From contig NZ_CCYH01000004.1 of assembly GCF_000820765.1 (NCBI RefSeq), positions 62,001 through 126,000 on the forward strand: a stretch of DNA of 64,000 nt, in the 5' to 3' direction. Below the pieces are notes generated by a model, which ran no database searches, was not told the origin of the DNA, and saw only the letters and a list, made by a program, of their open reading frames with translations. The DNA comes from Candidatus Soleaferrea massiliensis AP7 (GTDB taxonomy: Bacteria > Bacillota > Clostridia > Oscillospirales > Ruminococcaceae). This document shows, one piece after another, positions 1 through 64,000 of the stretch (position 1 is its first letter; every line of letters starts with the position of its first letter). The translations under genes and the position numbers were made by a program.

Positions 1-131
1 ACAACGAGCTGATCATCCCGCGCGGCAACACGCAGATCTTTGCCGGGGATAAGATTATGGTCGTATGTAAAAACAAAGCGCTGCACCGGATCGCGCCGGC
101 TTTCGGCGTGGATGATCAGATCAGCAGATAG
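1..131 (+). CDS. C-terminal end of a TrkA-C (RCK_C) domain protein, 5' truncated
   Basis: Only the last 42 residues are in the window, read from base 3 to the TAG at 129-131. The stretch LIIPRGNTQIFAGDKIMVV is the typical last part of a TrkA-C/RCK_C domain (a Pro-Arg-Gly turn, then Ala-Gly-Asp, then a hydrophobic strand). Such domains bind nucleotides such as c-di-AMP and regulate potassium or other ion transporters at the inner face of the membrane. The transporter or Trk/Ktr subunit it belongs to is outside the window, so the parent protein cannot be named. Its stop codon overlaps the end of the convergent gene at 116-721 by 16 bases. Confidence 0.7.
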   Translation, partial: NELIIPRGNTQIFAGDKIMVVCKNKALHRIAPAFGVDDQISR

Positions 132-721
132 AGCAGCGCCAAGATCATCTTCTTGTCGGCGCCGTCGTTGAGCAGGATTAAGATCATCACCAGCAGCATG
201 GCCTTTTCGCTGTCGAGCCCGAACCGGTCGAGAACGCCCTTTAAAAAGGTGCTCGGTTCAAATTCCGGCTCGTCGTTTTCCGTGTTGTTTTCATCGCAGG
301 CTTCCTCCTCGTGAGGGGGCCTTTTTTGCGTTTCATCCTCCTGCGGCGCATGCGGATGCCTGTTCTGCCCGTCCTGATGCTGTGGATTCTGCTGCCAGCC
401 TCCGGGGCCTTGGCGCTCATCGGGGTGGTTCCCGTTCCCGCTGCGGTGCTGCGTGTCGCCCGCGTTCTGTTGCCGGGAATTGCCCGTGTTCTGGTGCTGC
501 CGGTTCTGCTGGTTTGTGCCGTTCGCGTGCGGGCTGTGCTGATGGTCGTTGTCTGTGTTCTGACGCTGCCGGTTCTGCTGAGAGGAACCGCGTGTGTTCT
601 GCGCGCCCGCGTCGCCCCGCATGTTCTGGCTGCTGGCGCGCTGCATCTCCTTGACCCTGCGGATCGCGTCCTGCTGCATGCGCATCATATCGTCATAGGA
701 ATAGTTGTTGGAATTCGCCAT
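116..721 (-). CDS. Asn/Gln/His-rich low-complexity protein with hydrophobic C-terminus, unknown function
   Basis: 201 residues from the ATG at 721, chosen because the reading frame upstream has no proper ribosome site and this start, MANSNN, resembles that of the neighbouring gene at 1802-2011 (MANSFS). After a short ordered N-terminus (residues 1-30) there is a long Gln/Asn/His/Arg/Gly-rich stretch with repeats of the NQQNRQHQNTGN kind, then an acidic segment, then an ordered C-terminus (about residues 152-201) ending in a strongly hydrophobic stretch rich in Leu and Ile. It is the last gene of a three-gene minus-strand group with 817-1737 and 1802-2011. I do not recognise a family. The middle is likely disordered and the C-terminus could sit in a membrane or in a protein assembly such as a spore layer, but this is inference. 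Confidence 0.7.
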   Translation of the reverse strand: MANSNNYSYDDMMRMQQDAIRRVKEMQRASSQNMRGDAGAQNTRGSSQQNRQRQNTDNDHQHSPHANGTNQQNRQHQNTGNSRQQNAGDTQHRSGNGNHPDERQGPGGWQQNPQHQDGQNRHPHAPQEDETQKRPPHEEEACDENNTENDEPEFEPSTFLKGVLDRFGLDSEKAMLLVMILILLNDGADKKMILALLYLLI

Positions 722-816
722 AGATATCCTGCCTTTTCTCCGGCGGTTCTTTTGTTTTAAAGTGGAAAAAGGCTGCCGTCCAAAGCCGCCGGGGAATGGA
801 GCGGCAGCCGTCAGCG

Positions 817-1737
817 TCAACCGAGCAGGTTGTTCAGCAGACCGGATCTCGTAATCATCGGCAGTATGTTTACCAGCTGCAGCATACGGATGGCCTTGTC
901 GATCTTGGCCTGCGTCTCCACACGCAGCAGCGGCCGGATCGCGCGCAGCATTCTGGTGCTCTGGTTCTCCTGGCGCATAGCCGAAATCGCCTTTTGAATG
1001 CCCATGATCATGTTGAGATCGATGTTTGGAAGAAGACCGTCTCCCTGGGCCGGGCCATGCTGCTTTGGCGATGGGGAGCCAAGGGAGGAGAGCATGCCGG
1101 CAAGGCCGGAAAGGTCAAGGCCCCCGCCGCTCTGCCCCCCCGCGCTCTGGCCGGAGAGCAGACCCGAAAGAGCCGCCATGTTCGGCCCGCCGCTCTTGCC
1201 GGCGCCGTTCTGGCTGGAAAGCATGCCGGCGAGCGCCGACAGGTCGAGGCCGCCGCCTTGCGCGCCGCCGTTCGACTGCGGCTGCGCGTTCTGGCCGTTC
1301 TGGCTGGAGAACTTGCCCGCGAGCGCCGACAAGTCGAGCCCGCCGCTTTGCGCGCCGCTGTTTGCCTGGGGCTGTGCATTCTGGCCGTTCAGGCCGGAAA
1401 ACATGCCGGCGAGCGCCGACAGATCGAGCCCGCCGCCGCTTTGCGCGCCGGAATCCGACTGGGGCGGTGCATCCGAAGCGTTCATGCCGGAAAGCATGCC
1501 TGCGAGCGCGGAGAGGTCGGGCATCGAGCCGGAACTGCCGGGTGTATCTGAATTGCCGCCGGAAGGCGCGTTCTGTCCGGATAACATATTTGAAAGCGCC
1601 GCCGGAAGCGAACCTGCATCAGATGCGGAAGAATCCGAACCGCTGTTTCCCGCCAGCATGCTGGCAAGGTTCTGCAGACTCTGCTGGCCCTGCTCGCTGT
1701 TCAGGATTTCTGAAAGCTTGGAAGAGAGGTCATCCAT
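817..1737 (-). CDS. Repeat-rich Gly/Ser/Ala/Gln protein of unknown function
   Basis: 306 residues; ATG at 1737 preceded by GGAG nine bases upstream. The middle is built of four to five imperfect units of about 31 residues, each carrying a version of GGLDLSALAGMLSSQNG (residues ~85-225). The repeats are visible as a repeated DNA pattern between about 1090 and 1500. The first 35 residues (MDDLSSKLSEILNSEQGQQS...) and the last 70 residues look ordered and helical; the C-terminus contains several Ile/Leu-rich helices ending in LLNNLLG. It lies between two other genes of the same strand that also encode low-complexity proteins, so the three probably act together. The amphipathic LSALAGM units could drive self-assembly. 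No enzyme motif is present and function is unknown. Confidence 0.75.
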   Translation of the reverse strand: MDDLSSKLSEILNSEQGQQSLQNLASMLAGNSGSDSSASDAGSLPAALSNMLSGQNAPSGGNSDTPGSSGSMPDLSALAGMLSGMNASDAPPQSDSGAQSGGGLDLSALAGMFSGLNGQNAQPQANSGAQSGGLDLSALAGKFSSQNGQNAQPQSNGGAQGGGLDLSALAGMLSSQNGAGKSGGPNMAALSGLLSGQSAGGQSGGGLDLSGLAGMLSSLGSPSPKQHGPAQGDGLLPNIDLNMIMGIQKAISAMRQENQSTRMLRAIRPLLRVETQAKIDKAIRMLQLVNILPMITRSGLLNNLLG

Positions 1738-1801
1738 ACCGCATTACTCCTAAAGGGTTTCATCCTGGGCTCAGCAGCGTTCCGCTTTCCGCCCAGGGCC
1801 A

Positions 1802-2011
1802 TTATTTCTTCTTTCCACCGAACAGACCGCCGACCTGGTCGTCGCTGTTCATCATCTTTTTGACCTGATCGACATTCTTCTGGTCTTTGAGCAGGTCGTT
1901 GTATTTGCCGCTCTGAATTTCATTCTGCAGCTGTTCCGGAGAGACGCCAAGCTGTTTGCTGGCCATCTGGAACAATTTGTTGATCTGATCTGGAGAGAAT
2001 GAATTTGCCAT
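1802..2011 (-). CDS. Small helical protein of unknown function, first gene of the low-complexity trio
   Basis: 69 residues starting MANSFSPDQINKLF at the ATG at 2011. It is predicted to be almost all helical, with a QLGVSPEQLQNEIQSG segment that looks like a small helix-turn-helix-like or LEM-like fold, and ends in a Gly-Gly and Lys-rich tail (GLFGGKKK). Small proteins of this type occur in clostridial genomes as conserved hypotheticals, but I know no function. It is the promoter-proximal member of a minus-strand group with 817-1737 (65 bases downstream) and 116-721. A GGAG lies about 16 bases before the start, which is rather far, so the exact start is less certain. Confidence 0.7.
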   Translation of the reverse strand: MANSFSPDQINKLFQMASKQLGVSPEQLQNEIQSGKYNDLLKDQKNVDQVKKMMNSDDQVGGLFGGKKK

Positions 2012-2224
2012 ATGCGAGCCATCCCATCTCCGGCGCGCTTGTATTTGAAAGGCCGGCCCCGTTCCCGCCGGCAGAACGGGGACCAAAGCTCCCTGTCTTG
2101 TGTGGGCGTTTCGCCGTTTTGCGACGTCGGACAGCCAGGTATGTCACAATTCGGCCTGTTTGTCCCCAGGTTTGCGCAAATAACGGCGTTTCCGTAATAA
2201 TTTTTATGAAAAACAGGGAGAAGA

Positions 2225-2261
2225 TATACCATTCCCCGTGGGTTTTATGGTATAATACCAT
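2225..2261 (+). promoter_or_regulatory. Perfect palindrome over a -10 box, upstream of the phosphoesterase gene
   Basis: The 15-base sequence ATGGTATAATACCAT (2247-2261) is a perfect palindrome whose centre is a consensus TATAAT -10 element. An inverted TATACCAT half-site lies at 2225-2232, so the region can also form a stem with 2247-2254. It sits 35-50 bases before the start at 2296. This is the arrangement expected of an operator where a dimeric repressor would block the promoter. No convincing -35 box is seen. Confidence 0.45.
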
Positions 2262-2295
2262 CATATGAAAAAAGGGGAAGTAGTGTCAAAGGATT

Positions 2296-2787
2296 ATGGA
2301 AACGATCAGAATTCTGGTGTTCTCAGATACGCATCTGCAGATTTTCGGCATGCAGCGGGCAATCGAACTGCATCGGGATGTTCAGCGCGTCATCCATCTG
2401 GGCGACTGCACGCAGGATATCGACGACATGAAGGCGCTGTATCCGGACAGGGCGTTCTACGCCGTGCATGGAAACTGCGACCTGTTCAGCAATTATCCGT
2501 CCGAAGACAGCCTGGTGGTCGCGGGCAGGAAGATTGTCTTTGCGCACGGGCATCTTTTACAGGTCAAATACGGCCTGCAGAAGCTCAAGAAGCACGCCCG
2601 GCAGGAAGGCGCCGACATCATGCTGTACGGGCACACCCATGTCGCCCATACGGAATATGACGATGGACTTTATATCATGAACCCCGGGTCCTTGAGCCAG
2701 CCGCGCCGCGGCAGGCCGAGCTACGGGATTATCGACATTCTGGAACACGGCATTGTCACCAATGTCGCGGTTTTACAAAACGATTGA
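2296..2787 (+). CDS. YfcE/MJ0936-family metallophosphodiesterase
   Basis: 163 residues, a normal length for the family. The calcineurin-like metal-binding motifs appear in order: SDTH (residues ~10-13), GDC (~36-38), GNCD (~59-62), AHGH (~83-86) and GHTH (~115-118). These residues hold two divalent metals that activate water for phosphodiester hydrolysis; natural substrates of this soluble cytoplasmic family are mostly unknown. The ATG at 2296 follows AAAGGATT. It is followed 71 bases later by the biotin ligase gene on the same strand. The palindrome at 2247-2261 may control it. Confidence 0.85.
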   Translation: METIRILVFSDTHLQIFGMQRAIELHRDVQRVIHLGDCTQDIDDMKALYPDRAFYAVHGNCDLFSNYPSEDSLVVAGRKIVFAHGHLLQVKYGLQKLKKHARQEGADIMLYGHTHVAHTEYDDGLYIMNPGSLSQPRRGRPSYGIIDILEHGIVTNVAVLQND

Positions 2788-2858
2788 GAAATGGCCCAGA
2801 TGCCTGTGTGGTAACGGGATCCCGCGGCCGGGTTGGAAAAAACAAGGGGGAAAACAGA

Positions 2859-3635
2859 ATGCCGGGACTCATTGGTCTGCAGACACAGCTGCTTGGAAAG
2901 AATTTTATCTACCTGGAGCAGGTTGACTCCACCAACAACTACATCAAGGAACACGCCCAGTCCCTTCCCGACGGCACGCTGGTCATTGCCGGCCGCCAGT
3001 ATGCGGGACGCGGGGCCGGGAAGCATACCTGGGCAGACGGGCAGGACAGCATGCTGGCGATGTCCTTCCTCATCAAGAACATCGAGCTGTCGTACATGCC
3101 GCAGCTTCCGCTCATCACCGGTCTTGCGGTCGCGCGGGCGCTCACCGAGGCGACCGGCGGGAATTTTCGCATCAAATGGGCGAACGATGTGCTGTATGAG
3201 TCCAAAAAGCTCTGTGGTATTTTATGCGAAAGCCAGATTTTTGGTGACGAGGTGTTTGCGGTCTGCGGCATCGGCATCAACATCGGGCAGGATCAGGCGT
3301 TTTTTGATCGGGCCGGGTTGCCGTATGCGACCAGCCTGAAACTTGGCTTTGGCAGGGAATACAGCGCCTATTCCGTGGCGGCGCTGGTGATGAACCATTT
3401 TGAGCCGCTGTATGAGCGGCTTTCCAGCGTCGGGTTCGATGCGCTGCGCAACGAATACATCAAGAGCTGCTTCACGGTCGGCAAGCAGATTCGCATCCTG
3501 TCGCCGGAGGGACAGCTCGAAGGGCTTGCTTTAACCATCGACAGCGACGGAAGTCTTGTCTGCAACATCGACGGGAAGATTGTCAATATCCGTGCGGGCG
3601 AGGCGTCGGTTCGCGGGCTGTATGGGTATCAATGA
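2859..3635 (+). CDS. birA: Biotin--[acetyl-CoA-carboxylase] ligase, catalytic form without DNA-binding domain
   Basis: 258 residues from the ATG at 2859, which has AAGGGGG upstream. It activates biotin with ATP and attaches it to the carrier lysine of biotin-dependent carboxylases or decarboxylases. Visible motifs: DSTNNYIKE near the N-terminus, the glycine-rich biotinyl-AMP loop GRGAGKHTW (family consensus GRGRxGRxW), KWANDVL, and GIGINI. There is no N-terminal winged helix, so this copy should be enzymatic only and not a biotin repressor. The C-terminal 50 residues match the SH3-like C domain of BirA. Confidence 0.92.
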   Translation: MPGLIGLQTQLLGKNFIYLEQVDSTNNYIKEHAQSLPDGTLVIAGRQYAGRGAGKHTWADGQDSMLAMSFLIKNIELSYMPQLPLITGLAVARALTEATGGNFRIKWANDVLYESKKLCGILCESQIFGDEVFAVCGIGINIGQDQAFFDRAGLPYATSLKLGFGREYSAYSVAALVMNHFEPLYERLSSVGFDALRNEYIKSCFTVGKQIRILSPEGQLEGLALTIDSDGSLVCNIDGKIVNIRAGEASVRGLYGYQ

Positions 3636-3759
3636 TATATTTCTAAAGCCGGCAGCTGTTTTTACGCGAAGCTTTGCCGGGACTTTGCCGGAAGGCATCG
3701 TCCGGCTGCCGTTTTGTTTTCATGAATCGGAAAGGCTGCGCCGCGGGACCGGCGGGTTC

Positions 3760-4085
3760 CTTTTTCTTGCCGGATAAGCCTTGGCAAGGTGGCAGTACCT
3801 CTTTTGCGTGGCCAAAAGAGGTACCAGAAAAGGCCATTCAAGGGGGCTGCGCCCCCTTAAAAATCCCCCAATTACGCAGTTTTCTGCATATTGGGTTGTT
3901 TCTGCTTCTGGATGACGGCAGGGCGCACGCCATGGATCTGTGCAGAGACAGCGCGAAGCATGGTGCCTTTTTGGCATTTAGTGCCGTCGCGGTCTGCGTA
4001 CTGTCTTGTCATAGGAACAGTTCTCGTTTAGCCTCATTGTTTCCGCCACGCTATGGTGGGCTGGATGCTCTCCTTTTGAAATGAG
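3760..4085 (-). repeat. Interspersed structured repeat, subfamily A, copy 1 (inverted)
   Basis: Read on the minus strand this matches the copy at 52755-53060 over about 300 bases, including the block around CATAGCGTGGC and GAGGCTA (4030-4060 here), the GGGGGATTTT block, a C5-stem hairpin (3840-3858) and a 12-bp hairpin with arms at 3795-3806 and 3813-3824. No open reading frame, transposase or target duplication is seen. Confidence 0.8.
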
Positions 4086-4239
4086 AGAACGGGAAGCTTT
4101 GCGTTTTTCATAAGGCATTCTTTCATATATCAGGCGGTCAAAAAACGATGCGTAACGATTGCCACAGCATCTAGCGGTGAGGCAATCAGCTACGGCGTTC
4201 TTTGACTGATGAATGATTTACATTGCAGCTGCGGGAATT

Positions 4240-4645
4240 GGGGTACCGATAAAGACTGTCGCAAATAGTGTTAGCGTCCGCTGCTAGCTGTTCCCAACCA
4301 CTCAGCCCAAAGCCAAACGCCGTCCGCAGACGGCCAAAGCAGATGAAAATACACCATAGGGGGATTTTCAAGGGGGGCCACCACCTGCGGTGGGGCGCCC
4401 GGCTACGCCGCTCTTTTGGCTGCGTTGTTGTGGTTCGTTGGTCATAGGCTCTTTTCTTATTTCAGTGACGCGTAGCGCGTGCGCCAGCGCAGCTGGCCCC
4501 CTTGAACGGCCTTTCTTGGTTACTTCTTTGGCCGGCAAAGAAGTAACTGCCACCCTGCCAAGACGTCTTGGCAAACCAAGTAAAACCGCCGCGCCACGGT
4601 GGTACAAAAGCCACCCTGCCAAGGCGTCTTGGCAACCAAAGCCAG
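4240..4645 (+). repeat. Interspersed structured repeat, subfamily B, copy 1
   Basis: Matches 22655-23005 along its length, beginning near a shared GGGGTAC and GCGTCCGCTGCTAG block. It has the same outer arms as subfamily A (CAAGGGGG ... CCCCCTTG), but the loop holds an extra ~110 bases with several small hairpins. Then come a perfect 12-bp hairpin (arms 4519-4530 and 4536-4547, loop GCCGG) and a palindromic hairpin TGCCAAGACGTCTTGGCA (4556-4573), which is duplicated at 4617-4634. Confidence 0.8.
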
Positions 4646-4794
4646 ACCGCTGAGATACAGCTTTCACATTTTTGACAGCTTGAATATATTCACAGATGTT
4701 TTAAAACAGGTTTTGTAAATCGGCATGCAGTCTACAGGGCAATCAGTTTGAAATGAAGGCCGAAAGGCCAGAAGATAGATGGGAGTGTAGGACT

Positions 4795-5145
4795 ATGCAG
4801 GAATTCAACAAGATGAAAATACACATCGCCGGCAGCGATTACACCATCAGTACGCCGGAGGATGAAGAATATGTGCAGCGTTTGGCAAAACAGCTGGACA
4901 ACCATCTGACCACGCTGCTTAAAAAGAGCGACCATGTCAACATCACCGCCGGATTGGCGGTGCTTGCGCTGAGTTATCTCGACGACTATACCAAGACGGT
5001 GGAAAACGCCATGCATATGCGCCAGAAGATGAAGACCTACATAGAGGACACCGCGCGCACACGGATGGAAATCGATGAACTGAAACGGGAAATCGAATCG
5101 CTGAAGCGCGAAAACGAACGGCTGAAATCCAAGGGGAATCTGTAA
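4795..5145 (+). CDS. zapA: Cell division protein ZapA
   Basis: 116 residues from the ATG at 4795, which has GGGAG nine bases upstream; the earlier in-frame ATG at 4753 lacks a site. The N-terminal part (KMKIHIAGSDYTI, then DEEYVQRLAKQLDNHL) is the ZapA globular domain, and residues ~60-116 form a long coiled coil (EIDELKREIESLKRENERLK). ZapA bundles and stabilises FtsZ filaments at the division ring. It stands directly before the U32-family gene, an order often seen in clostridia. Confidence 0.88.
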   Translation: MQEFNKMKIHIAGSDYTISTPEDEEYVQRLAKQLDNHLTTLLKKSDHVNITAGLAVLALSYLDDYTKTVENAMHMRQKMKTYIEDTARTRMEIDELKREIESLKRENERLKSKGNL

Positions 5146-5277
5146 TAGATGGATACTGCTTGGCTGGCGGGATGACAGATGCGGCCTATTCGTACACGGT
5201 GTCGGCTGATTCATGGAGCGGACCTGTGCGGGACTGCGGATGATCAGCCTGTTAAAATCAAAAGAATGGAGAACCCC

Positions 5278-7410
5278 ATGAATCAATTAGAAATACTCGC
5301 GCCCTGCGGCGGGATGGAAAGCGTACAGGCGGCCGTTCACTGCGGCGCCGATGCGGTCTATCTCGGCGCGAAGGAGCTTAACGCGCGCCGCAACGCCGCG
5401 AATTTTGATGAAGCGGAGCTGAACGAAGCGGCGGCGTACTGCCATCTGAACGGCGTGAAGGTTTATCTGACGCTCAACACCGTACTGCTGGATTCGGAAT
5501 TCGAACTGGCCGGGGAGGTGCTGCGAAGCGCCTGTGCGGCCGGCATCGACGCCGTGATTGTCGATGACCTGGGCCTGGTACGCTTCGTCAAGGAACACGC
5601 GCCGAATCTGCGGCTGCACGCGTCGACGCAGATGAGCATCCACAACCTCGAAGGCGTGCGGATGCTCGAAGAACTCGGCTTTCATCGGGTGGTGCTTGCG
5701 CGTGAGCTGAGCCTGGATGAAATCCGCCGGATTGCAGAGCATACGTCGGTGGAGCTGGAGGTATTTGTGCACGGCGCGCTGTGCATGTGCGTCTCCGGCC
5801 AGTGCTATCTGAGTTCGATGATCGGCCAGAGAAGCGGGAACCGCGGGCTTTGCGCGCAGCCCTGCCGGCTGAAATTCTCAAACGGCGGGAATGAAAACGC
5901 CCTTTCCTTAAAGGATCTTTCCCTGATCGATCATATCCCGGCGTTGCGGGACGCGGGGGTGACATCCATTAAAATAGAGGGACGCATGAAGCGGCCCGAA
6001 TATGTCGCGGCGGCCGTCAAGGCCTGCCACAATGCGCGGGAAGGCATGGTGGACTTCACCTTGACCGACCAGCTTTCCGATGTCTTTTCCCGCAGCGGCT
6101 TCACCGACGGATATCTGACCGGCAAGCGGGGACCGCAGATGTTCGGCATCCGCCGCAAGGAGGATGTTCTCAACATGACCGGCGTTTTAAAGGAGCTTGG
6201 CCGTCTGGCCGCGAAGGAGACGCCGCGCGTCGGCGTGTCCTTTGCGTTTACATTGAAGGCGGGACAGCCCGCCGTGCTGTGCGCGGCCGATGCGGATGGA
6301 AATCGCGCGTCGGCGGCCGGCGATATTCCGGAAAAAGCCCTCAACAAGCCGACCGACGCCGCGCTCGTCGAAAAGAGCCTGCAGAAGACCGGCGGCACGC
6401 CGTTCTATCCGGAAAACATCGACTGCGACATCGATGAGGGGCTTGTGCTGAGCATCTCGAAGATCAATCTGCTGCGCCGCGCGGTGCTCGAGGATCTGAT
6501 GAACCAGCGGTCGGCCGTGCATCAGGCCGAATACCGTCCATCCGGACAGGCTTCGTGGCCGTCCATACAGGATGCTCCTGAAGAACGCCCAAAGGAAGCC
6601 TTTCATTGGCGTGCGCGGTATGACCGGTTTGAACAGGTTTCGGCATCCGCTTTGGAGCAGCTGGGATATTTCAGCCTCCCGTTGAGCGAATGTGTGCGCC
6701 TGTTTCTGTCTGAGGATATGACGAATGAAGCCGAACGGTTCGGCCTGCCGGATATGCGGGCATTTCTGGATGCGTACCGGGACCAACTGATCATCGAGCT
6801 GCCGCGCGGGATGTTCGGCGGCAATCAGATCATCATGGGACAACTGGAAAAGCTGCGGGAACGCGGAATAACGCATCTGCTGGCGCACAACCTCGGCGCT
6901 GTCTGGATTGGCAGGGAGCTGAATTACAGGCTTCACGGCGGCTTTGGGCTGAATGTCACAAACGCCCGCTCGCTGGAAGTATACCGGCGGCTGGGACTTG
7001 AAGATATGACGCTGTCATTCGAGCTGTCGATGCTGCAGATTTCCGCGATGGAAAAACATCTGCCGGCTGGCATTCTCTGCTATGGGCATCTGCCGATGAT
7101 GCTCACGCGCAACTGCCCGATCCAAACCGCCATGGGATGTAAGGACTGCGGACGGAAATTCCGGCCGCTGGTGGACCGCATGGGAAATGAATTCCCGGTC
7201 GCCTGTGAAAACACCTGCGCCGAGCTTTACAACCATCTGCCGCTGTATATTGCCGAGCAGCCCGAACGGTTTGAGCCGCTCGCATTTGCGACGCTCTATT
7301 TCACCAAAGAGGACCGTGCGCGGTGTGATGAGCTGATCTCGATGCATCTGGAGCATCGGAAGACCGACCAGCCTGCAACCAAGGGCCTTTATTACCGCGG
7401 CGTGCTTTGA
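5278..7410 (+). CDS. U32 peptidase-family protein (collagenase-like; RlhA/PrtC group)
   Basis: 710 residues from the ATG at 5278 (GGAG upstream). The N-terminal ~300 residues are the U32 barrel: LEILAPCGGMESVQAA at the start, HGALCMCVSGQC, then the family signature MIGQRSGNRGLCAQPCRL, and SLKDLSLI and IKIEGRMKRPEY. A middle DUF3656-like domain and a C-terminal segment with clustered cysteines (NCPIQTAMGCKDCG and CENTCAE) follow. Members such as E. coli RlhA hydroxylate 23S rRNA C2501; others were named proteases on weak evidence. The conserved cysteines fit an iron-sulfur or metal site. The large length is that of the two-module clostridial form. Confidence 0.88.
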   Translation: MNQLEILAPCGGMESVQAAVHCGADAVYLGAKELNARRNAANFDEAELNEAAAYCHLNGVKVYLTLNTVLLDSEFELAGEVLRSACAAGIDAVIVDDLGLVRFVKEHAPNLRLHASTQMSIHNLEGVRMLEELGFHRVVLARELSLDEIRRIAEHTSVELEVFVHGALCMCVSGQCYLSSMIGQRSGNRGLCAQPCRLKFSNGGNENALSLKDLSLIDHIPALRDAGVTSIKIEGRMKRPEYVAAAVKACHNAREGMVDFTLTDQLSDVFSRSGFTDGYLTGKRGPQMFGIRRKEDVLNMTGVLKELGRLAAKETPRVGVSFAFTLKAGQPAVLCAADADGNRASAAGDIPEKALNKPTDAALVEKSLQKTGGTPFYPENIDCDIDEGLVLSISKINLLRRAVLEDLMNQRSAVHQAEYRPSGQASWPSIQDAPEERPKEAFHWRARYDRFEQVSASALEQLGYFSLPLSECVRLFLSEDMTNEAERFGLPDMRAFLDAYRDQLIIELPRGMFGGNQIIMGQLEKLRERGITHLLAHNLGAVWIGRELNYRLHGGFGLNVTNARSLEVYRRLGLEDMTLSFELSMLQISAMEKHLPAGILCYGHLPMMLTRNCPIQTAMGCKDCGRKFRPLVDRMGNEFPVACENTCAELYNHLPLYIAEQPERFEPLAFATLYFTKEDRARCDELISMHLEHRKTDQPATKGLYYRGVL

Positions 7411-7528
7411 TCGCGGCTTTACCGGCCTGTATGCCGTTCGCACATAAACATCATGTGCCTGAAACAGCTATTTTGATGAAAAATAAAACGGTGCCAAAGC
7501 GGGCCGTTTCTATAGAGAGGGAATCCAT

Positions 7529-7975
7529 ATGCCAAAACGAACTGTTCTGATCCGCAAACTGACCGGCAAAGCGGTACTGCCGGTGAAAGCGACATCCGGC
7601 AGCGCGGGATATGATTTGTCCGCCGCCATCGATGAACCGGTGACGATTCAGCCGGGAGAGATCCGCAAAATCTCAACGGGACTTGCCATCCAGCTTCCCG
7701 GCGACGATCTGGTCGCGATGATCTATGCGCGCAGCGGGCTTTCGGTAAAGCACGGCATCACGCTGCCAAACTGCGTCGGGGTCATCGACAGCGATTACCG
7801 CGGCGAGCTGCTTGTCGCGCTGATCAATCTGTCGAAGGAGCCGTATACCATCCAGCCGTCCGAGCGGATTGCGCAGCTGCTGGTCATGCCGCTTGCCCCG
7901 GTTGAACTGATGGAAGCGGAGACGCTCGATGAAACCCGGCGAAGTGAAGGCGGGTTTGGCTCCACCGGCAGATAA
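7529..7975 (+). CDS. dut: Deoxyuridine 5'-triphosphate nucleotidohydrolase (dUTPase)
   Basis: 148 residues, typical for the homotrimeric enzyme that converts dUTP to dUMP and pyrophosphate, keeping uracil out of DNA and feeding thymidylate synthesis. All five motifs are visible: AGYDLSA (1), ARSGLSVKHGI (2), GVIDSDYRGE (3), RIAQLLV (4) and RSEGGFGSTGR (5, the flexible C-terminal arm). The ATG at 7529 follows GAGAGGGAATCC. A strong terminator lies at 8163-8193. Confidence 0.95.
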   Translation: MPKRTVLIRKLTGKAVLPVKATSGSAGYDLSAAIDEPVTIQPGEIRKISTGLAIQLPGDDLVAMIYARSGLSVKHGITLPNCVGVIDSDYRGELLVALINLSKEPYTIQPSERIAQLLVMPLAPVELMEAETLDETRRSEGGFGSTGR

Positions 7976-8162
7976 ATTTCGAGTTTTCAACATGATCCTC
8001 CGGAGAATGTTGAAAAAGATCGATTGCCTGCGGGATGATTGGAAATGCATGGCATCAGGAAGCTTTCAGGATAACATTTTCTGAAACAAAGAAGCGACAT
8101 CCATGAAGCCGAACGGCAGATGGAACGCAAGACAGAACATCGGCGGTTATTTTCAACAGCAG

Positions 8163-8193
8163 GAGCACCCAATGAATCCGGGTGCTCTTTTTT
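8163..8193 (+). terminator. Rho-independent terminator after dut
   Basis: 8-bp stem GAGCACCC/GGGTGCTC followed by a run of T. It lies 188 bases after the dut stop and just before the end of the convergent small gene at 8199-8435. The bases between dut and this hairpin hold no recognisable gene. Confidence 0.85.
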
Positions 8194-8198
8194 ACGGG

Positions 8199-8435
8199 TT
8201 ATTTCAGTTTAAAGCCCATGCCGATACCTTCAGACTGGAACCGCCGTGTGATCTTTTCGATGCGCTCAGTGTCCGATAAATTGGTTTTGCGGATGGTGTC
8301 TTTGACAAACAATAAAAGCGTATAGCATTTGCTCTCGGTCATATTGCAGAGCCTGTCCGTATCAAGATTGGTAAAGGTCATCTGAACTTCGCACTCTCTC
8401 AAAATATCCATAAACAATTCTTTGTATAAATCCAT
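8199..8435 (-). CDS. Small hypothetical protein
   Basis: 78 residues from the ATG at 8435, chosen because a strong GGAGGG lies ten bases upstream. It reads as a helical soluble protein (MDLYKELFMDILRECEV..., RKTNLSDTERIEKITRRFQSEG). No known family or active-site motif is recognised. It is divergent from the HTH gene at 8529 with 93 bases between starts; a regulator and its small partner is possible but is inference only. Confidence 0.6.
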   Translation of the reverse strand: MDLYKELFMDILRECEVQMTFTNLDTDRLCNMTESKCYTLLLFVKDTIRKTNLSDTERIEKITRRFQSEGIGMGFKLK

Positions 8436-8528
8436 GTTGATCCCTCCATGATTATGTAATGCCAGAAATCCTGCCAAACAGCTCACAGCCTGCTTTTTCA
8501 TGCTATAATAATCCTGAGGTGATTACTA

Positions 8529-8759
8529 GTGGCCTATGAGAGAATCCGACAGCTCAGGGAAGACAGCGACCGAACCCAACGGCAGATAGCAAACCTGTTG
8601 TATGTCAGCCAGCAGACCTATAGCAGCTATGAAAATGGCGTCAGCACGCCGTCGCCCGATATTCTGATTGCATTGGCGAAGATCCACCGCACCAGCGTCG
8701 ACTACATTCTTGGTCTGACCGATGACCCCAGGCCCCCTGAGCGTTCGAAGCGTAAATAA
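8529..8759 (+). CDS. XRE/Cro-family helix-turn-helix regulator
   Basis: 76 residues. The start is GTG at 8529, supported by GAGGTGATT just upstream; no ATG fits better. The whole protein is an HTH_3 domain: IRQLREDSDRTQRQIANLL, then YVSQQTYSSYENGVSTPSPDILIALAKI (recognition helix), then the usual SVDYILGLTDDP ending. It should bind DNA as a dimer. It is divergent from the small gene at 8199-8435, and a TATAAT lies at 8504-8509. Target unknown. Confidence 0.85.
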   Translation: MAYERIRQLREDSDRTQRQIANLLYVSQQTYSSYENGVSTPSPDILIALAKIHRTSVDYILGLTDDPRPPERSKRK

Positions 8760-8844
8760 GGCGGATAAATCTGGTCAGGCTTGTTGGGATAAATCAGTAT
8801 ATATTGAAACTTCGCGGCTGCGTTCAGGCAGCGGGGGAAAGTAT

Positions 8845-8884
8845 AAGAGGAGCTGCATCCCTTCAGCGGGGATGCAGCTCCTCT
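8845..8884. terminator. Bidirectional terminator between convergent genes
   Basis: A perfect 17-bp stem (AAGAGGAGCTGCATCCC and its complement) with a 6-base loop lies between the ends of the HTH gene (8759) and queT (8899). The A-rich and T-rich flanks allow it to act in both directions. Confidence 0.8.
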
Positions 8885-8898
8885 TATTTATGATACTG

Positions 8899-9435
8899 TT
8901 ATTTTACACCAAACAAGCGATGGTCCAACCCGGTCTTTTCCAGCACATAAAGCAGGATGAGACCCAGTACATAGCACGGTACAAGCTGTCCCAGCCCGAC
9001 CTGCAGCATGTTGACAGCGAAAATGCCGAGGTTGAAGTCGGGGGAAAGCGCGATGGTCAGTTCCGTGCCGATGATGACGGCGTTCACAAGGATCGGCGGA
9101 AGGGGCGCTAAAATCGGGATGCCCTTCACACGCACCTTTCGAAGCTGCCGGGTCATCAGCGCCGCCGCCAGCGTCGCGAGACTGCCGGCAAGGATGTCGA
9201 CCGGCCCTAAGATGTTCGTGCCGAGCAGCACGCCGAAGCTGTTGGAGATCATACAGCCGACCGTAACGCCCCACACCGCCGACATCGACAGCACTGGAAG
9301 CAGCGTGAACGCCTCCGAAACGCGCATCTGGAGCGGGCCGAAGGCCATCGGGGCCAGCACCAGCGTCAGCGTGGCGTACAGCGCGGCGATCACAGCGGCC
9401 ACCACAATGTTTGCCAGTTTCTGATTTCTCTTCAT
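8899..9435 (-). CDS. queT: QueT-type queuosine-precursor transporter (ECF S component family)
   Basis: 178 residues with about five to six membrane segments. The N-terminal ANIVVAAVIAALYATLTLVLAP, FGPLQMRVSEAF and NSFGVLLGTNILGPVDILAGSLATL segments match the QueT/COG4708 family, integral-membrane S components that bind preQ0, preQ1 or queuine and work with a shared ECF energizing module. ATG at 9435 with AAAGGAAAAC upstream. The probable preQ1-I riboswitch directly before it (9445-9488) independently supports the substrate. No energizing module genes are nearby, as expected for group II ECF systems. Confidence 0.85.
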   Translation of the reverse strand: MKRNQKLANIVVAAVIAALYATLTLVLAPMAFGPLQMRVSEAFTLLPVLSMSAVWGVTVGCMISNSFGVLLGTNILGPVDILAGSLATLAAALMTRQLRKVRVKGIPILAPLPPILVNAVIIGTELTIALSPDFNLGIFAVNMLQVGLGQLVPCYVLGLILLYVLEKTGLDHRLFGVK

Positions 9436-9444
9436 ATTCAGTTT

Positions 9445-9488
9445 TCCTTTCGTAGTGTGTTTTATAGTCAGGAACTTGCGACTGACTG
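9445..9488 (-). promoter_or_regulatory. Probable preQ1-I riboswitch upstream of queT
   Basis: On the minus strand a 6-bp stem AGTCAG/CTGACT (9482-9487 with 9466-9471) closes the loop TCGCAAGTTC. It is followed by the A-rich tail TATAAAACACACTACG and then the ribosome site AAAGGA. The loop is very close to the TCGCAGTAAC loop of the known preQ1-I aptamer of Thermoanaerobacter tengcongensis, and the tail can form the H-type pseudoknot through an AGT/ACT pairing. Position next to the ribosome site suggests translational control: preQ1 binding hides the site and lowers QueT. A GGAAC upstream (around 9488-9492) can pair with the GTTCC inside the aptamer, giving an alternative fold. Confidence 0.75.
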
Positions 9489-9512
9489 TTCCAAAAAATC
9501 GGAACGGGTCAT

Positions 9513-9518
9513 ATTATA
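9513..9518 (-). promoter_or_regulatory. -10 box of the queT leader promoter
   Basis: TATAAT on the minus strand, placing transcription start near 9507 and a leader of about 70 bases that contains the riboswitch. The -35 region is not consensus. Confidence 0.5.
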
Positions 9519-9692
9519 GCACAATTTGTCCCGGATGTACAGCACACAAAGAAAGAAAATAAGCGGCGTTATAAGATAAACTCCGTCGAAATTCCGGGCA
9601 GGCCGTATGATTGTTTCGGATGACGCCATTCAAACAGTCAACCCATTTACAATAAAAGCAGCATCCCTCATCTTCCAGCCCGTCGGACCAGA

Positions 9693-10349
9693 TCAGGGGT
9701 CGTACCGTTCGGGCAGCGATGCGGCTGCCGTCATGCAGACAACCAATTCTGCCCCGGCTTCGAGCAGTGCTTTCCGGCAGGCGCGCAGGGTGGAGCCGGT
9801 CGTTACAATGTCGTCGATGAGCAGGATGCGTTTGCCGCGCACCTGTTCCGGCTTTCGGACCGCAAAAGCGCCGGCGACGTTGCGCATACGTTCAAACCGG
9901 CCCAATGTGTGCTGCGGCGCGGTCTGCCGAAGCTTGTGCAGGACGCATCCGTGCCGGATGTGGAGCGCGCGTGCTACGGATTTCGCAAGCAGCTGCGACT
10001 GGTTGAAGCCGCGCCTGCGCTGGTCGCGCAGGGTCATCGGGACTTCTGTAGCCAGATCAAAGGGCCCGGTGGCGGATGTGCGGGATAAGCGCGCGGCCAT
10101 CATACCGCCGAAAGCCCGGGCCATTGCCGGCTGTTCCCGGGTTTTGAAGGACTTGAGCGCATCACTGACCGGTTTTTGATAGGCGTACAGCGCGAAGCAG
10201 TCCTTCATGGGGAAATGGGGCGGCGGTTCCACGGTTTTCTTTTGACACCAGCCGCAGACCGATTCGCCGGATGGGATGATGGCGCGGCAGAACACACAGC
10301 GCGGAGGGAAAAAGACGGCAAGCAGCTTAGACGCCGGATTCTGTCTCAT
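9693..10349 (-). CDS. comF: ComF-family phosphoribosyltransferase-like protein
   Basis: 218 residues. The N-terminus has a zinc-finger pair CVFC ... CGWC (residues ~18-35), then a phosphoribosyltransferase fold with the PRPP-loop motif ILLIDDIVTTGSTL (~174-187) and RRRGFNQSQLLAKSVA. In Bacillus the ComF proteins are needed for uptake of transforming DNA together with the ComFA helicase; in many anaerobes comFC stands alone. Here it overlaps the 3' end of recD2 by 23 bases, so the two are co-transcribed, linking it to DNA handling. Confidence 0.88.
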   Translation of the reverse strand: MRQNPASKLLAVFFPPRCVFCRAIIPSGESVCGWCQKKTVEPPPHFPMKDCFALYAYQKPVSDALKSFKTREQPAMARAFGGMMAARLSRTSATGPFDLATEVPMTLRDQRRRGFNQSQLLAKSVARALHIRHGCVLHKLRQTAPQHTLGRFERMRNVAGAFAVRKPEQVRGKRILLIDDIVTTGSTLRACRKALLEAGAELVVCMTAAASLPERYDP

Positions 10350-12552
10350 GGCCGGATTCCTCCATCCTGATCAGCGTTTTCAGGTTGGTGTACCGCAGGG
10401 TTTTGCGGTCGTTCTCAACAAAGGCCTGCACGGTGGACGCGTCCCCCAGGATGATCAGCATCTTCTTGGCGCGGGTGACCGCCGTGTAGAGCAGGTTGCG
10501 GAAATGCAGCCGGCTTTTGTGCCACATCAGCGGGATGATCACCGCGTCGAATTCGCTTCCCTGGCTTTTGTGCACCGTGATGGCATAGGCAAGCTCGATT
10601 TCGCCGAGCATATCGAAGCTGTATTCGGCCGTCCGGTCGTCGTAGCGGATCAGCATGCTGGCGCTCGGGCGGTCGATCAGCTCGATGACGCCGATGTCCC
10701 CGTTGAACACGCCGGTGCCGTATTCCCCATCCTCCTTGTGCCAGACGATGTCATAGTTGTTGCGGATCTGCATGACCTTGTCCCCCTCGCGGAAGGTACT
10801 GCCCATCCGCTTGACCTGCCGCTTCTCCGGCGTTTTGGGGTTTAAGGCCTCCTGGAGCTGGCCGTTGAGCTCGCCGGTTCCCAGCGCGCCGATGCGGCTC
10901 GGGCAGAGCACCTGAATGTCCCAGAGCGGCGAGAAGCCGTAGCGTTCGGGAAGACGGCGCCGGCACAGGTCCACAACGGTCTGCGCGCTGTATCCGTAGC
11001 TTGTGCTTTTCATAAAGAAGAAGTCGTTGTCCCGCACTGAGAGGTCGGGAAGCTGCCCCTGTACGATGCGGTGGGCGTTGGTGACGATCAGGCTTTTGGC
11101 CGCCTGCCGGAAGACTTCCTTGAGCTGGACGACCGGCAGCGCGCCGGAATCGATCAGGTCCTTGAGGATGTTTCCCGCGCCGACCGACGGAAGCTGGTCG
11201 CTGTCGCCGACCAGGATGAGCTGGCAGGACATCTTCATCGCGCGCAGCAGCGATTCGAACAGCAGCGTGTCCACCATCGAAAGCTCGTCCACAATGATGA
11301 CGTCGAACGGAAGCGGGTTTTTCTCGTTGCGCAGGAACTTGCCAAGGCCCTCCTGCTTGAAATCCACCTCCAGAAGGCGGTGCAGCGTTTTGGCGTCGCG
11401 CCCGGTCAGCTCGGACATCCGCTTTGCGGCGCGGCCGGTCGGAGCCGCCAAAGCCACCTTGCGCTTGTCGTTTTCCAGCAGCTCGATCATCGCGTTGAGC
11501 GTGGTGGTCTTGCCGGTGCCGGGACCGCCGGTCAGGATGAAGACCGGATTGACGAGAGCCTTCTTGATGGCCTCCTTCTGCAGCTGGGCATACTGCATGT
11601 CGCTGTGCGTCTCAAGTTCCGCTATTTTGCGGTCGACGCCCTGCATCGGATGGTCGAAATGCTCCATCAGTTTGATGCGCGACGCGATGTACTGTTCGGC
11701 GCGCAGCAGGTGCGGCAGATAGATGAATTTCTTTTTGCCGGCCGGAAGCTCAAACAGGCTCTCGTCGGCAAGCTGGTCGTCCAGCACCCGCTCGATGTCG
11801 TCCCGGCCGATTTCCAGCAGGTTCACACACATGTCCAGCAGCACGCCGCGCGGCAGGCAGGTGTGCCCGTTGCCGAGGTTGTGCCGCAGCACGTGGATCA
11901 GCCCATTGCGGACGCGGTGCTGATCGTTGGCTTCAAAGTCGAGCTTCAGGGCGATCTCATCCGCTTCCAAAAACGGGAGCCCGACCTCTTCGCAGCACAG
12001 CTCGTAGGGATTCAGCTCGATGACCTCTTTGGACAGCGCCCCCCATTTCTTGAACACCTGGACGCTCATGGCGGGGGAAAGCCCAAACTGGGACAGATAC
12101 ATCATGACCGTGCGCACGCCGAAGATTTTGGTGAATTCCGCGGCGATCGCGTCCGCCTTCTTCTGCGTGATGCCCTTGACCTTCGTGAGCTCTTCGGGAC
12201 GCTTCTCGATGACCTCGAGCGTCGCGTCGCCGAAGAAGTCCACCAGCTTCCTCGCGGTTGCCGGGCCGACGCCCTTGAGCGCGCCGCCGGACAGATATTT
12301 GAAGATGGCGGAAGCGCTCGCCGGTAGCCGCCGTTCATAGGCGGACACCTTGAACTGCTGCCCATAGGTCGGATGCGACGTAAAGGTGCCGAACAGCTCG
12401 AGCTCCTCCCCCTCGTCCACATCGATCAGCTCGCCAACCACCGTGATCAGCTCGCCGCTGAAGCTCAGCTCGAGCACCGTAAAGCCGGTGTCGTCGTTGC
12501 GGAAGATGATCGCTTCGACCACGCCGGTGATTGTCTCTATCTCCTGTTTCAT
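10327..12552 (-). CDS. recD2: RecD2 ATP-dependent DNA helicase
   Basis: 741 residues if started at the ATG at 12552, which gives the usual N-terminus (ETITGVVEAIIFRNDDTGFTVLEL, an OB-like domain). A GTG five codons earlier (12567) is closer to an AAGGA, so the start could be there. Next come helix-hairpin-helix repeats (ALKGVGPATARKLVDFFG and TKVKGITQKKADAI), Walker A GGPGTGKTTT (~residues 345-354), Walker B VDELSMVD, GDSDQLPSVG, and the superfamily 1 motif VHKSQGSEFD near the end. RecD2 is a 5'-3' helicase acting without RecBC in recombination and repair. It overlaps comF. Confidence 0.93.
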   Translation of the reverse strand: MKQEIETITGVVEAIIFRNDDTGFTVLELSFSGELITVVGELIDVDEGEELELFGTFTSHPTYGQQFKVSAYERRLPASASAIFKYLSGGALKGVGPATARKLVDFFGDATLEVIEKRPEELTKVKGITQKKADAIAAEFTKIFGVRTVMMYLSQFGLSPAMSVQVFKKWGALSKEVIELNPYELCCEEVGLPFLEADEIALKLDFEANDQHRVRNGLIHVLRHNLGNGHTCLPRGVLLDMCVNLLEIGRDDIERVLDDQLADESLFELPAGKKKFIYLPHLLRAEQYIASRIKLMEHFDHPMQGVDRKIAELETHSDMQYAQLQKEAIKKALVNPVFILTGGPGTGKTTTLNAMIELLENDKRKVALAAPTGRAAKRMSELTGRDAKTLHRLLEVDFKQEGLGKFLRNEKNPLPFDVIIVDELSMVDTLLFESLLRAMKMSCQLILVGDSDQLPSVGAGNILKDLIDSGALPVVQLKEVFRQAAKSLIVTNAHRIVQGQLPDLSVRDNDFFFMKSTSYGYSAQTVVDLCRRRLPERYGFSPLWDIQVLCPSRIGALGTGELNGQLQEALNPKTPEKRQVKRMGSTFREGDKVMQIRNNYDIVWHKEDGEYGTGVFNGDIGVIELIDRPSASMLIRYDDRTAEYSFDMLGEIELAYAITVHKSQGSEFDAVIIPLMWHKSRLHFRNLLYTAVTRAKKMLIILGDASTVQAFVENDRKTLRYTNLKTLIRMEESGHETESGV

Positions 12553-12608
12553 CGCCAAAAAACACACCTATCCTTCACTTCCCCGCCAATGCCTTGTCCA
12601 TTTCCGGC

Positions 12609-12640
12609 ACAGCGGGAAGGGGGCCTTATGGTCCGGGCCC
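12609..12640. other. G/C-rich hairpin between recD2 and the upstream membrane gene
   Basis: AAGGGGGCC and GGGCCCCCTT form a strong stem. It could end transcription of the 12677-13033 gene, but the minus-strand side lacks a clean T run. Confidence 0.45.
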
Positions 12641-12676
12641 CCTTTCGCGTATTGTATTCTTTAGTATAATACATTT

Positions 12677-13033
12677 TCATACGGTTTGCAAATTGATATT
12701 CTGTTCCAGCACCAGATCGAGTTCATCCTTTTTGCAGATGCAGACGCCGCTTAAATCCTGGCAGAGATTTTTGCAGATCGTGCTGCATTCCGGGTCCAGA
12801 CCCAGGTCCAGTATGACGAGCATGGTGTGTTCCTCTTTCGAGCTGATGATCTCGTTGCGGGTGAAACGCACAATGTTTTCGATTTCGCCGATGTGGCCTT
12901 TAAGCGGCAGGATATACACACTGTTGTAGATTTTGCGCGGACGCAGCACCGTGGTTTTGATCATCTGAATGAACTGTACAATTCCGTAAAGTGCGAAGAA
13001 AAGAATGATGACATATAATAACCATTCAAACAC
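12677..13033 (-). CDS. Single-pass membrane protein of unknown function
   Basis: 118 residues starting with GTG at 13033 (MFEWLLYVIILFFALYG). I prefer this start because GAGGTGAT lies 7-8 bases before it; the frame is open to another GTG at 13042, which overlaps that ribosome site. Residues 1-25 form one membrane helix. The cytoplasmic part contains HIGEIENIVRF, an ordered alpha/beta segment TMLVILDLGLDPEC and a CKNLCQDLSGVCICKK stretch with four cysteines. Conserved hypotheticals of this shape occur in Oscillospirales; no function is known to me. Confidence 0.65.
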   Translation of the reverse strand: MFEWLLYVIILFFALYGIVQFIQMIKTTVLRPRKIYNSVYILPLKGHIGEIENIVRFTRNEIISSKEEHTMLVILDLGLDPECSTICKNLCQDLSGVCICKKDELDLVLEQNINLQTV

Positions 13034-13626
13034 CGTTATCACCTCATACCACAGTATATGTGAAAGGATGGAAAAGGTGCGGAATCTTTCAAAAGCACAG
13101 GATTTCCATATAAAATCATCCGGTTTTCAGGAATATCAGGGTTTCCCGGGAAAAGCGCCGTGAAAACGGGACAAAACCCCGGATTTGCATCGAACAAACC
13201 GGTCGGCACCAAGACGGGATAGGCAGACGGGAGAAAGAAAGACCCAGGCACATCTGTGGAGGAATTTATATCGGGTACGGCGCACATATGGATTCCAGGC
13301 GGGGCTGTACCTGCATAAGTTCCGATTGTAAACAGCGCTTCCGGCGTAAAAGAATCTGCGGCGCATGCTGTTCAGATGGATCATTTTCTGTTCTAAAGCA
13401 TAAGTAGACGGCAAAAGAGACTGCTGCGAAATGAGTTTATGACAGCAAACTACACAAAGAAACCGTTTGCGGAGACAAGAAAACGCCTTTGAAATGACCT
13501 TTTACAGTCAATTTCAAGGGCGTTTTTGTGCAGCTTTTTTCTGAGGAGCTCATTGCGGCCGCTCCTTTTGCTTTGTCATAGACGCATGCCGTCTGGCCGC
13601 ACTGTCCATTCCGGATTCGTTCCATA
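13034..13626. other. Intergenic stretch with one terminator
   Basis: No credible gene. The only clear element is the hairpin at 13478-13528. The 92-codon minus-strand frame at 13136-13414 is rich in Arg and Cys, has no ribosome site, and is not supported. Confidence 0.6.
13478..13528 (-). terminator. Terminator after the TfoX-like gene
   Basis: 16-bp stem AAAACGCCTTTGAAAT/ATTTCAAGGGCGTTTT with one G-U pair, flanked by A and T runs. It lies 100 bases after the end of the 13627-13956 gene. Confidence 0.75.
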
Positions 13627-13956
13627 TCACTGTTCTTTTTTCTTTTTGCGGGGCTTCGGCATCGGAAGCTCAGCACAGGTCTGTATCACGAACTGTGCGA
13701 GCCGCTCGCGGCCTTCAAGCTGTTCGATCAAAAAGTGCGGCTTCGCCCCCTCATAGGGGGATGCTTCACGCAGGCCGGGAAGGATGCTTCTTCCCGCCTC
13801 GGTGATCTTGACAAACAGCTGATTGTCACAGATCAGGCCGAAGAACTTTCCATTGCAGTAAAGCCCGTATTCACCAAACATTTTGCGGCAGGTGATTTCT
13901 CCCGCGCCGCTGAGCTGTTCGGCGGCGTATTCCACAAATTCCATACTGCTGGCCAA
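13627..13956 (-). CDS. TfoX N-terminal-domain protein
   Basis: 109 residues beginning MASSMEFVEYAAEQL at a TTG codon (13956). This start is chosen because AAAGGAGG lies eight bases before it, whereas the ATG at 13944 is too far away. The fold is that of the TfoX N-domain: ITCRKMFGEYGLYCNGKFFGLICDN and LFVKITEAG. In Haemophilus and E. coli this domain is part of the Sxy/TfoX competence activator, but in Firmicutes stand-alone versions are of unknown role. The C-terminus is basic (PRKKKKEQ). It is read just after the DUF3795 gene with a 1-base gap, so the two are coupled. Confidence 0.85.
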   Translation of the reverse strand: MASSMEFVEYAAEQLSGAGEITCRKMFGEYGLYCNGKFFGLICDNQLFVKITEAGRSILPGLREASPYEGAKPHFLIEQLEGRERLAQFVIQTCAELPMPKPRKKKKEQ

Positions 13957-13957
13957 A

Positions 13958-14233
13958 TCAGTTTCCTCCTTTGAGATCTTCGCGCAGCCATGCCGCGCAC
14001 TGCCGGATGCGTGCTCCGTTGTCGCCCTGTTCCTTGTCGAAGGCAAACTGCAGCAGCAGCTTGCACGGAAAATCCGCGCACAGCCCGCAGTGTTCATGTT
14101 CTTTCTGTTCACAGCAGGCCTTGATGGGACAGGCGCCCCAAAACGGCTGTTCGATCCTTACGCAGCCCTTGCAGTTCATCTGCTCCCGGTAGGCGCATGC
14201 GGCACACAGGATGCCGCATTTCGATTCTATCAT
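13958..14233 (-). CDS. DUF3795 cysteine-rich protein
   Basis: 91 residues from the ATG at 14233 (GGAGGG upstream). It has the usual pattern CGILCAACAYREQMNCKGCV, then CPIKACCEQKEHEHCGLCADFPC; about twelve cysteines suggest zinc or iron-sulfur binding. DUF3795 proteins are common in anaerobes and have no defined function. It is coupled with the TfoX-like gene downstream and lies close behind the AraC-type regulator gene, whose 3' end is at 14274. Confidence 0.82.
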   Translation of the reverse strand: MIESKCGILCAACAYREQMNCKGCVRIEQPFWGACPIKACCEQKEHEHCGLCADFPCKLLLQFAFDKEQGDNGARIRQCAAWLREDLKGGN

Positions 14234-14273
14234 CAGTATTCCCTCCTGTTTCGATTTTCTTCTATAGAATACC

Positions 14274-15404
14274 TTAAAATTTATAGGTTTCATTGTAAAA
14301 ATCGGACAGGCGGGAGAGATATATGGTCGGGGTGACGCCGCAGACCGCTTTGAAGTCGTGTATAAAATGCGGCTGGTCGAAGTAACCGAGCTCCTGCGCC
14401 AGCGCGGCCAAATTTCCCCGGTACTGCGGCAGCTTCTGCGCGGCCAGATTGATTTTCAGCAGGCGCAGATAGTTTTTGACGCCGATGCCGAGCCGGGAAG
14501 AGAAGATCCGCGAAAGCTGCCGCTGGCTGTAGCAGGTGTAAGCGGACAGGTCCTGAACGCAGATCCGGTTCGCGTTCCGGTGAAGATGGGAAAGCAGCGC
14601 CTGCATGGAAACGGTGGCTTCCTCTTGAAAGCGGGACAGAAGCAGCTGGTCCAGACCGGCAATCCATCGTGACAGAGCCGTATTCCACGGCGTCAGACCG
14701 TCAAACCGCCGCGTCAAATCAGCGGTCTGCTGCGTAAGATCGGCAGTTCGCCGCATCAGATCAGCGAGCCACTGCGTCATGCCGGCGGTCCGGAAGGGCG
14801 GCTCGCAGCTGCCGGACCGCCTTGCCGCACAGACAGAGGGGATGTCCGGATCCCAATCGGCCGATGCGGCCGAAGGATCATGCGCATAAGCGGCATCGGC
14901 AGGATGCTTTGCGTGCAAGGCTGCTTCCGCGTCGGTGAACAGGGCAGGCGTCAGGCGATCAAACGGCAAAACGGATGCGTCCGGAAACGAATGCATCCCG
15001 CTGTCAGAAAAGATCTGCTCGCTGCGGGCGGCCAGCGCGGCATCCAGCTCCCATAAATCCACCTGCCGGTCGCAGAGCTCCGCAAGCGGAAATCCCAGAA
15101 GCCTGTGTGCGCCGCCGGGAAGGAATTCCACAAAAATCCGGACAGGCGGCTCGTCCGGTCCGTTGTCCACCACGACGATTTTGGTCGTGGGGCCCCAGAA
15201 GACGCTTTCCAGCCGGCCGGGATACGGCGTGAAGATCAGGCAGCCGCTTGCGTCCGGGATTAAGGAGAGGGTGTCGGGCGCGTCGTTCCCGTATGCCGCC
15301 AGGCTGAGCGTATAGTGTGCGATGCAGGAACGCAGCGCGGGATGCGGCAGAAAGAAAAGCCGGCTTTCATCATGGTGAAAACAGGACATGCTTATCTCGG
15401 ACAT
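14274..15404 (-). CDS. AraC-family transcription regulator with a repeat-bearing linker
   Basis: 376 residues from the ATG at 15404 (GGGGGAG upstream). Residues ~1-130 form an N-terminal sensing domain of the DUF6597 kind (FFLPHPALRSCIAHYTLS..., FVEFLPGGAHRLLGFPLAEL). Residues ~275-376 are the two-helix-turn-helix DNA-binding domain (ICVQDLSAYTCYSQRQLSRIF; LAALAQELGYFDQPHFIHDFKAVCGVTP). Between them is a long linker with heptad-like units ADLMRRT, ADLTQQT, ADLTRRF encoded by imperfect 21-bp repeats near 14700-14770. Such regulators usually control a neighbouring gene set in response to a small molecule; target unknown. Confidence 0.85.
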   Translation of the reverse strand: MSEISMSCFHHDESRLFFLPHPALRSCIAHYTLSLAAYGNDAPDTLSLIPDASGCLIFTPYPGRLESVFWGPTTKIVVVDNGPDEPPVRIFVEFLPGGAHRLLGFPLAELCDRQVDLWELDAALAARSEQIFSDSGMHSFPDASVLPFDRLTPALFTDAEAALHAKHPADAAYAHDPSAASADWDPDIPSVCAARRSGSCEPPFRTAGMTQWLADLMRRTADLTQQTADLTRRFDGLTPWNTALSRWIAGLDQLLLSRFQEEATVSMQALLSHLHRNANRICVQDLSAYTCYSQRQLSRIFSSRLGIGVKNYLRLLKINLAAQKLPQYRGNLAALAQELGYFDQPHFIHDFKAVCGVTPTIYLSRLSDFYNETYKF

Positions 15405-15743
15405 CTTTCTCTCCCCCTTTGCTTGAACCATGTTACGCAGCCGTGCTTCTATGATACAGAAACTCCGCGGCATATGCACGGCCAATACCCGACCGGTATG
15501 CGGCGCGGTCCCCTTTTCAGTCTGTTTCCCGGACAACTGCTTGAAATGATGCGTAGAATCATCGGATTCATTGGAAAAACCATCCGCGCCATGCCTGCGG
15601 TTTGATGCGCAAATTTGGAACCGTTCCGCCATTCACAGGGAAGCTTCCAAGAGACAATATCGCATGCGCCGAGGACATTGACGGCGGACAGCTAAGCTGC
15701 CCGCCGTCAACAACTGTATATTGTAAGTGTAGAAATGATCTTG
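15405..15743. other. Intergenic stretch between the aldolase and the AraC gene
   Basis: No gene seen. A 10-bp hairpin TTGACGGCGG/CCGCCGTCAA at 15678-15710 may mark the end of the aldolase transcript, although no T run follows on the minus strand. Confidence 0.5.
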
Positions 15744-16430
15744 CTAGGCGGTGAAGTCCGTGATGCGCGCGCCTTCGCCGAAGGTGGTTTCCCAATCCTT
15801 GTGGAAATTGTCCACGGCCTGCGCAATCGCGGGCATCTGCAGCGCGGCGTGCAGGATGTCGGGGGAAACTGTGGCGCTCTGCGCGCCGCAGCTGAACGCA
15901 TCGGTCACCTGGCCGATGTTTTTGAAGCTTGCGGCCAGAATTTTGCTGTCGTAGCCGTACATCCGGATCAAATCCGCGATTTCGGCAATCACAGCGCGCG
16001 GGTCGATGCTCATATTCTCCATGCGGTTGAAATACGGCGCGAGATAATCCGCGCCCGCCTGTATGGCCAGGATCGCCTGAATCTTTGTATAGATGGCGGT
16101 TGCCGTGATGTTGACGCCGCGCTCCTTTAAAACCCGCATGACCTTAAGCCCGTCCTCGGTGACCGGGACCTTGATGTACACATCGTTGTCCACGCCCGCG
16201 AGAATCGCATCCGCTTCCTTCAGCATGCTTTCGGCGTCGGACGAGACGACCTGGATATGTAAGGACCTTTCCGAACCGATGAGTGCGCGGATTTTGCGGA
16301 AATGCGCGAAGAAATCGATCCTGCCTTCCGCTTTGATGATGCTCGGGTTGCTGGTCACGCCGGTGATCGGATAGATCTCGCCGTAACGGCGGATGTCCTC
16401 CAGATTGGCGGTGTCAAACAAAAATTCCAT
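15744..16430 (-). CDS. Fructose-6-phosphate aldolase / transaldolase-like (FSA/TalC family)
   Basis: 228 residues, the short form typical of FSA-type enzymes. N-terminus MEFLFDTANLEDIRRYGEIYPITGVTSNPSII is the family signature. The Schiff-base lysine is K87 in YIKVPVT, equivalent to K85 of E. coli FSA. These class I aldolases split ketose phosphates such as fructose 6-phosphate or 1-deoxy-fructose 6-phosphate into glyceraldehyde 3-phosphate plus dihydroxyacetone or hydroxyacetone. It is the last gene of a four-gene minus-strand run (DeoR, ROK kinase, glycyl radical enzyme, aldolase). E. coli has the same pairing of a YbiW/PflD-type enzyme with FSA, which argues for a shared pathway. Confidence 0.9.
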   Translation of the reverse strand: MEFLFDTANLEDIRRYGEIYPITGVTSNPSIIKAEGRIDFFAHFRKIRALIGSERSLHIQVVSSDAESMLKEADAILAGVDNDVYIKVPVTEDGLKVMRVLKERGVNITATAIYTKIQAILAIQAGADYLAPYFNRMENMSIDPRAVIAEIADLIRMYGYDSKILAASFKNIGQVTDAFSCGAQSATVSPDILHAALQMPAIAQAVDNFHKDWETTFGEGARITDFTA

Positions 16431-16540
16431 GGCAGTAGCTCCTTTTCACATGTTAGAATGGTTTATGAAAGCGGGGGCGCGGGGCATTCCTTCGGAGGAA
16501 TACCCCGCCATACCGGCCCGCCGGTGAACGAAATGTCCGG

Positions 16541-18949
16541 CTACGCAAGCTCATGCTCGGTGCGCTCGATGATGTCATCCTGCGTCTGTTTGGACAGGAC
16601 GTTGAAGAAGGCGCTGTATCCGGCGACCCGGACGATCAGGTCGCGGTGCTTCTCAGGATGCTTCTGCGCGTCAAGCAGTGTGTCGCGGGAAACGACGTTG
16701 TACTGGACGTGGAAGCCGTGCAGGCGATTGAAGAAGGTCCGCACCAGGAAGATCAGCTTCATGCGGTCCTCTTCCTTCATCAGCACCTGCGGCGTGACCT
16801 TCTGGTTCAGCAGTACGCCGCCGGTGATCTTGGAGGTTTCGAGCTTCGAAACCGATTTGAAGACGGCGGTCGGGCCGTTTTTGTCCATCGCATGGGACGG
16901 GCTGCAGCCCTCGGCCAGCGGCGTGCCGGCCTTGCGGCCGTCCGGCGTCGCCGTGGTGCCGGCGCCCTGCGGGACATTCGCCGAAATCGAAGAGGTTCCG
17001 GCATAGTATACGCCGCCGACCGGTCCGCGTCCGAAGCGGGTGTTTTTGTATTTCGAGATTTCATCGATATAAGAATGATACGCTTTTTTGAGCAATAAGT
17101 CAATCTCATCGTCGTCATTTCCGTATTTTGGCGCCTTGTCGATCAAAAGCTTCTGGATGCGCTGGTTCTCAGGGCTTTCGAAGTTGTCGAGCAGCGCGTC
17201 CCACAGCTCGGATGCGGTCATCAGCTGCTTGTCGAAGACGCACTCCTTGATGGCGGCCAGCGAATCGCCGAGATTCGCGATGCCCACCTGCAGGCCGCTG
17301 ATGAAATCGTACACCGCGCCGCCCTCCTTGAGCGTCAGGCCGCGGTCGATGCAGTCGTCGATCAGCGCAGAGCACAGGATATCCGCCGCGTCCTCCTCAA
17401 GCACCATGTCGGCGCAGGAGTCGATGACGACGCTGTGGCGGGTAAATTCGCGGATGATCTTATCCCAGGCCGCCATGACCTCATCGAAGGAGGTCATCTC
17501 CCTGAAATGACCGACCCCCTCGCAGATGCGCTTACCGGAATCGATGTCCACACCGTCGTTGAGCGCGATCATCAGGGATTTCGGGAAGTTCAGGAAGCTC
17601 ATGCCGGTACAGCGGTAGCCCCATTTGCCCGGGACCGCGCATTCGACACAGCCGATGGCGCTGTAGTTGTAGGCATCCTCTTCCTTGACGCCCTTTTCGA
17701 TGAAGGACGGGATGATGATCTCATCGTTGTTGAAGGCCGGCATACCGAAGCCAAGCCGGATGACCTCGACGCACTCCTTCATGAAGTCGTCGCTCAGCCC
17801 CTTGTGGTAGCGGACGGTCAGATTGGGCTGCGGAAGCCGGGTCTGCGCGACGCTTCGCAGGATCAGATAGGACAGGCGGTTGACAGCGTCCTTTTTATCC
17901 GGCGTTTGTCCGCCGACCGTGACGTTCTGGTAAAGCGGGCTGCCCGCGCTGAACTTGGTGTGCGACCAGGAGCGGATTTTGTTGATCGTGTAGGTTTTGA
18001 GCCAGAAATTGGTCAGCAGCTCCACCGCGAAGTCCTCGTCGATCCTGCCGGCGTCCAGATCCTTCTGGAAATAGGGATGGACATACTGGTCCAGCCTGCC
18101 GTAGGACAGCGAATGTCCGTTCGATTCGATCTGCAGGCACAGATGGATGATCCAGATCGACTGCAGCGCTTCCTGGAAGCTTTCCGCCGGATGATACGGC
18201 ACCTTGCACAGGATGCGCGCCATCTCGGCAAGCTCCAGGCGGCGGCTTTCATCCTGCTCTGCGGATGCCATCTCGTCGGCCAAAGCCGCATAGCGTCCGG
18301 CAAAGTCGACGACGGCGTCCAGCACGATCAGAATCGCGCGGTAGAAGTAGGATTTCTTGAGGTTCTTGTAATCGGTCAGGTCCAGCGCGTTCAGATGTTC
18401 CACCGTCCGGTCGCGGTATCCCTTCAGGCCGTATTGCAGAACCTTCTCATAGTTGACCGCGACATGTGCGTCGCCTGAGGTGATGTTTCCCTCGGCCTTG
18501 ATGATGCCAAGATCGTAGAACAGCTTGCTTTCGGCCGGCATGGCGGCGAGGCCGCGCTCCTTCAGGGTGTTGTTCTCCCAGTACGGCGCGATATCCCGAA
18601 GCTGCTGCTTGGTCTCCTCTGTGATGTAGAACCGGTCGCCGTCGCGCTTCTCGAACTGATCGAGCTCGTCGATGACCCAGTCCATCGCGTATTCCGGGAA
18701 GATCGGCGCGCTGCGGTTGGAGGAAGCCTGGTTGCCGGCAATCAGGGTCTGCGGTTCGATGTAGATATCCATATGCTCCAGGATATTTTTTACCGTATAG
18801 GCACGGCGCAGAACCATCGGGTCGGCCTGATGCTTTTGATAGGATTCGGTCGCGAGGATCGCGCGCTGTGCGCAGACCATCGGCTTCGCGTTCAGCAGTT
18901 CCTCCCTGAAATCGTGCATCCTGGATGTCAGTTCACCAAAATAACTCAT
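16541..18949 (-). CDS. Glycyl radical enzyme of the YbiW/PflD (PflF) type
   Basis: 802 residues. The glycyl radical loop is RVAGYSAFF with the radical Gly at 777, and the active-site cysteine is C434 in SAIGCVECAVPG. The GCVE motif marks a dehydratase/lyase-type enzyme rather than true pyruvate formate-lyase; the following text AVPGKWGYRCTGMSF matches the E. coli YbiW/PflD group. From recalled literature, that group opens 1,5-anhydrohexitol 6-phosphates to 1-deoxy-ketose phosphates; I place moderate trust in that. The neighbours fit: ROK kinase upstream, FSA aldolase downstream, activase divergent at 21481. ATG at 18949, ribosome site GAGAGGGG, preceded by an A/T-rich hairpin at 18966-18997. 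Confidence 0.9.
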   Translation of the reverse strand: MSYFGELTSRMHDFREELLNAKPMVCAQRAILATESYQKHQADPMVLRRAYTVKNILEHMDIYIEPQTLIAGNQASSNRSAPIFPEYAMDWVIDELDQFEKRDGDRFYITEETKQQLRDIAPYWENNTLKERGLAAMPAESKLFYDLGIIKAEGNITSGDAHVAVNYEKVLQYGLKGYRDRTVEHLNALDLTDYKNLKKSYFYRAILIVLDAVVDFAGRYAALADEMASAEQDESRRLELAEMARILCKVPYHPAESFQEALQSIWIIHLCLQIESNGHSLSYGRLDQYVHPYFQKDLDAGRIDEDFAVELLTNFWLKTYTINKIRSWSHTKFSAGSPLYQNVTVGGQTPDKKDAVNRLSYLILRSVAQTRLPQPNLTVRYHKGLSDDFMKECVEVIRLGFGMPAFNNDEIIIPSFIEKGVKEEDAYNYSAIGCVECAVPGKWGYRCTGMSFLNFPKSLMIALNDGVDIDSGKRICEGVGHFREMTSFDEVMAAWDKIIREFTRHSVVIDSCADMVLEEDAADILCSALIDDCIDRGLTLKEGGAVYDFISGLQVGIANLGDSLAAIKECVFDKQLMTASELWDALLDNFESPENQRIQKLLIDKAPKYGNDDDEIDLLLKKAYHSYIDEISKYKNTRFGRGPVGGVYYAGTSSISANVPQGAGTTATPDGRKAGTPLAEGCSPSHAMDKNGPTAVFKSVSKLETSKITGGVLLNQKVTPQVLMKEEDRMKLIFLVRTFFNRLHGFHVQYNVVSRDTLLDAQKHPEKHRDLIVRVAGYSAFFNVLSKQTQDDIIERTEHELA

Positions 18950-19426
18950 ACAAAATCCCCTCTCTCATACTTTTTCTTTGGAAAAAGAAAAAGTATGCAA
19001 AAAGAAACCAATTTTTCTTATTGATAGCATATTGTTTTAAAGGGAGAGATCCCCCTGTGTTGAAGCAGTATCAAAATATGGAACCTTTAAAATCTGATGC
19101 GGTTTGCCGGATCGGTTCCGATCTGCTCTTGACAGCCCGCACCCGTCAGTTATAACCAGAGCTCGAATGGGGCGTTCAGTAAACTTGCATACTTGGAAAT
19201 GTGATCGGATTCATCTGGAAAGCTTACCGATAACCCCAACAGATCGTTGCGGTGACAGGAACCGATATTTCCTATAACAGCAGCCTGTTTTGGTTAAGAC
19301 AGGAACCGCTGCTTTCTGTTTCCCATCTTACAGGGAACAGCTGTGCGGAAGGGTTCTATATTCTTCAAACGCAGCATTTGCATTTCAGCCGGAGTGTTCA
19401 CGCTATGGGATATGCAACTGCTCTGT
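18950..19426. other. 477-bp gap inside the radical-enzyme operon
   Basis: No gene. At 18966-18997 CATACTTTTTCTTT and its complement form a long A/T-rich hairpin directly before the ribosome site of the glycyl radical enzyme. Around 19271-19315 AGCAGCCTGT... and ...ACAGG...GCTGCT form a second, weaker hairpin. The size of the gap suggests an internal promoter, processing site or leader control for the enzyme gene. Confidence 0.5.
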
Positions 19427-20380
19427 TTAGTCCTCAAATAACAGCTGTGCCGCGCCGATGATGCCGAAGTCGTCGCCAAGCTCGGCGAATTTAAAGTAGA
19501 CCGGCATGTCATTGTGATTGTAGGAATCGAAATAGCTGCGAATCGGATCGAACAGCATGCCGCCGAACTTGGTAAGCCCGCCTCCGAAGACAAAGCAGTT
19601 GATGTTCAGCAGGCTGTACATGTTGTAAACCCAGACCGCCAGGTATTTTGCCATGTGATCGATGGCCCAGCATGCAAGCGCGTCGCCCATCTTGGCTGCG
19701 TCCTCGATGTGCTTGGCGGTGATCTTTTCCGGCGCGCCCGCAAGCTCGACCATAATGGTCTGATCGCCGGCGATGATCCGCTGACGGATGTGCCGCACAA
19801 TCATCGAGCCAGAGGTGTGGGACATGAAGCAGCCCTTGTTTTCGCAGCCGCAGAGCACGCCCTCATCCGGCGTGATCAGCATATGTCCGGCCTCGCCCGA
19901 AAAGCCGTAGCTGCCGCGGAAGATATGGTCGTTGATGATGATACCGGCCGAGGTGCCGGTGCTGACCGGGCAGTAGATCATGTGCTTGAACCCGCGGCCC
20001 GCGCCGAAACGGTGCTCGGCAATCGCGCCGGTGTGGGAATCGTTGTCGATGACCACCCTCACGCCGAGCTTCCCGGCCAGATAATCCCGCGCGGCGAAAT
20101 CCTTGATCCTGGTCAGGTTGGTGGTCATCAGGATTTTTCCTTCGTCAAACAGTATGTATGAGGGCATCCCGATGCCGATGCCGGAAAGGTCCGCGGCCGT
20201 CAGGGAATTGCGCTGCAGCATCATGCCGATGTCCGATGCGATGCTGTCGAAGAACAGCGGTCCCGGGAGCGATTTATCCGAAGGGACCCGGTGCCGGTCG
20301 ATGATCTCATTCTTTTCATTAAACAGGCCGTAGGCGATCTTGGTACCGCCCACATCGATTCCAAAATAATAACGTTTCAT
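19427..20380 (-). CDS. ROK-family sugar kinase
   Basis: 317 residues. The ATP-binding motif DVGGTKIAYGL is at residues 9-19, the catalytic aspartate lies in VVIDNDSHTGAIAE, and the ROK zinc site appears as GEAGHMLI ... CGCENKGC, though the residue after the last cysteine is Phe-Met rather than the usual Leu-Glu. ROK kinases phosphorylate hexoses or related polyols at C6 in the cytoplasm. It begins 8 bases after the DeoR gene and precedes the glycyl radical enzyme. In this setting the natural guess is that it makes the 6-phosphate substrate of that enzyme; glucose or another sugar cannot be excluded. Confidence 0.88.
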   Translation of the reverse strand: MKRYYFGIDVGGTKIAYGLFNEKNEIIDRHRVPSDKSLPGPLFFDSIASDIGMMLQRNSLTAADLSGIGIGMPSYILFDEGKILMTTNLTRIKDFAARDYLAGKLGVRVVIDNDSHTGAIAEHRFGAGRGFKHMIYCPVSTGTSAGIIINDHIFRGSYGFSGEAGHMLITPDEGVLCGCENKGCFMSHTSGSMIVRHIRQRIIAGDQTIMVELAGAPEKITAKHIEDAAKMGDALACWAIDHMAKYLAVWVYNMYSLLNINCFVFGGGLTKFGGMLFDPIRSYFDSYNHNDMPVYFKFAELGDDFGIIGAAQLLFED

Positions 20381-20388
20381 CTTACGCC

Positions 20389-21168
20389 CTATCCTTTCTG
20401 ATTCGGTTCGCCGGCGCTGACCGGCACCGTCTGCACATGAATGCCGTTTTGGATGAGTCCCGCCTTGATGGACGCGGGGATCTGGTCGTCGGTGAACAGG
20501 AAATCCACCTCCGAAGCATCGAACTGCTTGGCGACGCCGCGGCGCTCGAACTTGGTCGATTCGGTCAGCACCACGACATTGTCGGCGTATTTTGCCATGG
20601 TACGCACCGTGGCGGCACGCTGGTAGTCGTTGCCCGTAAAGCCGGCCGAGCTTGAAAAGCCGTCCGTGCCGATAAAGAGTTTATCCACATAGAATTCCGA
20701 TGCGCAGAGACTGGTGATCGGTCCGACCAGCACCTGCGACTGCGGCTGGTATTCGCCGCCCAGCAGCACCACGCGGACGAACGGCGCCTGCCGGATGTAG
20801 GATGCGATAAACGCGGAGTTCGTGACGATCGTCACATCCCGGCGGTTAAACGCCAGCTCGGCGGCCAGCAGCGCGCAGCAGGAGCCGGATTCGATCATGA
20901 CCGTCTCACCGCTCCCGACCAGCTCGGCGGCCATGCGGGCGATGCGCTGCTTTAGTTCATACTGGAACGCCAGCCGGTTGCCGATGTCGTCGCTGGAGAC
21001 CTTGACCGCATGGCCGTGCTCGCGGCGCAGCAGCCCTTTCTTCTCCAACGTATCCAGATCCTTGCGGACGGTGACTTGTGACACGCCCAGCAGTTCTGCA
21101 AGCTTTACCACCTCGACGCGGTTCTTTTGATTGACAATGTCGAGCAGTTTTGTATGTCTCCCTATCAT
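20389..21168 (-). CDS. DeoR-family transcription regulator of the catabolic operon
   Basis: 259 residues from the ATG at 21168 (MIGRHTKLLDIVNQ); GGGAG lies nine bases upstream, while an ATG three codons earlier abuts that site. The N-terminal winged helix-turn-helix reads VVKLAELLGVSQVTVRKDLDTLEKKGLLRREHG, and the C-terminal sugar-phosphate-sensing DeoRC domain follows (IESGSCCALLAAEL, TNSAFIASYI, LLGGEY, KLFIGTDGF). DeoR proteins are normally repressors relieved by a phosphorylated sugar of the pathway. It is first in the operon, so it is probably autoregulated, and likely also controls the divergent activase. Confidence 0.9.
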   Translation of the reverse strand: MIGRHTKLLDIVNQKNRVEVVKLAELLGVSQVTVRKDLDTLEKKGLLRREHGHAVKVSSDDIGNRLAFQYELKQRIARMAAELVGSGETVMIESGSCCALLAAELAFNRRDVTIVTNSAFIASYIRQAPFVRVVLLGGEYQPQSQVLVGPITSLCASEFYVDKLFIGTDGFSSSAGFTGNDYQRAATVRTMAKYADNVVVLTESTKFERRGVAKQFDASEVDFLFTDDQIPASIKAGLIQNGIHVQTVPVSAGEPNQKG

Positions 21169-21236
21169 AGCGTTCATCTCCCTTGTATCATTATTTAAAG
21201 GATAACACAAAGCTGCCGAAGTTGCAATCCGAAAGT

Positions 21237-21246
21237 TTCATATGAA
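21237..21246. promoter_or_regulatory. Candidate DeoR operator palindrome
   Basis: TTCATATGAA, a perfect 10-base palindrome, lies about 25 bases downstream of the predicted deoR-operon -10 box, in the leader. A related TTTCAT half-site occurs on the other strand near 21360. Suggested only by position and symmetry. Confidence 0.35.
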
Positions 21247-21273
21247 TCAGGATATATTTTCTTTTGCAATTTC

Positions 21274-21301
21274 ATTATACACCATCCGCAAGAAATGTCA
21301 A
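21274..21301 (-). promoter_or_regulatory. Sigma-A promoter of the DeoR-ROK-radical enzyme-aldolase operon
   Basis: Minus-strand TTGACA (21296-21301) and TATAAT (21274-21279), 16 bases apart; both are exact consensus hexamers. It gives a leader of about 100 bases before the DeoR start. Confidence 0.8.
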
Positions 21302-21374
21302 GCGATTTTTTTGCGGATAAAGAAGAAATTGAATTCGTTAATAATAATATATGCTTACGAATGAAATTTTGTTC

Positions 21375-21403
21375 TTTACATCAAGTCGGCCATGTGGTAC
21401 AAT
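21375..21403 (+). promoter_or_regulatory. Promoter of the radical-SAM activase gene
   Basis: TTTACA (21375-21380), 17-base spacer, TACAAT (21398-21403). It is divergent from the DeoR operon promoter, with about 75 bases between the two -35 boxes. Confidence 0.7.
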
Positions 21404-21480
21404 GAAGCCAAAGAATTTTACATAAAATCTGTTTTGACACAGGGTAAAAAACGAAAAACCGATGAAATGAGGATGATTTC

Positions 21481-22383
21481 ATGAAAGCACCGCGCGCATG
21501 CATCTTTAATATTCAGAAATTCAGCATCCATGACGGACCGGGCATCCGGACCGTGGTGTTCTTTAAGGGCTGTCCGCTGCGCTGTAAGTGGTGTTCCAAC
21601 CCGGAGAGCCAGCGCGGTAATGTGCAGCTTCTGTGGGACAGGAATGCCTGCGTCGGCTGCAGGCGCTGTGAGCAGGCCTGTTCACAGCGGGCGGTTTCAT
21701 TTGAAAACGGCCGCGTGCTGATCGACCGGGCGCGCTGCATCGGCTGCGGAGCATGCGCTGACATCTGTGAAGCCGGCGCCCTCACCAGGGAAGGAAGACT
21801 CTATACGCTGGAAGAGGTGCTGCACACCGCCATGCAGGATGAACCCTTTTATGAGGAATCCGGCGGCGGCGTCACACTGTCGGGCGGCGAAGTGCTCTCG
21901 CAGGTTTCATTTGCCGCGCAGCTTTTGCGGAGCCTGCAGGAGCGGGGCATCCATACAGCGTGTGAGACGACCGGTTATGGAGAAAAGGAGGACTTCCTGC
22001 GGCTGATTGAGTATACGGATCTGCTGCTCTTCGATATGAAGCATCATGACGATAAAAAGCACCGGGAAGGCACCGGCATCGGCAACGCGCAGATCATCGC
22101 GAACATGACGCTGGCATCGGCAATGGGAAAAGAGATCATCGTGCGCATCCCGGTGATCCCCGGCTTCAATGACGGCCTTACAGACGCACACGGATTCTGC
22201 GATCTGCTGACGGATATCGGCATCAAGAGGGTAAACCTGCTGCCGTTCCATCAGTTCGGCCAAAAGAAATATGAATTGCTGGGTCTCGAATACGCCTATG
22301 CGGGTGTGCCGCAGCTGCATCCGGAGGATCTGAAGGAGTACCAGCGGTTTTTTTTAAACAGGGGTTTCGATTGTACCATCTGA
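21481..22383 (+). CDS. Glycyl-radical-enzyme activating enzyme (radical SAM)
   Basis: 300 residues. The radical SAM cluster motif is C31-PLR-C35-KW-C38; a ferredoxin-like insert with two 4Fe-4S motifs follows (cysteines 57, 60, 63, 67 and 86, 89, 92, 96), as in activases of the dehydratase/lyase-type glycyl radical enzymes. Other family signatures are FSIHDGPGIRTVVFFKGC, the SGGGVTLSGGE box, and FDMKHHDDKKHREGTG. It uses S-adenosylmethionine to pull a hydrogen from the glycine (G777) of its partner enzyme. The partner is almost certainly the enzyme at 16541-18949, transcribed away from it. Confidence 0.93.
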   Translation: MKAPRACIFNIQKFSIHDGPGIRTVVFFKGCPLRCKWCSNPESQRGNVQLLWDRNACVGCRRCEQACSQRAVSFENGRVLIDRARCIGCGACADICEAGALTREGRLYTLEEVLHTAMQDEPFYEESGGGVTLSGGEVLSQVSFAAQLLRSLQERGIHTACETTGYGEKEDFLRLIEYTDLLLFDMKHHDDKKHREGTGIGNAQIIANMTLASAMGKEIIVRIPVIPGFNDGLTDAHGFCDLLTDIGIKRVNLLPFHQFGQKKYELLGLEYAYAGVPQLHPEDLKEYQRFFLNRGFDCTI

Positions 22384-22654
22384 GACGGAGAACCGGCCTT
22401 GCCGGAACAGGACAGTATCAACCATTTCGCCCTGAGAGGGTTGCTGTGCTGTTATTTCAAAGACATTTGTAATCCGTGTCTGTAATCAGAAACGCAGCAT
22501 CTTGAAGTGGCACAGCCGGGACCGCGTTATAAATATGCCTGGTGTGTTGGTAACCAAAAGATAGCAGCATATTGCCGTAATTAAACGCAGCAGCTGCCCG
22601 AGAAAACTGATTATTTATGGGATCACCGACATCGCACGTACCAGCCGAAGTATT

Positions 22655-23005
22655 GGGGTACTGTGAGAGAAACCCGTAGCCAGGAAAGCGTCCGCTGCTA
22701 GCCATGCCCAACCACCCTGCCCAAACCCAAACGCCGCCCGCAGGCGGCCGAAGCAGATAATAGGATATCAGAGGGGATTTTCAAGGGAGCCACCACCTGC
22801 GGTGGGGCAATCGGCTACGCCGCTTTTTTTGCTGCGTTGTTGTGGTGTGTTTGTCATAGGCTCTTTTTTTATTTCAGTGTCGCGTAGCGCGTACACCAGC
22901 GCAGCTGGCCCCTTGAACGGCCTTTCTTGGTTACTTCTTTGGCCGGCAAAGAAGTAACTGCCACAATGCCAAGACATCCTGGCAAACACAGCAAGACTGC
23001 CGCGC
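22655..23005 (+). repeat. Interspersed structured repeat, subfamily B, copy 2
   Basis: Same orientation as 4240-4645. Shared in order: GCGTCCGCTGCTAG, CAAACGCC, GGGGATTTTCAAGGG, CACCACCTGCGGTGGGG, CGGCTACGCCG, GCGTTGTTGTGG, GTCATAGGCTCTTTT, CGCGTAGCGCGT, CAGCGCAGCTGG, CTTGAACGGCC. The 12-bp hairpin is at 22930-22941/22947-22958 and the TGCCAAGA hairpin at 22967-22984 (one mismatch). Confidence 0.8.
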
Positions 23006-23129
23006 CGCAGCAAAACGGCTGCCGCCTTGCCGGAGGAAAGGATGCACTGTGCCTAAGCGGCACACCCGCCGCCCATCCCGCTGAATCCCGGCAAACAACG
23101 ATTGAACACACGCCTATATCGGACAAACC

Positions 23130-23164
23130 AAGGAACTTTGTTTTATATAAACAAAGTTCCTTTC
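23130..23164. terminator. Strong hairpin terminator
   Basis: AAGGAACTTTGTTT and AAACAAAGTTCCTT form a perfect 14-bp stem with a short AT loop and T-rich flank. It is the last clear element before the GH97 leader and could end read-through from the activase. Confidence 0.7.
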
Positions 23165-23376
23165 TGTTGTTTGGAGGTTCTGTCAATTGATTTGTGTGGA
23201 TATAGGCCCTATACTTATATCTATAAAGAGAGCGGGCGACCGCAGGGATGGACGGCAGCTTCTTCAAGCTCCGGCGTTCCGCCGCTGACCATCCAACCGC
23301 GGCAATCTACCGGAAAGGAGGATGAAAGACCCGACCGCACAGAGAGCAACAAACAGACAAAAAGAGAAAGAGGGTT

Positions 23377-26300
23377 ATGATATTGAAGAAAATATCCGTT
23401 ACAGCCGGCCTTCTGGCAAGCGTCATCGCACTGACAAGCTTCAGCTTCGGTCCGTATATGGCGTCGGCACAGGAAACATCCGGAGAAGGAACCGTTTCCC
23501 CAAACGGCCGCAACAGCATTGTGTTTTATCTGGACGATGCCGGTGCGCCGACCTATCGGGTGCAGCGGGACGGCAGCACGCTGATGGAGGATTCCACCCT
23601 CGGCTTCGAGCTGGATGCCGGGAACGGCGGCCTGCTGACCGAGGGGTTTGAACTGCTTGAGACCAGAACCGATGCGGTCAACGAGCAGGAGACGCCGGTT
23701 TGGGGCTTTGAAGAGACACTTTACAACCACTACAACGAAACCACCTACTGCCTGGCGGAGAAGGACGGCCTTAAACGCAGGGTCAACGTGATCCTGCGCG
23801 CCTATGACACCGGCGTCGCGTTCCGCTATTATTTCCCGGAACAAGACGCGCTGTCCGCCTTTAAGATCATGAATGAAAAATCCACCTTCCAGCTTCCGGC
23901 CGGCACAAAGGCGCTGATCCATGACGGATGGAGCCAGGGCATCCCGGTCGAAAAGGATGTCTCGCAGTTCTCCAGCACCAACATGCGCACGCCGATGACC
24001 TTCCTCTATGAAAATGGCACGGCCGCGACGCTGCATGAGGCGAGCCTCTACGACTATGCGCGCATCCAGCTTTCGGCGGTTTCCGGACAGCCCGGCAAGC
24101 TGGTAACCAACATCAAGTGGGCGAAAAACACCTCCTGGCCGGCGCCGTCCTATGATCCGCCGACCGGCGACTATGTAAACGCGCGCACCGACTACTACAC
24201 GCCCTGGCGGCTGCTGATCATCAGCGACAGCCAGATCGGGCTTTTGGAGAACAACAGCCTGATCTACAACCTGAACGATCCGTGCAAAATGGAGGACACC
24301 TCCTGGATTACAGCCGGCAAGACCCAGATGTGCTACGATATGACGGCTGCGGGCATCAAGAAGGCGATCGACTTCGCGGTGTTCCAGAACGACCAGTATG
24401 TGCTGATCGATTCGGGATGGTACGGCACCGAGGACGACCGCACCAGCGACCCGAACAAGGTCAAGCCAGGTGAAAACTACCTGTATTCAAGCCATGAGCC
24501 GCCGTCGAAGGTTTACGTCGACTTCGAGATGGAGGACATCATGGCCTACGCCAGGGAGAAGGGCGTCAAGATGATCTTTTATGTCAACCACATCGCGCTG
24601 GAGGACTACGATCTTGAGACGCTGTTCACCACCTATGAAAACTGGGGCATCGCGGGCGTCAAATTCGGCTTCATCAACTATGGAAGCCAGTACTGGACCA
24701 ACTGGTTCAAGGATGCCGTCGAGATTGCGGCGAAGCATCACATTGCGGTGGTCGCGCATGACGAGGACGTCTCAACCGGCTTTGAAAGGACCTATCCGAA
24801 CCTGCTTTCTCTGGAGGGCATTCTGGGCGACGAGGGAAACGTCACCGCGTCGGACGACCTCAAGAGCCTGTTTACCCGGTCGGTTGCGAACAACGCCGAC
24901 CACACCTATTTTACAAATCCCGGCAGAAAATCCACCGCCTTCAACGTCGCGCTGCCGCTGTTCTTCTACTCCGGCGGACAGGCGCTGTTCTGGGAGGGGG
25001 CGAATCCGGATACGACCAACGAGAAGCGCAACGCGCAGCTCAAGTTCTGGCGCGATATGCCCGGCAGCTACGATGAAGTTCTGCCGATCGAAGGCGAATT
25101 CGGCAGATATGCGACCCTTGCGCGCCGCGCGGGCGACGAATGGTTCTTGGGCAGCATCAATTCCGATGAACGGGATTTGAGCCTTGCATTCGATTTCCTC
25201 GGGGAGGGCAAGTATGTCGCGGAGTTCTATGCAAGCCCGGAAGATGCCATCGAAACCTCCCGCGAGGTGCTGCTTTCCAAATACATTGTGGACAGCGAGA
25301 CGGTCTACAGCCAGCATATGCCGCTTTCCGGCGGACTGGCCATTCATTTTTATCCGGCAAGCGACGAGGAGATTGCAAGCATCCCGGACTTCATGAAGCT
25401 GACGCTGCAGCAGACCATCGATCTTGCGAAGTCCAGACTGGGAGGCGCTTATACAACCCGCAGCAAACGGGAGCTTACCGCCGCCATTGAAGAAGCGCAG
25501 GCGGTCTATGAGGATCTGGGCGCGACCAAAGAACAGGTCAACGAAGCGTCGGCAGCGCTTTCAGAGAAGATCGATGCCCTGAGGAGCGCGAACATCCTGT
25601 CGGATTGGATTTCTCAGTCCGAGATGCGCGTTGTGTCCACATCCTCCCCGGGCGCGGAGGGACCTGCGTCGAATATGCTGGACGGCAGCGAAAACAGCAT
25701 CTGGCATTCCTACTATAAATGGGAAGGCTCGGCGGAGACGGTCAAGGAGAAGCCGCCGCATTGGGTGATTGTGGATTTGGGAAGCGAGCAGGTGGTGACC
25801 GAGGTTTCACTGATCAACCGTCCGGAGGGCGGTCATCACAACGGTATCTTCCTGGATGCCGAAATCTACACCAGTATGGACGGCGAAGCCTTCACACTGG
25901 CAGGGACCGTGACTTGGCCGGAGGCGACCGGCGCGCGTTCGGTATCCATCCAGCCTACCGCCGCACGCTATGTCAAGGTGGTTGCGACCCGTACCGTCAA
26001 TGACTACGGCGTCATCGCCGAATTCAACGTCAAAGCGTCCCCGCTCAGCGAGTCGGTCGGCATGATTGCCCGCGCGGAATACCTGCGCCCGCTCCTGCCG
26101 CAGGAGATGCAGGACGCACTGAATGAAGAGATTCTGAAGGTATACGATTTCATCGAAAACGGCGGCGTCAAAGAGGATGAGGCGGCAGCCATTGCGCCGC
26201 TGGCCGCGATGATTGCCCAATTCGAAGAGGATATGGCGACCATCTCCGGTATCCGCATCGACGGCGTGCCGCTGATGGGATTCGCGCTGGACAAGGAGGT

Positions 26301-27141
26301 ATATACCATCCCGGTCACCGATGCTTCGGCGGCGGTTCCGGTCGTCAGCGCCGATAAGGAAAACGAGTATGTGAACCTTTCGATCGAACAGGCCTGGGCG
26401 GTTCCGGGCGACGCGGTCGTCACGGTCCAGAACAAAGCGGGCAGCACCTATACCTATACGCTGCGCTTCCGCGCGTCACGCACCGATTATCTCAGCGATC
26501 TCGACTGGGTCAGCGCGCGCAGCGACGTGCAGGAACTGTATGGCGACAAGAACGGCGTGCGCCGGGATTATTCCTATGAAGGCCCGCTGGCGCTGAATAT
26601 CAACAATGAAATCCGGCAGTTCAGCAAGGGCATCGGCATGCACGCGAACGCCGAGGCAGTCTATGACCTGGAGGGGCTTGACTACACGACCTTCGAGAGC
26701 TATATCGGCGTCAACGCGGTCAAGGCAAGCACCGATATCCGTCCATCCGTGACCTTTGAAGTCTGGGGCGACGGCGTACTGCTGTATGACAGCGGCATGA
26801 TGGGATATCAGACCCCGGCGAAGTTCATCAGCCTGGACATCACCGGCGTCAGGGAGCTGAAGCTGGTGGTCACCGATGGAAACGGCGACATCAGCGCCGA
26901 CCATGCGAACTGGTGCGACACGCGCCTTGTTTCGGTCGATTCCGCTCCCGCCATCCGACGCGGCGATGTGGACGACAGCGGCAGCGTCGGCGTGGCGGAC
27001 CTTCTGCAGATCAAGCAGATGATCCTGCGCGCAAGCGGCACCGACCGCCAGCACAAAGCGGCGGATGTCAACCGCGACGGTGTGCTCAACATCTTTGACC
27101 TGGTTCTCCTGAAGCTCGACATATTAAAAGGAACGGTCTGA
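23377..27141 (+). CDS. Secreted GH97 glycoside hydrolase with CBM32-like, NPCBM-like and dockerin modules
   Basis: 1254 residues. Signal peptide with likely cleavage after ASA at residue 31. Residues ~40-330 are the GH97 N-terminal beta domain and ~340-545 the catalytic barrel (SGWYGTED, VKMIFYVNHIALEDYD, GVKFGFINYG, NLLSLEGILGDEG). The retaining-enzyme nucleophile position appears as Gly in VKFGF, so an inverting alpha-glucosidase-like mechanism (SusB type) is more likely than alpha-galactosidase. Then a helical linker, an F5/8-type C domain (~738-886), an NPCBM domain (~1036-1186) and a dockerin with two calcium loops (GDVDDSGSVGVADLL and ADVNRDGVLNIFDLV, ~1195-1253). The dockerin implies attachment to a cohesin scaffold not in this window. 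A TTG two codons in (23383) has better ribosome-site spacing and may be the real start. Confidence 0.9.
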   Translation: MILKKISVTAGLLASVIALTSFSFGPYMASAQETSGEGTVSPNGRNSIVFYLDDAGAPTYRVQRDGSTLMEDSTLGFELDAGNGGLLTEGFELLETRTDAVNEQETPVWGFEETLYNHYNETTYCLAEKDGLKRRVNVILRAYDTGVAFRYYFPEQDALSAFKIMNEKSTFQLPAGTKALIHDGWSQGIPVEKDVSQFSSTNMRTPMTFLYENGTAATLHEASLYDYARIQLSAVSGQPGKLVTNIKWAKNTSWPAPSYDPPTGDYVNARTDYYTPWRLLIISDSQIGLLENNSLIYNLNDPCKMEDTSWITAGKTQMCYDMTAAGIKKAIDFAVFQNDQYVLIDSGWYGTEDDRTSDPNKVKPGENYLYSSHEPPSKVYVDFEMEDIMAYAREKGVKMIFYVNHIALEDYDLETLFTTYENWGIAGVKFGFINYGSQYWTNWFKDAVEIAAKHHIAVVAHDEDVSTGFERTYPNLLSLEGILGDEGNVTASDDLKSLFTRSVANNADHTYFTNPGRKSTAFNVALPLFFYSGGQALFWEGANPDTTNEKRNAQLKFWRDMPGSYDEVLPIEGEFGRYATLARRAGDEWFLGSINSDERDLSLAFDFLGEGKYVAEFYASPEDAIETSREVLLSKYIVDSETVYSQHMPLSGGLAIHFYPASDEEIASIPDFMKLTLQQTIDLAKSRLGGAYTTRSKRELTAAIEEAQAVYEDLGATKEQVNEASAALSEKIDALRSANILSDWISQSEMRVVSTSSPGAEGPASNMLDGSENSIWHSYYKWEGSAETVKEKPPHWVIVDLGSEQVVTEVSLINRPEGGHHNGIFLDAEIYTSMDGEAFTLAGTVTWPEATGARSVSIQPTAARYVKVVATRTVNDYGVIAEFNVKASPLSESVGMIARAEYLRPLLPQEMQDALNEEILKVYDFIENGGVKEDEAAAIAPLAAMIAQFEEDMATISGIRIDGVPLMGFALDKEVYTIPVTDASAAVPVVSADKENEYVNLSIEQAWAVPGDAVVTVQNKAGSTYTYTLRFRASRTDYLSDLDWVSARSDVQELYGDKNGVRRDYSYEGPLALNINNEIRQFSKGIGMHANAEAVYDLEGLDYTTFESYIGVNAVKASTDIRPSVTFEVWGDGVLLYDSGMMGYQTPAKFISLDITGVRELKLVVTDGNGDISADHANWCDTRLVSVDSAPAIRRGDVDDSGSVGVADLLQIKQMILRASGTDRQHKAADVNRDGVLNIFDLVLLKLDILKGTV

Positions 27142-27172
27142 AACGTCTGAGCATGCACAGCAATGAACAACG

Positions 27173-27208
27173 GAAAAGGGAGAGTGGCGCAGCCATTCTC
27201 CCTTTTTT
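27173..27208 (+). terminator. Terminator after the GH97 gene
   Basis: AAAAGGGAGAGTGGC and GCCATTCTCCCTTTTTT form a stem with one G-U pair and a T run, 32 bases after the stop. Confidence 0.9.
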
Positions 27209-27266
27209 CGCCGCTGCCATGGCGAAACGATTCACAGAAAGCGGGCACAGGCTTTGGAGGAACACG

Positions 27267-27464
27267 CTATTCTTCTCCAAAGCGTTTCAGCATGCTTTCC
27301 CTATGTACCTTTAAAAGCTCTTCCGGAATATCGACCGTGATGCAGGACAGGCACTGTCCCCGTGTGTCCAGCGCAATCCGCTCCAATATACAGTGGTTTT
27401 CCGCCCAATCGACACAAAACTGATTTTCACAGCATGAACAGCGCTTGTCCGGCAGATGTTTCAT
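27267..27464 (-). CDS. Small cysteine-rich protein
   Basis: 65 residues, started at the ATG at 27464; a GTG three codons upstream (27473) is possible. It has CSCCENQFC ... HCILERIALDTRGQCLSC, six to seven cysteines in a pattern like small zinc or metal-binding proteins (somewhat DUF1540-like), then a short helical tail. No function known. It sits alone and convergent to the GH97 gene. Confidence 0.55.
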   Translation of the reverse strand: MKHLPDKRCSCCENQFCVDWAENHCILERIALDTRGQCLSCITVDIPEELLKVHRESMLKRFGEE

Positions 27465-27570
27465 AATCTTCACGCCTATATCAATGTGGGGAATGTGTAC
27501 CTCTTACATAGGATGATTATATGCCCCATAATATCAATATACAGGTGTTTTTGATAAATGAGGTGAACGT

Positions 27571-27792
27571 ATGATCGTTTTTACAAAGCTTTGGGAGACC
27601 ATGGAGGAAAAGGGCGTTACCACTTATATGCTTCGCGAACAGTACAATGTGGACAGCCGGACCATCCGCCGGCTCAGGGCGAATCAAAATGTCACAACCA
27701 ACACGCTGAACAGGCTCTGCCGGATACTGGACTGCGGCCTTGATCAGATCGCGGGCTATGAACCTGATGTGACGACTGCTGAACAGATATGA
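27571..27792 (+). CDS. Small XRE-like helix-turn-helix protein
   Basis: 73 residues from the ATG at 27571, with GAGGTGAACG upstream. It reads as a single HTH_26-type domain: KLWETMEEKGVTTYMLREQY, then NVDSRTIRRLRANQNVTTNTLNRLCRILDC, then GLDQIAGYEP. Such proteins are found in mobile elements and as free-standing regulators. No nearby operon partner is apparent. Confidence 0.82.
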   Translation: MIVFTKLWETMEEKGVTTYMLREQYNVDSRTIRRLRANQNVTTNTLNRLCRILDCGLDQIAGYEPDVTTAEQI

Positions 27793-27934
27793 CAGGTAGG
27801 CCGGCATGGATTCTGCATGCTTTTCAGGATGGTATCTCCATTCCATCCGTTACGCTGGCGTTATGATATGTATGGAATATCGGTTCCTGATGGAATAATC
27901 CCGCCGGGGAGAAGTTTTCCCCGTGAAAGAGAAT

Positions 27935-27967
27935 GCCCCCGGCCGGCATGCTTACACCGGCCAGGGG
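27935..27967 (-). terminator. Hairpin after the SASP gene
   Basis: CCTGGCCGG and CCGGCCGGG pair (minus strand) about 20 bases after the stop of the spore protein gene, followed by a mixed C/T stretch. Confidence 0.55.
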
Positions 27968-27985
27968 ATTATCAAGCAACTTTAC

Positions 27986-28192
27986 TTATTTGATGGATTC
28001 TTCGTAAGCCTGGATCATCTTTTTGACCATCTGGCCGCCGACGCTTCCTGCCTCACGAGAGGTCAGGTCGCCATTGTAACCCTGCTTCAGGTTCACGCCA
28101 ACTTCGTTAGCAGCTTCCATTTTGAAACGGTCCATTGCTTCTCTAGCCTGAGGAACTACGAGATTGTTACTAGAAGAATTAGAATTAGCCAT
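27986..28192 (-). CDS. Alpha/beta-type small acid-soluble spore protein
   Basis: 68 residues from the ATG at 28192 (AAGGAG upstream). It carries both family signatures: the N-terminal VPQAREAMDRFKMEAANEVGV, which contains the KxExAxE-like germination protease site (here KMEAANEVG), and the C-terminal GDLTSREAGSVGGQMVKKMI. These proteins coat spore DNA, change it to an A-like form and protect it from UV and heat, and are degraded at germination. This is the clearest sign that the organism forms endospores. It should be expressed in the forespore under sigma-G; I could not define the promoter boxes. Confidence 0.95.
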   Translation of the reverse strand: MANSNSSSNNLVVPQAREAMDRFKMEAANEVGVNLKQGYNGDLTSREAGSVGGQMVKKMIQAYEESIK

Positions 28193-28294
28193 TGTAACTT
28201 GCACTCCTTGAATTTCTTTTAAATTTTTTTTCTCGGTTGCGTTTGCTTTATTATTTTGTCACGAGGTTCCTTTAATATTACAGGGAAGTTTTTC

Positions 28295-28837
28295 TTAAAA
28301 ATCCATTTTTTCGACCGAACCCTGCTTCTCACTCAACAGCAGGATGGCGTTCAGTACAAGGATAGAATACAGGTCGGCGTTGGAGATGCGGCGAATCGGA
28401 ATCTCAACAGGCTCGATCATTGTACCCATCAGCGAACGGATGCTGCGCTGCAATGCGACGACGGTGCTTTCACCGGTGTAGCTTGAGACGCTGACAATGT
28501 CTTTCAAAGACAATCCGCAGGTGATGGTGTTCAGTTCATTCTCTTTGATAAAGTCGATCGCCCAATTGTTTTCCGAATTGATAATGGAGACATGCTGCCG
28601 GTTTTTGCAGGGTCTGACATCAAAAGCGCCGGAGTCCTTGAACACGACGATGGTGTGTTCATTTAAGATATCCAGCGGATGGTCGGTTTCATAGATCAGA
28701 AAATCAGCCTGGCTATCGCGCATATCGATGTACTGGTCATTGAGAAAGCTGCAGGAAAATTGCTTCGCAAAATTTTTTTTGAGACAATTGAAGATTTTTT
28801 TATCCTGCAGGTTTCCATATAAGATGATGTTGATCAA
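28295..28837 (-). CDS. Conserved hypothetical cytoplasmic protein
   Basis: 180 residues starting at TTG (28837) as MINIILYGNLQDKKIF; GGAGG lies seven bases before that TTG. The protein has an alternating strand-helix pattern. The C-terminal half contains NTITCGLSLKDIVSVSSYTGESTVVALQRSI and MIEPVEIPIRRIS, which resembles the C-terminal part of a Rossmann-like or Mur-ligase-like domain, but no nucleotide-binding motif is complete. It sits in a sporulation-gene neighbourhood only by position. Function unknown. Confidence 0.65.
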   Translation of the reverse strand: MINIILYGNLQDKKIFNCLKKNFAKQFSCSFLNDQYIDMRDSQADFLIYETDHPLDILNEHTIVVFKDSGAFDVRPCKNRQHVSIINSENNWAIDFIKENELNTITCGLSLKDIVSVSSYTGESTVVALQRSIRSLMGTMIEPVEIPIRRISNADLYSILVLNAILLLSEKQGSVEKMDF

Positions 28838-29210
28838 AAGAACGCCTCCAAAACGCAAGGTATTTTGATGGATAGATACGGATAGTATTTGTTTTTATTT
28901 GGTAAATATGAATGCTTGAAAAAATTTACGGAAGTATTGATACAAAAATCTACGAATTGGACCGGCTGATACAACAGATTGATTTTCAAAAATCTGTTGA
29001 TGTACAACGATTTGGCGGTATGAGAAATAGGAGGATGTCACGGCATCGGCGGTTTTATATTGATACAGCGAAGCTGACTGAAACGAAATGCGGTCAATTA
29101 CCGGGATATTGTTGTCAGAGAGGACAATGGCACTCCAGTCTGGGGATGTTATCAAGCGGAAAAATGGAAAAGGCGTACAGGTATTTACCTGTACGCCCTT
29201 TCAGCCTGTC

Positions 29211-29252
29211 AAAGAACCCGTGATTGGCATGAGCCAAACACGGGTTCTTTTG
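29211..29252 (+). terminator. Rho-independent terminator without a known upstream gene
   Basis: AAAGAACCCGTG and CACGGGTTCTTT form the outer stem, TTGGC/GCCAA an inner stem, and TTGTGTTTTAT follows. Confidence 0.75.
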
Positions 29253-29328
29253 TGTTTTATCGTCCAAACGCCGGAAAATATAATGGAAAAGATCGAGACC
29301 GCCTGATAACAGAAAATATGTTATTGAA

Positions 29329-29368
29329 AAGGCTGTAAAACCCACATGCATCAGGGTTTTACAGCCTT
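29329..29368 (-). terminator. Terminator of the tRNA-Arg gene
   Basis: Perfect 15-bp stem AAGGCTGTAAAACCC/GGGTTTTACAGCCTT, starting 5 bases after the tRNA 3' end on the minus strand, with TTTTC after it. Confidence 0.85.
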
Positions 29369-29373
29369 GTTCC

Positions 29374-29450
29374 TGGCGCGCCTAAGATGATTCGAACATC
29401 CGACCTACCGCTTAGGAGGCGGTCGCTCTATCCTGCTGAGCTATAGGCGC
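29374..29450 (-). tRNA. tRNA-Arg (anticodon CCT)
   Basis: Minus-strand cloverleaf with acceptor arms GCGCCTA/TAGGCGC, D-arm AGCTCAGCAGGATAGAGC, anticodon loop CTCCTAA on an ACCGC/GCGGT stem, T-loop GTTCGAATC, and encoded CCA at 29374-29376. It reads AGG codons. Confidence 0.95.
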
Positions 29451-30153
29451 ACAATGCACATACCGAACCTGTTTTCCGCAAATTTCCGACCGGACAGGAC
29501 AAAGACAGACACGATATGCGAACTCTATATATTCTACTATGAATTGAGGAATCTGTCAACTCCAAACAAGAATTTCTTATCACTTTGCCATACCATTGAT
29601 GTGCGGTAAAGAAGAAAAAGGGGCAGCAATAAACACTATCGGAATGATAGCTGAGCGGCTCCATTAAAACGGAACGACGGGAACCGCTCAGGCGTTTTTA
29701 CATAGGACGAAGAAGCGATGCTTTTTTGGTAAGCTGCAGCAAAGGATTTTCTGAAAATATAGCTCCCACTGATATATCAGCCGATATGATATCGCTTCCC
29801 AGAGTAAGCTCGGCGGAGAACGCACCATTCTATGGCTGGCTGTTTCCATGAACGCAACAGCTATTCTAATCAGTATGCGCAGACTGGATGAAAACTTGGT
29901 TTCGATAGAAATCGCCGCAATGCAAACGCCAAATCTGCAATTTGATGGATATGTTTTTTTCAACGCGTTACATTTATTTTATTTTCAAAAGCGCATTTTA
30001 CACTAAAATGGTTGTTAAACGCCGGTTTTCATTGACTTTTTAACCAAATTATAATAGAATACAAACTGTAGTTGTGCGCTTTATGAATAGGGGAATCAAT
30101 AAATCCAATCCCCCCTATTTTTAAAAATGATACAATCATAAGGAGGAAGAAAA
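29451..30153. other. Long A/T-richer gap before the SipW-type protein gene
   Basis: No supported gene. Short frames at 29428-29664 and 29688-29963 overlap the tRNA or lack ribosome sites. The promoter at 30032-30060 lies at the right end. Confidence 0.5.
30032..30060 (+). promoter_or_regulatory. Promoter of the SipW-type beta-helix protein gene
   Basis: TTGACT (30032-30037), 17-base spacer, TAGAAT (30055-30060). An alternative -10 TATAAT overlaps at 30050-30055 but lacks a spaced -35. Confidence 0.55.
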
Positions 30154-31938
30154 ATGGAAAATTCAAGCACCAATACCAAACGGTCATTGATTGCGACCGG
30201 GCTGTCACTGCTGCTCTGCATCGCAATGCTGATCGGCACCACCCTTGCCTGGTTCAGCGATACCGTATCCAACAAGGGCAACCGTATTCAGGCAGGCAAC
30301 CTTCAGATTGAGATGTACAAATACACCGGTCCTCAAGGCGAGCAGGCAAAATTGGGAGAAAATTGGACGCCAATTGACAATGAGACAAAGGATGACTTCA
30401 TTTTTGGCGAGGATTTCAAAACCTGGGAACCCGGCATGGAGAAGACGATTTACCTTGCCGTGAAAAATGCAGGCACACTGAATCTGAAGTACAATCTGGA
30501 TTTGACGGTAAACGAAAACAACCTGGCGGATGCGCTTTTGTTCGGCGCCGCAAGCTCGAAGGATACCGCGGCGGGACTTTCGGCTCCGGCGGCAGCGGCT
30601 GTTTCTTCGGTCATCGAGGATGGCAGAATCGCGGCTGTGCCCAATGGACAGCTGGATGAGTCTGAGGTGGAATACATCGCTTTGACCATTAAATTCGGCG
30701 AATCTGCCGGCAATACCTATCAGAACGCCCTGCTGGATCTGGATGTCATTTTGACCGCTACGCAGATGAACGGTGAAATCACAAAAGCTTACGAGCAGAG
30801 CGACATCGAACGGGCTGCTGTGAATTCGACGATCATTCTCATGAAGGATATCACGCTTGACAGTGACGTAACCCTTGGCGCGGTGAACCTCGACACCGGC
30901 GCATATGAGCTGAATCTGGGCAGCCATTCCCTGATCTTTGCGGATACCCAGAACTACACGACCGTCGATGTTGTCGGTAAATTCACCAGCGGTACCATCG
31001 TGCTGGACAACGCAAAAGGGCACTTCAATCTCACCGGTCTTCCGGGTACGGATGCGGACCTCAATATTCAGGATACCGACGCCCATTCAGCTTATATTTC
31101 CGGCACCTGGGGCAACATCACGGCGAACACCGGCGGCGCATATGAAGGTACCAACAGCAGCAAAGCGGACAGCGCCAAAGCAAATGTCATCATCCGCGCG
31201 GATGCCGTTGTTCAGGACGTCACCGCCAACGGCGGCGGCAGCATGTCCTATGAACAGGGCGCGGATATCCAGGGCACGGTAACAGGAAATCTCAACAGCA
31301 CGGACGGATATCCGTTTGACGCCATCTTCCTGAATCCGGGCGACAATTTGGCGACAAAGCTGAACGCGAGCAATGCGCCGGACGGCTCCGTTATTTATTT
31401 GAGAGAGGGAACCTACAATGTAGGGGCGACGATTTCCATTTCTACCAGCATTACCGTCATAGGCGAAGGCAATGTGGTGATTCAGAAGCAGAGCGGCTAC
31501 AGCGATGGAAATCGGCATGTGATCAACTGCACAAGCTCCGTTCCCGGCCGAGAGAACAGAATCAAGGTTGTTTTCAAGAACATCACAGTTGACGGCGGTC
31601 GTTTTATGTCTTCGGGTAACAAGACCACTGCGGGCATTCAGTCGATCAGAAATGCAGCGGTCTATCTCTATGATGTGAAGGTTCTCAACTGTACAGCCGG
31701 CGCTCTGCTCATAAACGCAAAGAACACCTTATCGGACAACTCATTGACCGATGCGTACATCTTCGCGGATGGTTTGTACACTGACAGTGGATATTTCGCC
31801 GCTGTCGACGGGGCAAAAGGCACTGGTACCAATGCCTATTTCTACTACAATAATTGGACGAGGAAGGAAACTCTTGCGAGCATGTCTGTTACCAAGGTAG
31901 AAGCACCTGCAGAAGCGTGGCCGAATCCGTGGGCTTGA
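30154..31938 (+). CDS. SipW-type signal-peptide secreted protein with TasA-like N-terminus and beta-helix C-terminus
   Basis: 594 residues; AGGAGG nine bases before the ATG. The N-terminus LLLCIAMLIGTTLAWFSDTVSNKGNRIQAG is the SipW-cleaved signal class seen in TasA and camelysin-like proteins (hydrophobic helix, Ala-Trp-Phe-Ser-Asp, then a beta strand). Residues ~35-220 look like a TasA-type beta sandwich (EPGMEKTIYLAVKNAGTLNLKYNLDL). Residues ~235-590 contain repeated strands such as DGSVIYLREGTYNVGATISIS and NITVDGGRF, typical of right-handed beta-helix surface proteins. The matching signal peptidase is at 48760-49515, with two further candidate substrates beside it. Likely a surface or matrix component. 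Confidence 0.8.
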   Translation: MENSSTNTKRSLIATGLSLLLCIAMLIGTTLAWFSDTVSNKGNRIQAGNLQIEMYKYTGPQGEQAKLGENWTPIDNETKDDFIFGEDFKTWEPGMEKTIYLAVKNAGTLNLKYNLDLTVNENNLADALLFGAASSKDTAAGLSAPAAAAVSSVIEDGRIAAVPNGQLDESEVEYIALTIKFGESAGNTYQNALLDLDVILTATQMNGEITKAYEQSDIERAAVNSTIILMKDITLDSDVTLGAVNLDTGAYELNLGSHSLIFADTQNYTTVDVVGKFTSGTIVLDNAKGHFNLTGLPGTDADLNIQDTDAHSAYISGTWGNITANTGGAYEGTNSSKADSAKANVIIRADAVVQDVTANGGGSMSYEQGADIQGTVTGNLNSTDGYPFDAIFLNPGDNLATKLNASNAPDGSVIYLREGTYNVGATISISTSITVIGEGNVVIQKQSGYSDGNRHVINCTSSVPGRENRIKVVFKNITVDGGRFMSSGNKTTAGIQSIRNAAVYLYDVKVLNCTAGALLINAKNTLSDNSLTDAYIFADGLYTDSGYFAAVDGAKGTGTNAYFYYNNWTRKETLASMSVTKVEAPAEAWPNPWA

Positions 31939-32259
31939 CCATTTTCCTCTTCCACAACGGAAGATGATCAAAATTCTACAAGCCTAAATGATTCCATTAA
32001 ACGGTAAGTTTGATTCATATTGTCATGAAAACGAAAAGCAAGCTCCGGCAATACAGTTGGAGCTTGCTTTTCTTATGCCCGTTTTATACGAAATATCATG
32101 CTCATACAATTTATTATGTAGCATTCGTTTTCAATAATCTTTGAGAAAATCCATATTCAATCGCAGATATGCTGGAATGAAGGGTCGCAGTGCCTTTGAG
32201 CTTTCTGTATATTGAGAAAAATCATCGTAAAAGAACAATGGTTGCCCGGCATCCTGTTT
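31939..32259. other. Gap with the terminator of the beta-helix protein gene
   Basis: The hairpin at 32035-32075 is the only clear element; no gene is seen in the rest. Confidence 0.6.
32035..32075 (+). terminator. Rho-independent terminator after the SipW-type protein gene
   Basis: AAAAGCAAGCTCC and GGAGCTTGCTTTT form a perfect 13-bp stem followed by T-rich sequence. Confidence 0.9.
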
Positions 32260-32523
32260 TCAGCGAACCGAAGCTATCTGCGATACCTGCGGGCTTTCCG
32301 GATTGGACGATCCGGCCTGTCCTCCATCAAGCGGCGGCAGCTGCAGAAGGCCGCAGAACAGCAGGATCGTCAGAACGATCAGTGCCGCCGCCCCGATCAG
32401 CGCCAGCACCCGCACCAGCGGATGACGGGGCGTCAGTTCTACCTCTCTTTCCAGAGACGCTTTCGTCTCCGCTTCCGGATGGGTCTGTTCGTTGTAATCC
32501 TCATGAGACATCTGTGCCATCAT
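32260..32523 (-). CDS. Small single-pass membrane protein
   Basis: 87 residues from the ATG at 32523 (AAGGAGAAAT upstream; an adjacent ATG at 32520 is equally possible). A polar, acidic N-terminal half (MSHEDYNEQTHPEAETKASLEREVEL) is followed by one membrane helix (VRVLALIGAAALIVLTILLF, ~residues 45-65) and a short outer tail. It is read 103 bases after the start-proximal large gene 32627-34144 ends and may be its operon partner. Function unknown. Confidence 0.65.
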   Translation of the reverse strand: MMAQMSHEDYNEQTHPEAETKASLEREVELTPRHPLVRVLALIGAAALIVLTILLFCGLLQLPPLDGGQAGSSNPESPQVSQIASVR

Positions 32524-32626
32524 ATTTCTCCTTCCAGTTCTGAACCGGTATTCTCCAAAGCCTATACGCTTCTGTTTTCCAAATCCGATACTTTCCCAAT
32601 GGTTGTTCTGCCGCACAGTAAGGGGG

Positions 32627-34144
32627 CTACCGCTTGGATGCTTTCAGTGCATTCATCTTCTCCTCCAGTGACTGCTGCTGCACGGTCAGACCATGGATGC
32701 TTTCGGTGATATCCTCTGTGCCGATCAGCGGGATGCTGCCGCGGAAGCCGGAAGCATACTGATCCAGCGCGCTTTTTAAGGCGCTCATAAACCGTTCCTG
32801 CTCTTTTTTCAGGTTGTGCATCAGCGTATCGGTGATGCTGCTGGAAAGCAGCGCATACATGCGCCGACGGAAGCCGTTGCCGCGTTTTTGGAAGGAAAAT
32901 TTCTGGGTGCGGTACTCGACCTGACGCACGCCCTCAAAGATGTTGGCCACATTCCATTTGACGACCGAAACCGCGGCACGTACTTTTCCATAGTCGTTCT
33001 GGGCGCAGAGAATACGGTTGATCTCCTGCAGATAGGCCGCGATGTCCGGGTACAGCGCGGTATAGACATCCACGCGGATGGACTGCATGTCGTGCAGCCG
33101 CATACCGTTCTGCAGCTTGAGCCGGCAGCTCGCCGCAAGATTTGCCAGCCCCTTCTCCTTGACGGCAAAAAACTCGACCCTTTCGGTGAAGGTGCGGTAA
33201 AGCTCCCTGGACACCCGTTCGGCCGACGAGATGCGGTCCTGCCGGGAGTGGTTTGTCCGTTCCAGCATCTCGGCCATCTGCCGCTTGCGTTCGATCAGCT
33301 GACGGTTGCGGCCGGCCATGCCGTCCAGCAATGCGCAGCGGCGGGAGACGCGCAGCCGTGAAAAAAACTGCTGCGTCCTCGCCGACATTTCCTGCATGAG
33401 ACGCTCCATCGCGCGTTCATCCGGCCTGCGCAGACCGCCGGCAAACACAAAGATGCTTTCATCAAACGGCGGATAGGGGGAGGTGAGCGGCTGCAGGTTG
33501 TCCCGGATGCTTTGCTTCTGTTTGGATTCCGCATCCGGCACGGCGAACAGATAATTGCTGTAGAAGCTGCGTCTCAAAAGGCTGTGCAGCTTGCGCAGCT
33601 GCCAGATACGGCCGCGCTTTCCGTCGCTGCCCGCGTCGGACGGATTGGTCAGCGCCAGCAGCGGCGGGATGCAGATCATCGACAGGTCGGCCGACAGCAT
33701 ATCGTTGGTGAAGGCCGTATCGTTAGAAGTGGCCGAGAGCGGCGCTGGAAGCACAATGTTTACACGCGCGGGGAGGTTCTCAATCGGCAGGCCGATCAAA
33801 ACGGTCTCGAGCGGATGCTCCTCAGATATTTCAATGAGACTGTCCTTGGCAAGCAGATAATCGCCCAGCTCCTCAAAGGTGCAGTTGCGGTTTTTGCCGT
33901 CCCGAAAGAAAAGCTGTACCACCGGGCGTTCGCTGCGGTACAGGACCACGCGCGCATACAATTCGGACACAAACTGCGCGGGATACCATTCGGAAGCAAA
34001 CAATCGGCGCAGCAGTGAAAAACGATCCTCGTTGTGGATACAGCAGAGTGTCAGCTGATAATAATCCCGCTCTGCGCAGGCGGATGCATATTCATACTGT
34101 TTGATAAGGTGATAAAGATGATTCCCGGTCAGCGCTGCAGACAT
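32627..34144 (-). CDS. Large helical protein, possibly a degenerate dynamin-superfamily member
   Basis: 505 residues from the ATG at 34144 (GGAGG eight bases upstream). No known domain is certain. Residues ~105-175 (LIGLPIENLPARVNIVLPAPLSATSND, then FTNDMLSADLSMICIPPLLALT) have the spacing of the G3 region of dynamin-like GTPases, in which a strand and Asp-x-Pro-Gly are followed by a helix and a hydrophobic strand; here Asp-x-Pro-Gly reads LPAP and there is no P-loop. The rest (~240-505) is long amphipathic helices with many Arg and Gln, like a dynamin stalk. If right, this is a non-hydrolysing relative; it could also be an unrelated helical protein. Pairs with the small membrane protein at 32260. 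Confidence 0.6.
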   Translation of the reverse strand: MSAALTGNHLYHLIKQYEYASACAERDYYQLTLCCIHNEDRFSLLRRLFASEWYPAQFVSELYARVVLYRSERPVVQLFFRDGKNRNCTFEELGDYLLAKDSLIEISEEHPLETVLIGLPIENLPARVNIVLPAPLSATSNDTAFTNDMLSADLSMICIPPLLALTNPSDAGSDGKRGRIWQLRKLHSLLRRSFYSNYLFAVPDAESKQKQSIRDNLQPLTSPYPPFDESIFVFAGGLRRPDERAMERLMQEMSARTQQFFSRLRVSRRCALLDGMAGRNRQLIERKRQMAEMLERTNHSRQDRISSAERVSRELYRTFTERVEFFAVKEKGLANLAASCRLKLQNGMRLHDMQSIRVDVYTALYPDIAAYLQEINRILCAQNDYGKVRAAVSVVKWNVANIFEGVRQVEYRTQKFSFQKRGNGFRRRMYALLSSSITDTLMHNLKKEQERFMSALKSALDQYASGFRGSIPLIGTEDITESIHGLTVQQQSLEEKMNALKASKR

Positions 34145-34291
34145 GTCCGAAACCTCCTTGATGCCCATTGTTGGAAAAAGATTTCAATTTCTCTCCATTA
34201 TACAGCTATTATAACGCAAATGGAATCGAAAAGCTTCTGATTTTTATAAATTTTTATCAGAAGTATGCGGTCTGCCGCGTCAAAAAAGTTG

Positions 34292-34320
34292 TTGACAAAA
34301 TTCAGCGTTTATTATATAAT
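34292..34320 (+). promoter_or_regulatory. Promoter of tRNA-Pro
   Basis: TTGACA (34292-34297), 17-base spacer, TATAAT (34315-34320); both hexamers are perfect consensus, 28 bases before the tRNA. Confidence 0.9.
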
Positions 34321-34348
34321 AATATTCACGTTACCAAGAGACTGTCAT

Positions 34349-34425
34349 CGAGGCGTAGCTCAGTTTGGTAGAGTGCTTGGTTTGGGACCAAGATGCCGCA
34401 GGTTCGAGTCCTGTCGCCTCGACCA
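34349..34425 (+). tRNA. tRNA-Pro (anticodon TGG)
   Basis: Acceptor arms CGAGGCG/CGCCTCG, D-arm AGCTCAGTTTGGTAGAGT, anticodon loop TTTGGGA on CTTGG/CCAAG, T-loop GTTCGAGTC, encoded CCA. Confidence 0.97.
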
Positions 34426-34504
34426 AAACCAGCTGAGACAAGAAGAATTTGTCCGGCCTGCATGGTTTTTTATTCAAATTCTTCTGTAAAAGTTAAAAAA
34501 TATG

Positions 34505-34533
34505 TTGACAATTGTCGCGTGGTATGGTAAAAT
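34505..34533 (+). promoter_or_regulatory. Promoter of the tRNA-Thr/tRNA-Tyr pair
   Basis: TTGACA (34505-34510), 17-base spacer, TAAAAT (34528-34533), 30 bases before tRNA-Thr. Confidence 0.8.
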
Positions 34534-34562
34534 GAATACCGCTGTGGTAAGTGGACAACTAT

Positions 34563-34638
34563 GCTGGTGTAGCTCAGTTGGTAGAGCAGCTGATTTGTAA
34601 TCAGCAGGTCGGGGGTTCGAGTCCGTCCACCAGCTCCA
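34563..34638 (+). tRNA. tRNA-Thr (anticodon TGT)
   Basis: Acceptor arms GCTGGTG/CACCAGC, anticodon loop TTTGTAA on GCTGA/TCAGC, T-loop GTTCGAGTC, encoded CCA. 16 bases before tRNA-Tyr, so the two share a transcript. Confidence 0.97.
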
Positions 34639-34654
34639 TCATTTAATTGAATAT

Positions 34655-34739
34655 GGGAGAGTTCCCGAGTGGCCAAAGGGAACAGACTGTAAATCTGTCG
34701 TCAATGACTTCGGTGGTTCGAATCCACCCTCTCCCACCA
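34655..34739 (+). tRNA. tRNA-Tyr (anticodon GTA)
   Basis: 85-base class II tRNA with acceptor arms GGGAGAG/CTCTCCC, anticodon loop CTGTAAA on CAGA/TCTG, a variable arm, T-loop GTTCGAATC and encoded CCA. Its last 15 bases (34725-34739) recur exactly at 36107-36121. Confidence 0.97.
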
Positions 34740-34743
34740 AGTG

Positions 34744-34781
34744 AAAAGTTATATTTCAAATTTTTGAAATATAACTTTTTT
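34744..34781 (+). terminator. Terminator of the tRNA-Thr/Tyr transcript
   Basis: AAAAGTTATATTTCAAA and TTTGAAATATAACTTTTT form a perfect AT-rich stem with a T run. It lies just inside the island. Confidence 0.85.
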
Positions 34782-34900
34782 GTATTTTCATCTACCTGTA
34801 CAGAGCACAAAGATGATTATTATATAATGTTTTTATAAAGATGGTAAAATGGTGTTGAAGAACATTTTCTCAATGTTATAACAAAAAGGAGGATCGCAGA

Positions 34901-36058
34901 ATGACCGAGAATAAACCATATACCCAAAATGATCACGAAGAGTTTACGGTTTACATTTTCAATGCAAAAGATGATCTTCGCTTTTCTGTTATGAAAAACT
35001 GTTTTGATCTATCCGACACAGATGTATACCAAACAATTTCTGAAGAATTTAAAATACTGAAACAACGGCTTAGTTTCAAAGGTGTGTCCTATGAATCTAT
35101 GAAAGGGGCACTTCTTCCAAATCAGGATAAGGGGAAATTTGAGACTTGTTTCATATTTGATTCGGCACAAATTGAAGATAATTGTTATGGGGATATGATA
35201 TTTTCAAAATTACTTCCGTTACTTGATAAAGACAGCGTTTACAGCGTCCTGTGCGGCGATTATATCGATATTCTCAGCAACATCTCCGATTCCCAACTTT
35301 GTCTTAGATCAGCGATGAATGATGTTATTGCAAGATGTCAAAAAACAAGATTCCAGCACAGCAGCCAATATTTTTTGGTATACTTTAATCGTTTGACTGG
35401 CTCCCAGCGCTGGCGCATTGTTGAAGAATTGATGAAATATCCTTGGTTTACTGGATTTGCAGATTTGACACGTCATTCTCTTTTCAAAACCTACATTTCA
35501 TGTGTTTTGACTCAAGCTTTTGTAAAGTGCCGTAATCAAATAATTGCTTCTCATCAAACCGACTATTCTGATGATGAAAATGTCAATATGCTGGGATATC
35601 CTTTTGAAGAAAATGGTTATCGCTTTATCAGCATAAACGAAGATAGTTTCTCACCTTTTTTGTGTTACAAAATTGAAGCTGATGTTTCTGATGAAACGGA
35701 TATAGGTTTTTCATTCAATACACTGTTTCCCAAATTTAATTCCGTTGATAAATTAAAATTAAAAATTGATGATAAGAAATGGAACGATTACCTTATGGAC
35801 GAGAGCAAGAAAGGGCCGATACTTAGTACATTAGGCTATGATATAGAGGACAAAGAAACATTCATTCGTGAAATTTACAAAAAAATATGTTCTAGTTATA
35901 TTTATAAGCTTGAACGCAAATTATACGATGAAAAATGGGTGTGGAAATTTTGTGTATGTGTTGATATGCCGACAGTCAACGGAAGCTACAGAAAAACTAC
36001 GGTAGTCTTGAGGTATTTTCCAGATATAGGTGAAGTGCATGTCATTACTATCACATAA
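34901..36058 (+). CDS. Orphan hypothetical protein in the tRNA-Tyr island
   Basis: 385 residues; AAAGGAGG before the ATG. Rich in Asp, Lys, Phe, Tyr and Ser, no membrane segment or signal peptide, and no motif I recognise (no P-loop, HTH, nuclease DxK or protease triad). Segments such as NDHEEFTVYIFNAKDDLRF, WRIVEELMKYPWFTGF and TVVLRYFPDIGEVHVITIT suggest an alpha/beta cytoplasmic protein. The base composition is well below that of the neighbours and codons end mostly in A or T, a sign of recent transfer. As the only cargo of an island in a tRNA gene, a defence, toxin-immunity or stress role is possible, but there is no direct evidence. Confidence 0.7.
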   Translation: MTENKPYTQNDHEEFTVYIFNAKDDLRFSVMKNCFDLSDTDVYQTISEEFKILKQRLSFKGVSYESMKGALLPNQDKGKFETCFIFDSAQIEDNCYGDMIFSKLLPLLDKDSVYSVLCGDYIDILSNISDSQLCLRSAMNDVIARCQKTRFQHSSQYFLVYFNRLTGSQRWRIVEELMKYPWFTGFADLTRHSLFKTYISCVLTQAFVKCRNQIIASHQTDYSDDENVNMLGYPFEENGYRFISINEDSFSPFLCYKIEADVSDETDIGFSFNTLFPKFNSVDKLKLKIDDKKWNDYLMDESKKGPILSTLGYDIEDKETFIREIYKKICSSYIYKLERKLYDEKWVWKFCVCVDMPTVNGSYRKTTVVLRYFPDIGEVHVITIT

Positions 36059-36392
36059 CACAAAAACCTTTACAAATCTCTGCGTTAGAGCGGCATCTAA
36101 AATGTTCACCCTCTCCCACCATAAAATGTGATTGATTTTATAGTTGTTCACGTTTTAGGGACTCATGCAGGCTTGTAAGCTTTTTGGACTCAAATTCAAG
36201 CGATTTTAATCAGATACCCTTTCATATGATAGAAAAATAAAAATGCTTTGAAAAAATGTGGGGTTTCCGCCTGATGCTCAGGCTGGGACCTCGCTTTTTT
36301 ATGTAATTTTGCTACAGTGAAAACCGCTGAATGTATCTTTTTCTTACCCGGCGGCAAACTAGAAACAGAAAAATAAAAAGGAGCATCATACT
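36059..36392. other. Gap at the right edge of the tRNA island
   Basis: Holds the duplicated tRNA-Tyr end (36107-36121) and a GCCTGA/TCAGGC hairpin near 36268-36282 followed within 20 bases by TTTTTT, perhaps a terminator. No gene seen. Confidence 0.5.
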
Positions 36393-36827
36393 ATGGTTGA
36401 ACAGGATACCATTAAATTGCTGCGCGAGTGCGACGAAGGCATCAAAATGGGCGTAGCGTCCATTGATGAAGTTTTGGAGTATACACATCATGAGGCGCTG
36501 CGGGAAGCTCTCACCGGCTGCAAAGAGGAACATGATAAGCTGAAAAAGGAAATCCAGCTTCTTTTGGATGGATACCACGATGAAGGAAAAGATCCCAATC
36601 CCATGGCCAAGGGGATGTCGTGGATCAAAACCAACGTGAAGCTCAGCATGAACGACTCAGACAAAACCATCGCGGACTTGATCACGGACGGCTGCAATAT
36701 GGGAGTCAAGTCTCTGAACCGTTATCTGAACCAATATGAAGCGGCGGACGAAACATCGAAGGATATCACCAAACGACTGATTCGTTTGGAAGAGCGGCTT
36801 GCTGTTGACCTGCGGCCATTTCTATAA
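36393..36827 (+). CDS. Small helical-bundle protein, ferritin-like or DUF2383-like
   Basis: 144 residues; AAGGAG ten bases before the ATG. The sequence is nearly all helix with regularly placed Glu, Asp and His (DTIKLLRECDEGIKMGVASIDEVLEY, THHEALREALTGCKEEHDKLKKE, IADLITDGCNMGVKSLNRYLNQY), as in ferritin-like four-helix bundles that may bind metal or respond to stress. Not a recognised enzyme. It is 22 bases upstream of the alcohol dehydrogenase gene, so the two are probably co-transcribed. Confidence 0.7.
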   Translation: MVEQDTIKLLRECDEGIKMGVASIDEVLEYTHHEALREALTGCKEEHDKLKKEIQLLLDGYHDEGKDPNPMAKGMSWIKTNVKLSMNDSDKTIADLITDGCNMGVKSLNRYLNQYEAADETSKDITKRLIRLEERLAVDLRPFL

Positions 36828-36849
36828 AGAACAGAAAGGATAAAAAATT

Positions 36850-37977
36850 ATGAAAGCGATTGTTTATGAAGGGATAAAGGATGTTCGGTTGGAGGAGGTA
36901 GCCGACCCCACGATTCAAAACGACGACGATGTGATAGTAAAGGTTACTTCAACTGCCATATGCGGTTCCGACCTGCACTTGATCCACGGCAGAGTCCCGG
37001 CCATGAAGCCGGGCTTTATCATGGGGCACGAGACCATGGGTATTGTGGAAGAAGCCGGAAAAGGTGTTGCCAACGTGAAAAAGGGCGACCGGGTCATTGT
37101 CCCCTTCCCGGTTGCCTGCGGCCACTGCTTTTTCTGTGAACACGGTCATTACAGCCAATGCGGCAATTCCAATCCAAACGGCGAAGCCGGCGGCCTGTTC
37201 GGCTACTCCGACGCTTACGGCGGCTACGCCGGAGGACAGGCGGAGTATTTGAGAGTGCCCTATGCCAATGTGGGACCGGTGGTGGTCCCGCAGGAGCTGA
37301 GCGATGAGCAGGTGCTGTTCCTGACCGACATCCTGCCCACCTCCCGCTGGGGCGTGGACATCGGCGGCGTCAAGCCGGGAGATACGGTTGTGGTGCTGGG
37401 CTGCGGCCCGGTGGGACTGCTCACCATCAAGTGGTGTATTTTGCTGGGGGCAAAACGGATCATCGCTGTGGACAGTGTGGACTACCGGCTCCGGCACGCT
37501 GAAAGCTATGGCGTAGAAACCATGAACTTCGAGGAGTATGACAATACGGGACTGGAAATCAAGGAACGAACGCACGGCGGCGCGGACGTGGTGATCGACT
37601 GTGTGGGTATGGACGGCAAAATGTCAGTGATGGAGAAGATGGAAGCGGCGCTGAAGCTGCAGGCCGGCTCCAAATCCGCCATTGAGATTTCCTCAGAGGC
37701 GGTGCGCAAATGCGGCACGGTGGCAATGGTGGGGGTATATGGCGGCCGCTATAACACCTTTCCGCTGGGAAATTTCTTTTCCCGCAACATCACCCTGAAA
37801 ATAGGACAGTGTCCGGCCCAGGGCTATGTGAAGCCGATTCTGGAATCGATTCAAAAGGGCGAATTCGACGCCACGGACATCATCACCCACACGCTGAAGC
37901 TGGAGGAAGGCAGCCAGGGTTACTCCATTTTTGACAACAAAGAAGACGGCTGCATAAAGGTCATACTGAAACCGTAG
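36850..37977 (+). CDS. Zinc-dependent medium-chain alcohol dehydrogenase (formaldehyde-dehydrogenase-like group)
   Basis: 375 residues. Catalytic zinc ligands are in ICGSDLHLIHGR (Cys38) and MGHETMGIVEEAG (His-Glu), the structural zinc site is CGHCFFCEHGHYSQC, and the NAD(P)-binding Rossmann motif is VVVLGCGPVGLL (~residues 181-192). The long insert and the GGYAGGQAEYLRVP stretch place it in the glutathione-independent formaldehyde dehydrogenase-like group, which acts on various alcohols or aldehydes. It follows the helical-bundle gene at 36393, which may indicate a role in aldehyde or oxidative stress. Confidence 0.9.
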   Translation: MKAIVYEGIKDVRLEEVADPTIQNDDDVIVKVTSTAICGSDLHLIHGRVPAMKPGFIMGHETMGIVEEAGKGVANVKKGDRVIVPFPVACGHCFFCEHGHYSQCGNSNPNGEAGGLFGYSDAYGGYAGGQAEYLRVPYANVGPVVVPQELSDEQVLFLTDILPTSRWGVDIGGVKPGDTVVVLGCGPVGLLTIKWCILLGAKRIIAVDSVDYRLRHAESYGVETMNFEEYDNTGLEIKERTHGGADVVIDCVGMDGKMSVMEKMEAALKLQAGSKSAIEISSEAVRKCGTVAMVGVYGGRYNTFPLGNFFSRNITLKIGQCPAQGYVKPILESIQKGEFDATDIITHTLKLEEGSQGYSIFDNKEDGCIKVILKP

Positions 37978-38196
37978 ACAGGACATGCGCTTCCTGAAAA
38001 TGAGGGATTTCCCTCAAAAGAATCCCGATTCGGAAGCTGATGATGGTTGGGCAAACCCTTCCCTGCAGGCGGCATCAAAACGGCGGACTGTCCAAAAACG
38101 ATGGGGCAATCGTCTATCCGCCTCTCCCATGAAAAGATGCAGGCTTTAACGTTGGCCCCTTTTTATATCATATTCCGCGCAGCGATGCGGCAGGCG

Positions 38197-38240
38197 AAAC
38201 CGGCTGTTTTGGACAAGGGTATCCAAAACAGCCGGTTTTT
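38197..38240 (+). terminator. Rho-independent terminator
   Basis: AAACCGGCTGTTTTGGA and TCCAAAACAGCCGGTTT form a perfect 17-bp stem with a T run; 220 bases after the dehydrogenase stop. Confidence 0.85.
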
Positions 38241-38412
38241 CTTACCAAGACGATTAACAGTATATGGCGCTTACCCTCTCTGAAGAAACGCGTCCGATTT
38301 TTCACTTATAGAAATTCCCCCGTAAAACAGCTGCCGGATGTTATTTTATGGCGCGTACAGCTGAAAACAGGGCTTCCGCGGGGATAAAACGGGAATTAAC
38401 CGATAATCGTGC

Positions 38413-38441
38413 TTGCAGAATGCCTTCTGGTTCTGTATAAT
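38413..38441 (+). promoter_or_regulatory. Promoter of the diguanylate cyclase gene
   Basis: TTGCAG (38413-38418), 17-base spacer, TATAAT (38436-38441). Confidence 0.75.
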
Positions 38442-38497
38442 AAGAATCATATAACTTACATCTGAACTTTGCAAAATGATTACGATGGGATGATAAG

Positions 38498-40963
38498 ATG
38501 AAAAAAATGATTCTGCTGGTTGCGGCAGTTCTTATAATGACCAGTATCTTTCCAGCCGGCATCTCTGCGCAGTCACGGCGGACGGTGCGGGTGGCCTATC
38601 CGATTCAAGAGGGGCTTACCGATCTGGATGAGAACGGAAACTATACCGGCTATACCTATGAATATCTGGAAGAGATTGCGCAGTACACGGGGTGGGATTA
38701 CGAGTTTGTACAGGTTCCCGGGCCGATCGATGAGAGCCTGACCGCCCTGATGAATATGGTGGAAACCGGCGAAGTGGATTTGATCGGTGGCCTGCTGTAT
38801 CTGGAGGACTACGAGAAACGGTTCAATTATGCCAGCCACAGCTACGGCGTGGTGGAAACGGTCCTGCAGGTTTTGGCGGACAATACACAGAGCATTGTGG
38901 TCAACTCCCAGGTCCAGCAGAATTTCCGGATCGCTGTGACGAACAGGAACGGCAGGACCGCGCAGGAATTGAAGGATTACTGTAAGATGAACCTGATCAC
39001 GCCGGAGTTTGTCGATTGTACGAGTCAGGAAGAGCAGATAGCCGCCATGCGCGAGGGGCGCGCGGACATGATGCTGAACACCAGCCTGAACTTTGCGGGG
39101 GGAATCCGCACCATTGCCCGCTTTTCTCCCAAACCGTTCTACTTTGCCGTGACCAAAAAGGACGACAGCGGACTGCTGGAAAAGCTCAACGAGGCGATTA
39201 CCAGCATCGAGCAGACCGATTCGACCTTCTCATCGACGCTGTTCGATAAATACTTTGTCTCCGTAAACAATACCTTTATGCTGTCCGAAAAAGAAACGGA
39301 TTATCTGCAGTCGGCCGGAACGCTGCGCGTAGGGTATCTGAACCGGCAGCCTCCGTTCCAGTATCTGTCGGAGGAGGGCGGTTTCCGGGGGATTGCTACC
39401 GATCTGTTGGAGACGGTGTCGCAGAAAACCGGCTTGAAATTTGAGTGCGTGGGTGTGGATACCACAGAGGAATTGTATCGCAAGGCGGGCGCCGGGGAAA
39501 TTGATATGGTCGCCAGTATGCCCTACGACTATGATCTGGCGCGTGATCAGGAGCTTTCCATGACCCGGCCGTACCTCACAACGCAGTATGTTCTGCTTTC
39601 CAACAGGAGCAACGAGTCCATCACCGAAGAGGATCGTGAAGCGCAGGTGGAGATGAATGTGTATCCGCGGGGGCGGTCCGGAAAGGTGGTTTACTATGAC
39701 ACGATTGAGTCCTGCATCCAGGCCGTAGAAACCGGCGGAGCGGATTATACCGTTGTGGATGCGTATACCGCCCAGTATTACATCAATCAGCCCCGATTCG
39801 ACAACCTGCGGCTGGTTCAGCAGGAATCCCAGCCGAGAAGGATCTGTCTCGGGGTGGTGAAGTCCACCCAGCGCGAGCTGCTGTCCATCCTCAACAAGGC
39901 GATTGTTACGATGCCGGAAGAGGATATTCAGGGAATTATCAATCAAAATGTCATCCAGCGGCAGCCCCTGTCCATGATGGATATCATTCGGGAGAATCCG
40001 ATGGAATCCCTGCTGGTGGTCGGCGGCTTCCTGCTTCTGGTCATTGCGGGACTGCTCGTGATCCTGCGCCAGCGCGCAAAGATGAATAAAAAAACCTCCC
40101 TGGAACTGAAAAAGCATTTTCGCGTGTACGCGCTGATGAATGAATATTTTTATGAATATGATTTCCAGGCCGATGAGCTGCTTCTCTCCATTCCGCCGAA
40201 AAACGAAAAGAGCAAGCCGGAACTTGTGGTATGCAAAGCGCAGAATGAACAGGAAAGACAGTTCCAGGAGCCGTTTATGCAGCTGATCCGATCACAGGAG
40301 GACGGCGTCAGGGAGGTCTGTCTGCGTTATCTTGACGGGCAGTACCATTGGCTGCGCATTGCGCTCGAAACGGTCTATGACGACGACAAGCCAGCCTATG
40401 CGCTCGGCAAGATCCATGTCATCGACGATGAGCAGAAGGAGAAGGACGCGCTGCTCAGAAAAGCGCAGCTGGACAGCCTGACCCAGCTTTACAATGCCGA
40501 GACCTGCAGAAATATGGTGAAGGAGAGTCTGGCCGAACTGCGTGAACAGGAAAACGGGGCGCTGATCCTGGTGGATGTCGACCATTTCAAGCAGATCAAT
40601 GATACCTATGGCCATATGCGCGGGGATGAGACGCTCGTCCGCATTTCGAAGCTGCTGCGGGACAATTTCCGGGATGAGGACATTGTCGGACGTCCGGGCG
40701 GAGATGAATTCCTGATCTATATGAGGCGGATCAAAAACAGGCAGGCCCTGTCGGAGAAGTGCGCCGCGCTGTGCGCCTGTGTGCGTGCGCTCGACCTGGA
40801 GGACGGCGTTCATCTTTCCATCAGCGTTGGAGCGGCAATGTCCGAATGCGGGGACGCGTATAATGCGCTTTACCAATGTGCGGACCAGGCGCTGTACCGT
40901 GCGAAAGAGCAGGGACGGGACGGCTTCAGCATTGTCCGCGGAGAAGCCGGCCGTCCGCAGTAA
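38498..40963 (+). CDS. Membrane diguanylate cyclase with two extracellular solute-binding domains
   Basis: 821 residues. A signal peptide (ending near SAQS, residue ~25) is followed by two tandem SBP_bac_3 domains (~29-255 and ~270-490), each beginning with TVRVAYPIQEG or TLRVGYLNRQPPF and containing GEVDLIGG or GEIDMVAS. One membrane helix (SLLVVGGFLLLVIAGLLVIL, ~505-525) leads to a PAS-like linker (~530-650) and a GGDEF domain with intact GRPGGDEF (~730) and the inhibitory RxxD site five residues before it. It should make c-di-GMP from two GTP in response to a bound small molecule, perhaps an amino acid. No EAL domain is attached. Confidence 0.9.
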   Translation: MKKMILLVAAVLIMTSIFPAGISAQSRRTVRVAYPIQEGLTDLDENGNYTGYTYEYLEEIAQYTGWDYEFVQVPGPIDESLTALMNMVETGEVDLIGGLLYLEDYEKRFNYASHSYGVVETVLQVLADNTQSIVVNSQVQQNFRIAVTNRNGRTAQELKDYCKMNLITPEFVDCTSQEEQIAAMREGRADMMLNTSLNFAGGIRTIARFSPKPFYFAVTKKDDSGLLEKLNEAITSIEQTDSTFSSTLFDKYFVSVNNTFMLSEKETDYLQSAGTLRVGYLNRQPPFQYLSEEGGFRGIATDLLETVSQKTGLKFECVGVDTTEELYRKAGAGEIDMVASMPYDYDLARDQELSMTRPYLTTQYVLLSNRSNESITEEDREAQVEMNVYPRGRSGKVVYYDTIESCIQAVETGGADYTVVDAYTAQYYINQPRFDNLRLVQQESQPRRICLGVVKSTQRELLSILNKAIVTMPEEDIQGIINQNVIQRQPLSMMDIIRENPMESLLVVGGFLLLVIAGLLVILRQRAKMNKKTSLELKKHFRVYALMNEYFYEYDFQADELLLSIPPKNEKSKPELVVCKAQNEQERQFQEPFMQLIRSQEDGVREVCLRYLDGQYHWLRIALETVYDDDKPAYALGKIHVIDDEQKEKDALLRKAQLDSLTQLYNAETCRNMVKESLAELREQENGALILVDVDHFKQINDTYGHMRGDETLVRISKLLRDNFRDEDIVGRPGGDEFLIYMRRIKNRQALSEKCAALCACVRALDLEDGVHLSISVGAAMSECGDAYNALYQCADQALYRAKEQGRDGFSIVRGEAGRPQ

Positions 40964-41178
40964 AACGTGCGAAATGGCTGCCTAAACATCCGAAACGGCC
41001 TTATCTGTTTATGCGTATGACGGTGCGGTTCCGTTCCAGAAAGAAATGGCCGAAGCCAGGCTCTTCTATAAATCTGCAGATCCCATACATAAAATAGGAT
41101 GTCCCCTTGCCTGTCCCCGATTTTGAGATAGAACCATTTTTGTGCGCGCGCGGACAAATCGTATAAGAGACATGACAG

Positions 41179-41228
41179 GCCGGATAAGGCAGCAGACTGC
41201 AGGGTCTGCCGTTTTATCCGGCTTTTTT
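41179..41228 (+). terminator. Terminator downstream of the diguanylate cyclase gene
   Basis: GCCGGATAA ... TTATCCGGC encloses a second stem GGCAGCAGAC/GTCTGCC and is followed by TTTTTT. Confidence 0.85.
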
Positions 41229-41593
41229 CTATTGGAGGGATTAGAGGGATGGATTGCATGGGAAGGTCAGAAGGATTTACATCCGGCATCCGAGCGTGGT
41301 ATTCGGAGGTGTCCTGACCGGCTTTCTGGTGATGTTCGTACGTTTTTCACCAGGAAAAACACACGCAGGCGGGTATAGCCGTCCTGGCATCGGCACAAAG
41401 CTGCGAAAAATCGCCGTGATGCGAATTCCAATCTCCCGGGCTGACGCTGACGTGGGCGTTTTGGCCCCGCCGCTTAACCGTTTTTTTCTTTTGGCCGCGG
41501 CGAACCATGACGTTTGCCATTCGCTTCATGCCCCAAGCTGCAGCCGGCGAAATACCCACGCCCGCCTGTGCCGGCGGCTCCCATTACGACAAT

Positions 41594-41624
41594 ACCCCCC
41601 TTTCGAAACGCTTCGGAAGGGGGT
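41594..41624 (-). terminator. Hairpin at the end of sleL
   Basis: ACCCCCCTT and AAGGGGGT pair, with an inner CGAA/TTCG stem, 8 bases after the sleL stop. The minus-strand T run is weak. Confidence 0.55.
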
Positions 41625-41631
41625 GGTTTAT

Positions 41632-42918
41632 CTACAGTACAACCTTGCGCACATTGTACCGTGCGCTGATCAATGCCCAATTCTGCTGGAACGGCCGCAT
41701 CAGGTTCCAGTAAGCGCAGCCGCGCAGCTGGAATTCCTCCATCAGCTCAAATTTGGCTGCAATGCTGCGCACATCCTCAAACCAGACCACATGCTTTGTC
41801 CCGCGCCGGTCGTAATACTCAAAGAACGGGGACTGTGCCGCCGGGTCAAACAGAATCTGCGCGCCGTAACGCGCCGCGATCTGCACCGCGTATTCGTTTC
41901 CGATGGAGGTCGCGCGGGTGATGCCGCGTTCAAACGGGAGCGGCCAGTCGTATCCGTAGTTGGGAATGCCCATCAGAATCTTTTCGGATGGAATCTGCGT
42001 CACCGCGTAGTCGACCACCTCGCGCACCCGGTTCAGCGGCGCGACGGCCATCGGCGGGCCGTAGGTGTAGCCCCACTCATAGGTCATCAGCAGCACGGTG
42101 TCGGAAACCGCGCCCACCGCGGCATAATCGTGGGCCTCGTACAGCAGGCCGCGCTGCGCGGAGGAGATCTTCGGCGCCAGATCGGTGTTGACAAAGAAGC
42201 CTTCGGCATGCATACGGGCCGTCACGTTCTCAAGGAACTGGATGAACGCCTCGCTGTCCTGCGGCTCGATGTATTCGAAATCGATGTCCAGCCCGACGTA
42301 GCCCTTGCGGTTCATGACCGAGACAACCTGGTCCAGCACGCGGTTCTGCAGCTCGGTATTCTGAAACAGCATGCTGGCGCGCTCGCCGCTGAAGGTGCCG
42401 TCCTCGGTGATGGAGGAAAGCAGCATGACCGGCGCGGTTTTATATCGGTAGGCGATCCGGATGATCCATTCGTCGTCGATGTCGATCAGCTCGCCCGTTT
42501 CGGTAAACCCATAGCCGAAGATGGTGATGTAGGTCAGATACGGCAGACAGCGGGTCAGTACATCGCGGCGTATGTAGGGATAGGCGTATCCGTTGATCGT
42601 GAAGTCCCGGCGCTTCTCCTCGGTGAACCGGATGACAATGGTCTGTCCGGCCCGCAGCGACATGTTCGGCGTCAGGCTGGGGTTGTTCTGCAGCAGCACG
42701 GAAACCGTGGTGCCGTACCTTGCCGCAATGGAGGTCAGCGTGTCGCCCGGACGCACGGTGTACACCGTTTCGGGGATCAGGATGATGAGCGCCTGCCCAA
42801 TCACCAGATTGTACGGGTTGATCAGGTTGTTGTCGCTGATGATCCGCTGCGCCGTGACGCCGTACCGCCGCGCTAGGTTCCCTATCGTATCGCCTCTTCG
42901 CACCACATGAATGACCAT
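41632..42918 (-). CDS. sleL: LysM-GH18 spore cortex/peptidoglycan hydrolase, SleL/YaaH family
   Basis: 428 residues. Two LysM repeats at ~2-49 (VIHVVRRGDTIGNLARRYGV) and ~51-97 (VYTVRPGDTLTSIAARYGT) bind peptidoglycan. The GH18 barrel follows (~105-428), with the catalytic motif GLDIDFEYIE and typical VLLMTYEWGYTYGPP and KILMGIPNYGYDW. SleL/YaaH proteins are N-acetylglucosaminidases acting on cortex fragments in germination; no signal peptide is needed when the protein is packed in the spore coat, which fits this N-terminus. Divergent from the sensor kinase gene at 43161. Confidence 0.9.
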   Translation of the reverse strand: MVIHVVRRGDTIGNLARRYGVTAQRIISDNNLINPYNLVIGQALIILIPETVYTVRPGDTLTSIAARYGTTVSVLLQNNPSLTPNMSLRAGQTIVIRFTEEKRRDFTINGYAYPYIRRDVLTRCLPYLTYITIFGYGFTETGELIDIDDEWIIRIAYRYKTAPVMLLSSITEDGTFSGERASMLFQNTELQNRVLDQVVSVMNRKGYVGLDIDFEYIEPQDSEAFIQFLENVTARMHAEGFFVNTDLAPKISSAQRGLLYEAHDYAAVGAVSDTVLLMTYEWGYTYGPPMAVAPLNRVREVVDYAVTQIPSEKILMGIPNYGYDWPLPFERGITRATSIGNEYAVQIAARYGAQILFDPAAQSPFFEYYDRRGTKHVVWFEDVRSIAAKFELMEEFQLRGCAYWNLMRPFQQNWALISARYNVRKVVL

Positions 42919-43107
42919 GCTCGCACCGCCTTTGACAGTTTTCTTTAACCCATTCTACGCCGGGGAGGTCCAATTGGTGCAGAGAAACCGGGCGAAGGAT
43001 ATTTGCGGAAAAGCCGCGCGGACAGGGCGGCAGACTTTCCCGATCGACTGGGTATGCCGCGTTCTGCCAAAATAAACTGGGATTCATCTGTTAAATGCGC
43101 TGTTCAG

Positions 43108-43136
43108 CTGACAATTCCGCCGATCTGCGGTATAAT
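43108..43136 (+). promoter_or_regulatory. Promoter of the GHKL sensor kinase gene
   Basis: CTGACA (43108-43113), 17-base spacer, TATAAT (43131-43136), 25 bases before the chosen start. Confidence 0.75.
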
Positions 43137-43160
43137 GGAAACACAATGGAGGGGAAGCGA

Positions 43161-45032
43161 ATGAGGATGATCAGGGACGATATGCGAAAAAAGATATGGA
43201 TGGCCGCGGTGATTGCCATTGTGCTGGTCCTGCTGGTACAGAGCATGATCGCAAGCGGAGGAACCCTGCCTGTCGATTCGCTGGAATGTACGCCGCTGCA
43301 GGACGGGTGGGTCAGGGTCTATGAGGACGCGCACAGCGAACCGGTCGACACAAGCAGACTCCAGGACAACCGGAAGGGGGAGCGGATGGTCGTCAAAAAC
43401 CGCCTTCCGGAGGATCTTGGAACCAGCAGCCCGGCGCTGATGATCGGCATCTCGCAGCAGACCCTGCGCGTGCTGCTGGACGGAGAGGAGCTGTACTGTT
43501 TTGAAGCGCAGCCCGCGGGCTTCAGCCCGCAGATCACGCGGATGGTGATGCGGACGGTCCCCCTGCCCGCCGGCAGCGGCGGCAAGGAGCTGACGCTGGA
43601 GACCTATTCCCCCTACTGGGTCTTTTCCAAAATCCTGCCGACCGTTTATTACGGGTCGCGGTCGGATATGGTGCTGCACTTTCTGATACAGGAGTCCCCG
43701 AAGATGTTCAGCGGCATCGTACTGGTGGTGGTCGGCGCGTTCTTCTGGGCGGTCTCCAACGCCGTCGGAAAAAGAAGGAGACTGCTGCAGGACAACGCGA
43801 ACCTGGCGGCCTGCAGTTTGTCAATCGGCCTTTGGCTGCTGACCGAATGCCGGATGCTGGCGGGCTTTGTGAACAACTACATCCTGATGTACTACATCAA
43901 TTATCTGTCCTATGTCTTCATTCCCATCTTTCTGCTGCGGTTTCTGCGCGGCTCCTGCCACGGAACCCCCCGGAGGGTTGTCACGGGCGTGCTGGCCTCC
44001 TTTCGGGTGCTGCTGAGCGCGGGGCTTATCGGCGAGCTGACCAGATGGTACAGCTTTGCGCAGCTGCAGATACCGATCAATGTCATGATACTGGCGGGCA
44101 GCCTGATCGTCTTCATCGCGATGCTGCCGCGCACGCGGGCGAAGCTGAGAACCTGGATGCGGGCGCTGATGCCGGCGCTGCTGTTCAGCAGCGTGTTCTT
44201 CGAGCTGTTCTTCATGTACAGGAACGTCTATACGTTGGAGGAGAGCAACACCTATACGGCCATCTTAAATTCCTTCCTGCTGGTGATCTATCTGATTGCG
44301 GCCGGCTGCTATTACCTTGTCAAGGCCGTTTATAAGGACACGCAGGTGCGGTCGCTGGAGCGGCAGCTGAACGCACAGGCGGATCACTACACCAGGCTGC
44401 AGCGGTCCCAGGAGGAGCTTCGGGTGTTTCGGCACAACGTCAAAAACGATCTGCTCTGCCTGGACACGCTGCTTGCCCGCGGGGAGGTCGACGAGGCGGC
44501 CGAGTTTCTGCGGCAGATCGACGCGCAGGCGCAGGCTTGGGCAGGAAAGGTTCTCAATACCGGAAACCCGGTCATGGATGCGATTGTCATGGAAAAAGAA
44601 GCGGCCGCCCTCAAACAGGGCGTCCGCTTCGAAAAGGAGATTTCGGTATTGCCGAACCTTCCGATTCGGCCCATTTCATGGGTTGCGCTGCTTGGCAACG
44701 CGCTGGACAACGCGCTGGAGGCCTGCGCGAAGCTAAAGGAGCCTCAGCGGTTCATCCGTCTGACGCTGCGCGGGCATGGGAATTATCTTTCCATCGACAT
44801 CCAAAACCCCTGTGCGGGGAATGCCCGCTATCCGTTCAGGACCTCCAAGAAGGACGCGCAGCATCACGGACTGGGGATCGCGAGCATGCGCTCGGCGGCC
44901 GCGCGGTACGGCGGGGATATCTCCATCGGCTGCAAGGATCATCTGTTTTCGGTCCATGTGGACTTCTGGAACCTCAGCCCTGAGCGGACGAAGCGGGAAG
45001 CTGTTCATAGTAGTTCCGAAGAAACTCCTTGA
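43161..45032 (+). CDS. GHKL-type sensor histidine kinase with 7TMR-DISM-like sensor
   Basis: 623 residues from the ATG at 43161 (GGAGGGG nine bases upstream; two earlier in-frame ATGs have no site). One N-terminal helix (~10-32) is followed by an extracellular beta domain (~35-180), about seven membrane helices (~195-400), a coiled coil, the phospho-acceptor helix FRHNVKNDLLCLDTLL, and a GHKL ATPase domain (N box LGNALDNALEAC, G box HHGLGIASMRSAA). This layout is close to AgrC/VirS kinases with a DISM-type sensor. Its probable partner is the LytTR regulator at 44974-45714, which converges on it and overlaps its last 59 bases. Confidence 0.85.
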   Translation: MRMIRDDMRKKIWMAAVIAIVLVLLVQSMIASGGTLPVDSLECTPLQDGWVRVYEDAHSEPVDTSRLQDNRKGERMVVKNRLPEDLGTSSPALMIGISQQTLRVLLDGEELYCFEAQPAGFSPQITRMVMRTVPLPAGSGGKELTLETYSPYWVFSKILPTVYYGSRSDMVLHFLIQESPKMFSGIVLVVVGAFFWAVSNAVGKRRRLLQDNANLAACSLSIGLWLLTECRMLAGFVNNYILMYYINYLSYVFIPIFLLRFLRGSCHGTPRRVVTGVLASFRVLLSAGLIGELTRWYSFAQLQIPINVMILAGSLIVFIAMLPRTRAKLRTWMRALMPALLFSSVFFELFFMYRNVYTLEESNTYTAILNSFLLVIYLIAAGCYYLVKAVYKDTQVRSLERQLNAQADHYTRLQRSQEELRVFRHNVKNDLLCLDTLLARGEVDEAAEFLRQIDAQAQAWAGKVLNTGNPVMDAIVMEKEAAALKQGVRFEKEISVLPNLPIRPISWVALLGNALDNALEACAKLKEPQRFIRLTLRGHGNYLSIDIQNPCAGNARYPFRTSKKDAQHHGLGIASMRSAAARYGGDISIGCKDHLFSVHVDFWNLSPERTKREAVHSSSEETP

Positions 45033-45714
45033 CGCTCTTTTTATACCTTCGGCTGATCTGAAGCGCGGTTCCGTCGATGAGCAGCAGCGAGGTGTCCATG
45101 AGCTGGGAAAATTTTTGCGGATTGATCAGGTAACACCGGCTGATGCGCAGAAACCGATGACCGGCAAGCATCCCGCACGCGGCTTCCAGCGAGCCGATGT
45201 ACGAATACTCCCGATTGCCGCAGTGGACGATAATCCGGTTTCTGAGAGATTCCAGATAGAAAATATCCCGCAGCGGAACGCGGACAAGGCTGTCCCGGGT
45301 CTTGACCAGGAAGGACGCGTGCTGATCGGCTTCGGCGGCCTGCACGGCTTCCAGAAAGACGGTTTCCAGCTGTTCCGGGCCGGTTTTGGCCTTCAGCAGA
45401 TACTGCAGCGGACGCACGTCGAAGGCGTCGAAGACATAGCCGGGATACGAGGTCAGAAAGATGATCTGTGCCGTGCAGTTCTGCCGGCGCAGCTCCCGGG
45501 CCGCGTCGATGCCGTTCATCCGCAGCATCTCAACGTCGAGAAACAGGATGTCCGCGCTCCCGGGATTTTCGGAAAGATGGAACAGCAGCGTCTCCGCACT
45601 GGTGTATTCCCGTATCTGGACGCAGACGGCATGCCGCGCCGCGGCCTCTTCCAGGATGGCACGGTATTTGGCGCGCAGCGTCTCGCTGTCGTCGCATAGG
45701 ATCACCGATAACAT
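44974..45714 (-). CDS. LytTR-family response regulator
   Basis: 246 residues. Receiver domain ~1-125 with acidic CDDSE (residues 7-11) and the phosphorylated Asp in LFLDVEM (~60); LytTR DNA-binding domain ~140-240 (LVRVPLRDIFYLESLRNRIIVHC, FLRISRCYLINPQKF). The usual receiver lysine near 105 is in the context LKAKTG. LytTR regulators of the AgrA/VirR kind control virulence, cell-wall or peptide-signalling genes. GGAGGAAG lies before the ATG at 45714. It is transcribed toward the kinase gene and their ends overlap by 59 bases, unlike the usual tandem order. Confidence 0.9.
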   Translation of the reverse strand: MLSVILCDDSETLRAKYRAILEEAAARHAVCVQIREYTSAETLLFHLSENPGSADILFLDVEMLRMNGIDAARELRRQNCTAQIIFLTSYPGYVFDAFDVRPLQYLLKAKTGPEQLETVFLEAVQAAEADQHASFLVKTRDSLVRVPLRDIFYLESLRNRIIVHCGNREYSYIGSLEAACGMLAGHRFLRISRCYLINPQKFSQLMDTSLLLIDGTALQISRRYKKSVKEFLRNYYEQLPASSAQG

Positions 45715-46241
45715 GGCAGCACTTCCTCCTTCCTGTATGCCGGCCGTCTGGCCGGTATTCTTCGTTTATATAGATCGGCTTCCTGTGATATATTTTAAAG
45801 CGGACGGATTTTGGGAGGGGACAACACCGCATCTTCAAATTCAAACCCGTATAAAGCCGTACGCCCGGCCCGGCGCCAACGGGAGACCATCCGGATTTGT
45901 CGGGCCTTCCGTCTGGACCGGCGGATCAATGTGAAAACCGTTTATCCATCAAAATAAACCGTTTGGCAAAAACGTCTGTTTTTTCTGCATGAAATGTGGT
46001 AAGGTAAAGATACATTCATCAAGCGGGCTGCATCATGGTAATCCGGCAGCCCCCGGTTTGGATGACCGGAATAGTTGATGGTTTCGTTCCAAAAGCGGTT
46101 GAATGCTCTTTTTAGCATAGCATTGGCAGGGAAAAGTGTCAACCGCGAATAATCGTGAGTACCAGTAATATTTGCATATATTCTGCGGCGCAGGCAGCCA
46201 TAACTGCTCCGCAGGTCCTACATTGTGAGAGTGGGATGCTT

Positions 46242-46286
46242 CAGCCGCTGCGTTGTTTGGGATTGGTCGGCGCAGCGGCTGTTTCC
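46242..46286 (+). terminator. Hairpin terminator candidate without an upstream gene
   Basis: CAGCCGCTGCG and CGCAGCGGCTG form a perfect 11-bp stem followed by TTTCCCC. Confidence 0.55.
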
Positions 46287-46336
46287 CCGACCCCCATCGT
46301 GCTCCCTTTATGTGGGACAGTGGTTTGAATGACTAT

Positions 46337-46366
46337 GCCGCCCTGGAAAAGAGGGCGGCCTTTTTC
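46337..46366 (+). terminator. Second hairpin terminator in the same gap
   Basis: GCCGCCCT/AGGGCGGC stem followed by CTTTTT. Confidence 0.7.
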
Positions 46367-46720
46367 ATTTTTAACAAAGCGGAAAAAGCGGCGCTTGGTA
46401 TTTCTGCTGCTTGACAGCCGGACTGGTTGGGGCTTGTTTGGACTGAGCAGGCTGCATCCAATTTCCCCAGGAAATATGCCGGAAAGCGGTTGAAAACATG
46501 GCTGCGAATGCGGCGAAAGGAATATGGCGGTTGATATTGGCCTGCCGCGGTGCCGTGGAAGAGCACAGCTGGAAAAATAAAAAATTTTTCCAGAATAACA
46601 TATCTGCGGATGCAGAAAAAACAGAAATGTACCGATGAGATCAGACTCTTATGACACGGTGTAAAAAGGCAGCTGAGATGAAAATATAAAATTTTCCGTA
46701 ACAGCTGTATGATGCTGGAA

Positions 46721-46755
46721 AAAAGCAGGCGGATTGATCCGTCTGCTTCTTTTTC
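46721..46755 (+). terminator. Terminator just upstream of the SipW operon promoter
   Basis: AAGCAGGCGGA/TCCGTCTGCTT stem (one G-U), loop TTGA, then CTTTTTC. Confidence 0.8.
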
Positions 46756-46799
46756 TGTCATTTATGGACAGGAATCTTTTCGAAATTTCCGCTTATCTA

Positions 46800-46829
46800 T
46801 TGTCTTTGGACGGGGAACTGTGATATAAT
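46800..46829 (+). promoter_or_regulatory. Promoter of the SipW/TasA-like operon
   Basis: TTGTCT (46800-46805), 18-base spacer, TATAAT (46824-46829). It implies an unusually long leader of about 235 bases before the first gene. Confidence 0.6.
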
Positions 46830-46899
46830 ATGGGTAAATCGCGGAATATCGACATAAATTCGCGAAAAAAAGCATTTCCATTGCATTCTTAAACTTATG

Positions 46900-47030
46900 A
46901 AAAAATGTGTGGCTGCCGGTTCCGCCGACCAATCCCATTCATCTCGTAAGAGAAGGTCTAACCCGGCGGCCATACCGGTGTCTATTTTTTTAGACGCCGT
47001 CAACCAAACCCATTTGAGCAAGGCTGATTC
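46900..47030 (+). ncRNA. Structured leader RNA of the SipW operon (unknown class)
   Basis: Between promoter and first gene, GGCTGCCGG (46909-46917) can pair with CCGGCGGCC (46962-46970), with a further GACC/GGTC pair inside. A second hairpin GTGTCTA...TAGACGCC follows directly (about 46978-46999). It matches no riboswitch class that I know (not c-di-GMP-I, TPP or SAM). The long leader suggests control by structure. Confidence 0.35.
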
Positions 47031-47070
47031 CGCAGGCATGCGGGGTCGGCGAATTGGAGGCGGGAAGAGT

Positions 47071-48186
47071 ATGGCAGAACAGGAAAATCTCAAGAAGTAC
47101 AAAGCGGCCATTATTATTTTGTCCGTCCTGTTGATTTTGTCGGCAGCGGGCATCGCGGTTGTACAGATTGTGCGCAATTTGGATCATGCGCCAGCCTCGG
47201 TCGTTGTCCCCGACAACGTGATCAGCGAAGCGTCCAAAGAGAATTCGGGCGACGCGTCACAGGAGAGCGGCGACCAGAGCGGACAGGCACAATCACAGAC
47301 GGATGTCTCGTCCGGGCAGGGACGTCCAGGCCAGTCGGCATCCGGCACGCCGGAAGACAGCGAATCCGGCGGCGCCCCGGACGGTACCCGGAGCGGCGCT
47401 TCAAACGCGCCGGGATCCTCGGTATCGGCAGGGGGACAGACCGGCACGGACAATTCACAGAATTCGGTGAATTCAAACACGTCCTCGGCGGGATCGCAGG
47501 ATTCCTCGAAGGACCCATCCAGGCCAAAGGCGCCCTATCTGGAGCTTTACCAGGGACAGCCTTCGGTCAACCAGCCGTTCCAGGTTTCGGACATGCTGCC
47601 GGGTGACGAGCTCAGCAAGTATTTCTGTGTGAAGGCCTATCACGACGGCGATATCACGGTGCGGTTCCGCGCGCCCATCACAGAGGAAACCGGCGGACTT
47701 TCCAAGGTGCTGATGCTCCGGGTCACCGATCTCGGCAGCGACACCGTTCTTTATGACGGCAGCTTCGAGGATTGTCAGAATGCCGATATCCGGCAGGTGC
47801 TCACGGGCAATGCCGACAAGGAAACGATCAGCTACTACAAGATTGACGCCTATCTCGACACCAGCGTCGGGAATGAATACCAGCTCACCACGCTGAAGGC
47901 AAACTTTACCTGGGAGGTTTTGGAGGACACCTCGAGCAGCAGCTCGGACAGCTCCATCAGCGGCTCAGACAGCTCTGCCAGCAGCTCGGGCGCCGAGCCT
48001 TCCGGCGGCGCATCGGCTTCCTCGGGCAGCCATGCGGGAACCGATTCATCCGGCACCGGTTCGGGCGGCCTGATTCCGCCGTTTACCGGCGACAAGACCA
48101 TGAACGCGCTGTATGTGGCGTTTGTGCTGTCTGCGCTGGGATTGATTGCAGTCCTGTTATTCAGGAAGCGGAAGGGGGCACGCTGA
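47071..48186 (+). CDS. Cell-surface protein with Ser/Gly-rich linkers and LPXTG-like C-terminal anchor
   Basis: 371 residues from the ATG at 47071 (GGAGG upstream). An N-terminal membrane helix (AAIIILSVLLILSAAGIAVVQ, ~11-31) is followed by a Ser/Gly/Gln/Asp-rich disordered region (~45-150), an ordered beta-rich domain (~155-290, GDELSKYFCVKAYHDGDITVRF and LMLRVTDLGSDTVLYDGSF), another Ser/Gly stretch, and a C-terminal sorting-like signal: PPFTGD, hydrophobic helix, then RKRKGAR. PPFTG is a variant of LPXTG, so sortase attachment is likely but not certain. First gene of a four-gene operon with TasA-like proteins and SipW; perhaps the anchor for the fibre. Confidence 0.75.
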   Translation: MAEQENLKKYKAAIIILSVLLILSAAGIAVVQIVRNLDHAPASVVVPDNVISEASKENSGDASQESGDQSGQAQSQTDVSSGQGRPGQSASGTPEDSESGGAPDGTRSGASNAPGSSVSAGGQTGTDNSQNSVNSNTSSAGSQDSSKDPSRPKAPYLELYQGQPSVNQPFQVSDMLPGDELSKYFCVKAYHDGDITVRFRAPITEETGGLSKVLMLRVTDLGSDTVLYDGSFEDCQNADIRQVLTGNADKETISYYKIDAYLDTSVGNEYQLTTLKANFTWEVLEDTSSSSSDSSISGSDSSASSSGAEPSGGASASSGSHAGTDSSGTGSGGLIPPFTGDKTMNALYVAFVLSALGLIAVLLFRKRKGAR

Positions 48187-48187
48187 T

Positions 48188-48748
48188 ATGGCACAGGAAA
48201 ACAAGAACCTGTCTAAATTACAGAAGCAGGTGCGTATGCACATCGCCGCCATCATTGTGCTGCTCGTTATGCTGATCATCACAACCCTGGCGCTGTTCTC
48301 CTCGATTGCCGAGGCGGACGGGAATGTCTTCCAGACCGCGCAGGTGAAAATTTCCCTGAACGGCGGCGAGAAGATCTTCCATGACGATGATTTTCAGCTT
48401 TCTCCCGGAAGCTCGATTGAAAAGAGCTTTACTGTCAAAAATGAAAGCAATGTCGAAGCCTATTACCGGCTTTATTTTGAAAATGTCAACGGACCGCTGG
48501 AAAACGCGGTGGAATTCCAGATCTATGATGGGGATAACCTGATCTATCAGGGCAAGCCGGCCCAGCTGGTCAAAACGGACCCGTGCCTTGCGCCCAGAAG
48601 CCTGCAGGCGGGGGAAACGCATACGCTGTCGATCAAGGCCGTGATGCTGGACGCGAGCGGAAATACCTATCAGAATGCCTATCTGGAATTTGACGTGGCC
48701 GCCGATGCGGTACAGGTTCGCAACAACCCGGACAAAAAGTTTGATTAA
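48188..48748 (+). CDS. TasA/camelysin-like secreted protein
   Basis: 186 residues; the ATG at 48188 begins 1 base after the previous stop, so translation is coupled. The N-terminal helix MHIAAIIVLLVMLIITTLALFSSIAEADG (~17-45) is a SipW-type signal, without the Trp seen in the 30154 protein. The rest has the TasA/camelysin pattern: VFQTAQVKISLNGGEKIF, DFQLSPGSSIEKSFTVKNESNVEAYYRLYF, and HTLSIKAVMLDASGNTYQNAYLEFDV. TasA-like proteins form extracellular fibres. Direct neighbour of the signal peptidase, as in Bacillus. Confidence 0.82.
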   Translation: MAQENKNLSKLQKQVRMHIAAIIVLLVMLIITTLALFSSIAEADGNVFQTAQVKISLNGGEKIFHDDDFQLSPGSSIEKSFTVKNESNVEAYYRLYFENVNGPLENAVEFQIYDGDNLIYQGKPAQLVKTDPCLAPRSLQAGETHTLSIKAVMLDASGNTYQNAYLEFDVAADAVQVRNNPDKKFD

Positions 48749-48759
48749 GGAGAAAGGCA

Positions 48760-49515
48760 ATGAATAAAAAGAAGACACTCACCATTGTGGGAAGGGTTGT
48801 CACCGCTCTGATACTGATCTTTACGGTCTTTATCATGATCTTTACAATCTTTTCCGTCAACAGTTTCAATAAAGACGAAGGTGGATTGTTCGGCTACAAA
48901 TTCTACATCGTCCTGTCCGACTCCATGAAAGGTGAATTCCAGTCGGGCGACGTCGTCGCCAGCAAGGATGTGGATGCCGACCAGCTGCAGCCGGGAGACA
49001 TCATCACCTTTAAATCGGTTGACCCGGAGAATTACGGCGAGGTGGTCACCCATAAGATCAGAAGCATCACCGATTATGAAGGCCAGAAGGCGTTCGTCAC
49101 CTACGGTATCGCCTTGGGCAACGACGACACCTATCCGGTTCCGGCTGATCGGGTAATTGGACAATATCAGTACGCCATGCCGAAGCTGGGCTATTTCTTC
49201 CAGTTCTTAAAATCGCCGATGGGCTACATCGTGCTGATCTTCATCCCGTTTGCGCTGCTGCTGATCATGCAGAGCGTCAAATTCTTCCGTCTGCTGAAAC
49301 GCTATAAGAAGGAGCAGCAGGCGGAGATCGACCGCCAGAAGGAGGAGGTCGAAGAGGAGCGCAGGAAGGCCCGGGAGATGCTCGAGGAGATCGAGCGGCT
49401 CAAGGCGCAGGTACAGGGTCGGGAAACCGGCTCGCAGACGGCGGCGGCAGTATCCGAAGCCGCGGTGAAAACCGAGCAGAAACCCGAAGGGAAAGAGGAT
49501 TCTCCGAAGGCGTAG
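48760..49515 (+). CDS. sipW: ER-type signal peptidase I (SipW family)
   Basis: 251 residues. Membrane helices at ~12-34 and ~163-182. The catalytic serine is S55 in LSDSM, and the base is histidine H98 in VVTHKI rather than lysine, which marks the ER/SipW type. Other conserved blocks: QSGDVVASKDVD, QLQPGDIITFKS, GNDDTYPVPADRVIGQYQYAMPKLGYF. The C-terminal ~50 residues are a charged coiled coil (AEIDRQKEEVEEERRKAREMLEEIERLKAQ), an addition not needed for catalysis. It should cleave the TasA-like proteins encoded at 48188, 49561 and 30154. The start overlaps no other gene; it is 12 bases after 48748. Confidence 0.92.
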   Translation: MNKKKTLTIVGRVVTALILIFTVFIMIFTIFSVNSFNKDEGGLFGYKFYIVLSDSMKGEFQSGDVVASKDVDADQLQPGDIITFKSVDPENYGEVVTHKIRSITDYEGQKAFVTYGIALGNDDTYPVPADRVIGQYQYAMPKLGYFFQFLKSPMGYIVLIFIPFALLLIMQSVKFFRLLKRYKKEQQAEIDRQKEEVEEERRKAREMLEEIERLKAQVQGRETGSQTAAAVSEAAVKTEQKPEGKEDSPKA

Positions 49516-49560
49516 TATAAATGAATAATACGGTATAGATCAGGAAAGGTGGTGCGAGCC

Positions 49561-50604
49561 TTGGCATCGCAAAGCAATCATAAAGAGACAGATCAGCCGA
49601 AAAAGAGGGGATACTGGATCAAATTCCTGACGATGGCGCTTTCAACACTCGGCATCGTGGCCATTTATGGCGTAACGGTCCTCGCATTGTTTGGAAGCAG
49701 CCTGACCAACAGTGATAATAAAATTCAGGCGGGCAATTATCTGGCAAAGGTCGACGCTGTGACGGAGCTTTCCGGAAACGACATCATGGTACGGGGAGAG
49801 ACGTCGCTGTTCGCGACCAGCAGCAACGGAGTCCGCTCCTGCAACGATACCTTTGTCATCAGCGGAGATATTGCACAGGGAAAGGCTCCCTTCTATATTA
49901 AAATATCGAATCTGAAAGCGGGCAGCTCGAGCGGGGCAAACAGTTCCCTGGCGTTCAAATACATCCTTGACATCGCAGAGCTCAGCGGCAATGGAAGCAT
50001 TGCCGTCGAAAAGGTCAGCGGAACGACTGCCGGCACACAGCTGAAGAACGATACGCTCAATCCGGGCGAATCGGACATCTATAAACTGACCTATCAGCCG
50101 GGCGCATCGCCGGCCAACGCTTCATCCGCAAATTCCGCGGACGCCGCGCCGAATTCCGCGGAAAGCAAGCCTGCCGATGCTTCGCAGGCCGCCGTATCAC
50201 AGCCGGAAGCAACGCCGGCCGCAAACGGTGATCCGGCTGCAGGCGTTACGCTGCGCATCCAGCTGCGTACGGCATACACCGGCAAAGAGATTGTCACGGC
50301 ATCAACTGCCGATGAAATCAAGACCGCACAGAAAGGCGCAACGGTATATCTGCTGAAGGATATCGAGGGAACCGACCTCACACTCAGCAATACGGTCAAT
50401 TTCAACCTGAACGGGTATACGCTGAAGCTGAACAGTCTCACGATCAAGTCGGCAGAGCCGGCGACCGTCGATATCGAAAACGGTACGCTTTCGATTGGTG
50501 GAAAGATGATCAGCGACAATAACCAGATATCCGGTTCCGGCATCAAGATCGACGATACGGTCAAGCTGAACCTGTGGCAGATGAAGAAAGAAGCAGGTAA
50601 ATAA
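49561..50604 (+). CDS. Second TasA-like / SipW-substrate surface protein
   Basis: 347 residues if translation starts at TTG (49561, MASQSNHKETDQPKKRGYW), which has AAAGGTGG eight bases before it; GTG codons at 49549 and 49552 are alternatives. A signal helix (~20-45, FLTMALSTLGIVAIYGVTVLALFG) is followed by NSDNKIQAGNYLAKV, a typical TasA-family first strand. The middle (~185-225) is a long Ala/Ser/Pro/Asn-rich linker, and the C-terminus has repeated strands (GATVYLLKDIEGTDLTLSNTV, IENGTLSIGG) like the beta-helix of the 30154 protein. Last gene of the operon; terminator at 50617. Confidence 0.75.
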   Translation: MASQSNHKETDQPKKRGYWIKFLTMALSTLGIVAIYGVTVLALFGSSLTNSDNKIQAGNYLAKVDAVTELSGNDIMVRGETSLFATSSNGVRSCNDTFVISGDIAQGKAPFYIKISNLKAGSSSGANSSLAFKYILDIAELSGNGSIAVEKVSGTTAGTQLKNDTLNPGESDIYKLTYQPGASPANASSANSADAAPNSAESKPADASQAAVSQPEATPAANGDPAAGVTLRIQLRTAYTGKEIVTASTADEIKTAQKGATVYLLKDIEGTDLTLSNTVNFNLNGYTLKLNSLTIKSAEPATVDIENGTLSIGGKMISDNNQISGSGIKIDDTVKLNLWQMKKEAGK

Positions 50605-50935
50605 GCAAACAGAAATAAGGTGCCGCGGAGGAAAAATCCGCGGCACCTTTTAGGTTGTATGAAAAAGACGGAACAACACTGGCTGGGCTTTGCTTGTTTG
50701 GATTTTTTTGTTCAATGGTTGTGCCTGCGTCTCTGGCGTCTTTTGCAGAAAAGCTTATGCTGGATCTGCCGGTGTGTGCCAGGCTATGTTTTCACAGTAA
50801 GCAAATTTTGCATGCTGTTTTGTAAACTGATTTTATATTGTTATCAAAATCCTCACTGCTGTACCGCATTTGGTACAATTTTGGGATAAATATAAGCTAT
50901 AGTAAGGTCAGTACATGATCATGGAGGTCTGCGGC
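50605..50935. other. Gap after the SipW operon
   Basis: The terminator at 50617-50652 occupies the left end; a TTGTTATC...TACAAT-like stretch lies near 50838-50879, and no gene is evident. Confidence 0.5.
50617..50652 (+). terminator. Terminator of the SipW/TasA-like operon
   Basis: Perfect stem AAGGTGCCGCGGA/TCCGCGGCACCTT with loop GGAAAAA and a T run. Confidence 0.9.
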
Positions 50936-51118
50936 ATGAAGAATTCGCTGTCCAGGTATACGCTTCGCATTTCATTTATTCTGCTTGATAAGTTGGGGTA
51001 CATTGCAAATTCCGAAGGCCGCTCAAAGAATAAAGAGTTGGAACAGCTGGTCAGAAAGCGTATTGAAGAGTTTGAAGCAGTTCATGGGACCATACCGATT
51101 GATGACTATATGGAATAA
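50936..51118 (+). CDS. Small Arc-like ribbon-helix-helix protein
   Basis: 60 residues from the ATG at 50936 (GGAGGTCTG nine bases upstream; the earlier in-frame ATG is unsupported). The pattern RYTLRISFILLDKLGYIANSEGRSKNKELEQLVRKRIEEFEAVHG is a short beta strand followed by two helices, as in Arc/MetJ-type DNA-binding dimers. Such proteins act as small repressors or antitoxins. No toxin gene follows; a terminator lies at 51185-51227. Confidence 0.72.
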   Translation: MKNSLSRYTLRISFILLDKLGYIANSEGRSKNKELEQLVRKRIEEFEAVHGTIPIDDYME

Positions 51119-51184
51119 GATCGTACAGAATGCGTTTATTCCTTCTTGTATAAGTATGGTGATTGTGATGATATCCCAAATAAG

Positions 51185-51227
51185 AAAGAGCCTGTATCCA
51201 CAGCTGCGGATGCAGGCTCTTTTGCTT
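51185..51227. terminator. Terminator after the Arc-like gene
   Basis: AAAGAGCCTG and CAGGCTCTTT enclose a second short stem, followed by TTGCTTTTG. Confidence 0.8.
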
Positions 51228-51278
51228 TTGTGATGTTACTGGCACGAAGATTGTCCGGTTTCAGCATCCGGACGGGCG

Positions 51279-51434
51279 TCAATACAGCTCGTCGTCCGGT
51301 TCGTTGCAGGTGATGTAGTTCGTCTTCTCTTCCACAAGCTTTGGCCGCAGCCACTTTTCGTATGCAATCCATGCGCCGACCAGTACGCCGGCCAGCGCAA
51401 CCATGCCGCCGATGATTTTGAGGGTCAGTTTCAT
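51279..51434 (-). CDS. Small single-helix membrane protein
   Basis: 51 residues from the ATG at 51434 (GGAGG eight bases upstream). One hydrophobic helix KIIGGMVALAGVLVGAWIAYEKW near the N-terminus, then a charged tail with a single cysteine (TNYITCNEPDDELY). It follows the 51458-52036 gene by 23 bases on the same strand and is likely co-transcribed with it. Function unknown. Confidence 0.6.
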   Translation of the reverse strand: MKLTLKIIGGMVALAGVLVGAWIAYEKWLRPKLVEEKTNYITCNEPDDELY

Positions 51435-51457
51435 AAAAAATTCCTCCTTCTTATCTA

Positions 51458-52036
51458 TCAATAATCAATCAATATGAGATCGTCGAATTCGTTGGAATCA
51501 AAGAGATTTGCTGTGGGCTGTCTGAGCTGCACCCAGCTTCCCTGATGGGGACGGCTGCCCAGGCAGAGCTTATAAAAGTTGCCGCGAAGCCGGTCGCCCG
51601 GCGCAAAGCTGCGGCGCGGGACATGCTTTTCAATCTGGTCTTCGGGTATGATCAGCTGTACACCCCAGTAGACACCCTGTAAATCCTCGCCCTCAAAGGG
51701 CTTTACCTCATCCGGCGTAAAGTTTGCGTATACCACGCCGTCCCGGTTGAAGGCCGCGTAAAGGACCTCTTCGGAGTGTGCGGGATCGAATTGGATGCGG
51801 AAAGCAAGCACGCTGTCCGTCAAAAGCTCTTTGGCGGGATGCCGCACTTCACAGACCGGGTGTGTCTCAAAGGCCCACATTCTCAGGGCAAACCCGCGTC
51901 CCGGCAGATAACACAGTATCACCTGTGCATATGGCTTATAATCCCTTGTTTCAAATGGATAGCAGGTGATTTTGCCGACATAATAGGAGTCCCAGACGAT
52001 TTCCTGATCCTTGACAATGCTGATTTTGAACGCCAT
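51458..52036 (-). CDS. Carbohydrate-binding family 9-like protein
   Basis: 192 residues without a signal peptide. The C-terminal half reads GVYWGVQLIIPEDQIEKHVP, RGNFYKLCLGSRPHQGSWVQL and FDSNEFDDLILI, which resembles the CBM9-like (CBM9_2) domains found in cytoplasmic or surface proteins of gut anaerobes; the GNFYK and SW positions are typical of the ligand site. The N-terminal part is beta-rich. The ligand is unknown and a sugar is only likely. It heads a short minus-strand pair with the 51-residue membrane protein. Confidence 0.65.
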   Translation of the reverse strand: MAFKISIVKDQEIVWDSYYVGKITCYPFETRDYKPYAQVILCYLPGRGFALRMWAFETHPVCEVRHPAKELLTDSVLAFRIQFDPAHSEEVLYAAFNRDGVVYANFTPDEVKPFEGEDLQGVYWGVQLIIPEDQIEKHVPRRSFAPGDRLRGNFYKLCLGSRPHQGSWVQLRQPTANLFDSNEFDDLILIDY

Positions 52037-52320
52037 TCACGCAACACAACCTTACCTATCATTCATTCAGTAGTATTATAACATATATTATGGGAAATGT
52101 AAGGTAAAATACACAAGAATCCTGCCTTTCCACGCAAAATTCTTTTGCCGGAAACCACAGGGCCGCGAAGACTACGGTTTCCATCTTCGTATCACCATTC
52201 TGTCACCAAACGCTCGGCTGGCATCCGGCTATTGTTTACCATTTATTCATATTGCATTTCATACAATATGTTACAATGATATTAATTTGTAAAACTCACA
52301 ATTTGAAAGGCGGTAACCAT

Positions 52321-52593
52321 ATGTATTCAGCTTTTGACCAGTTTATCGTATACGGACAGGCCGTAGCGAGTCTGCTGTTGTTTGTCGCTCTGGTTGTCGG
52401 CACCATCGTCGGCATCGTCCTGCTCATCAAAGGCATCAAGGCGCTGAACGTCTATATTGCCAAAAACACACCGAAGAACAATTTCCAGCCGGTACAGGAT
52501 CCGAACCCGGTTTTCTTCGACAAGTTTGCGGATGAGAAACCGGCAGATAACACGTTTGCTGATGAAAAGAAGGATGAAAGCAATCCGGAATAA
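52321..52593 (+). CDS. Small membrane protein with acidic tail
   Basis: 90 residues from the ATG at 52321 (AAAGGCGGTAACC upstream). One long membrane helix (VASLLLFVALVVGTIVGIVLLI, ~13-34) is followed by KGIKALNVYIAKNTPKN and an acidic Asp/Glu/Lys-rich C-terminus with DEKPADNTFADEKKDES. Short proteins of this shape are common in clostridia and are unannotated. A TACAAT box lies at 52272-52277. Terminator at 52612. Confidence 0.65.
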   Translation: MYSAFDQFIVYGQAVASLLLFVALVVGTIVGIVLLIKGIKALNVYIAKNTPKNNFQPVQDPNPVFFDKFADEKPADNTFADEKKDESNPE

Positions 52594-52611
52594 TCAAAGC
52601 TTGTACATCGG

Positions 52612-52640
52612 GGCGGAGGACGAAGGTCCTCCGCCTTTCT
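52612..52640 (+). terminator. Terminator of the small membrane gene
   Basis: GGCGGAGGA/TCCTCCGCC stem followed by TTTCT. Confidence 0.75.
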
Positions 52641-52754
52641 GCGTTTTGTGTGGAGAACCGCAGGGGCAGTGAACCTCCTTTCTGTATTTCTATTTGGGGT
52701 ATCCGAGGGGCATTGAACGGCTCTTCTGCGTTTCCATAGAGATAACTGTAGGGT

Positions 52755-53060
52755 CGCCAATACGCCATAGCGTGGCAGGATGCTATGAGGCTAGACGAGA
52801 CCGTTCACAAGAAAAGCCTGTCCACAAACAGCGACAGAACGATTTTCTGATAAAGCATTGCGCATCGCCCGTGCCTCTGAACTGCGCTGGTGCGGGCACC
52901 ATGCTGTCATCTGGGAGGTGGAAACTATCCTGCACAAAAAAGCTGCGTGATTGGGGGATTTTCAAGGGGGCGTCAGCCCCCTTGAACGGCCTTTTCTGGT
53001 ACCTCTTTTGGCCGGCAAAAGAGGTACTGCCACCCTGCCAATGCTCATTGGCAAAACAAA
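52755..53060 (+). repeat. Interspersed structured repeat, subfamily A, copy 2
   Basis: Read directly; same order of blocks as the inverted copy at 3760-4085. Hairpin 1 is TCAAGGGGGC/GCCCCCTTGA (52962-52985). Hairpin 2 is a perfect 12-bp stem (52999-53010 with 53016-53027, loop GCCGG), and hairpin 3 is TGCCAATG/CATTGGCA (53036-53053). Confidence 0.8.
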
Positions 53061-53197
53061 AGGCAATCCGCCGCATACCGATGCAGAAAAGCTCCCACTC
53101 CAAAAGCCGCGCCGATTCTCATCAGCCAAAATCAATTTCCGTATTCCCGGAGATATCCGCCGCGCCGCGGTACAGGCGGGATTTCCCCCAAAAGCCT

Positions 53198-53227
53198 TTG
53201 ACAAAATATTCTATGCGGGTGTATAAT
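53198..53227 (+). promoter_or_regulatory. Promoter of the amidohydrolase gene
   Basis: TTGACA (53198-53203), 18-base spacer, TATAAT (53222-53227), 71 bases before the start. Confidence 0.8.
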
Positions 53228-53297
53228 AGAAAGGATTTATGAGGCGGCGCTTTGGCGGCCGCCGTAACCTGATCAGGAAAGGAATCTGAATAAAACC

Positions 53298-54104
53298 ATG
53301 GCATATGATATCATCGATGCGCATGCGCATATCTTCCCCGAAAAAATCGCGTTTAAGGCGACACAGTCGATCGGATCGTTCTATGACATCCCGATGGACA
53401 AGGTCGGCAGCAGTGAACAGCTCATCGAAAGCGGCTGCCGGATCGGTGTCAGCCGTTATCTCGTCTGCTCAACCGCAACCAAGCCGGAGCAGGTCGAGAG
53501 CATCAACGACTTTATCCATGCAGAATGTATGAAGCATCCGTCCTTTGTCGGGCTGGGCACCATTCATCCGGATATCCAGGACCCGATGCGGGAGCTTGAG
53601 CGGATTCGGGAGCTGGGCTTGCACGGCGTCAAGCTGCATCCGGATTTTCAGCTGCTCGATATCGACGAGGAGCGGATGATTCCGCTTTATAAGCGCTGTG
53701 CAGAGCTGGGACTGCCGATTTTGTTCCACACCGGTGACGACCGCTACGACTATTCCCGGCCGCAGAAGCTTTACAGCGTCAAGCAGCGGGTTCCGGAGCT
53801 TACCGCGATTGCCGCACATTTCGGCGGATACCGCCGGTGGGATGAGGCCGCGAAGTATCTGAAGCTCGACGGCATCTACTTCGACACCTGCAGCAGCCTG
53901 TTCCTGCTCAAAAAACAGGATGCGCTCGATCTGCTGCACTATTTTGGAACGGACAAGTTCTTCTTCGGCACCGATTTCCCGATGTGGGACCATGAGGAGG
54001 AGCTGCAGCGTTTTCTGAACCTCGGTCTGGACTACGAGACGAACAAGCGGATTCTGCACGACAACTTTGCGGAGTTTATGCATCTCGACGCAGACGAGAG
54101 GTAA
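53298..54104 (+). CDS. Amidohydrolase-family (Amidohydro_2 / TIM-barrel) metal-dependent hydrolase
   Basis: 268 residues. The N-terminal metal motif is DAHAHIFP (residues ~8-15); later conserved blocks are GLHGVKLHPDFQLLD, ILFHTGDDRYD (~143-153), TAIAAHFGG (His of the barrel) and FFFGTDFPMWD (catalytic Asp near 230). Members hydrolyse or decarboxylate ring and amide substrates; this short form resembles gut-bacterial hydrolases annotated only as amidohydrolase. Substrate unknown. Followed by tex after 273 bases. Confidence 0.85.
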   Translation: MAYDIIDAHAHIFPEKIAFKATQSIGSFYDIPMDKVGSSEQLIESGCRIGVSRYLVCSTATKPEQVESINDFIHAECMKHPSFVGLGTIHPDIQDPMRELERIRELGLHGVKLHPDFQLLDIDEERMIPLYKRCAELGLPILFHTGDDRYDYSRPQKLYSVKQRVPELTAIAAHFGGYRRWDEAAKYLKLDGIYFDTCSSLFLLKKQDALDLLHYFGTDKFFFGTDFPMWDHEEELQRFLNLGLDYETNKRILHDNFAEFMHLDADER

Positions 54105-54377
54105 AATGTCCCGCATACATCCCATATGTGTGGGTTGCGTATACGGGATTGCGGACAACCTGTGGTTTTTCGCCCCTTCGATATGCGGAACCTTTCTGCG
54201 AAGTCTGCAGGCTGGACGCACACAGCTCTTCTGGAAATCAGAGATGAAAGAAGCTTACGATCTCACTGATGGTTTCACGGCGTTGCCGGGAAACTGCGGA
54301 TCAGGACATCGATACAGTATGGGGCCGCACGATACGGCCGATTCAATACCCACAAGATGGTTGGAGGAACGCACAAC

Positions 54378-56519
54378 ATGGATATCGCTTTAACGCTTAC
54401 CCGGGAATTCCACCTGCGGGAGACGCAGGTTAAAAACACCATCCAGCTGATAGACGAAGGCAACACCATACCGTTTATCGCGCGTTACCGCAAGGAGCTG
54501 ACCGGCTCTCTGGACGATCAGGTCCTGCGCGAGCTGTATGACCGCTTAAACTATCTGCGCGCGCTTGAGAAGCGCAAGGAGGAGGTCGCCGCCTCCATCA
54601 CAGCGCTTGAGAAGATGACGCCGCAGATTGAACAGGCGTTGAAGGACGCGGACAGCCTCGCAAAGGTCGAGGACATCTACCGTCCGTATAAGCCGAAGCG
54701 CAAAACCCGCGCGTCCATCGCGCGCGCGAAGGGATTGGAACCGCTTGCCGCTTTCCTGAGCGCCCAGCAAAAGGATGCCGGCGACCCGCTCATAGAGGCG
54801 CAGCGGTATGTCGATGCGGAGAACGGCGCGGCGGACGCGGAGGAAGCGCTGCAGGGGGCGATGGATATCATCGCCGAGGATTTGTCGGACAGCGCGCAGG
54901 TCCGGGGCAGGCTGCGGGAATTCGCGTTCGGGTACGGCGTACTCAAGAGCCGCGCGGCGAAGGAGGAGGACAGCGTCTATGCGATGTATTATGAGTTCAG
55001 CGAACCGGTAAAACGCATCTCCGGACACCGCGTGCTGGCCATCAACCGCGGCGAGCAGGAGGAGTTTTTGAAGGTCAGCGTCGAGCTTGATGAGAACACC
55101 GCGCTCGGCATCCTGTACAACGAGGCGCTGATTCCCGGTTCCGCCTGCACGCCGTATGTGCAGAGGGCCGCGGACGACGCGTATGAACGGCTGATCTTTC
55201 CTTCCCTCGAACGGGAGGTGCGCGCGCAGCTGACCGAGACGGCATCCGAGCAGGCGATCAAGGTGTTTGCGATGAATTTGAGCCAGCTTCTGATGCAGCC
55301 GCCGGTTAAGGGCCGCGTGGTGCTGGGGCTTGACCCGGCCTACCGCACCGGCTGCAAGATCGCGGTCGTCGATTCGACCGGGCGGGTGCTCGACACGACG
55401 GTGGTCTATCCGACCCCGCCGCAGAGCAAAACCGAGCAGGCCAAACGGACGCTCAACATGCTGATTCAGAAGCACGGCGTACAGGTCATCTCGATCGGCA
55501 ACGGCACCGCGTCGCGCGAATCGGAGATGTTTGTGGCCGACCTGATCAAGGAGACGCCGGGCGTCTCGTATGTGGTGGTCAGCGAAGCGGGAGCGTCGGT
55601 CTATTCGGCGTCCAAGCTGGCGGCGGAGGAATTCCCGGAATACGACGTGTCGCTTCGAAGCGCCGTTTCCATCGCGCGGCGGCTGCAGGACCCGTTGGCG
55701 GAGCTGGTCAAGATCGACCCGAAGGCCATCGGCGTCGGGCAGTATCAGCATGACATGCCGCCGAAACGGCTGGACGAGGCGCTTGGCGGCGTGGTGGAGG
55801 CGAGCGTCAACGCGGTCGGCGTGGATCTGAACACGGCGTCCCATTCGCTGCTCTCCCACATCGCGGGCATCAACGCGGCGGTTGCGAAGAACATCGTCGC
55901 CTACCGGGAGGAGAACGGCGCGTTCACCGACCGCAAGCAGCTGCTGAAGGTGCCGAAGCTCGGTAAGAAGGCGTTCGAGCAGTGCGCGGGCTTCCTGCGT
56001 GTGCCGGAAAGCGCGAATCTGCTGGACAACACCGGCGTGCATCCGGAGAGCTACAAGGCCGCTGAAACGCTCCTCACGCTCTGCGGCTATACCAAGGCGG
56101 ATGTGAAGGCATCCGGCCTGTCCGAGCTGCGCGACAGGGCGGGTAAGATCGGTTTTCAAAAGCTCTCCGAAGAGACCGGCACCGGCGTGCCGACCCTGCA
56201 GGATATCGTCGGGGAGCTGCTCAAGCCGGGACGCGACCCGCGCGATGAGCTGCCCGCGCCGCTTCTGCGCACCGACATCCTGAAGCTGGAGGATCTGAAG
56301 CCGGACATGGAGCTCAAGGGCACGGTGCGCAACGTCATCGATTTCGGCGCGTTTGTGGACATCGGCGTGCATGACGACGGACTGGTGCACATCTCGCAGA
56401 TGAGCAATCGGTATATCAAGCATCCCAGCGAGGTGGTCAAGGTCGGCGACGTCGTAAAGGTCAAGGTGCTGGATGTCGATGTCAAGAAGAAACGCATCTC
56501 ACTGACGATGAAATTCTAG
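54378..56519 (+). CDS. tex: Transcription accessory RNA-binding protein Tex
   Basis: 713 residues from the ATG at 54378 (GGAGG ten bases upstream). N-terminal helical domain with the family start TREFHLRETQVKNTIQLIDEGNTIPFIARYRKELTG; a YqgF/RuvX-like domain (VLGLDPAYRTGCKIAVVDSTG, ~residues 320-450); helix-hairpin-helix motifs (LLSHIAGINAAVAKNIVAYREENG and LLKVPKLGKKAFEQCAGFLRV); and the C-terminal S1 domain (MELKGTVRNVIDFGAFVDIGVHDDGLVHISQMS). Tex binds nucleic acid and is needed for transcript fidelity and toxin regulation in several species. Confidence 0.96.
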   Translation: MDIALTLTREFHLRETQVKNTIQLIDEGNTIPFIARYRKELTGSLDDQVLRELYDRLNYLRALEKRKEEVAASITALEKMTPQIEQALKDADSLAKVEDIYRPYKPKRKTRASIARAKGLEPLAAFLSAQQKDAGDPLIEAQRYVDAENGAADAEEALQGAMDIIAEDLSDSAQVRGRLREFAFGYGVLKSRAAKEEDSVYAMYYEFSEPVKRISGHRVLAINRGEQEEFLKVSVELDENTALGILYNEALIPGSACTPYVQRAADDAYERLIFPSLEREVRAQLTETASEQAIKVFAMNLSQLLMQPPVKGRVVLGLDPAYRTGCKIAVVDSTGRVLDTTVVYPTPPQSKTEQAKRTLNMLIQKHGVQVISIGNGTASRESEMFVADLIKETPGVSYVVVSEAGASVYSASKLAAEEFPEYDVSLRSAVSIARRLQDPLAELVKIDPKAIGVGQYQHDMPPKRLDEALGGVVEASVNAVGVDLNTASHSLLSHIAGINAAVAKNIVAYREENGAFTDRKQLLKVPKLGKKAFEQCAGFLRVPESANLLDNTGVHPESYKAAETLLTLCGYTKADVKASGLSELRDRAGKIGFQKLSEETGTGVPTLQDIVGELLKPGRDPRDELPAPLLRTDILKLEDLKPDMELKGTVRNVIDFGAFVDIGVHDDGLVHISQMSNRYIKHPSEVVKVGDVVKVKVLDVDVKKKRISLTMKF

Positions 56520-56811
56520 CTTTCGGTGCAGTTTTCCGGAAGCTCAGGTCCTGCCGGAAGATACATGTTTCCGTTTGGGGTTGGGTTCATCGGAAAAATC
56601 ATGGCGGCAAGCGGGATGTGCGGCAGGTCGTGTGTCCCGCGGCCGGATATGGTTGTCATCGGTATACAATTTGAAACGATGTATCGTGAGGGGCAGGCCG
56701 TACCCTCACGATACAAAAACTGAAACTTTTTCGAAAAAAGGTCTTGCAAATTTGAGCGGGACAAGGTATAATAATTAAGGTAATTTGCCGGCTTGGCGGC
56801 AAACTGGAGAT
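56520..56811. other. Gap between tex and tRNA-Thr
   Basis: No gene. The right end holds the tRNA promoter at 56744-56772. A CCTCACGATAC / GTATCGTGAGG inverted repeat (56683-56714) forms a hairpin that may terminate tex transcription. Confidence 0.55.
56744..56772 (+). promoter_or_regulatory. Promoter of tRNA-Thr(CGT)
   Basis: TTGCAA (56744-56749), 17-base spacer, TATAAT (56767-56772), 40 bases before the tRNA. Confidence 0.85.
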
Positions 56812-56887
56812 GCTGATGTGGCTCAGTTGGTAGAGCAGTTCACTCGTAATGAACAGGTCGCCCGTTCGAATCGGGTCATCAGCTCCA
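56812..56887 (+). tRNA. tRNA-Thr (anticodon CGT)
   Basis: Acceptor arms GCTGATG/CATCAGC, D-arm GGCTCAGTTGGTAGAGCA, anticodon loop CTCGTAA on GTTCA/TGAAC, T-loop GTTCGAATC, encoded CCA. Reads ACG codons. Confidence 0.97.
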
Positions 56888-56893
56888 CTTATC

Positions 56894-56929
56894 AGCGGTG
56901 GGTTTTTTAGGATTCCCGCCGCTTTTTTG
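56894..56929 (+). terminator. Terminator of tRNA-Thr(CGT)
   Basis: AGCGGTGGG pairs with CCCGCCGCT and is followed by TTTTTT. Confidence 0.85.
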
Positions 56930-56977
56930 TCCCCATTTATGGGGGGAACTGCAGCTTGTATAGATGAAAAGACGGCA

Positions 56978-57116
56978 GAGAATAGAGCCGGAGGGGAAAA
57001 GCCTTCCGCCGCTATTCTCTCTCTTTTGATGGGTGGATTTTTGGGCTTTGTTGTGTTAACATGAAAAAATGGTCCTGCAGTGGTTTTCCTCTCGCCTAGT
57101 TGGGGAGGAAAACCAC
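56978..57116 (+). other. Two further hairpins before pth
   Basis: AGAGAATAG ... CTATTCTCT (56978-57020, with inner CCGGAGG/CCTTCCG) followed by CTCTTTTG, and GTGGTTTTCCTC ... GAGGAAAACCAC (57080-57116). The first could be a terminator. Together with the tRNA terminator they fill the 309-base gap before pth. Confidence 0.55.
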
Positions 57117-57196
57117 ATAAACTGGATTCTCATAAGACAAGTGTCTCTTCAGGAATTAACGTAACAGTGTCGATTTTTGATGCGGGAGGAACGGAT

Positions 57197-57814
57197 ATGT
57201 TTTCAAAACTCAAGGATTTTTTTGGCGGATATGCGCCGACCGGGCCGATTGAATACATGGTGGTCGGGTTGGGCAATCCGGGAAAGCAGTATGAGAACAC
57301 CAAGCACAATGTCGGGTTCATGGCGCTGGACATCCTTGCCGGGAAGATGCAGGCGAATGTGACGCGGCTCAAATTCCAGTCCCTGTGCGGGGACGGCATG
57401 ATCGGCGACAAGCGTGTGCTGCTGATGAAGCCGTCCACCTTCATGAACAAATCCGGCGAGGCCGTGCGCAGCGCCATGCAGTTCTACAAGGTCCCGATGG
57501 AGAATGTCCTGGTGCTGTTTGACGACATCTCCCTGGAGCCGGGCAAGCTGCGCATCCGGCGCAAGGGCTCGGACGGCGGACATAACGGCATCAAAAATAT
57601 CATATATTTAACCGGTAAGGACACCTTCCCGCGCGTCAAGATCGGCGTCGGGGGCAAGCCCTATCCGGATTACGACCTGGCCGACTGGGTGCTGGCCCCG
57701 TTTACATCCGACGCGCGAAAGCAGGTCGATGCGGCGCTTGCAAACATCCCGGAGATCGTTTCGCTGATTGTAAGCGGGAAGACCGATCAGGCCATGAACC
57801 GTTTCAACAAATAA
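57197..57814 (+). CDS. pth: Peptidyl-tRNA hydrolase
   Basis: 205 residues from the ATG at 57197 (GGGAGGAAC eight bases upstream). It removes the peptide from peptidyl-tRNA released by stalled ribosomes. Motifs: VVGLGNPGKQYENTKHNVGFMALD with the catalytic His in KHNVG, LMKPSTFMNKSGEAV with its Asn, and the C-terminal GSDGGHNGIKNIIY. An extra N-terminal stretch (MFSKLKDFFGGYAPTGPIEY) precedes the core. Followed by mfd after 295 bases, a common gene order in Firmicutes. Confidence 0.95.
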   Translation: MFSKLKDFFGGYAPTGPIEYMVVGLGNPGKQYENTKHNVGFMALDILAGKMQANVTRLKFQSLCGDGMIGDKRVLLMKPSTFMNKSGEAVRSAMQFYKVPMENVLVLFDDISLEPGKLRIRRKGSDGGHNGIKNIIYLTGKDTFPRVKIGVGGKPYPDYDLADWVLAPFTSDARKQVDAALANIPEIVSLIVSGKTDQAMNRFNK

Positions 57815-58109
57815 ACGGACGGCTGCCATCCTGCGGCGCTGTTTTTCCCACAGCGCGCGCCGCGGAGATTTTCATAGACTGCCGTCATGCGTGACAAAAT
57901 ACAGACAGGATGCTTTGTATGGATGTCCATTTTCTGAAGATGCGAATACAGAAATATCCATCGGCTTTTAAACCTGCGGGGATTCACAAAAAATAAAATA
58001 ATATGATCAATCAGATAAAACCGCCGCCGGGCCTTCCCGGCGGCGCTGTACCCTGTCCGGAAAACAACATCACGCCGCTTTTTGAGCGGAAAAGGAGGTT
58101 CGATCATCC
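57815..58109. other. Gap between pth and mfd
   Basis: No gene. A GC-rich hairpin CCGCCGCCGGG/CCCGGCGGC lies at about 58020-58043; it has no T run, so its role is unclear. Confidence 0.5.
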
Positions 58110-61100
58110 GTGCTGGAACAGATCGTCCGCAAGCTTTCGGAATACCAACAACTGAAAAAATATGTGCAGCAGGGCCGTCTGCCGGCAGGGGTTGTGGGGC
58201 TGTCTGCCATCCATAAGGCGCAGTTTGCCGAAGTCCTCAGCAAGGATCTGGACCGGCCGGTCCTGATGATCCTGCCGGATGAGGCGGCCGCCACCAAGAT
58301 GGCCGAGGATATCAACACCTTTTCGGATGGCCGCATTGCGGACGTCTATCCCAGCAAGGACTTCATCTTCCGGGATGTGGACAGCGCGTCCCATGAATAC
58401 GAACACCGGCGGCTTTCGGTGCTGGGCCGGGTGCTCAGCGGCAGCTGCCGCGTGGTGCTCTGCGCGGCCGAAGCGGCGGTGCAGTTCACGATCCCGCCCA
58501 AAAAGCTGCTGGACGCTTCCTTCACCTTAAAGGCCGGGGAGGGCTGTCCGCTCGAACAGATTCTGCAGAAGCTCGTACAGCTCGGCTACCAGCGCTGTGA
58601 CCTGGTGGACGGTGTCTGTCAGTTCTCGGTGCGCGGCGGCATTCTGGACGTCTTTCCGCCGTTCTCCGAAGCGCCGGTGCGCATCGAGTTCTGGGGGGAC
58701 GAGATCGACACGATCTCCTACTTTGATCCGGATACGCAGCGGCGCACCAACTCTTTTAAGCAGATTCAGATCACCCCTGCGCGGGAGATTCTGTTCGAGA
58801 ATCCGGACGCGCTCGCACAGCAGATCACCGCGAAGGCGAAATCGCTGCGCGGCAAGGCGGCCGCGGCCGCCAAGGAACAGCTTTTGAAGGATGCCGAGCT
58901 GCTGCAGGGCGGCGCGCAGCTCGGTTCCTATGACAAATACATCGGTCTCGCCTATGAGCGGGCCACCATCTTCGACTACTTTCAAGAGGGCATCGTTCTG
59001 GTCAGCGAATACGTCTCGGCGAAGGAGACTCTGCGCGCGTCGCTCTGGCAGATGGAAGAGGATATCAAGATTCTGTTCGAAGAGGGCGTGCTCTGTAAGG
59101 GGCTGGACAGCTTCACGCTGACGGCGGGCGAATTTTCCGGCACGCTGGCGGACGCATCCACCATCCTGATGGATACCTTCGCGCGCAGCTCGACCGACAT
59201 CCCAATGCGCGAGCTCATCAACCTCAGCGCGGTCAGCCAGTCAGTGTGGAGCGGGGAGTTAAAGCTCCTGCATGAGGAGCTTGAGGATTTCCTTGCGCGC
59301 AGATATCACGTCGTTGTGCTGGCCGGCACGGACAAGTCGGCGTCGGCGCTGTGCAGCGACCTCATAGCCGACGGCGTCAGCGCGGTCATGAAACAGGATG
59401 TGACCGAATTTGTGCCGGGGCTGGTCAGCATCCTGCCGGGCTCGCTTTCCGGCGGCCTCGAGTATCCGGGGCTGGATGTCGTGGTCATCACCCATTCGCG
59501 GATCGCTTCGGGCAGCCAGCGCAAAAAACGGAAATCCAAGACCAAGGACAGCATCAAATCACTGTCCGATCTGACGGTCGGCGACTATGTGGTGCATGTC
59601 TCCCACGGTATCGGCATCTTCGAGGGGATTCAGAAGCTCGATATGCACGGCGTGGTGAAGGACTATATCAAGATCCGCTATTCCGGACAGGATATCCTGT
59701 ATGTGCCGGTCACCCAGCTGGATCTTGTCAACAAATACATCGGCGTCAAGGACGACCGGACGGTCAAGCTCAATAAGCTCAACAGCGCCGAATGGCAGAA
59801 GACCCGCAGCCGGGTCAAAAAGGCCGTGCAGGATATGGCCAAGGAGCTGACCGCGCTGTACGCGAAGCGCCAGCAGGCCAGGGGTTACGCGTTTGCCCCT
59901 GACACCGACTGGCAGATGAGCTTTGAGGAGCGGTTCGAATTCGAGGAAACCGACGACCAGCTGCGGTGCATCGAGGAGATCAAGCACGACATGGAGAGTG
60001 AGCGCCCGATGGAACGGCTGCTCTGCGGCGACGTCGGCTTCGGAAAAACCGAGGTCGCGCTGCGCGCCGCGTTCAAGTGCGTCATGGATTCCAAGCAGTG
60101 CGCGATCCTGGTACCGACGACCATTTTGGCCTGGCAGCACTACAAGACCGTGCTGAAACGCATGGAGGGCTTCCCGATCCGCATTGAACTGCTGTCGCGC
60201 TTCCGGTCGCAGAAGCAGCAGGAGCAGGTCATCCGGGATCTGAGGTCCGGCAAGGTGGATATCGTCATCGGCACCCACCGGCTCGTGCAGAAGGACATCC
60301 GGTTCAAGGACCTGGGGCTTGTGGTCATCGATGAGGAACAGCGGTTCGGCGTCGCGCATAAGGAAAAGCTCAAGGAGCTGCAGCAGAATGTCGATATCCT
60401 GACGCTGTCGGCTACGCCGATCCCGCGCACGCTCAACATGGCGATGACCGGGATCCGCGACATGTCGGTCATCGAGGAGGCGCCGCAGAACCGGCATCCC
60501 GTGCAGACCTATGTGCTGGAGCACGACATGGGCATCCTGGCCGAGGCGATCCGCAAGGAGCTGCGCCGCGGCGGGCAGGTGTTCTACCTCTACAACCGCA
60601 TCGAGACGATCACCCAGTGCGCCGCAAGGCTCCAGAACCTGCTGCCCGACGCGCGCATTGTCATCGCGCACGGCCGGATGGGGGAGGAGGAGCTTTCGGA
60701 GGTCTGGCGCAAGCTTCTGGAGCACGAGGTGGACATCCTGGTCTGTACAACCATCATTGAAACCGGCGTGGACGTCCCGAACTGCAACACGCTGATCATC
60801 GAGGACGCCGACCGGATGGGGCTTTCCCAGCTCTACCAGATCCGCGGGCGGGTCGGCCGTTCCAACCGGCACGCCTTCGCCTACTTCACGTTCAAGCGCG
60901 GCAAGGTCATCTCGGATGTCGCGGCCAAGCGGCTGCAGGCGATCCGGGAGTTCACGAAGTTCGGTTCCGGCTTCCGCATTGCGATGCGCGATCTGGAGAT
61001 CCGCGGCGCGGGCAACATCCTGGGCGCGCAGCAGCACGGCCATATGGAGGCGGTCGGCTACGACATGTACCTGAAGCTCTTATCCGACGCGGTTGCGCTC

Positions 61101-61547
61101 GAGCGCGGCGAGAAGCCGAGCGCGGCGGCCGACGAATGCATGATCGATATCCGCATCAGCGCGCACATCCCGGAAAACTACATCTCCAACACGCTGCAGC
61201 GCATCGATATCTATAAAAAGATCGCCGACATCAAGTCCGAGGACGACGCGTTCGACGTGACCGACGAGCTGATCGACCGCTTCGGCGACGTGCCGGACAG
61301 TGTGCACGGGCTCATCGAGGTGGCAATGGTCCGCAACAAGGCGGCGCTGCTCGGCATCGAGGAGATCAAGCAGAAGGACGACAGCTTCTTCTTCTATCCA
61401 AAGAACCTCGATATGCAGATGGTATCGGAACTTGCCGCCCGGCTCAAGGGCCGCGTGATGCTCAACGCATCCAGCCAGCCTTACTTTACGATCAAAGCAC
61501 AGAAGAACGAACGGCCGATCGATGTGATCAAGCTGGTCGTGGGATAG
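58110..61547 (+). CDS. mfd: Transcription-repair coupling factor Mfd
   Basis: 1145 residues, started at GTG 58110 with AAAGGAGG upstream. Order of domains: UvrB-homology region (~1-330, SKDFIFRDVDSASHEYEHRRLSVL), RNA-polymerase interaction domain (~480-560, GDYVVHVSHGIGIFEG and KDYIKIRYSGQDILYVPVTQ), SF2 translocase with Walker A LCGDVGFGKTEVALRAAF, DEEQ box VVIDEEQRFGV, the motif SATPIPRTLNMAM, the C-terminal helicase motifs (IIETGVDVPNCNT, LYQIRGRVGRS) and the TRCF C-domain (~1000-1120). It removes RNA polymerase stalled at DNA damage and recruits UvrA. Confidence 0.98.
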   Translation: MLEQIVRKLSEYQQLKKYVQQGRLPAGVVGLSAIHKAQFAEVLSKDLDRPVLMILPDEAAATKMAEDINTFSDGRIADVYPSKDFIFRDVDSASHEYEHRRLSVLGRVLSGSCRVVLCAAEAAVQFTIPPKKLLDASFTLKAGEGCPLEQILQKLVQLGYQRCDLVDGVCQFSVRGGILDVFPPFSEAPVRIEFWGDEIDTISYFDPDTQRRTNSFKQIQITPAREILFENPDALAQQITAKAKSLRGKAAAAAKEQLLKDAELLQGGAQLGSYDKYIGLAYERATIFDYFQEGIVLVSEYVSAKETLRASLWQMEEDIKILFEEGVLCKGLDSFTLTAGEFSGTLADASTILMDTFARSSTDIPMRELINLSAVSQSVWSGELKLLHEELEDFLARRYHVVVLAGTDKSASALCSDLIADGVSAVMKQDVTEFVPGLVSILPGSLSGGLEYPGLDVVVITHSRIASGSQRKKRKSKTKDSIKSLSDLTVGDYVVHVSHGIGIFEGIQKLDMHGVVKDYIKIRYSGQDILYVPVTQLDLVNKYIGVKDDRTVKLNKLNSAEWQKTRSRVKKAVQDMAKELTALYAKRQQARGYAFAPDTDWQMSFEERFEFEETDDQLRCIEEIKHDMESERPMERLLCGDVGFGKTEVALRAAFKCVMDSKQCAILVPTTILAWQHYKTVLKRMEGFPIRIELLSRFRSQKQQEQVIRDLRSGKVDIVIGTHRLVQKDIRFKDLGLVVIDEEQRFGVAHKEKLKELQQNVDILTLSATPIPRTLNMAMTGIRDMSVIEEAPQNRHPVQTYVLEHDMGILAEAIRKELRRGGQVFYLYNRIETITQCAARLQNLLPDARIVIAHGRMGEEELSEVWRKLLEHEVDILVCTTIIETGVDVPNCNTLIIEDADRMGLSQLYQIRGRVGRSNRHAFAYFTFKRGKVISDVAAKRLQAIREFTKFGSGFRIAMRDLEIRGAGNILGAQQHGHMEAVGYDMYLKLLSDAVALERGEKPSAAADECMIDIRISAHIPENYISNTLQRIDIYKKIADIKSEDDAFDVTDELIDRFGDVPDSVHGLIEVAMVRNKAALLGIEEIKQKDDSFFFYPKNLDMQMVSELAARLKGRVMLNASSQPYFTIKAQKNERPIDVIKLVVG

Positions 61548-61602
61548 ATGTGAAATGTGTATGGATGGAGAATACGAAGTGCCATTCTCTGATAAATAAT
61601 AT

Positions 61603-61649
61603 AAAAAGGAACGCTCCTGATGCAAGACATCGGGAGTGTTCCTTTTTTT
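61603..61649 (+). terminator. Terminator of mfd
   Basis: AAAAGGAACGCTCC and GGGAGTGTTCCTTTT form a long stem ending in TTTTTTT, 55 bases after the stop. Confidence 0.9.
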
Positions 61650-61755
61650 GCAATCAACAGATTATGTCCGACAGGCGTTTCCGCGTTAGATGCCGCTGAT
61701 ATCGAGCTCCGCAGCATACAACATGAACGAAAAACCTTGATTGTATTCAGAACGG

Positions 61756-62196
61756 TCAGTCCACAGCTTTTTTATATACCATCGGCGTATAACGTATACC
61801 GCCGGTGAGCTGTTCGGTATCGGTTTCTATGAAACCCAGGCGGCGATAGACCTCGACGGCATAGGGGGAGGAATTGACAGTAAACCGGCATGTTCCTGCG
61901 TGTTCGAGCAGCCATGCAAAGAGGGCTTTTCCGATGCCGCGGCGATGATGCTCCTTTGCGACGAAGAACAGCGAGATGTGATCACCCCGTAAAGCGAGGA
62001 CGCCGGCTAACGTTTCCCCATCGTATGCGCCGCAGGCGGTCAGCGCGGCAACCGCATCCGCGTCGTGGATGTAGTTATAAAAGGTCTGCACGCCGGCTTC
62101 GGAGTATTCCGGCGCTTCGAATTCCAGAAAGACCCGCCAAACCAGCTCCACCAGCGGCTGCAGGTCCTGCGGTGTCAGTTTCCGGAGGGTATACAT
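61756..62196 (-). CDS. GNAT-family N-acetyltransferase
   Basis: 146 residues from the ATG at 62196 (AAGGAG nine bases upstream). Typical acetyltransferase fold: YTLRKLTPQDLQPLVELVWRVF, GVLALRGDHISLFFVAKEHHRRGIGKALFAWLLEHA (acetyl-CoA binding motif RRGIGKAL), and VEVYRRLGFIETD. Substrate not predictable. Read away from mfd and toward the terminator of that gene; its ribosome site is intact. Confidence 0.87.
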   Translation of the reverse strand: MYTLRKLTPQDLQPLVELVWRVFLEFEAPEYSEAGVQTFYNYIHDADAVAALTACGAYDGETLAGVLALRGDHISLFFVAKEHHRRGIGKALFAWLLEHAGTCRFTVNSSPYAVEVYRRLGFIETDTEQLTGGIRYTPMVYKKAVD

Positions 62197-62275
62197 CCGT
62201 CTCAGCTCCTTCCCCAATAAACGCAAGGCGATATGGAACTCCATACCGCCTTTTATATATGTATCGATTCAGTGC

Positions 62276-64000
62276 CTATTTCTTTAACAGCCATACCGTG
62301 GTCAGAATGGTCAGCGCGGAAATCACCGCATCGACGACCATGACAGGCCACAGGCCGATCAGATTGAGAAGCGCCAGCACAATCAGCGCAAGCTTGGAAA
62401 GCACCGACAGCGCAATGTTCAGCCGCGCCGTCCAGATGGTGCGGCGGGAGAGCCGGATGGCGTCCGCGACAGAGGAGACCCGGTTGGACATCAGGATCAC
62501 ATCGACCGTGTCGATGTCCAGGTTCGCGCCCAGTCCCATGGCAAGTCCCACATCGGCGCTGGCCATGACCGGCGCGTCGGCGATGCCGTCCCCGACAAAG
62601 ATGACGGCGTCCTCATCCATGCCGGCCTGCTGCAGGAAGAACAGCTTGTCGTTGTTGTGCAGCAGATAATAGAATTCATCAATGCCGGTCTGATATTTGA
62701 TCTTCGACGCGGCTTCCTTGTGGTCGCCGGTCAAAAGAATGGTCTTTTTGATGCCCATCTTCTTGAGTGCCTGGATGGTGTTGACGGCATCCTCACGCAG
62801 CGTGTCGCTCAGATAAATCGCGCCCTGCAGGGTGTCGTCGGTTGCGATGTAAACATCGGCGAGCGCGTCGCCGATCTCGATGCCCTCCTGCTTCATCAGC
62901 CTTTCGGAGCCCACAATGACCCGCCTGCCGATCATCGTGGCGATGACGCCCAGCCCGCTGAGCTCCTGATGATCCATGATCACAAGATTTTCCGGCTTCG
63001 GACAGGCCCTCGAAATCGCACGCGCGACGGCGTGGTTGCTGTAGCTCTCGGCGGCAGCCGCCAGCTGCAGGATTTCCTGCTCACCCATACGGCCCAGGCT
63101 CTTGACCTGCCGGACCGTCAGGACCCCTTTGGTCAGCGTACCGGTCTTTTCGAACACGGCCAGTCCGGTTTTTGCGAGCACATCCATGTATTTTGCGCCC
63201 TTAAACAGGATCCCTTTGCGCGCGGCGGCACCGAGCCCCGAAAAGAACGCCAGCGGAACCCCCTTGGCCAGAGAAAACGGGGAGGCCGCCGCCAGCAGGA
63301 TCGCGCCGATGGCAATCCAGTACTGGTGGCTGCCGAAGCCGAAGAACGGCGGCAGAACCGAGATCAGGATGGCCAGAACGATCATAACCGGCGCAAAGAT
63401 GCGCGGAAAGGTGTGCGCGAACCGCTGTGCCTTCGCCTGCTTCTGCATCGACTGATGAACCGTTTTAAAGACCTTGGATGCCGCCGAATGCTCGAAGTCG
63501 CGGATGGCCTCGCAGACCAGCTCCCGGTCGCGGTTCACCGTGCCGGAGAGGATGATGTCCCCCTCCCGGACGCTGACCGGGATGCTCTCGCCCTTGAGCG
63601 CGTACGGATCGATCGTGGATTCGCCCTGCAGAATCTGCGCATCCACCGGAACCTTTCCGCCGACCTCAACGACCAGCCGGTCACCGACCTTGACAAGCTC
63701 GACCTCGATCTGCTTCCGATGCCCGCGCTTGTCCTGCAGGACCGCGGTTTCCGGGCAGATGTCGTAGAGCTTCTCCAGGCTGTGCTTGGAATACCGAAGC
63801 GCATACACGACGAGCCTGCTGCCGGCCATGTAAAGCACCATCGCCAGAAAGCCGTCCACATAACGGCCGACCGCAAACGACGCAATGACCGCGAGCAGCG
63901 GAAGGAGCGCATTGTCCAGCCGGGTCCGCAGAAGGCTGCGGAATACCGACAGGATAACCTGATGGCCCCATAGAATGGCGGCCAGCGCGAAGCAGATGGT
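62276..64000 (-). CDS. P1B-type ATPase-like membrane protein with Asp-to-Glu change in the phosphorylation motif, 5' truncated
   Basis: At least 574 residues are visible; the frame is still open at the window end. Helices, actuator loop, P- and N-domains are in order. Four signature motifs differ from active heavy-metal pumps: actuator loop LKGES (TGES), membrane motif ASPFSL (CPC/SPC), phosphorylation motif VFEKTGTLTKG (DKTGT, GAA codon at 63150-63152), and GDGIADAP (GDGIND). The frame has no stop or frameshift and the rest of the domain is kept (ILLTGDHKEAA, EDAVNTIQALKKMG). As written it cannot form the aspartyl phosphate. It may be a pseudo-pump or a subunit of another transporter. Its partner could lie beyond the window end. 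Confidence 0.88.
   Translation of the reverse strand, partial: TICFALAAILWGHQVILSVFRSLLRTRLDNALLPLLAVIASFAVGRYVDGFLAMVLYMAGSRLVVYALRYSKHSLEKLYDICPETAVLQDKRGHRKQIEVELVKVGDRLVVEVGGKVPVDAQILQGESTIDPYALKGESIPVSVREGDIILSGTVNRDRELVCEAIRDFEHSAASKVFKTVHQSMQKQAKAQRFAHTFPRIFAPVMIVLAILISVLPPFFGFGSHQYWIAIGAILLAAASPFSLAKGVPLAFFSGLGAAARKGILFKGAKYMDVLAKTGLAVFEKTGTLTKGVLTVRQVKSLGRMGEQEILQLAAAAESYSNHAVARAISRACPKPENLVIMDHQELSGLGVIATMIGRRVIVGSERLMKQEGIEIGDALADVYIATDDTLQGAIYLSDTLREDAVNTIQALKKMGIKKTILLTGDHKEAASKIKYQTGIDEFYYLLHNNDKLFFLQQAGMDEDAVIFVGDGIADAPVMASADVGLAMGLGANLDIDTVDVILMSNRVSSVADAIRLSRRTIWTARLNIALSVLSKLALIVLALLNLIGLWPVMVVDAVISALTILTTVWLLKK

Follow-up and report, generated by a model that had tools for sequence, protein, structure and literature searches.

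An operon of the gut-type bacterium Candidatus Soleaferrea massiliensis AP7 probably begins anhydroglycolysis with an ATP-dependent ROK-family 6-kinase that takes the place of a PTS. The kinase is distinguished by Met186, and its predicted substrate is 1,5-anhydroglucitol. The operon lies in a 64,000-nucleotide stretch of DNA, here called the window. Five genes are involved. Four are on the minus strand, in transcriptional order: a DeoR-family transcriptional regulator (20389–21210; 273 aa from the TTG start of the open reading frame list, the true start perhaps being internal); the ROK-family sugar kinase (19427–20380; 317 aa), a predicted 1,5-anhydroglucitol 6-kinase; a YbiW-type glycyl radical enzyme (16541–18949; 802 aa); and an FSA-type aldolase (15744–16430; 228 aa), predicted to cleave 1-deoxy-fructose 6-phosphate. 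The fifth, a radical SAM glycyl-radical-enzyme activase with 4Fe-4S motifs (21481–22383; 300 aa), runs divergently on the plus strand. The original prediction had placed these five reading frames exactly so, and every residue that it quoted is present: C434 (GCVE) and G777 (RVAGYSAFF) in the lyase, K87 in the aldolase, and C31, C35, and C38 in the activase. The ferredoxin motifs that it saw in the activase correspond to detected 4Fe-4S domains (Pfam Fer4). A GH97 enzyme neighbours the operon and hints at another glycan source.

Comparison with related loci confirmed that this is a real assembly and not a chance one. Eighty lyase loci were kept from a scan, with relatives 66–80% identical to the window lyase. 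Homologues scoring at least 100 bits recur in the fetched stretches, some of which are short contigs: the activase in 65 of the 80, and the DeoR regulator in 63. All five genes, identically arranged, are found in genome G203, whose order is also that of the window's genome, and in locus L004. Locus L014 also has all five; its activase gene is on the opposite strand but placed between the DeoR and kinase genes. An FSA gene occurs in the fetched stretch of only three of the 37 loci with a Met-type ROK (many stretches being short). Kinase, lyase, and aldolase therefore do not always travel as a unit; in many relatives the aldolase may be encoded elsewhere.

The glycyl radical enzyme is well placed within its family. 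It scores 981.4 bits against TIGR01774 (PFL2-3; NCBIfam cut-off 678.2) and 118.8 bits against Pfam Gly_radical; its catalytic Cys-x-Glu is C434-V-E436, and a glycyl radical motif, RVxGY, with G777, lies at the C-terminal end. Sequence identity is 53.4% to YbiW and 38.5% to PflD. In a tree of 98 sequences, the window lyase and YbiW share a clade of 82 tips (support 1.0), with PflD and its relatives outside. The original prediction had named clustering with pyruvate formate-lyase or choline-lyase groups as a result that would refute it; given the YbiW-clade placement, and scores far under the cut-offs of the models for those two enzymes, it is not refuted. The motifs of the conserved blocks, including the stretch around the catalytic Cys, are as in YbiW and unlike those of PflD (for example, GKWGYRCTGMSF and GRGPVGG); in the glycyl loop the three proteins resemble one another. 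The closest solved sequence is 6xs4 (921.3 bits), an entry named only formate C-acetyltransferase; the solved YbiW entries 8id7 and 8yjn score about 912 bits, and the PflD entry 8yjo 508.

Other glycyl radical enzyme functions were considered and rejected: pyruvate formate-lyase (186.6 bits against the TIGR01255 cut-off of 994.2); choline TMA-lyase (537.8 against the TIGR04394 cut-off of 1050); hydroxyproline dehydratase and sulfopropanediol dehydratase (both under their NCBIfam cut-offs); and diol or glycerol dehydratase (1r8w at 649.3 and 5i2a at 584 bits, versus about 912 for YbiW). As summarized in a review (PMC12441222, citing Ma et al. 2024, doi 10.1021/jacs.4c07718), YbiW and PflD cleave 1,5-anhydroglucitol 6-phosphate and 1,5-anhydromannitol 6-phosphate to 1-deoxyfructose 6-phosphate. 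The window enzyme is accordingly annotated as a predicted 1,5-anhydroglucitol-6-phosphate lyase.

The kinase is a typical ROK protein in most respects. It scores 196.9 bits against Pfam ROK (PF00480), and contains the ATP motif, the N-D pair, the E-x-G-H motif, and the zinc Cys motif. Eleven residues (D9, G11, G12, T13, N113, D114, E163, H166, C177, C179, and C184) are invariant between it and 23 relatives. The predicted structure (pLDDT 93.8) finds ROK proteins as its best VIA fold matches; the match to 3vgk_B (Z 35.0, rmsd 2.6 over 306 residues) is tied with the top entries.

The exception is at the site that contacts the sugar 1-OH. In Plesiomonas shigelloides NagK, D187 engages the GlcNAc 1'-OH, and in the D187N variant the apparent KM for GlcNAc is some four times higher (430 versus 98 uM), as reported in PMC10031466. 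For human ManNAc kinase, Glu588 appears in the active-site list given in PMC12673733. Alignment with E. coli NagK identifies D187 as the acid of GCx[E/D], within the zinc-motif stretch CGCKNSGCID. We take Glu588 to be the equivalent acid in the human enzyme. Alignment to solved ROK kinases places Met186 of the window kinase, in the stretch CGCENKGCFM, in the D187 column; the window kinase therefore lacks the acid by which membership in the aldose-acting ROK kinases was judged.

This substitution is general among the linked kinases. From the 80 lyase loci, 39 ROK sequences were aligned. The 37 of the window's type (at least 40% identity; 44–66% to the window kinase) all have Met in this column, and the two others (28% and 25% identity) have Glu and Gly. 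Outside these loci, Glu occupies the column in all 30 ROKs read from the relatives set (27 genomes, the window's genome among them) and also in E. coli NagK (31 of 31); these 30 are the ones read out of 55 non-window matches, and the remaining 25 include fragments and the ROK-domain regions L137 and L138 of the window's genome. In a combined ROK tree, all 43 Met sequences fall into a single clade (support 0.999), and the column reads M in 43 of 43 within the clade, E in 32 others, and G in one. Because the Met signature is confined to one clade, it represents one evolutionary change and not 37 independent ones.

Residues N113, E163, and H166 are retained in the Met and Glu groups alike. The Met clade thus keeps the contacts to the remainder of the sugar and has lost the 1-OH ligand. 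1,5-Anhydro sugars have no 1-OH, so loss of its ligand strengthens the reading of an anhydro sugar as substrate; Met in place of the acid fits such a substrate and would also disfavour glucose. Met186 is evidence on the kinase substrate that is independent of the lyase annotation.

This signature bears on C1 alone, and leaves C2 epimers indistinguishable. An improbable reading, and the best-surviving of the alternatives, is that the substrate of the pathway is 1,5-anhydromannitol, on which PflD acts, or that both epimers are used, rather than mainly 1,5-anhydroglucitol. Of the eight loci with a cluster 7 PflD-like lyase, six also have a Met-type ROK (L004, L027, L035, L047, L065, and L074), as does genome G411. 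Since some ROK loci carry this second lyase, 1,5-anhydroglucitol and 1,5-anhydromannitol may both be substrates of the kinase. However, the window lyase is of the YbiW type by tree, motifs, and identity, and the second glycyl radical enzyme of the window's genome is just 33.0% identical to PflD. These points argue against that reading.

Kinase and lyase are also linked across genomes. The Met pattern was searched for in 391 genomes of the class, giving 17 matches in 16 genomes. Six of these matches, the window's among them, are ROKs; the loci of the other 11 contain no ROK-like reading frame. In all six Met-ROK genomes, a YbiW-type lyase is encoded no more than about 10 kb away on that contig. 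Five are among the seven genomes whose lyase reaches 64% identity, and the sixth (G123) has a lyase about 5 kb away that contains extra residues and is 62.6% identical over 851 columns. At least eight genomes of the 391 therefore have the lyase (the seven, plus G123, which the E limit had missed), and six of the eight have the Met ROK; G160 and G182 are without a pattern match. Five further genomes with lyases of 43–48% identity were left uncounted. In the wider scan, the window-type ROK occurs in 37 of the 80 lyase loci. Mapped onto the 52 full-flank tips of the lyase tree, presence of the ROK requires at least 10 changes (shuffled labels: mean 15.06, minimum 8); it is weakly clustered, and often swapped.

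An ordinary glucokinase or other aldose kinase, in the operon by chance while the lyase substrate comes from another route, is a very unlikely account of these data. The best NCBIfam match of the window kinase is indeed the ROK glucokinase family TIGR00744, and its best solved relative by sequence is the glucokinase 3vgk. Yet the TIGR00744 score, 211.2 bits, falls under the cut-off of 260.35; the 1-OH ligand is gone from every one of the 37 linked ROKs while the other sugar contacts remain; and nearly half of the lyase loci include the window-type gene.

A few lyase loci contain other ROK-like genes. In L016, L039, and L069, such a gene lies behind the aldolase or lyase gene (23–25% identical). 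Those of L016 and L039 (23–24%) have EcNagK as best match, and that of L069 is 25% identical; all three are without the zinc Cys motif, and hence without the Met. If these ROKs are kinases of the same sugar, then the Met is not required. L022, from the Planctomycetota, has a divergent ROK split between two frames (32–34%), whose stretch CTCGNRGCFM does contain the Met. L036 has a second ROK-like gene at 21160 (28%, with Glu) as well as its own Met-type ROK. In counting, L016, L039, L069, and L022 were scored as without ROK; L022 is short-flanked, and so outside the transporter table.

That table covers the 51 loci in which the lyase gene has 5 kb or more of flanking sequence to either side, leaving out 29 of the 80. 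Genes like rbsA or rbsC occur within 8 kb in nine of 17 Met-ROK loci versus none of 34 others (Fisher 8e-6, descent ignored, with E. coli reference proteins), and eight of the 17 have neither. Adding RbsB-like matches other than that in L003 gives 12 of 17 versus one of 34; the L003 match was not counted, its N-terminal start resembling a LacI-type regulator. PTS genes show the reverse distribution: none of 17 Met-ROK loci versus 11 of 34 others (Fisher 0.009, descent ignored, with E. coli proteins as the only references). With those same references, no PTS and no ROK at all could be recognised in 21 of the 34 loci without a Met-type ROK.

Searches for PTS enzyme I (PF05524), PTS_EIIC (PF02378), and EII-Sor (PF03609) were positive in control genomes, E. 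coli among them, but gave no hit in the window's genome, which is 98.9% complete. It is therefore unlikely that a PTS of those families does the phosphorylation in this organism. The operon itself includes no importer gene. Two strong ribose-type binding proteins are encoded elsewhere in the genome (C40 and C18). The genome also has eight GH31 matches in five ORFs; a GH31 alpha-glucan lyase was considered as a local source of anhydrofructose.

The remaining two enzymes fit the same chemistry. The activase scores 346.8 bits against TIGR02494 (cut-off 174.35), and has Radical_SAM as well as Fer4 domains (Pfam), with C31, C35, and C38 forming the radical SAM CxxxCxxC motif. The aldolase scores 324.8 bits against the fructose-6-phosphate aldolase family NF009299 (cut-off 214), and is 33.6% identical to E. 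coli FsaA. Ten positions that we take to represent the FsaA active site were compared, and all are identical: D6, T26, N28, Q60, and K87 correspond to FsaA D6, T26, N28, Q59, and K85; and T111, A131, Y133, R136, and S168 to FsaA T109, A129, Y131, R134, and S166. K87, aligned with FsaA K85, is the Schiff-base Lys. Thr replaces FsaA L107, both in the window aldolase and in all 27 related genes aligned. Least probable of all is that the lyase has drifted to some other 1-deoxy or anhydro sugar phosphate, or to a diol, making the operon a related but different pathway: 53% identity to YbiW allows such change and the GH97 neighbour hints at another glycan, but the conserved-block motifs are near-identical to those of YbiW, the accompanying kinase indicates a sugar that lacks a 1-OH, and the compared aldolase positions are those of FsaA.

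Sequences around the regulator gene suggest how the operon might be controlled. The window DeoR scores 145 bits against Pfam DeoRC and 57.9 against HTH_DeoR. Upstream of its gene is a consensus sigma-70-type promoter on the minus strand (21274–21301; TTGACA, 16 bases, TATAAT; 12 of 12 positions), identified by consensus match only; the region has six sites versus a mean of 4.5 in shuffles, and of the six only this one is perfect. An inverted repeat (21284–21318; 12-base arms that pair at 11 of 12 positions across an 11-base spacer) brackets the −35 box of this promoter and is a candidate DeoR operator. On the activase side, a weak promoter-like site is present on the plus strand (21375–21403; TTTACA, 17 bases, TACAAT, with TG); such sites show no clear excess over shuffles. 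A DeoR operator shared among relatives was considered and rejected: the core of the window repeat is absent from the divergent spacers of 27 relatives and from that of L179.

The kinase and lyase genes are separated by 477 bases on the minus strand (18950–19426). This gap contains no listed sense ORF of at least 90 aa except 19294–19593, a 99-aa reading in another frame that overlaps the end of the kinase gene. Co-transcription across the gap is for this reason not certain, and the gap may break the transcript. Within it are a perfect 14-base inverted repeat (18966–18997) and two direct repeats (19254–19273 and 19298–19317). An RNA element was sought here and rejected, there being no Rfam match at the gathering threshold.

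From these parts we infer the following direction of flow. Free 1,5-anhydroglucitol would enter through a non-PTS importer encoded outside the operon, and the Met186 ROK kinase would phosphorylate it at C6. The activase, in the manner of its family, would install the glycyl radical on G777 of the lyase. Acting through C434, the lyase would then open the ring, converting 1,5-anhydroglucitol 6-phosphate to 1-deoxy-fructose 6-phosphate, as reported for its homologue YbiW. The aldolase would split this product to glyceraldehyde 3-phosphate and hydroxyacetone, a step that Ma et al. reportedly described in 2024. Because the regulator belongs to the DeoR family and the repeat lies over its promoter, DeoR presumably keeps the operon off as long as no phosphorylated intermediate is present.

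A broader proposal, towards which we lean with less assurance, is that the Met186 ROK clade constitutes a new and widespread family of ATP-dependent 1,5-anhydrohexitol 6-kinases that discriminate against glucose and enable anhydroglycolysis in anaerobes without a suitable PTS. If so, discrimination would be achieved by swapping the ligand of the anomeric hydroxyl for a nonpolar side chain; the sugar would often be imported by ribose-type ABC importers; and one residue would serve as a genome marker of the trait. The exchange of Met for Glu would provide a simple rule, open to experiment, for how ROK-family enzymes select their substrates, and would allow such kinases to be recognised in genomes; the signature makes the kinase substrate directly testable. 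Bacterial breakdown of 1,5-anhydroglucitol has been described via the PTS route, and in two inherited diseases 1,5-anhydroglucitol 6-phosphate builds up in neutrophils and damages them (both as related in PMC12441222). A kinase route would extend use of this sugar to organisms without a PTS.

How does the operon compare with known systems? FsaA and FsaB are the models for its aldolase, which shares the ten compared FsaA positions and differs in its modest identity, its NF009299 subgroup, and the Thr at FsaA L107. The ROK kinases of known structure or function, including Streptomyces griseus glucokinase (3vgk), P. shigelloides NagK (7p7i), and human ManNAc kinase, share with the window kinase the fold, the ATP, catalytic, and zinc motifs, and the N-D and E-x-G-H sugar contacts; where the GCx[E/D] acid of NagK contacts the 1-OH, the window kinase has Met186. 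The E. coli 1,5-anhydromannitol branch, PflD-PflC with the Frw PTS genes, likewise pairs a glycyl radical enzyme with its activase for related chemistry, but includes PTS genes in the cluster, and PflD differs from the window lyase in identity and motifs.

Closest is the E. coli 1,5-anhydroglucitol branch, YbiW-YbiY-FsaA, which has the same lyase clade and motifs, the same activase and aldolase families, and the same predicted chemistry. In E. coli K-12, fsaA adjoins ybiW-ybiY with no kinase or DeoR gene alongside, as the original prediction had noted; the window operon has both. That prediction also called the window's gene set more complete, which is misleading: E. coli phosphorylates anhydroglucitol with its PTS, according to PMC12441222, so the ROK kinase is a substitute and not a missing step. 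Its reading of the substrate as a 1,5-anhydrohexitol fares better, drawing support at the level of sequence from the YbiW clade, from the scores against the pyruvate formate-lyase and choline-lyase families, and from the Glu-to-Met change in the kinase. The anhydroglycolysis pathway itself is already known, YbiW lyase chemistry on 1,5-anhydroglucitol 6-phosphate being described in PMC12441222 (citing Ma et al. 2024). An anhydroglucitol ROK kinase was not found in the literature searched on the pathway and the kinase, in which Ma et al. 2024 is represented through the review. What is new here is the kinase front end of a known pathway, and its Met186 signature is the most useful new point.

Some of the stretches fetched for comparison carry both kinds of glycyl radical lyase named for their E. 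coli relatives: YbiW-type (the 1,5-anhydroglucitol branch) and PflD-like (the 1,5-anhydromannitol branch). In L004, L027, L035, L047, L065, L074, and L178 (genome G411), both lie together with a Met-type ROK kinase, in which Met replaces the 1-OH-binding acid; the two anhydrohexitols are possibly used jointly. Four of these stretches (L027, L035, L047, and L178) additionally encode a cluster 16 protein of about 590-620 residues, whose representative had no match in a Pfam search at 1e-5.

Other YbiW-type loci, L016, L039, and L069, are without a Met-type ROK. Each has a gene for a sequence-divergent ROK-like kinase (13139-14122, 13156-14079, and 13386-14429, respectively) 3' of the aldolase or lyase gene. 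The encoded proteins show identity of 23-25% and lack the zinc Cys motif; they may represent a second kinase solution.

Within the window, the 477-base gap between the kinase and lyase genes contains, directly upstream of the lyase start, a perfect inverted repeat (14-base arms, 4-base loop; 18966-18997) that could be an attenuator or an mRNA-stability element. Adjoining the operon is a 1254-residue GH97 enzyme (23377-27141, forward strand), with Pfam matches also to NPCBM, F5/8 type C, and FIVAR domains; its carboxyl-terminal dockerin suggests a surface system built on dockerins. Farther along, 38498-40963 (forward strand) encodes a protein with family-3 solute-binding and GGDEF domains.

The YbiW-type lyase of L175 (genome G123; 15156-17732) has an insertion relative to the window's lyase: their alignment occupies 851 columns versus 800 residues, the extra residues being in L175. 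The window's genome encodes a second glycyl radical enzyme (contig C32, 58786-61188; stretches L002 and L180), which adjoins a ribose-type binding-protein match. This enzyme is 36.0% identical to the window's lyase and 33.0% identical to E. coli PflD.
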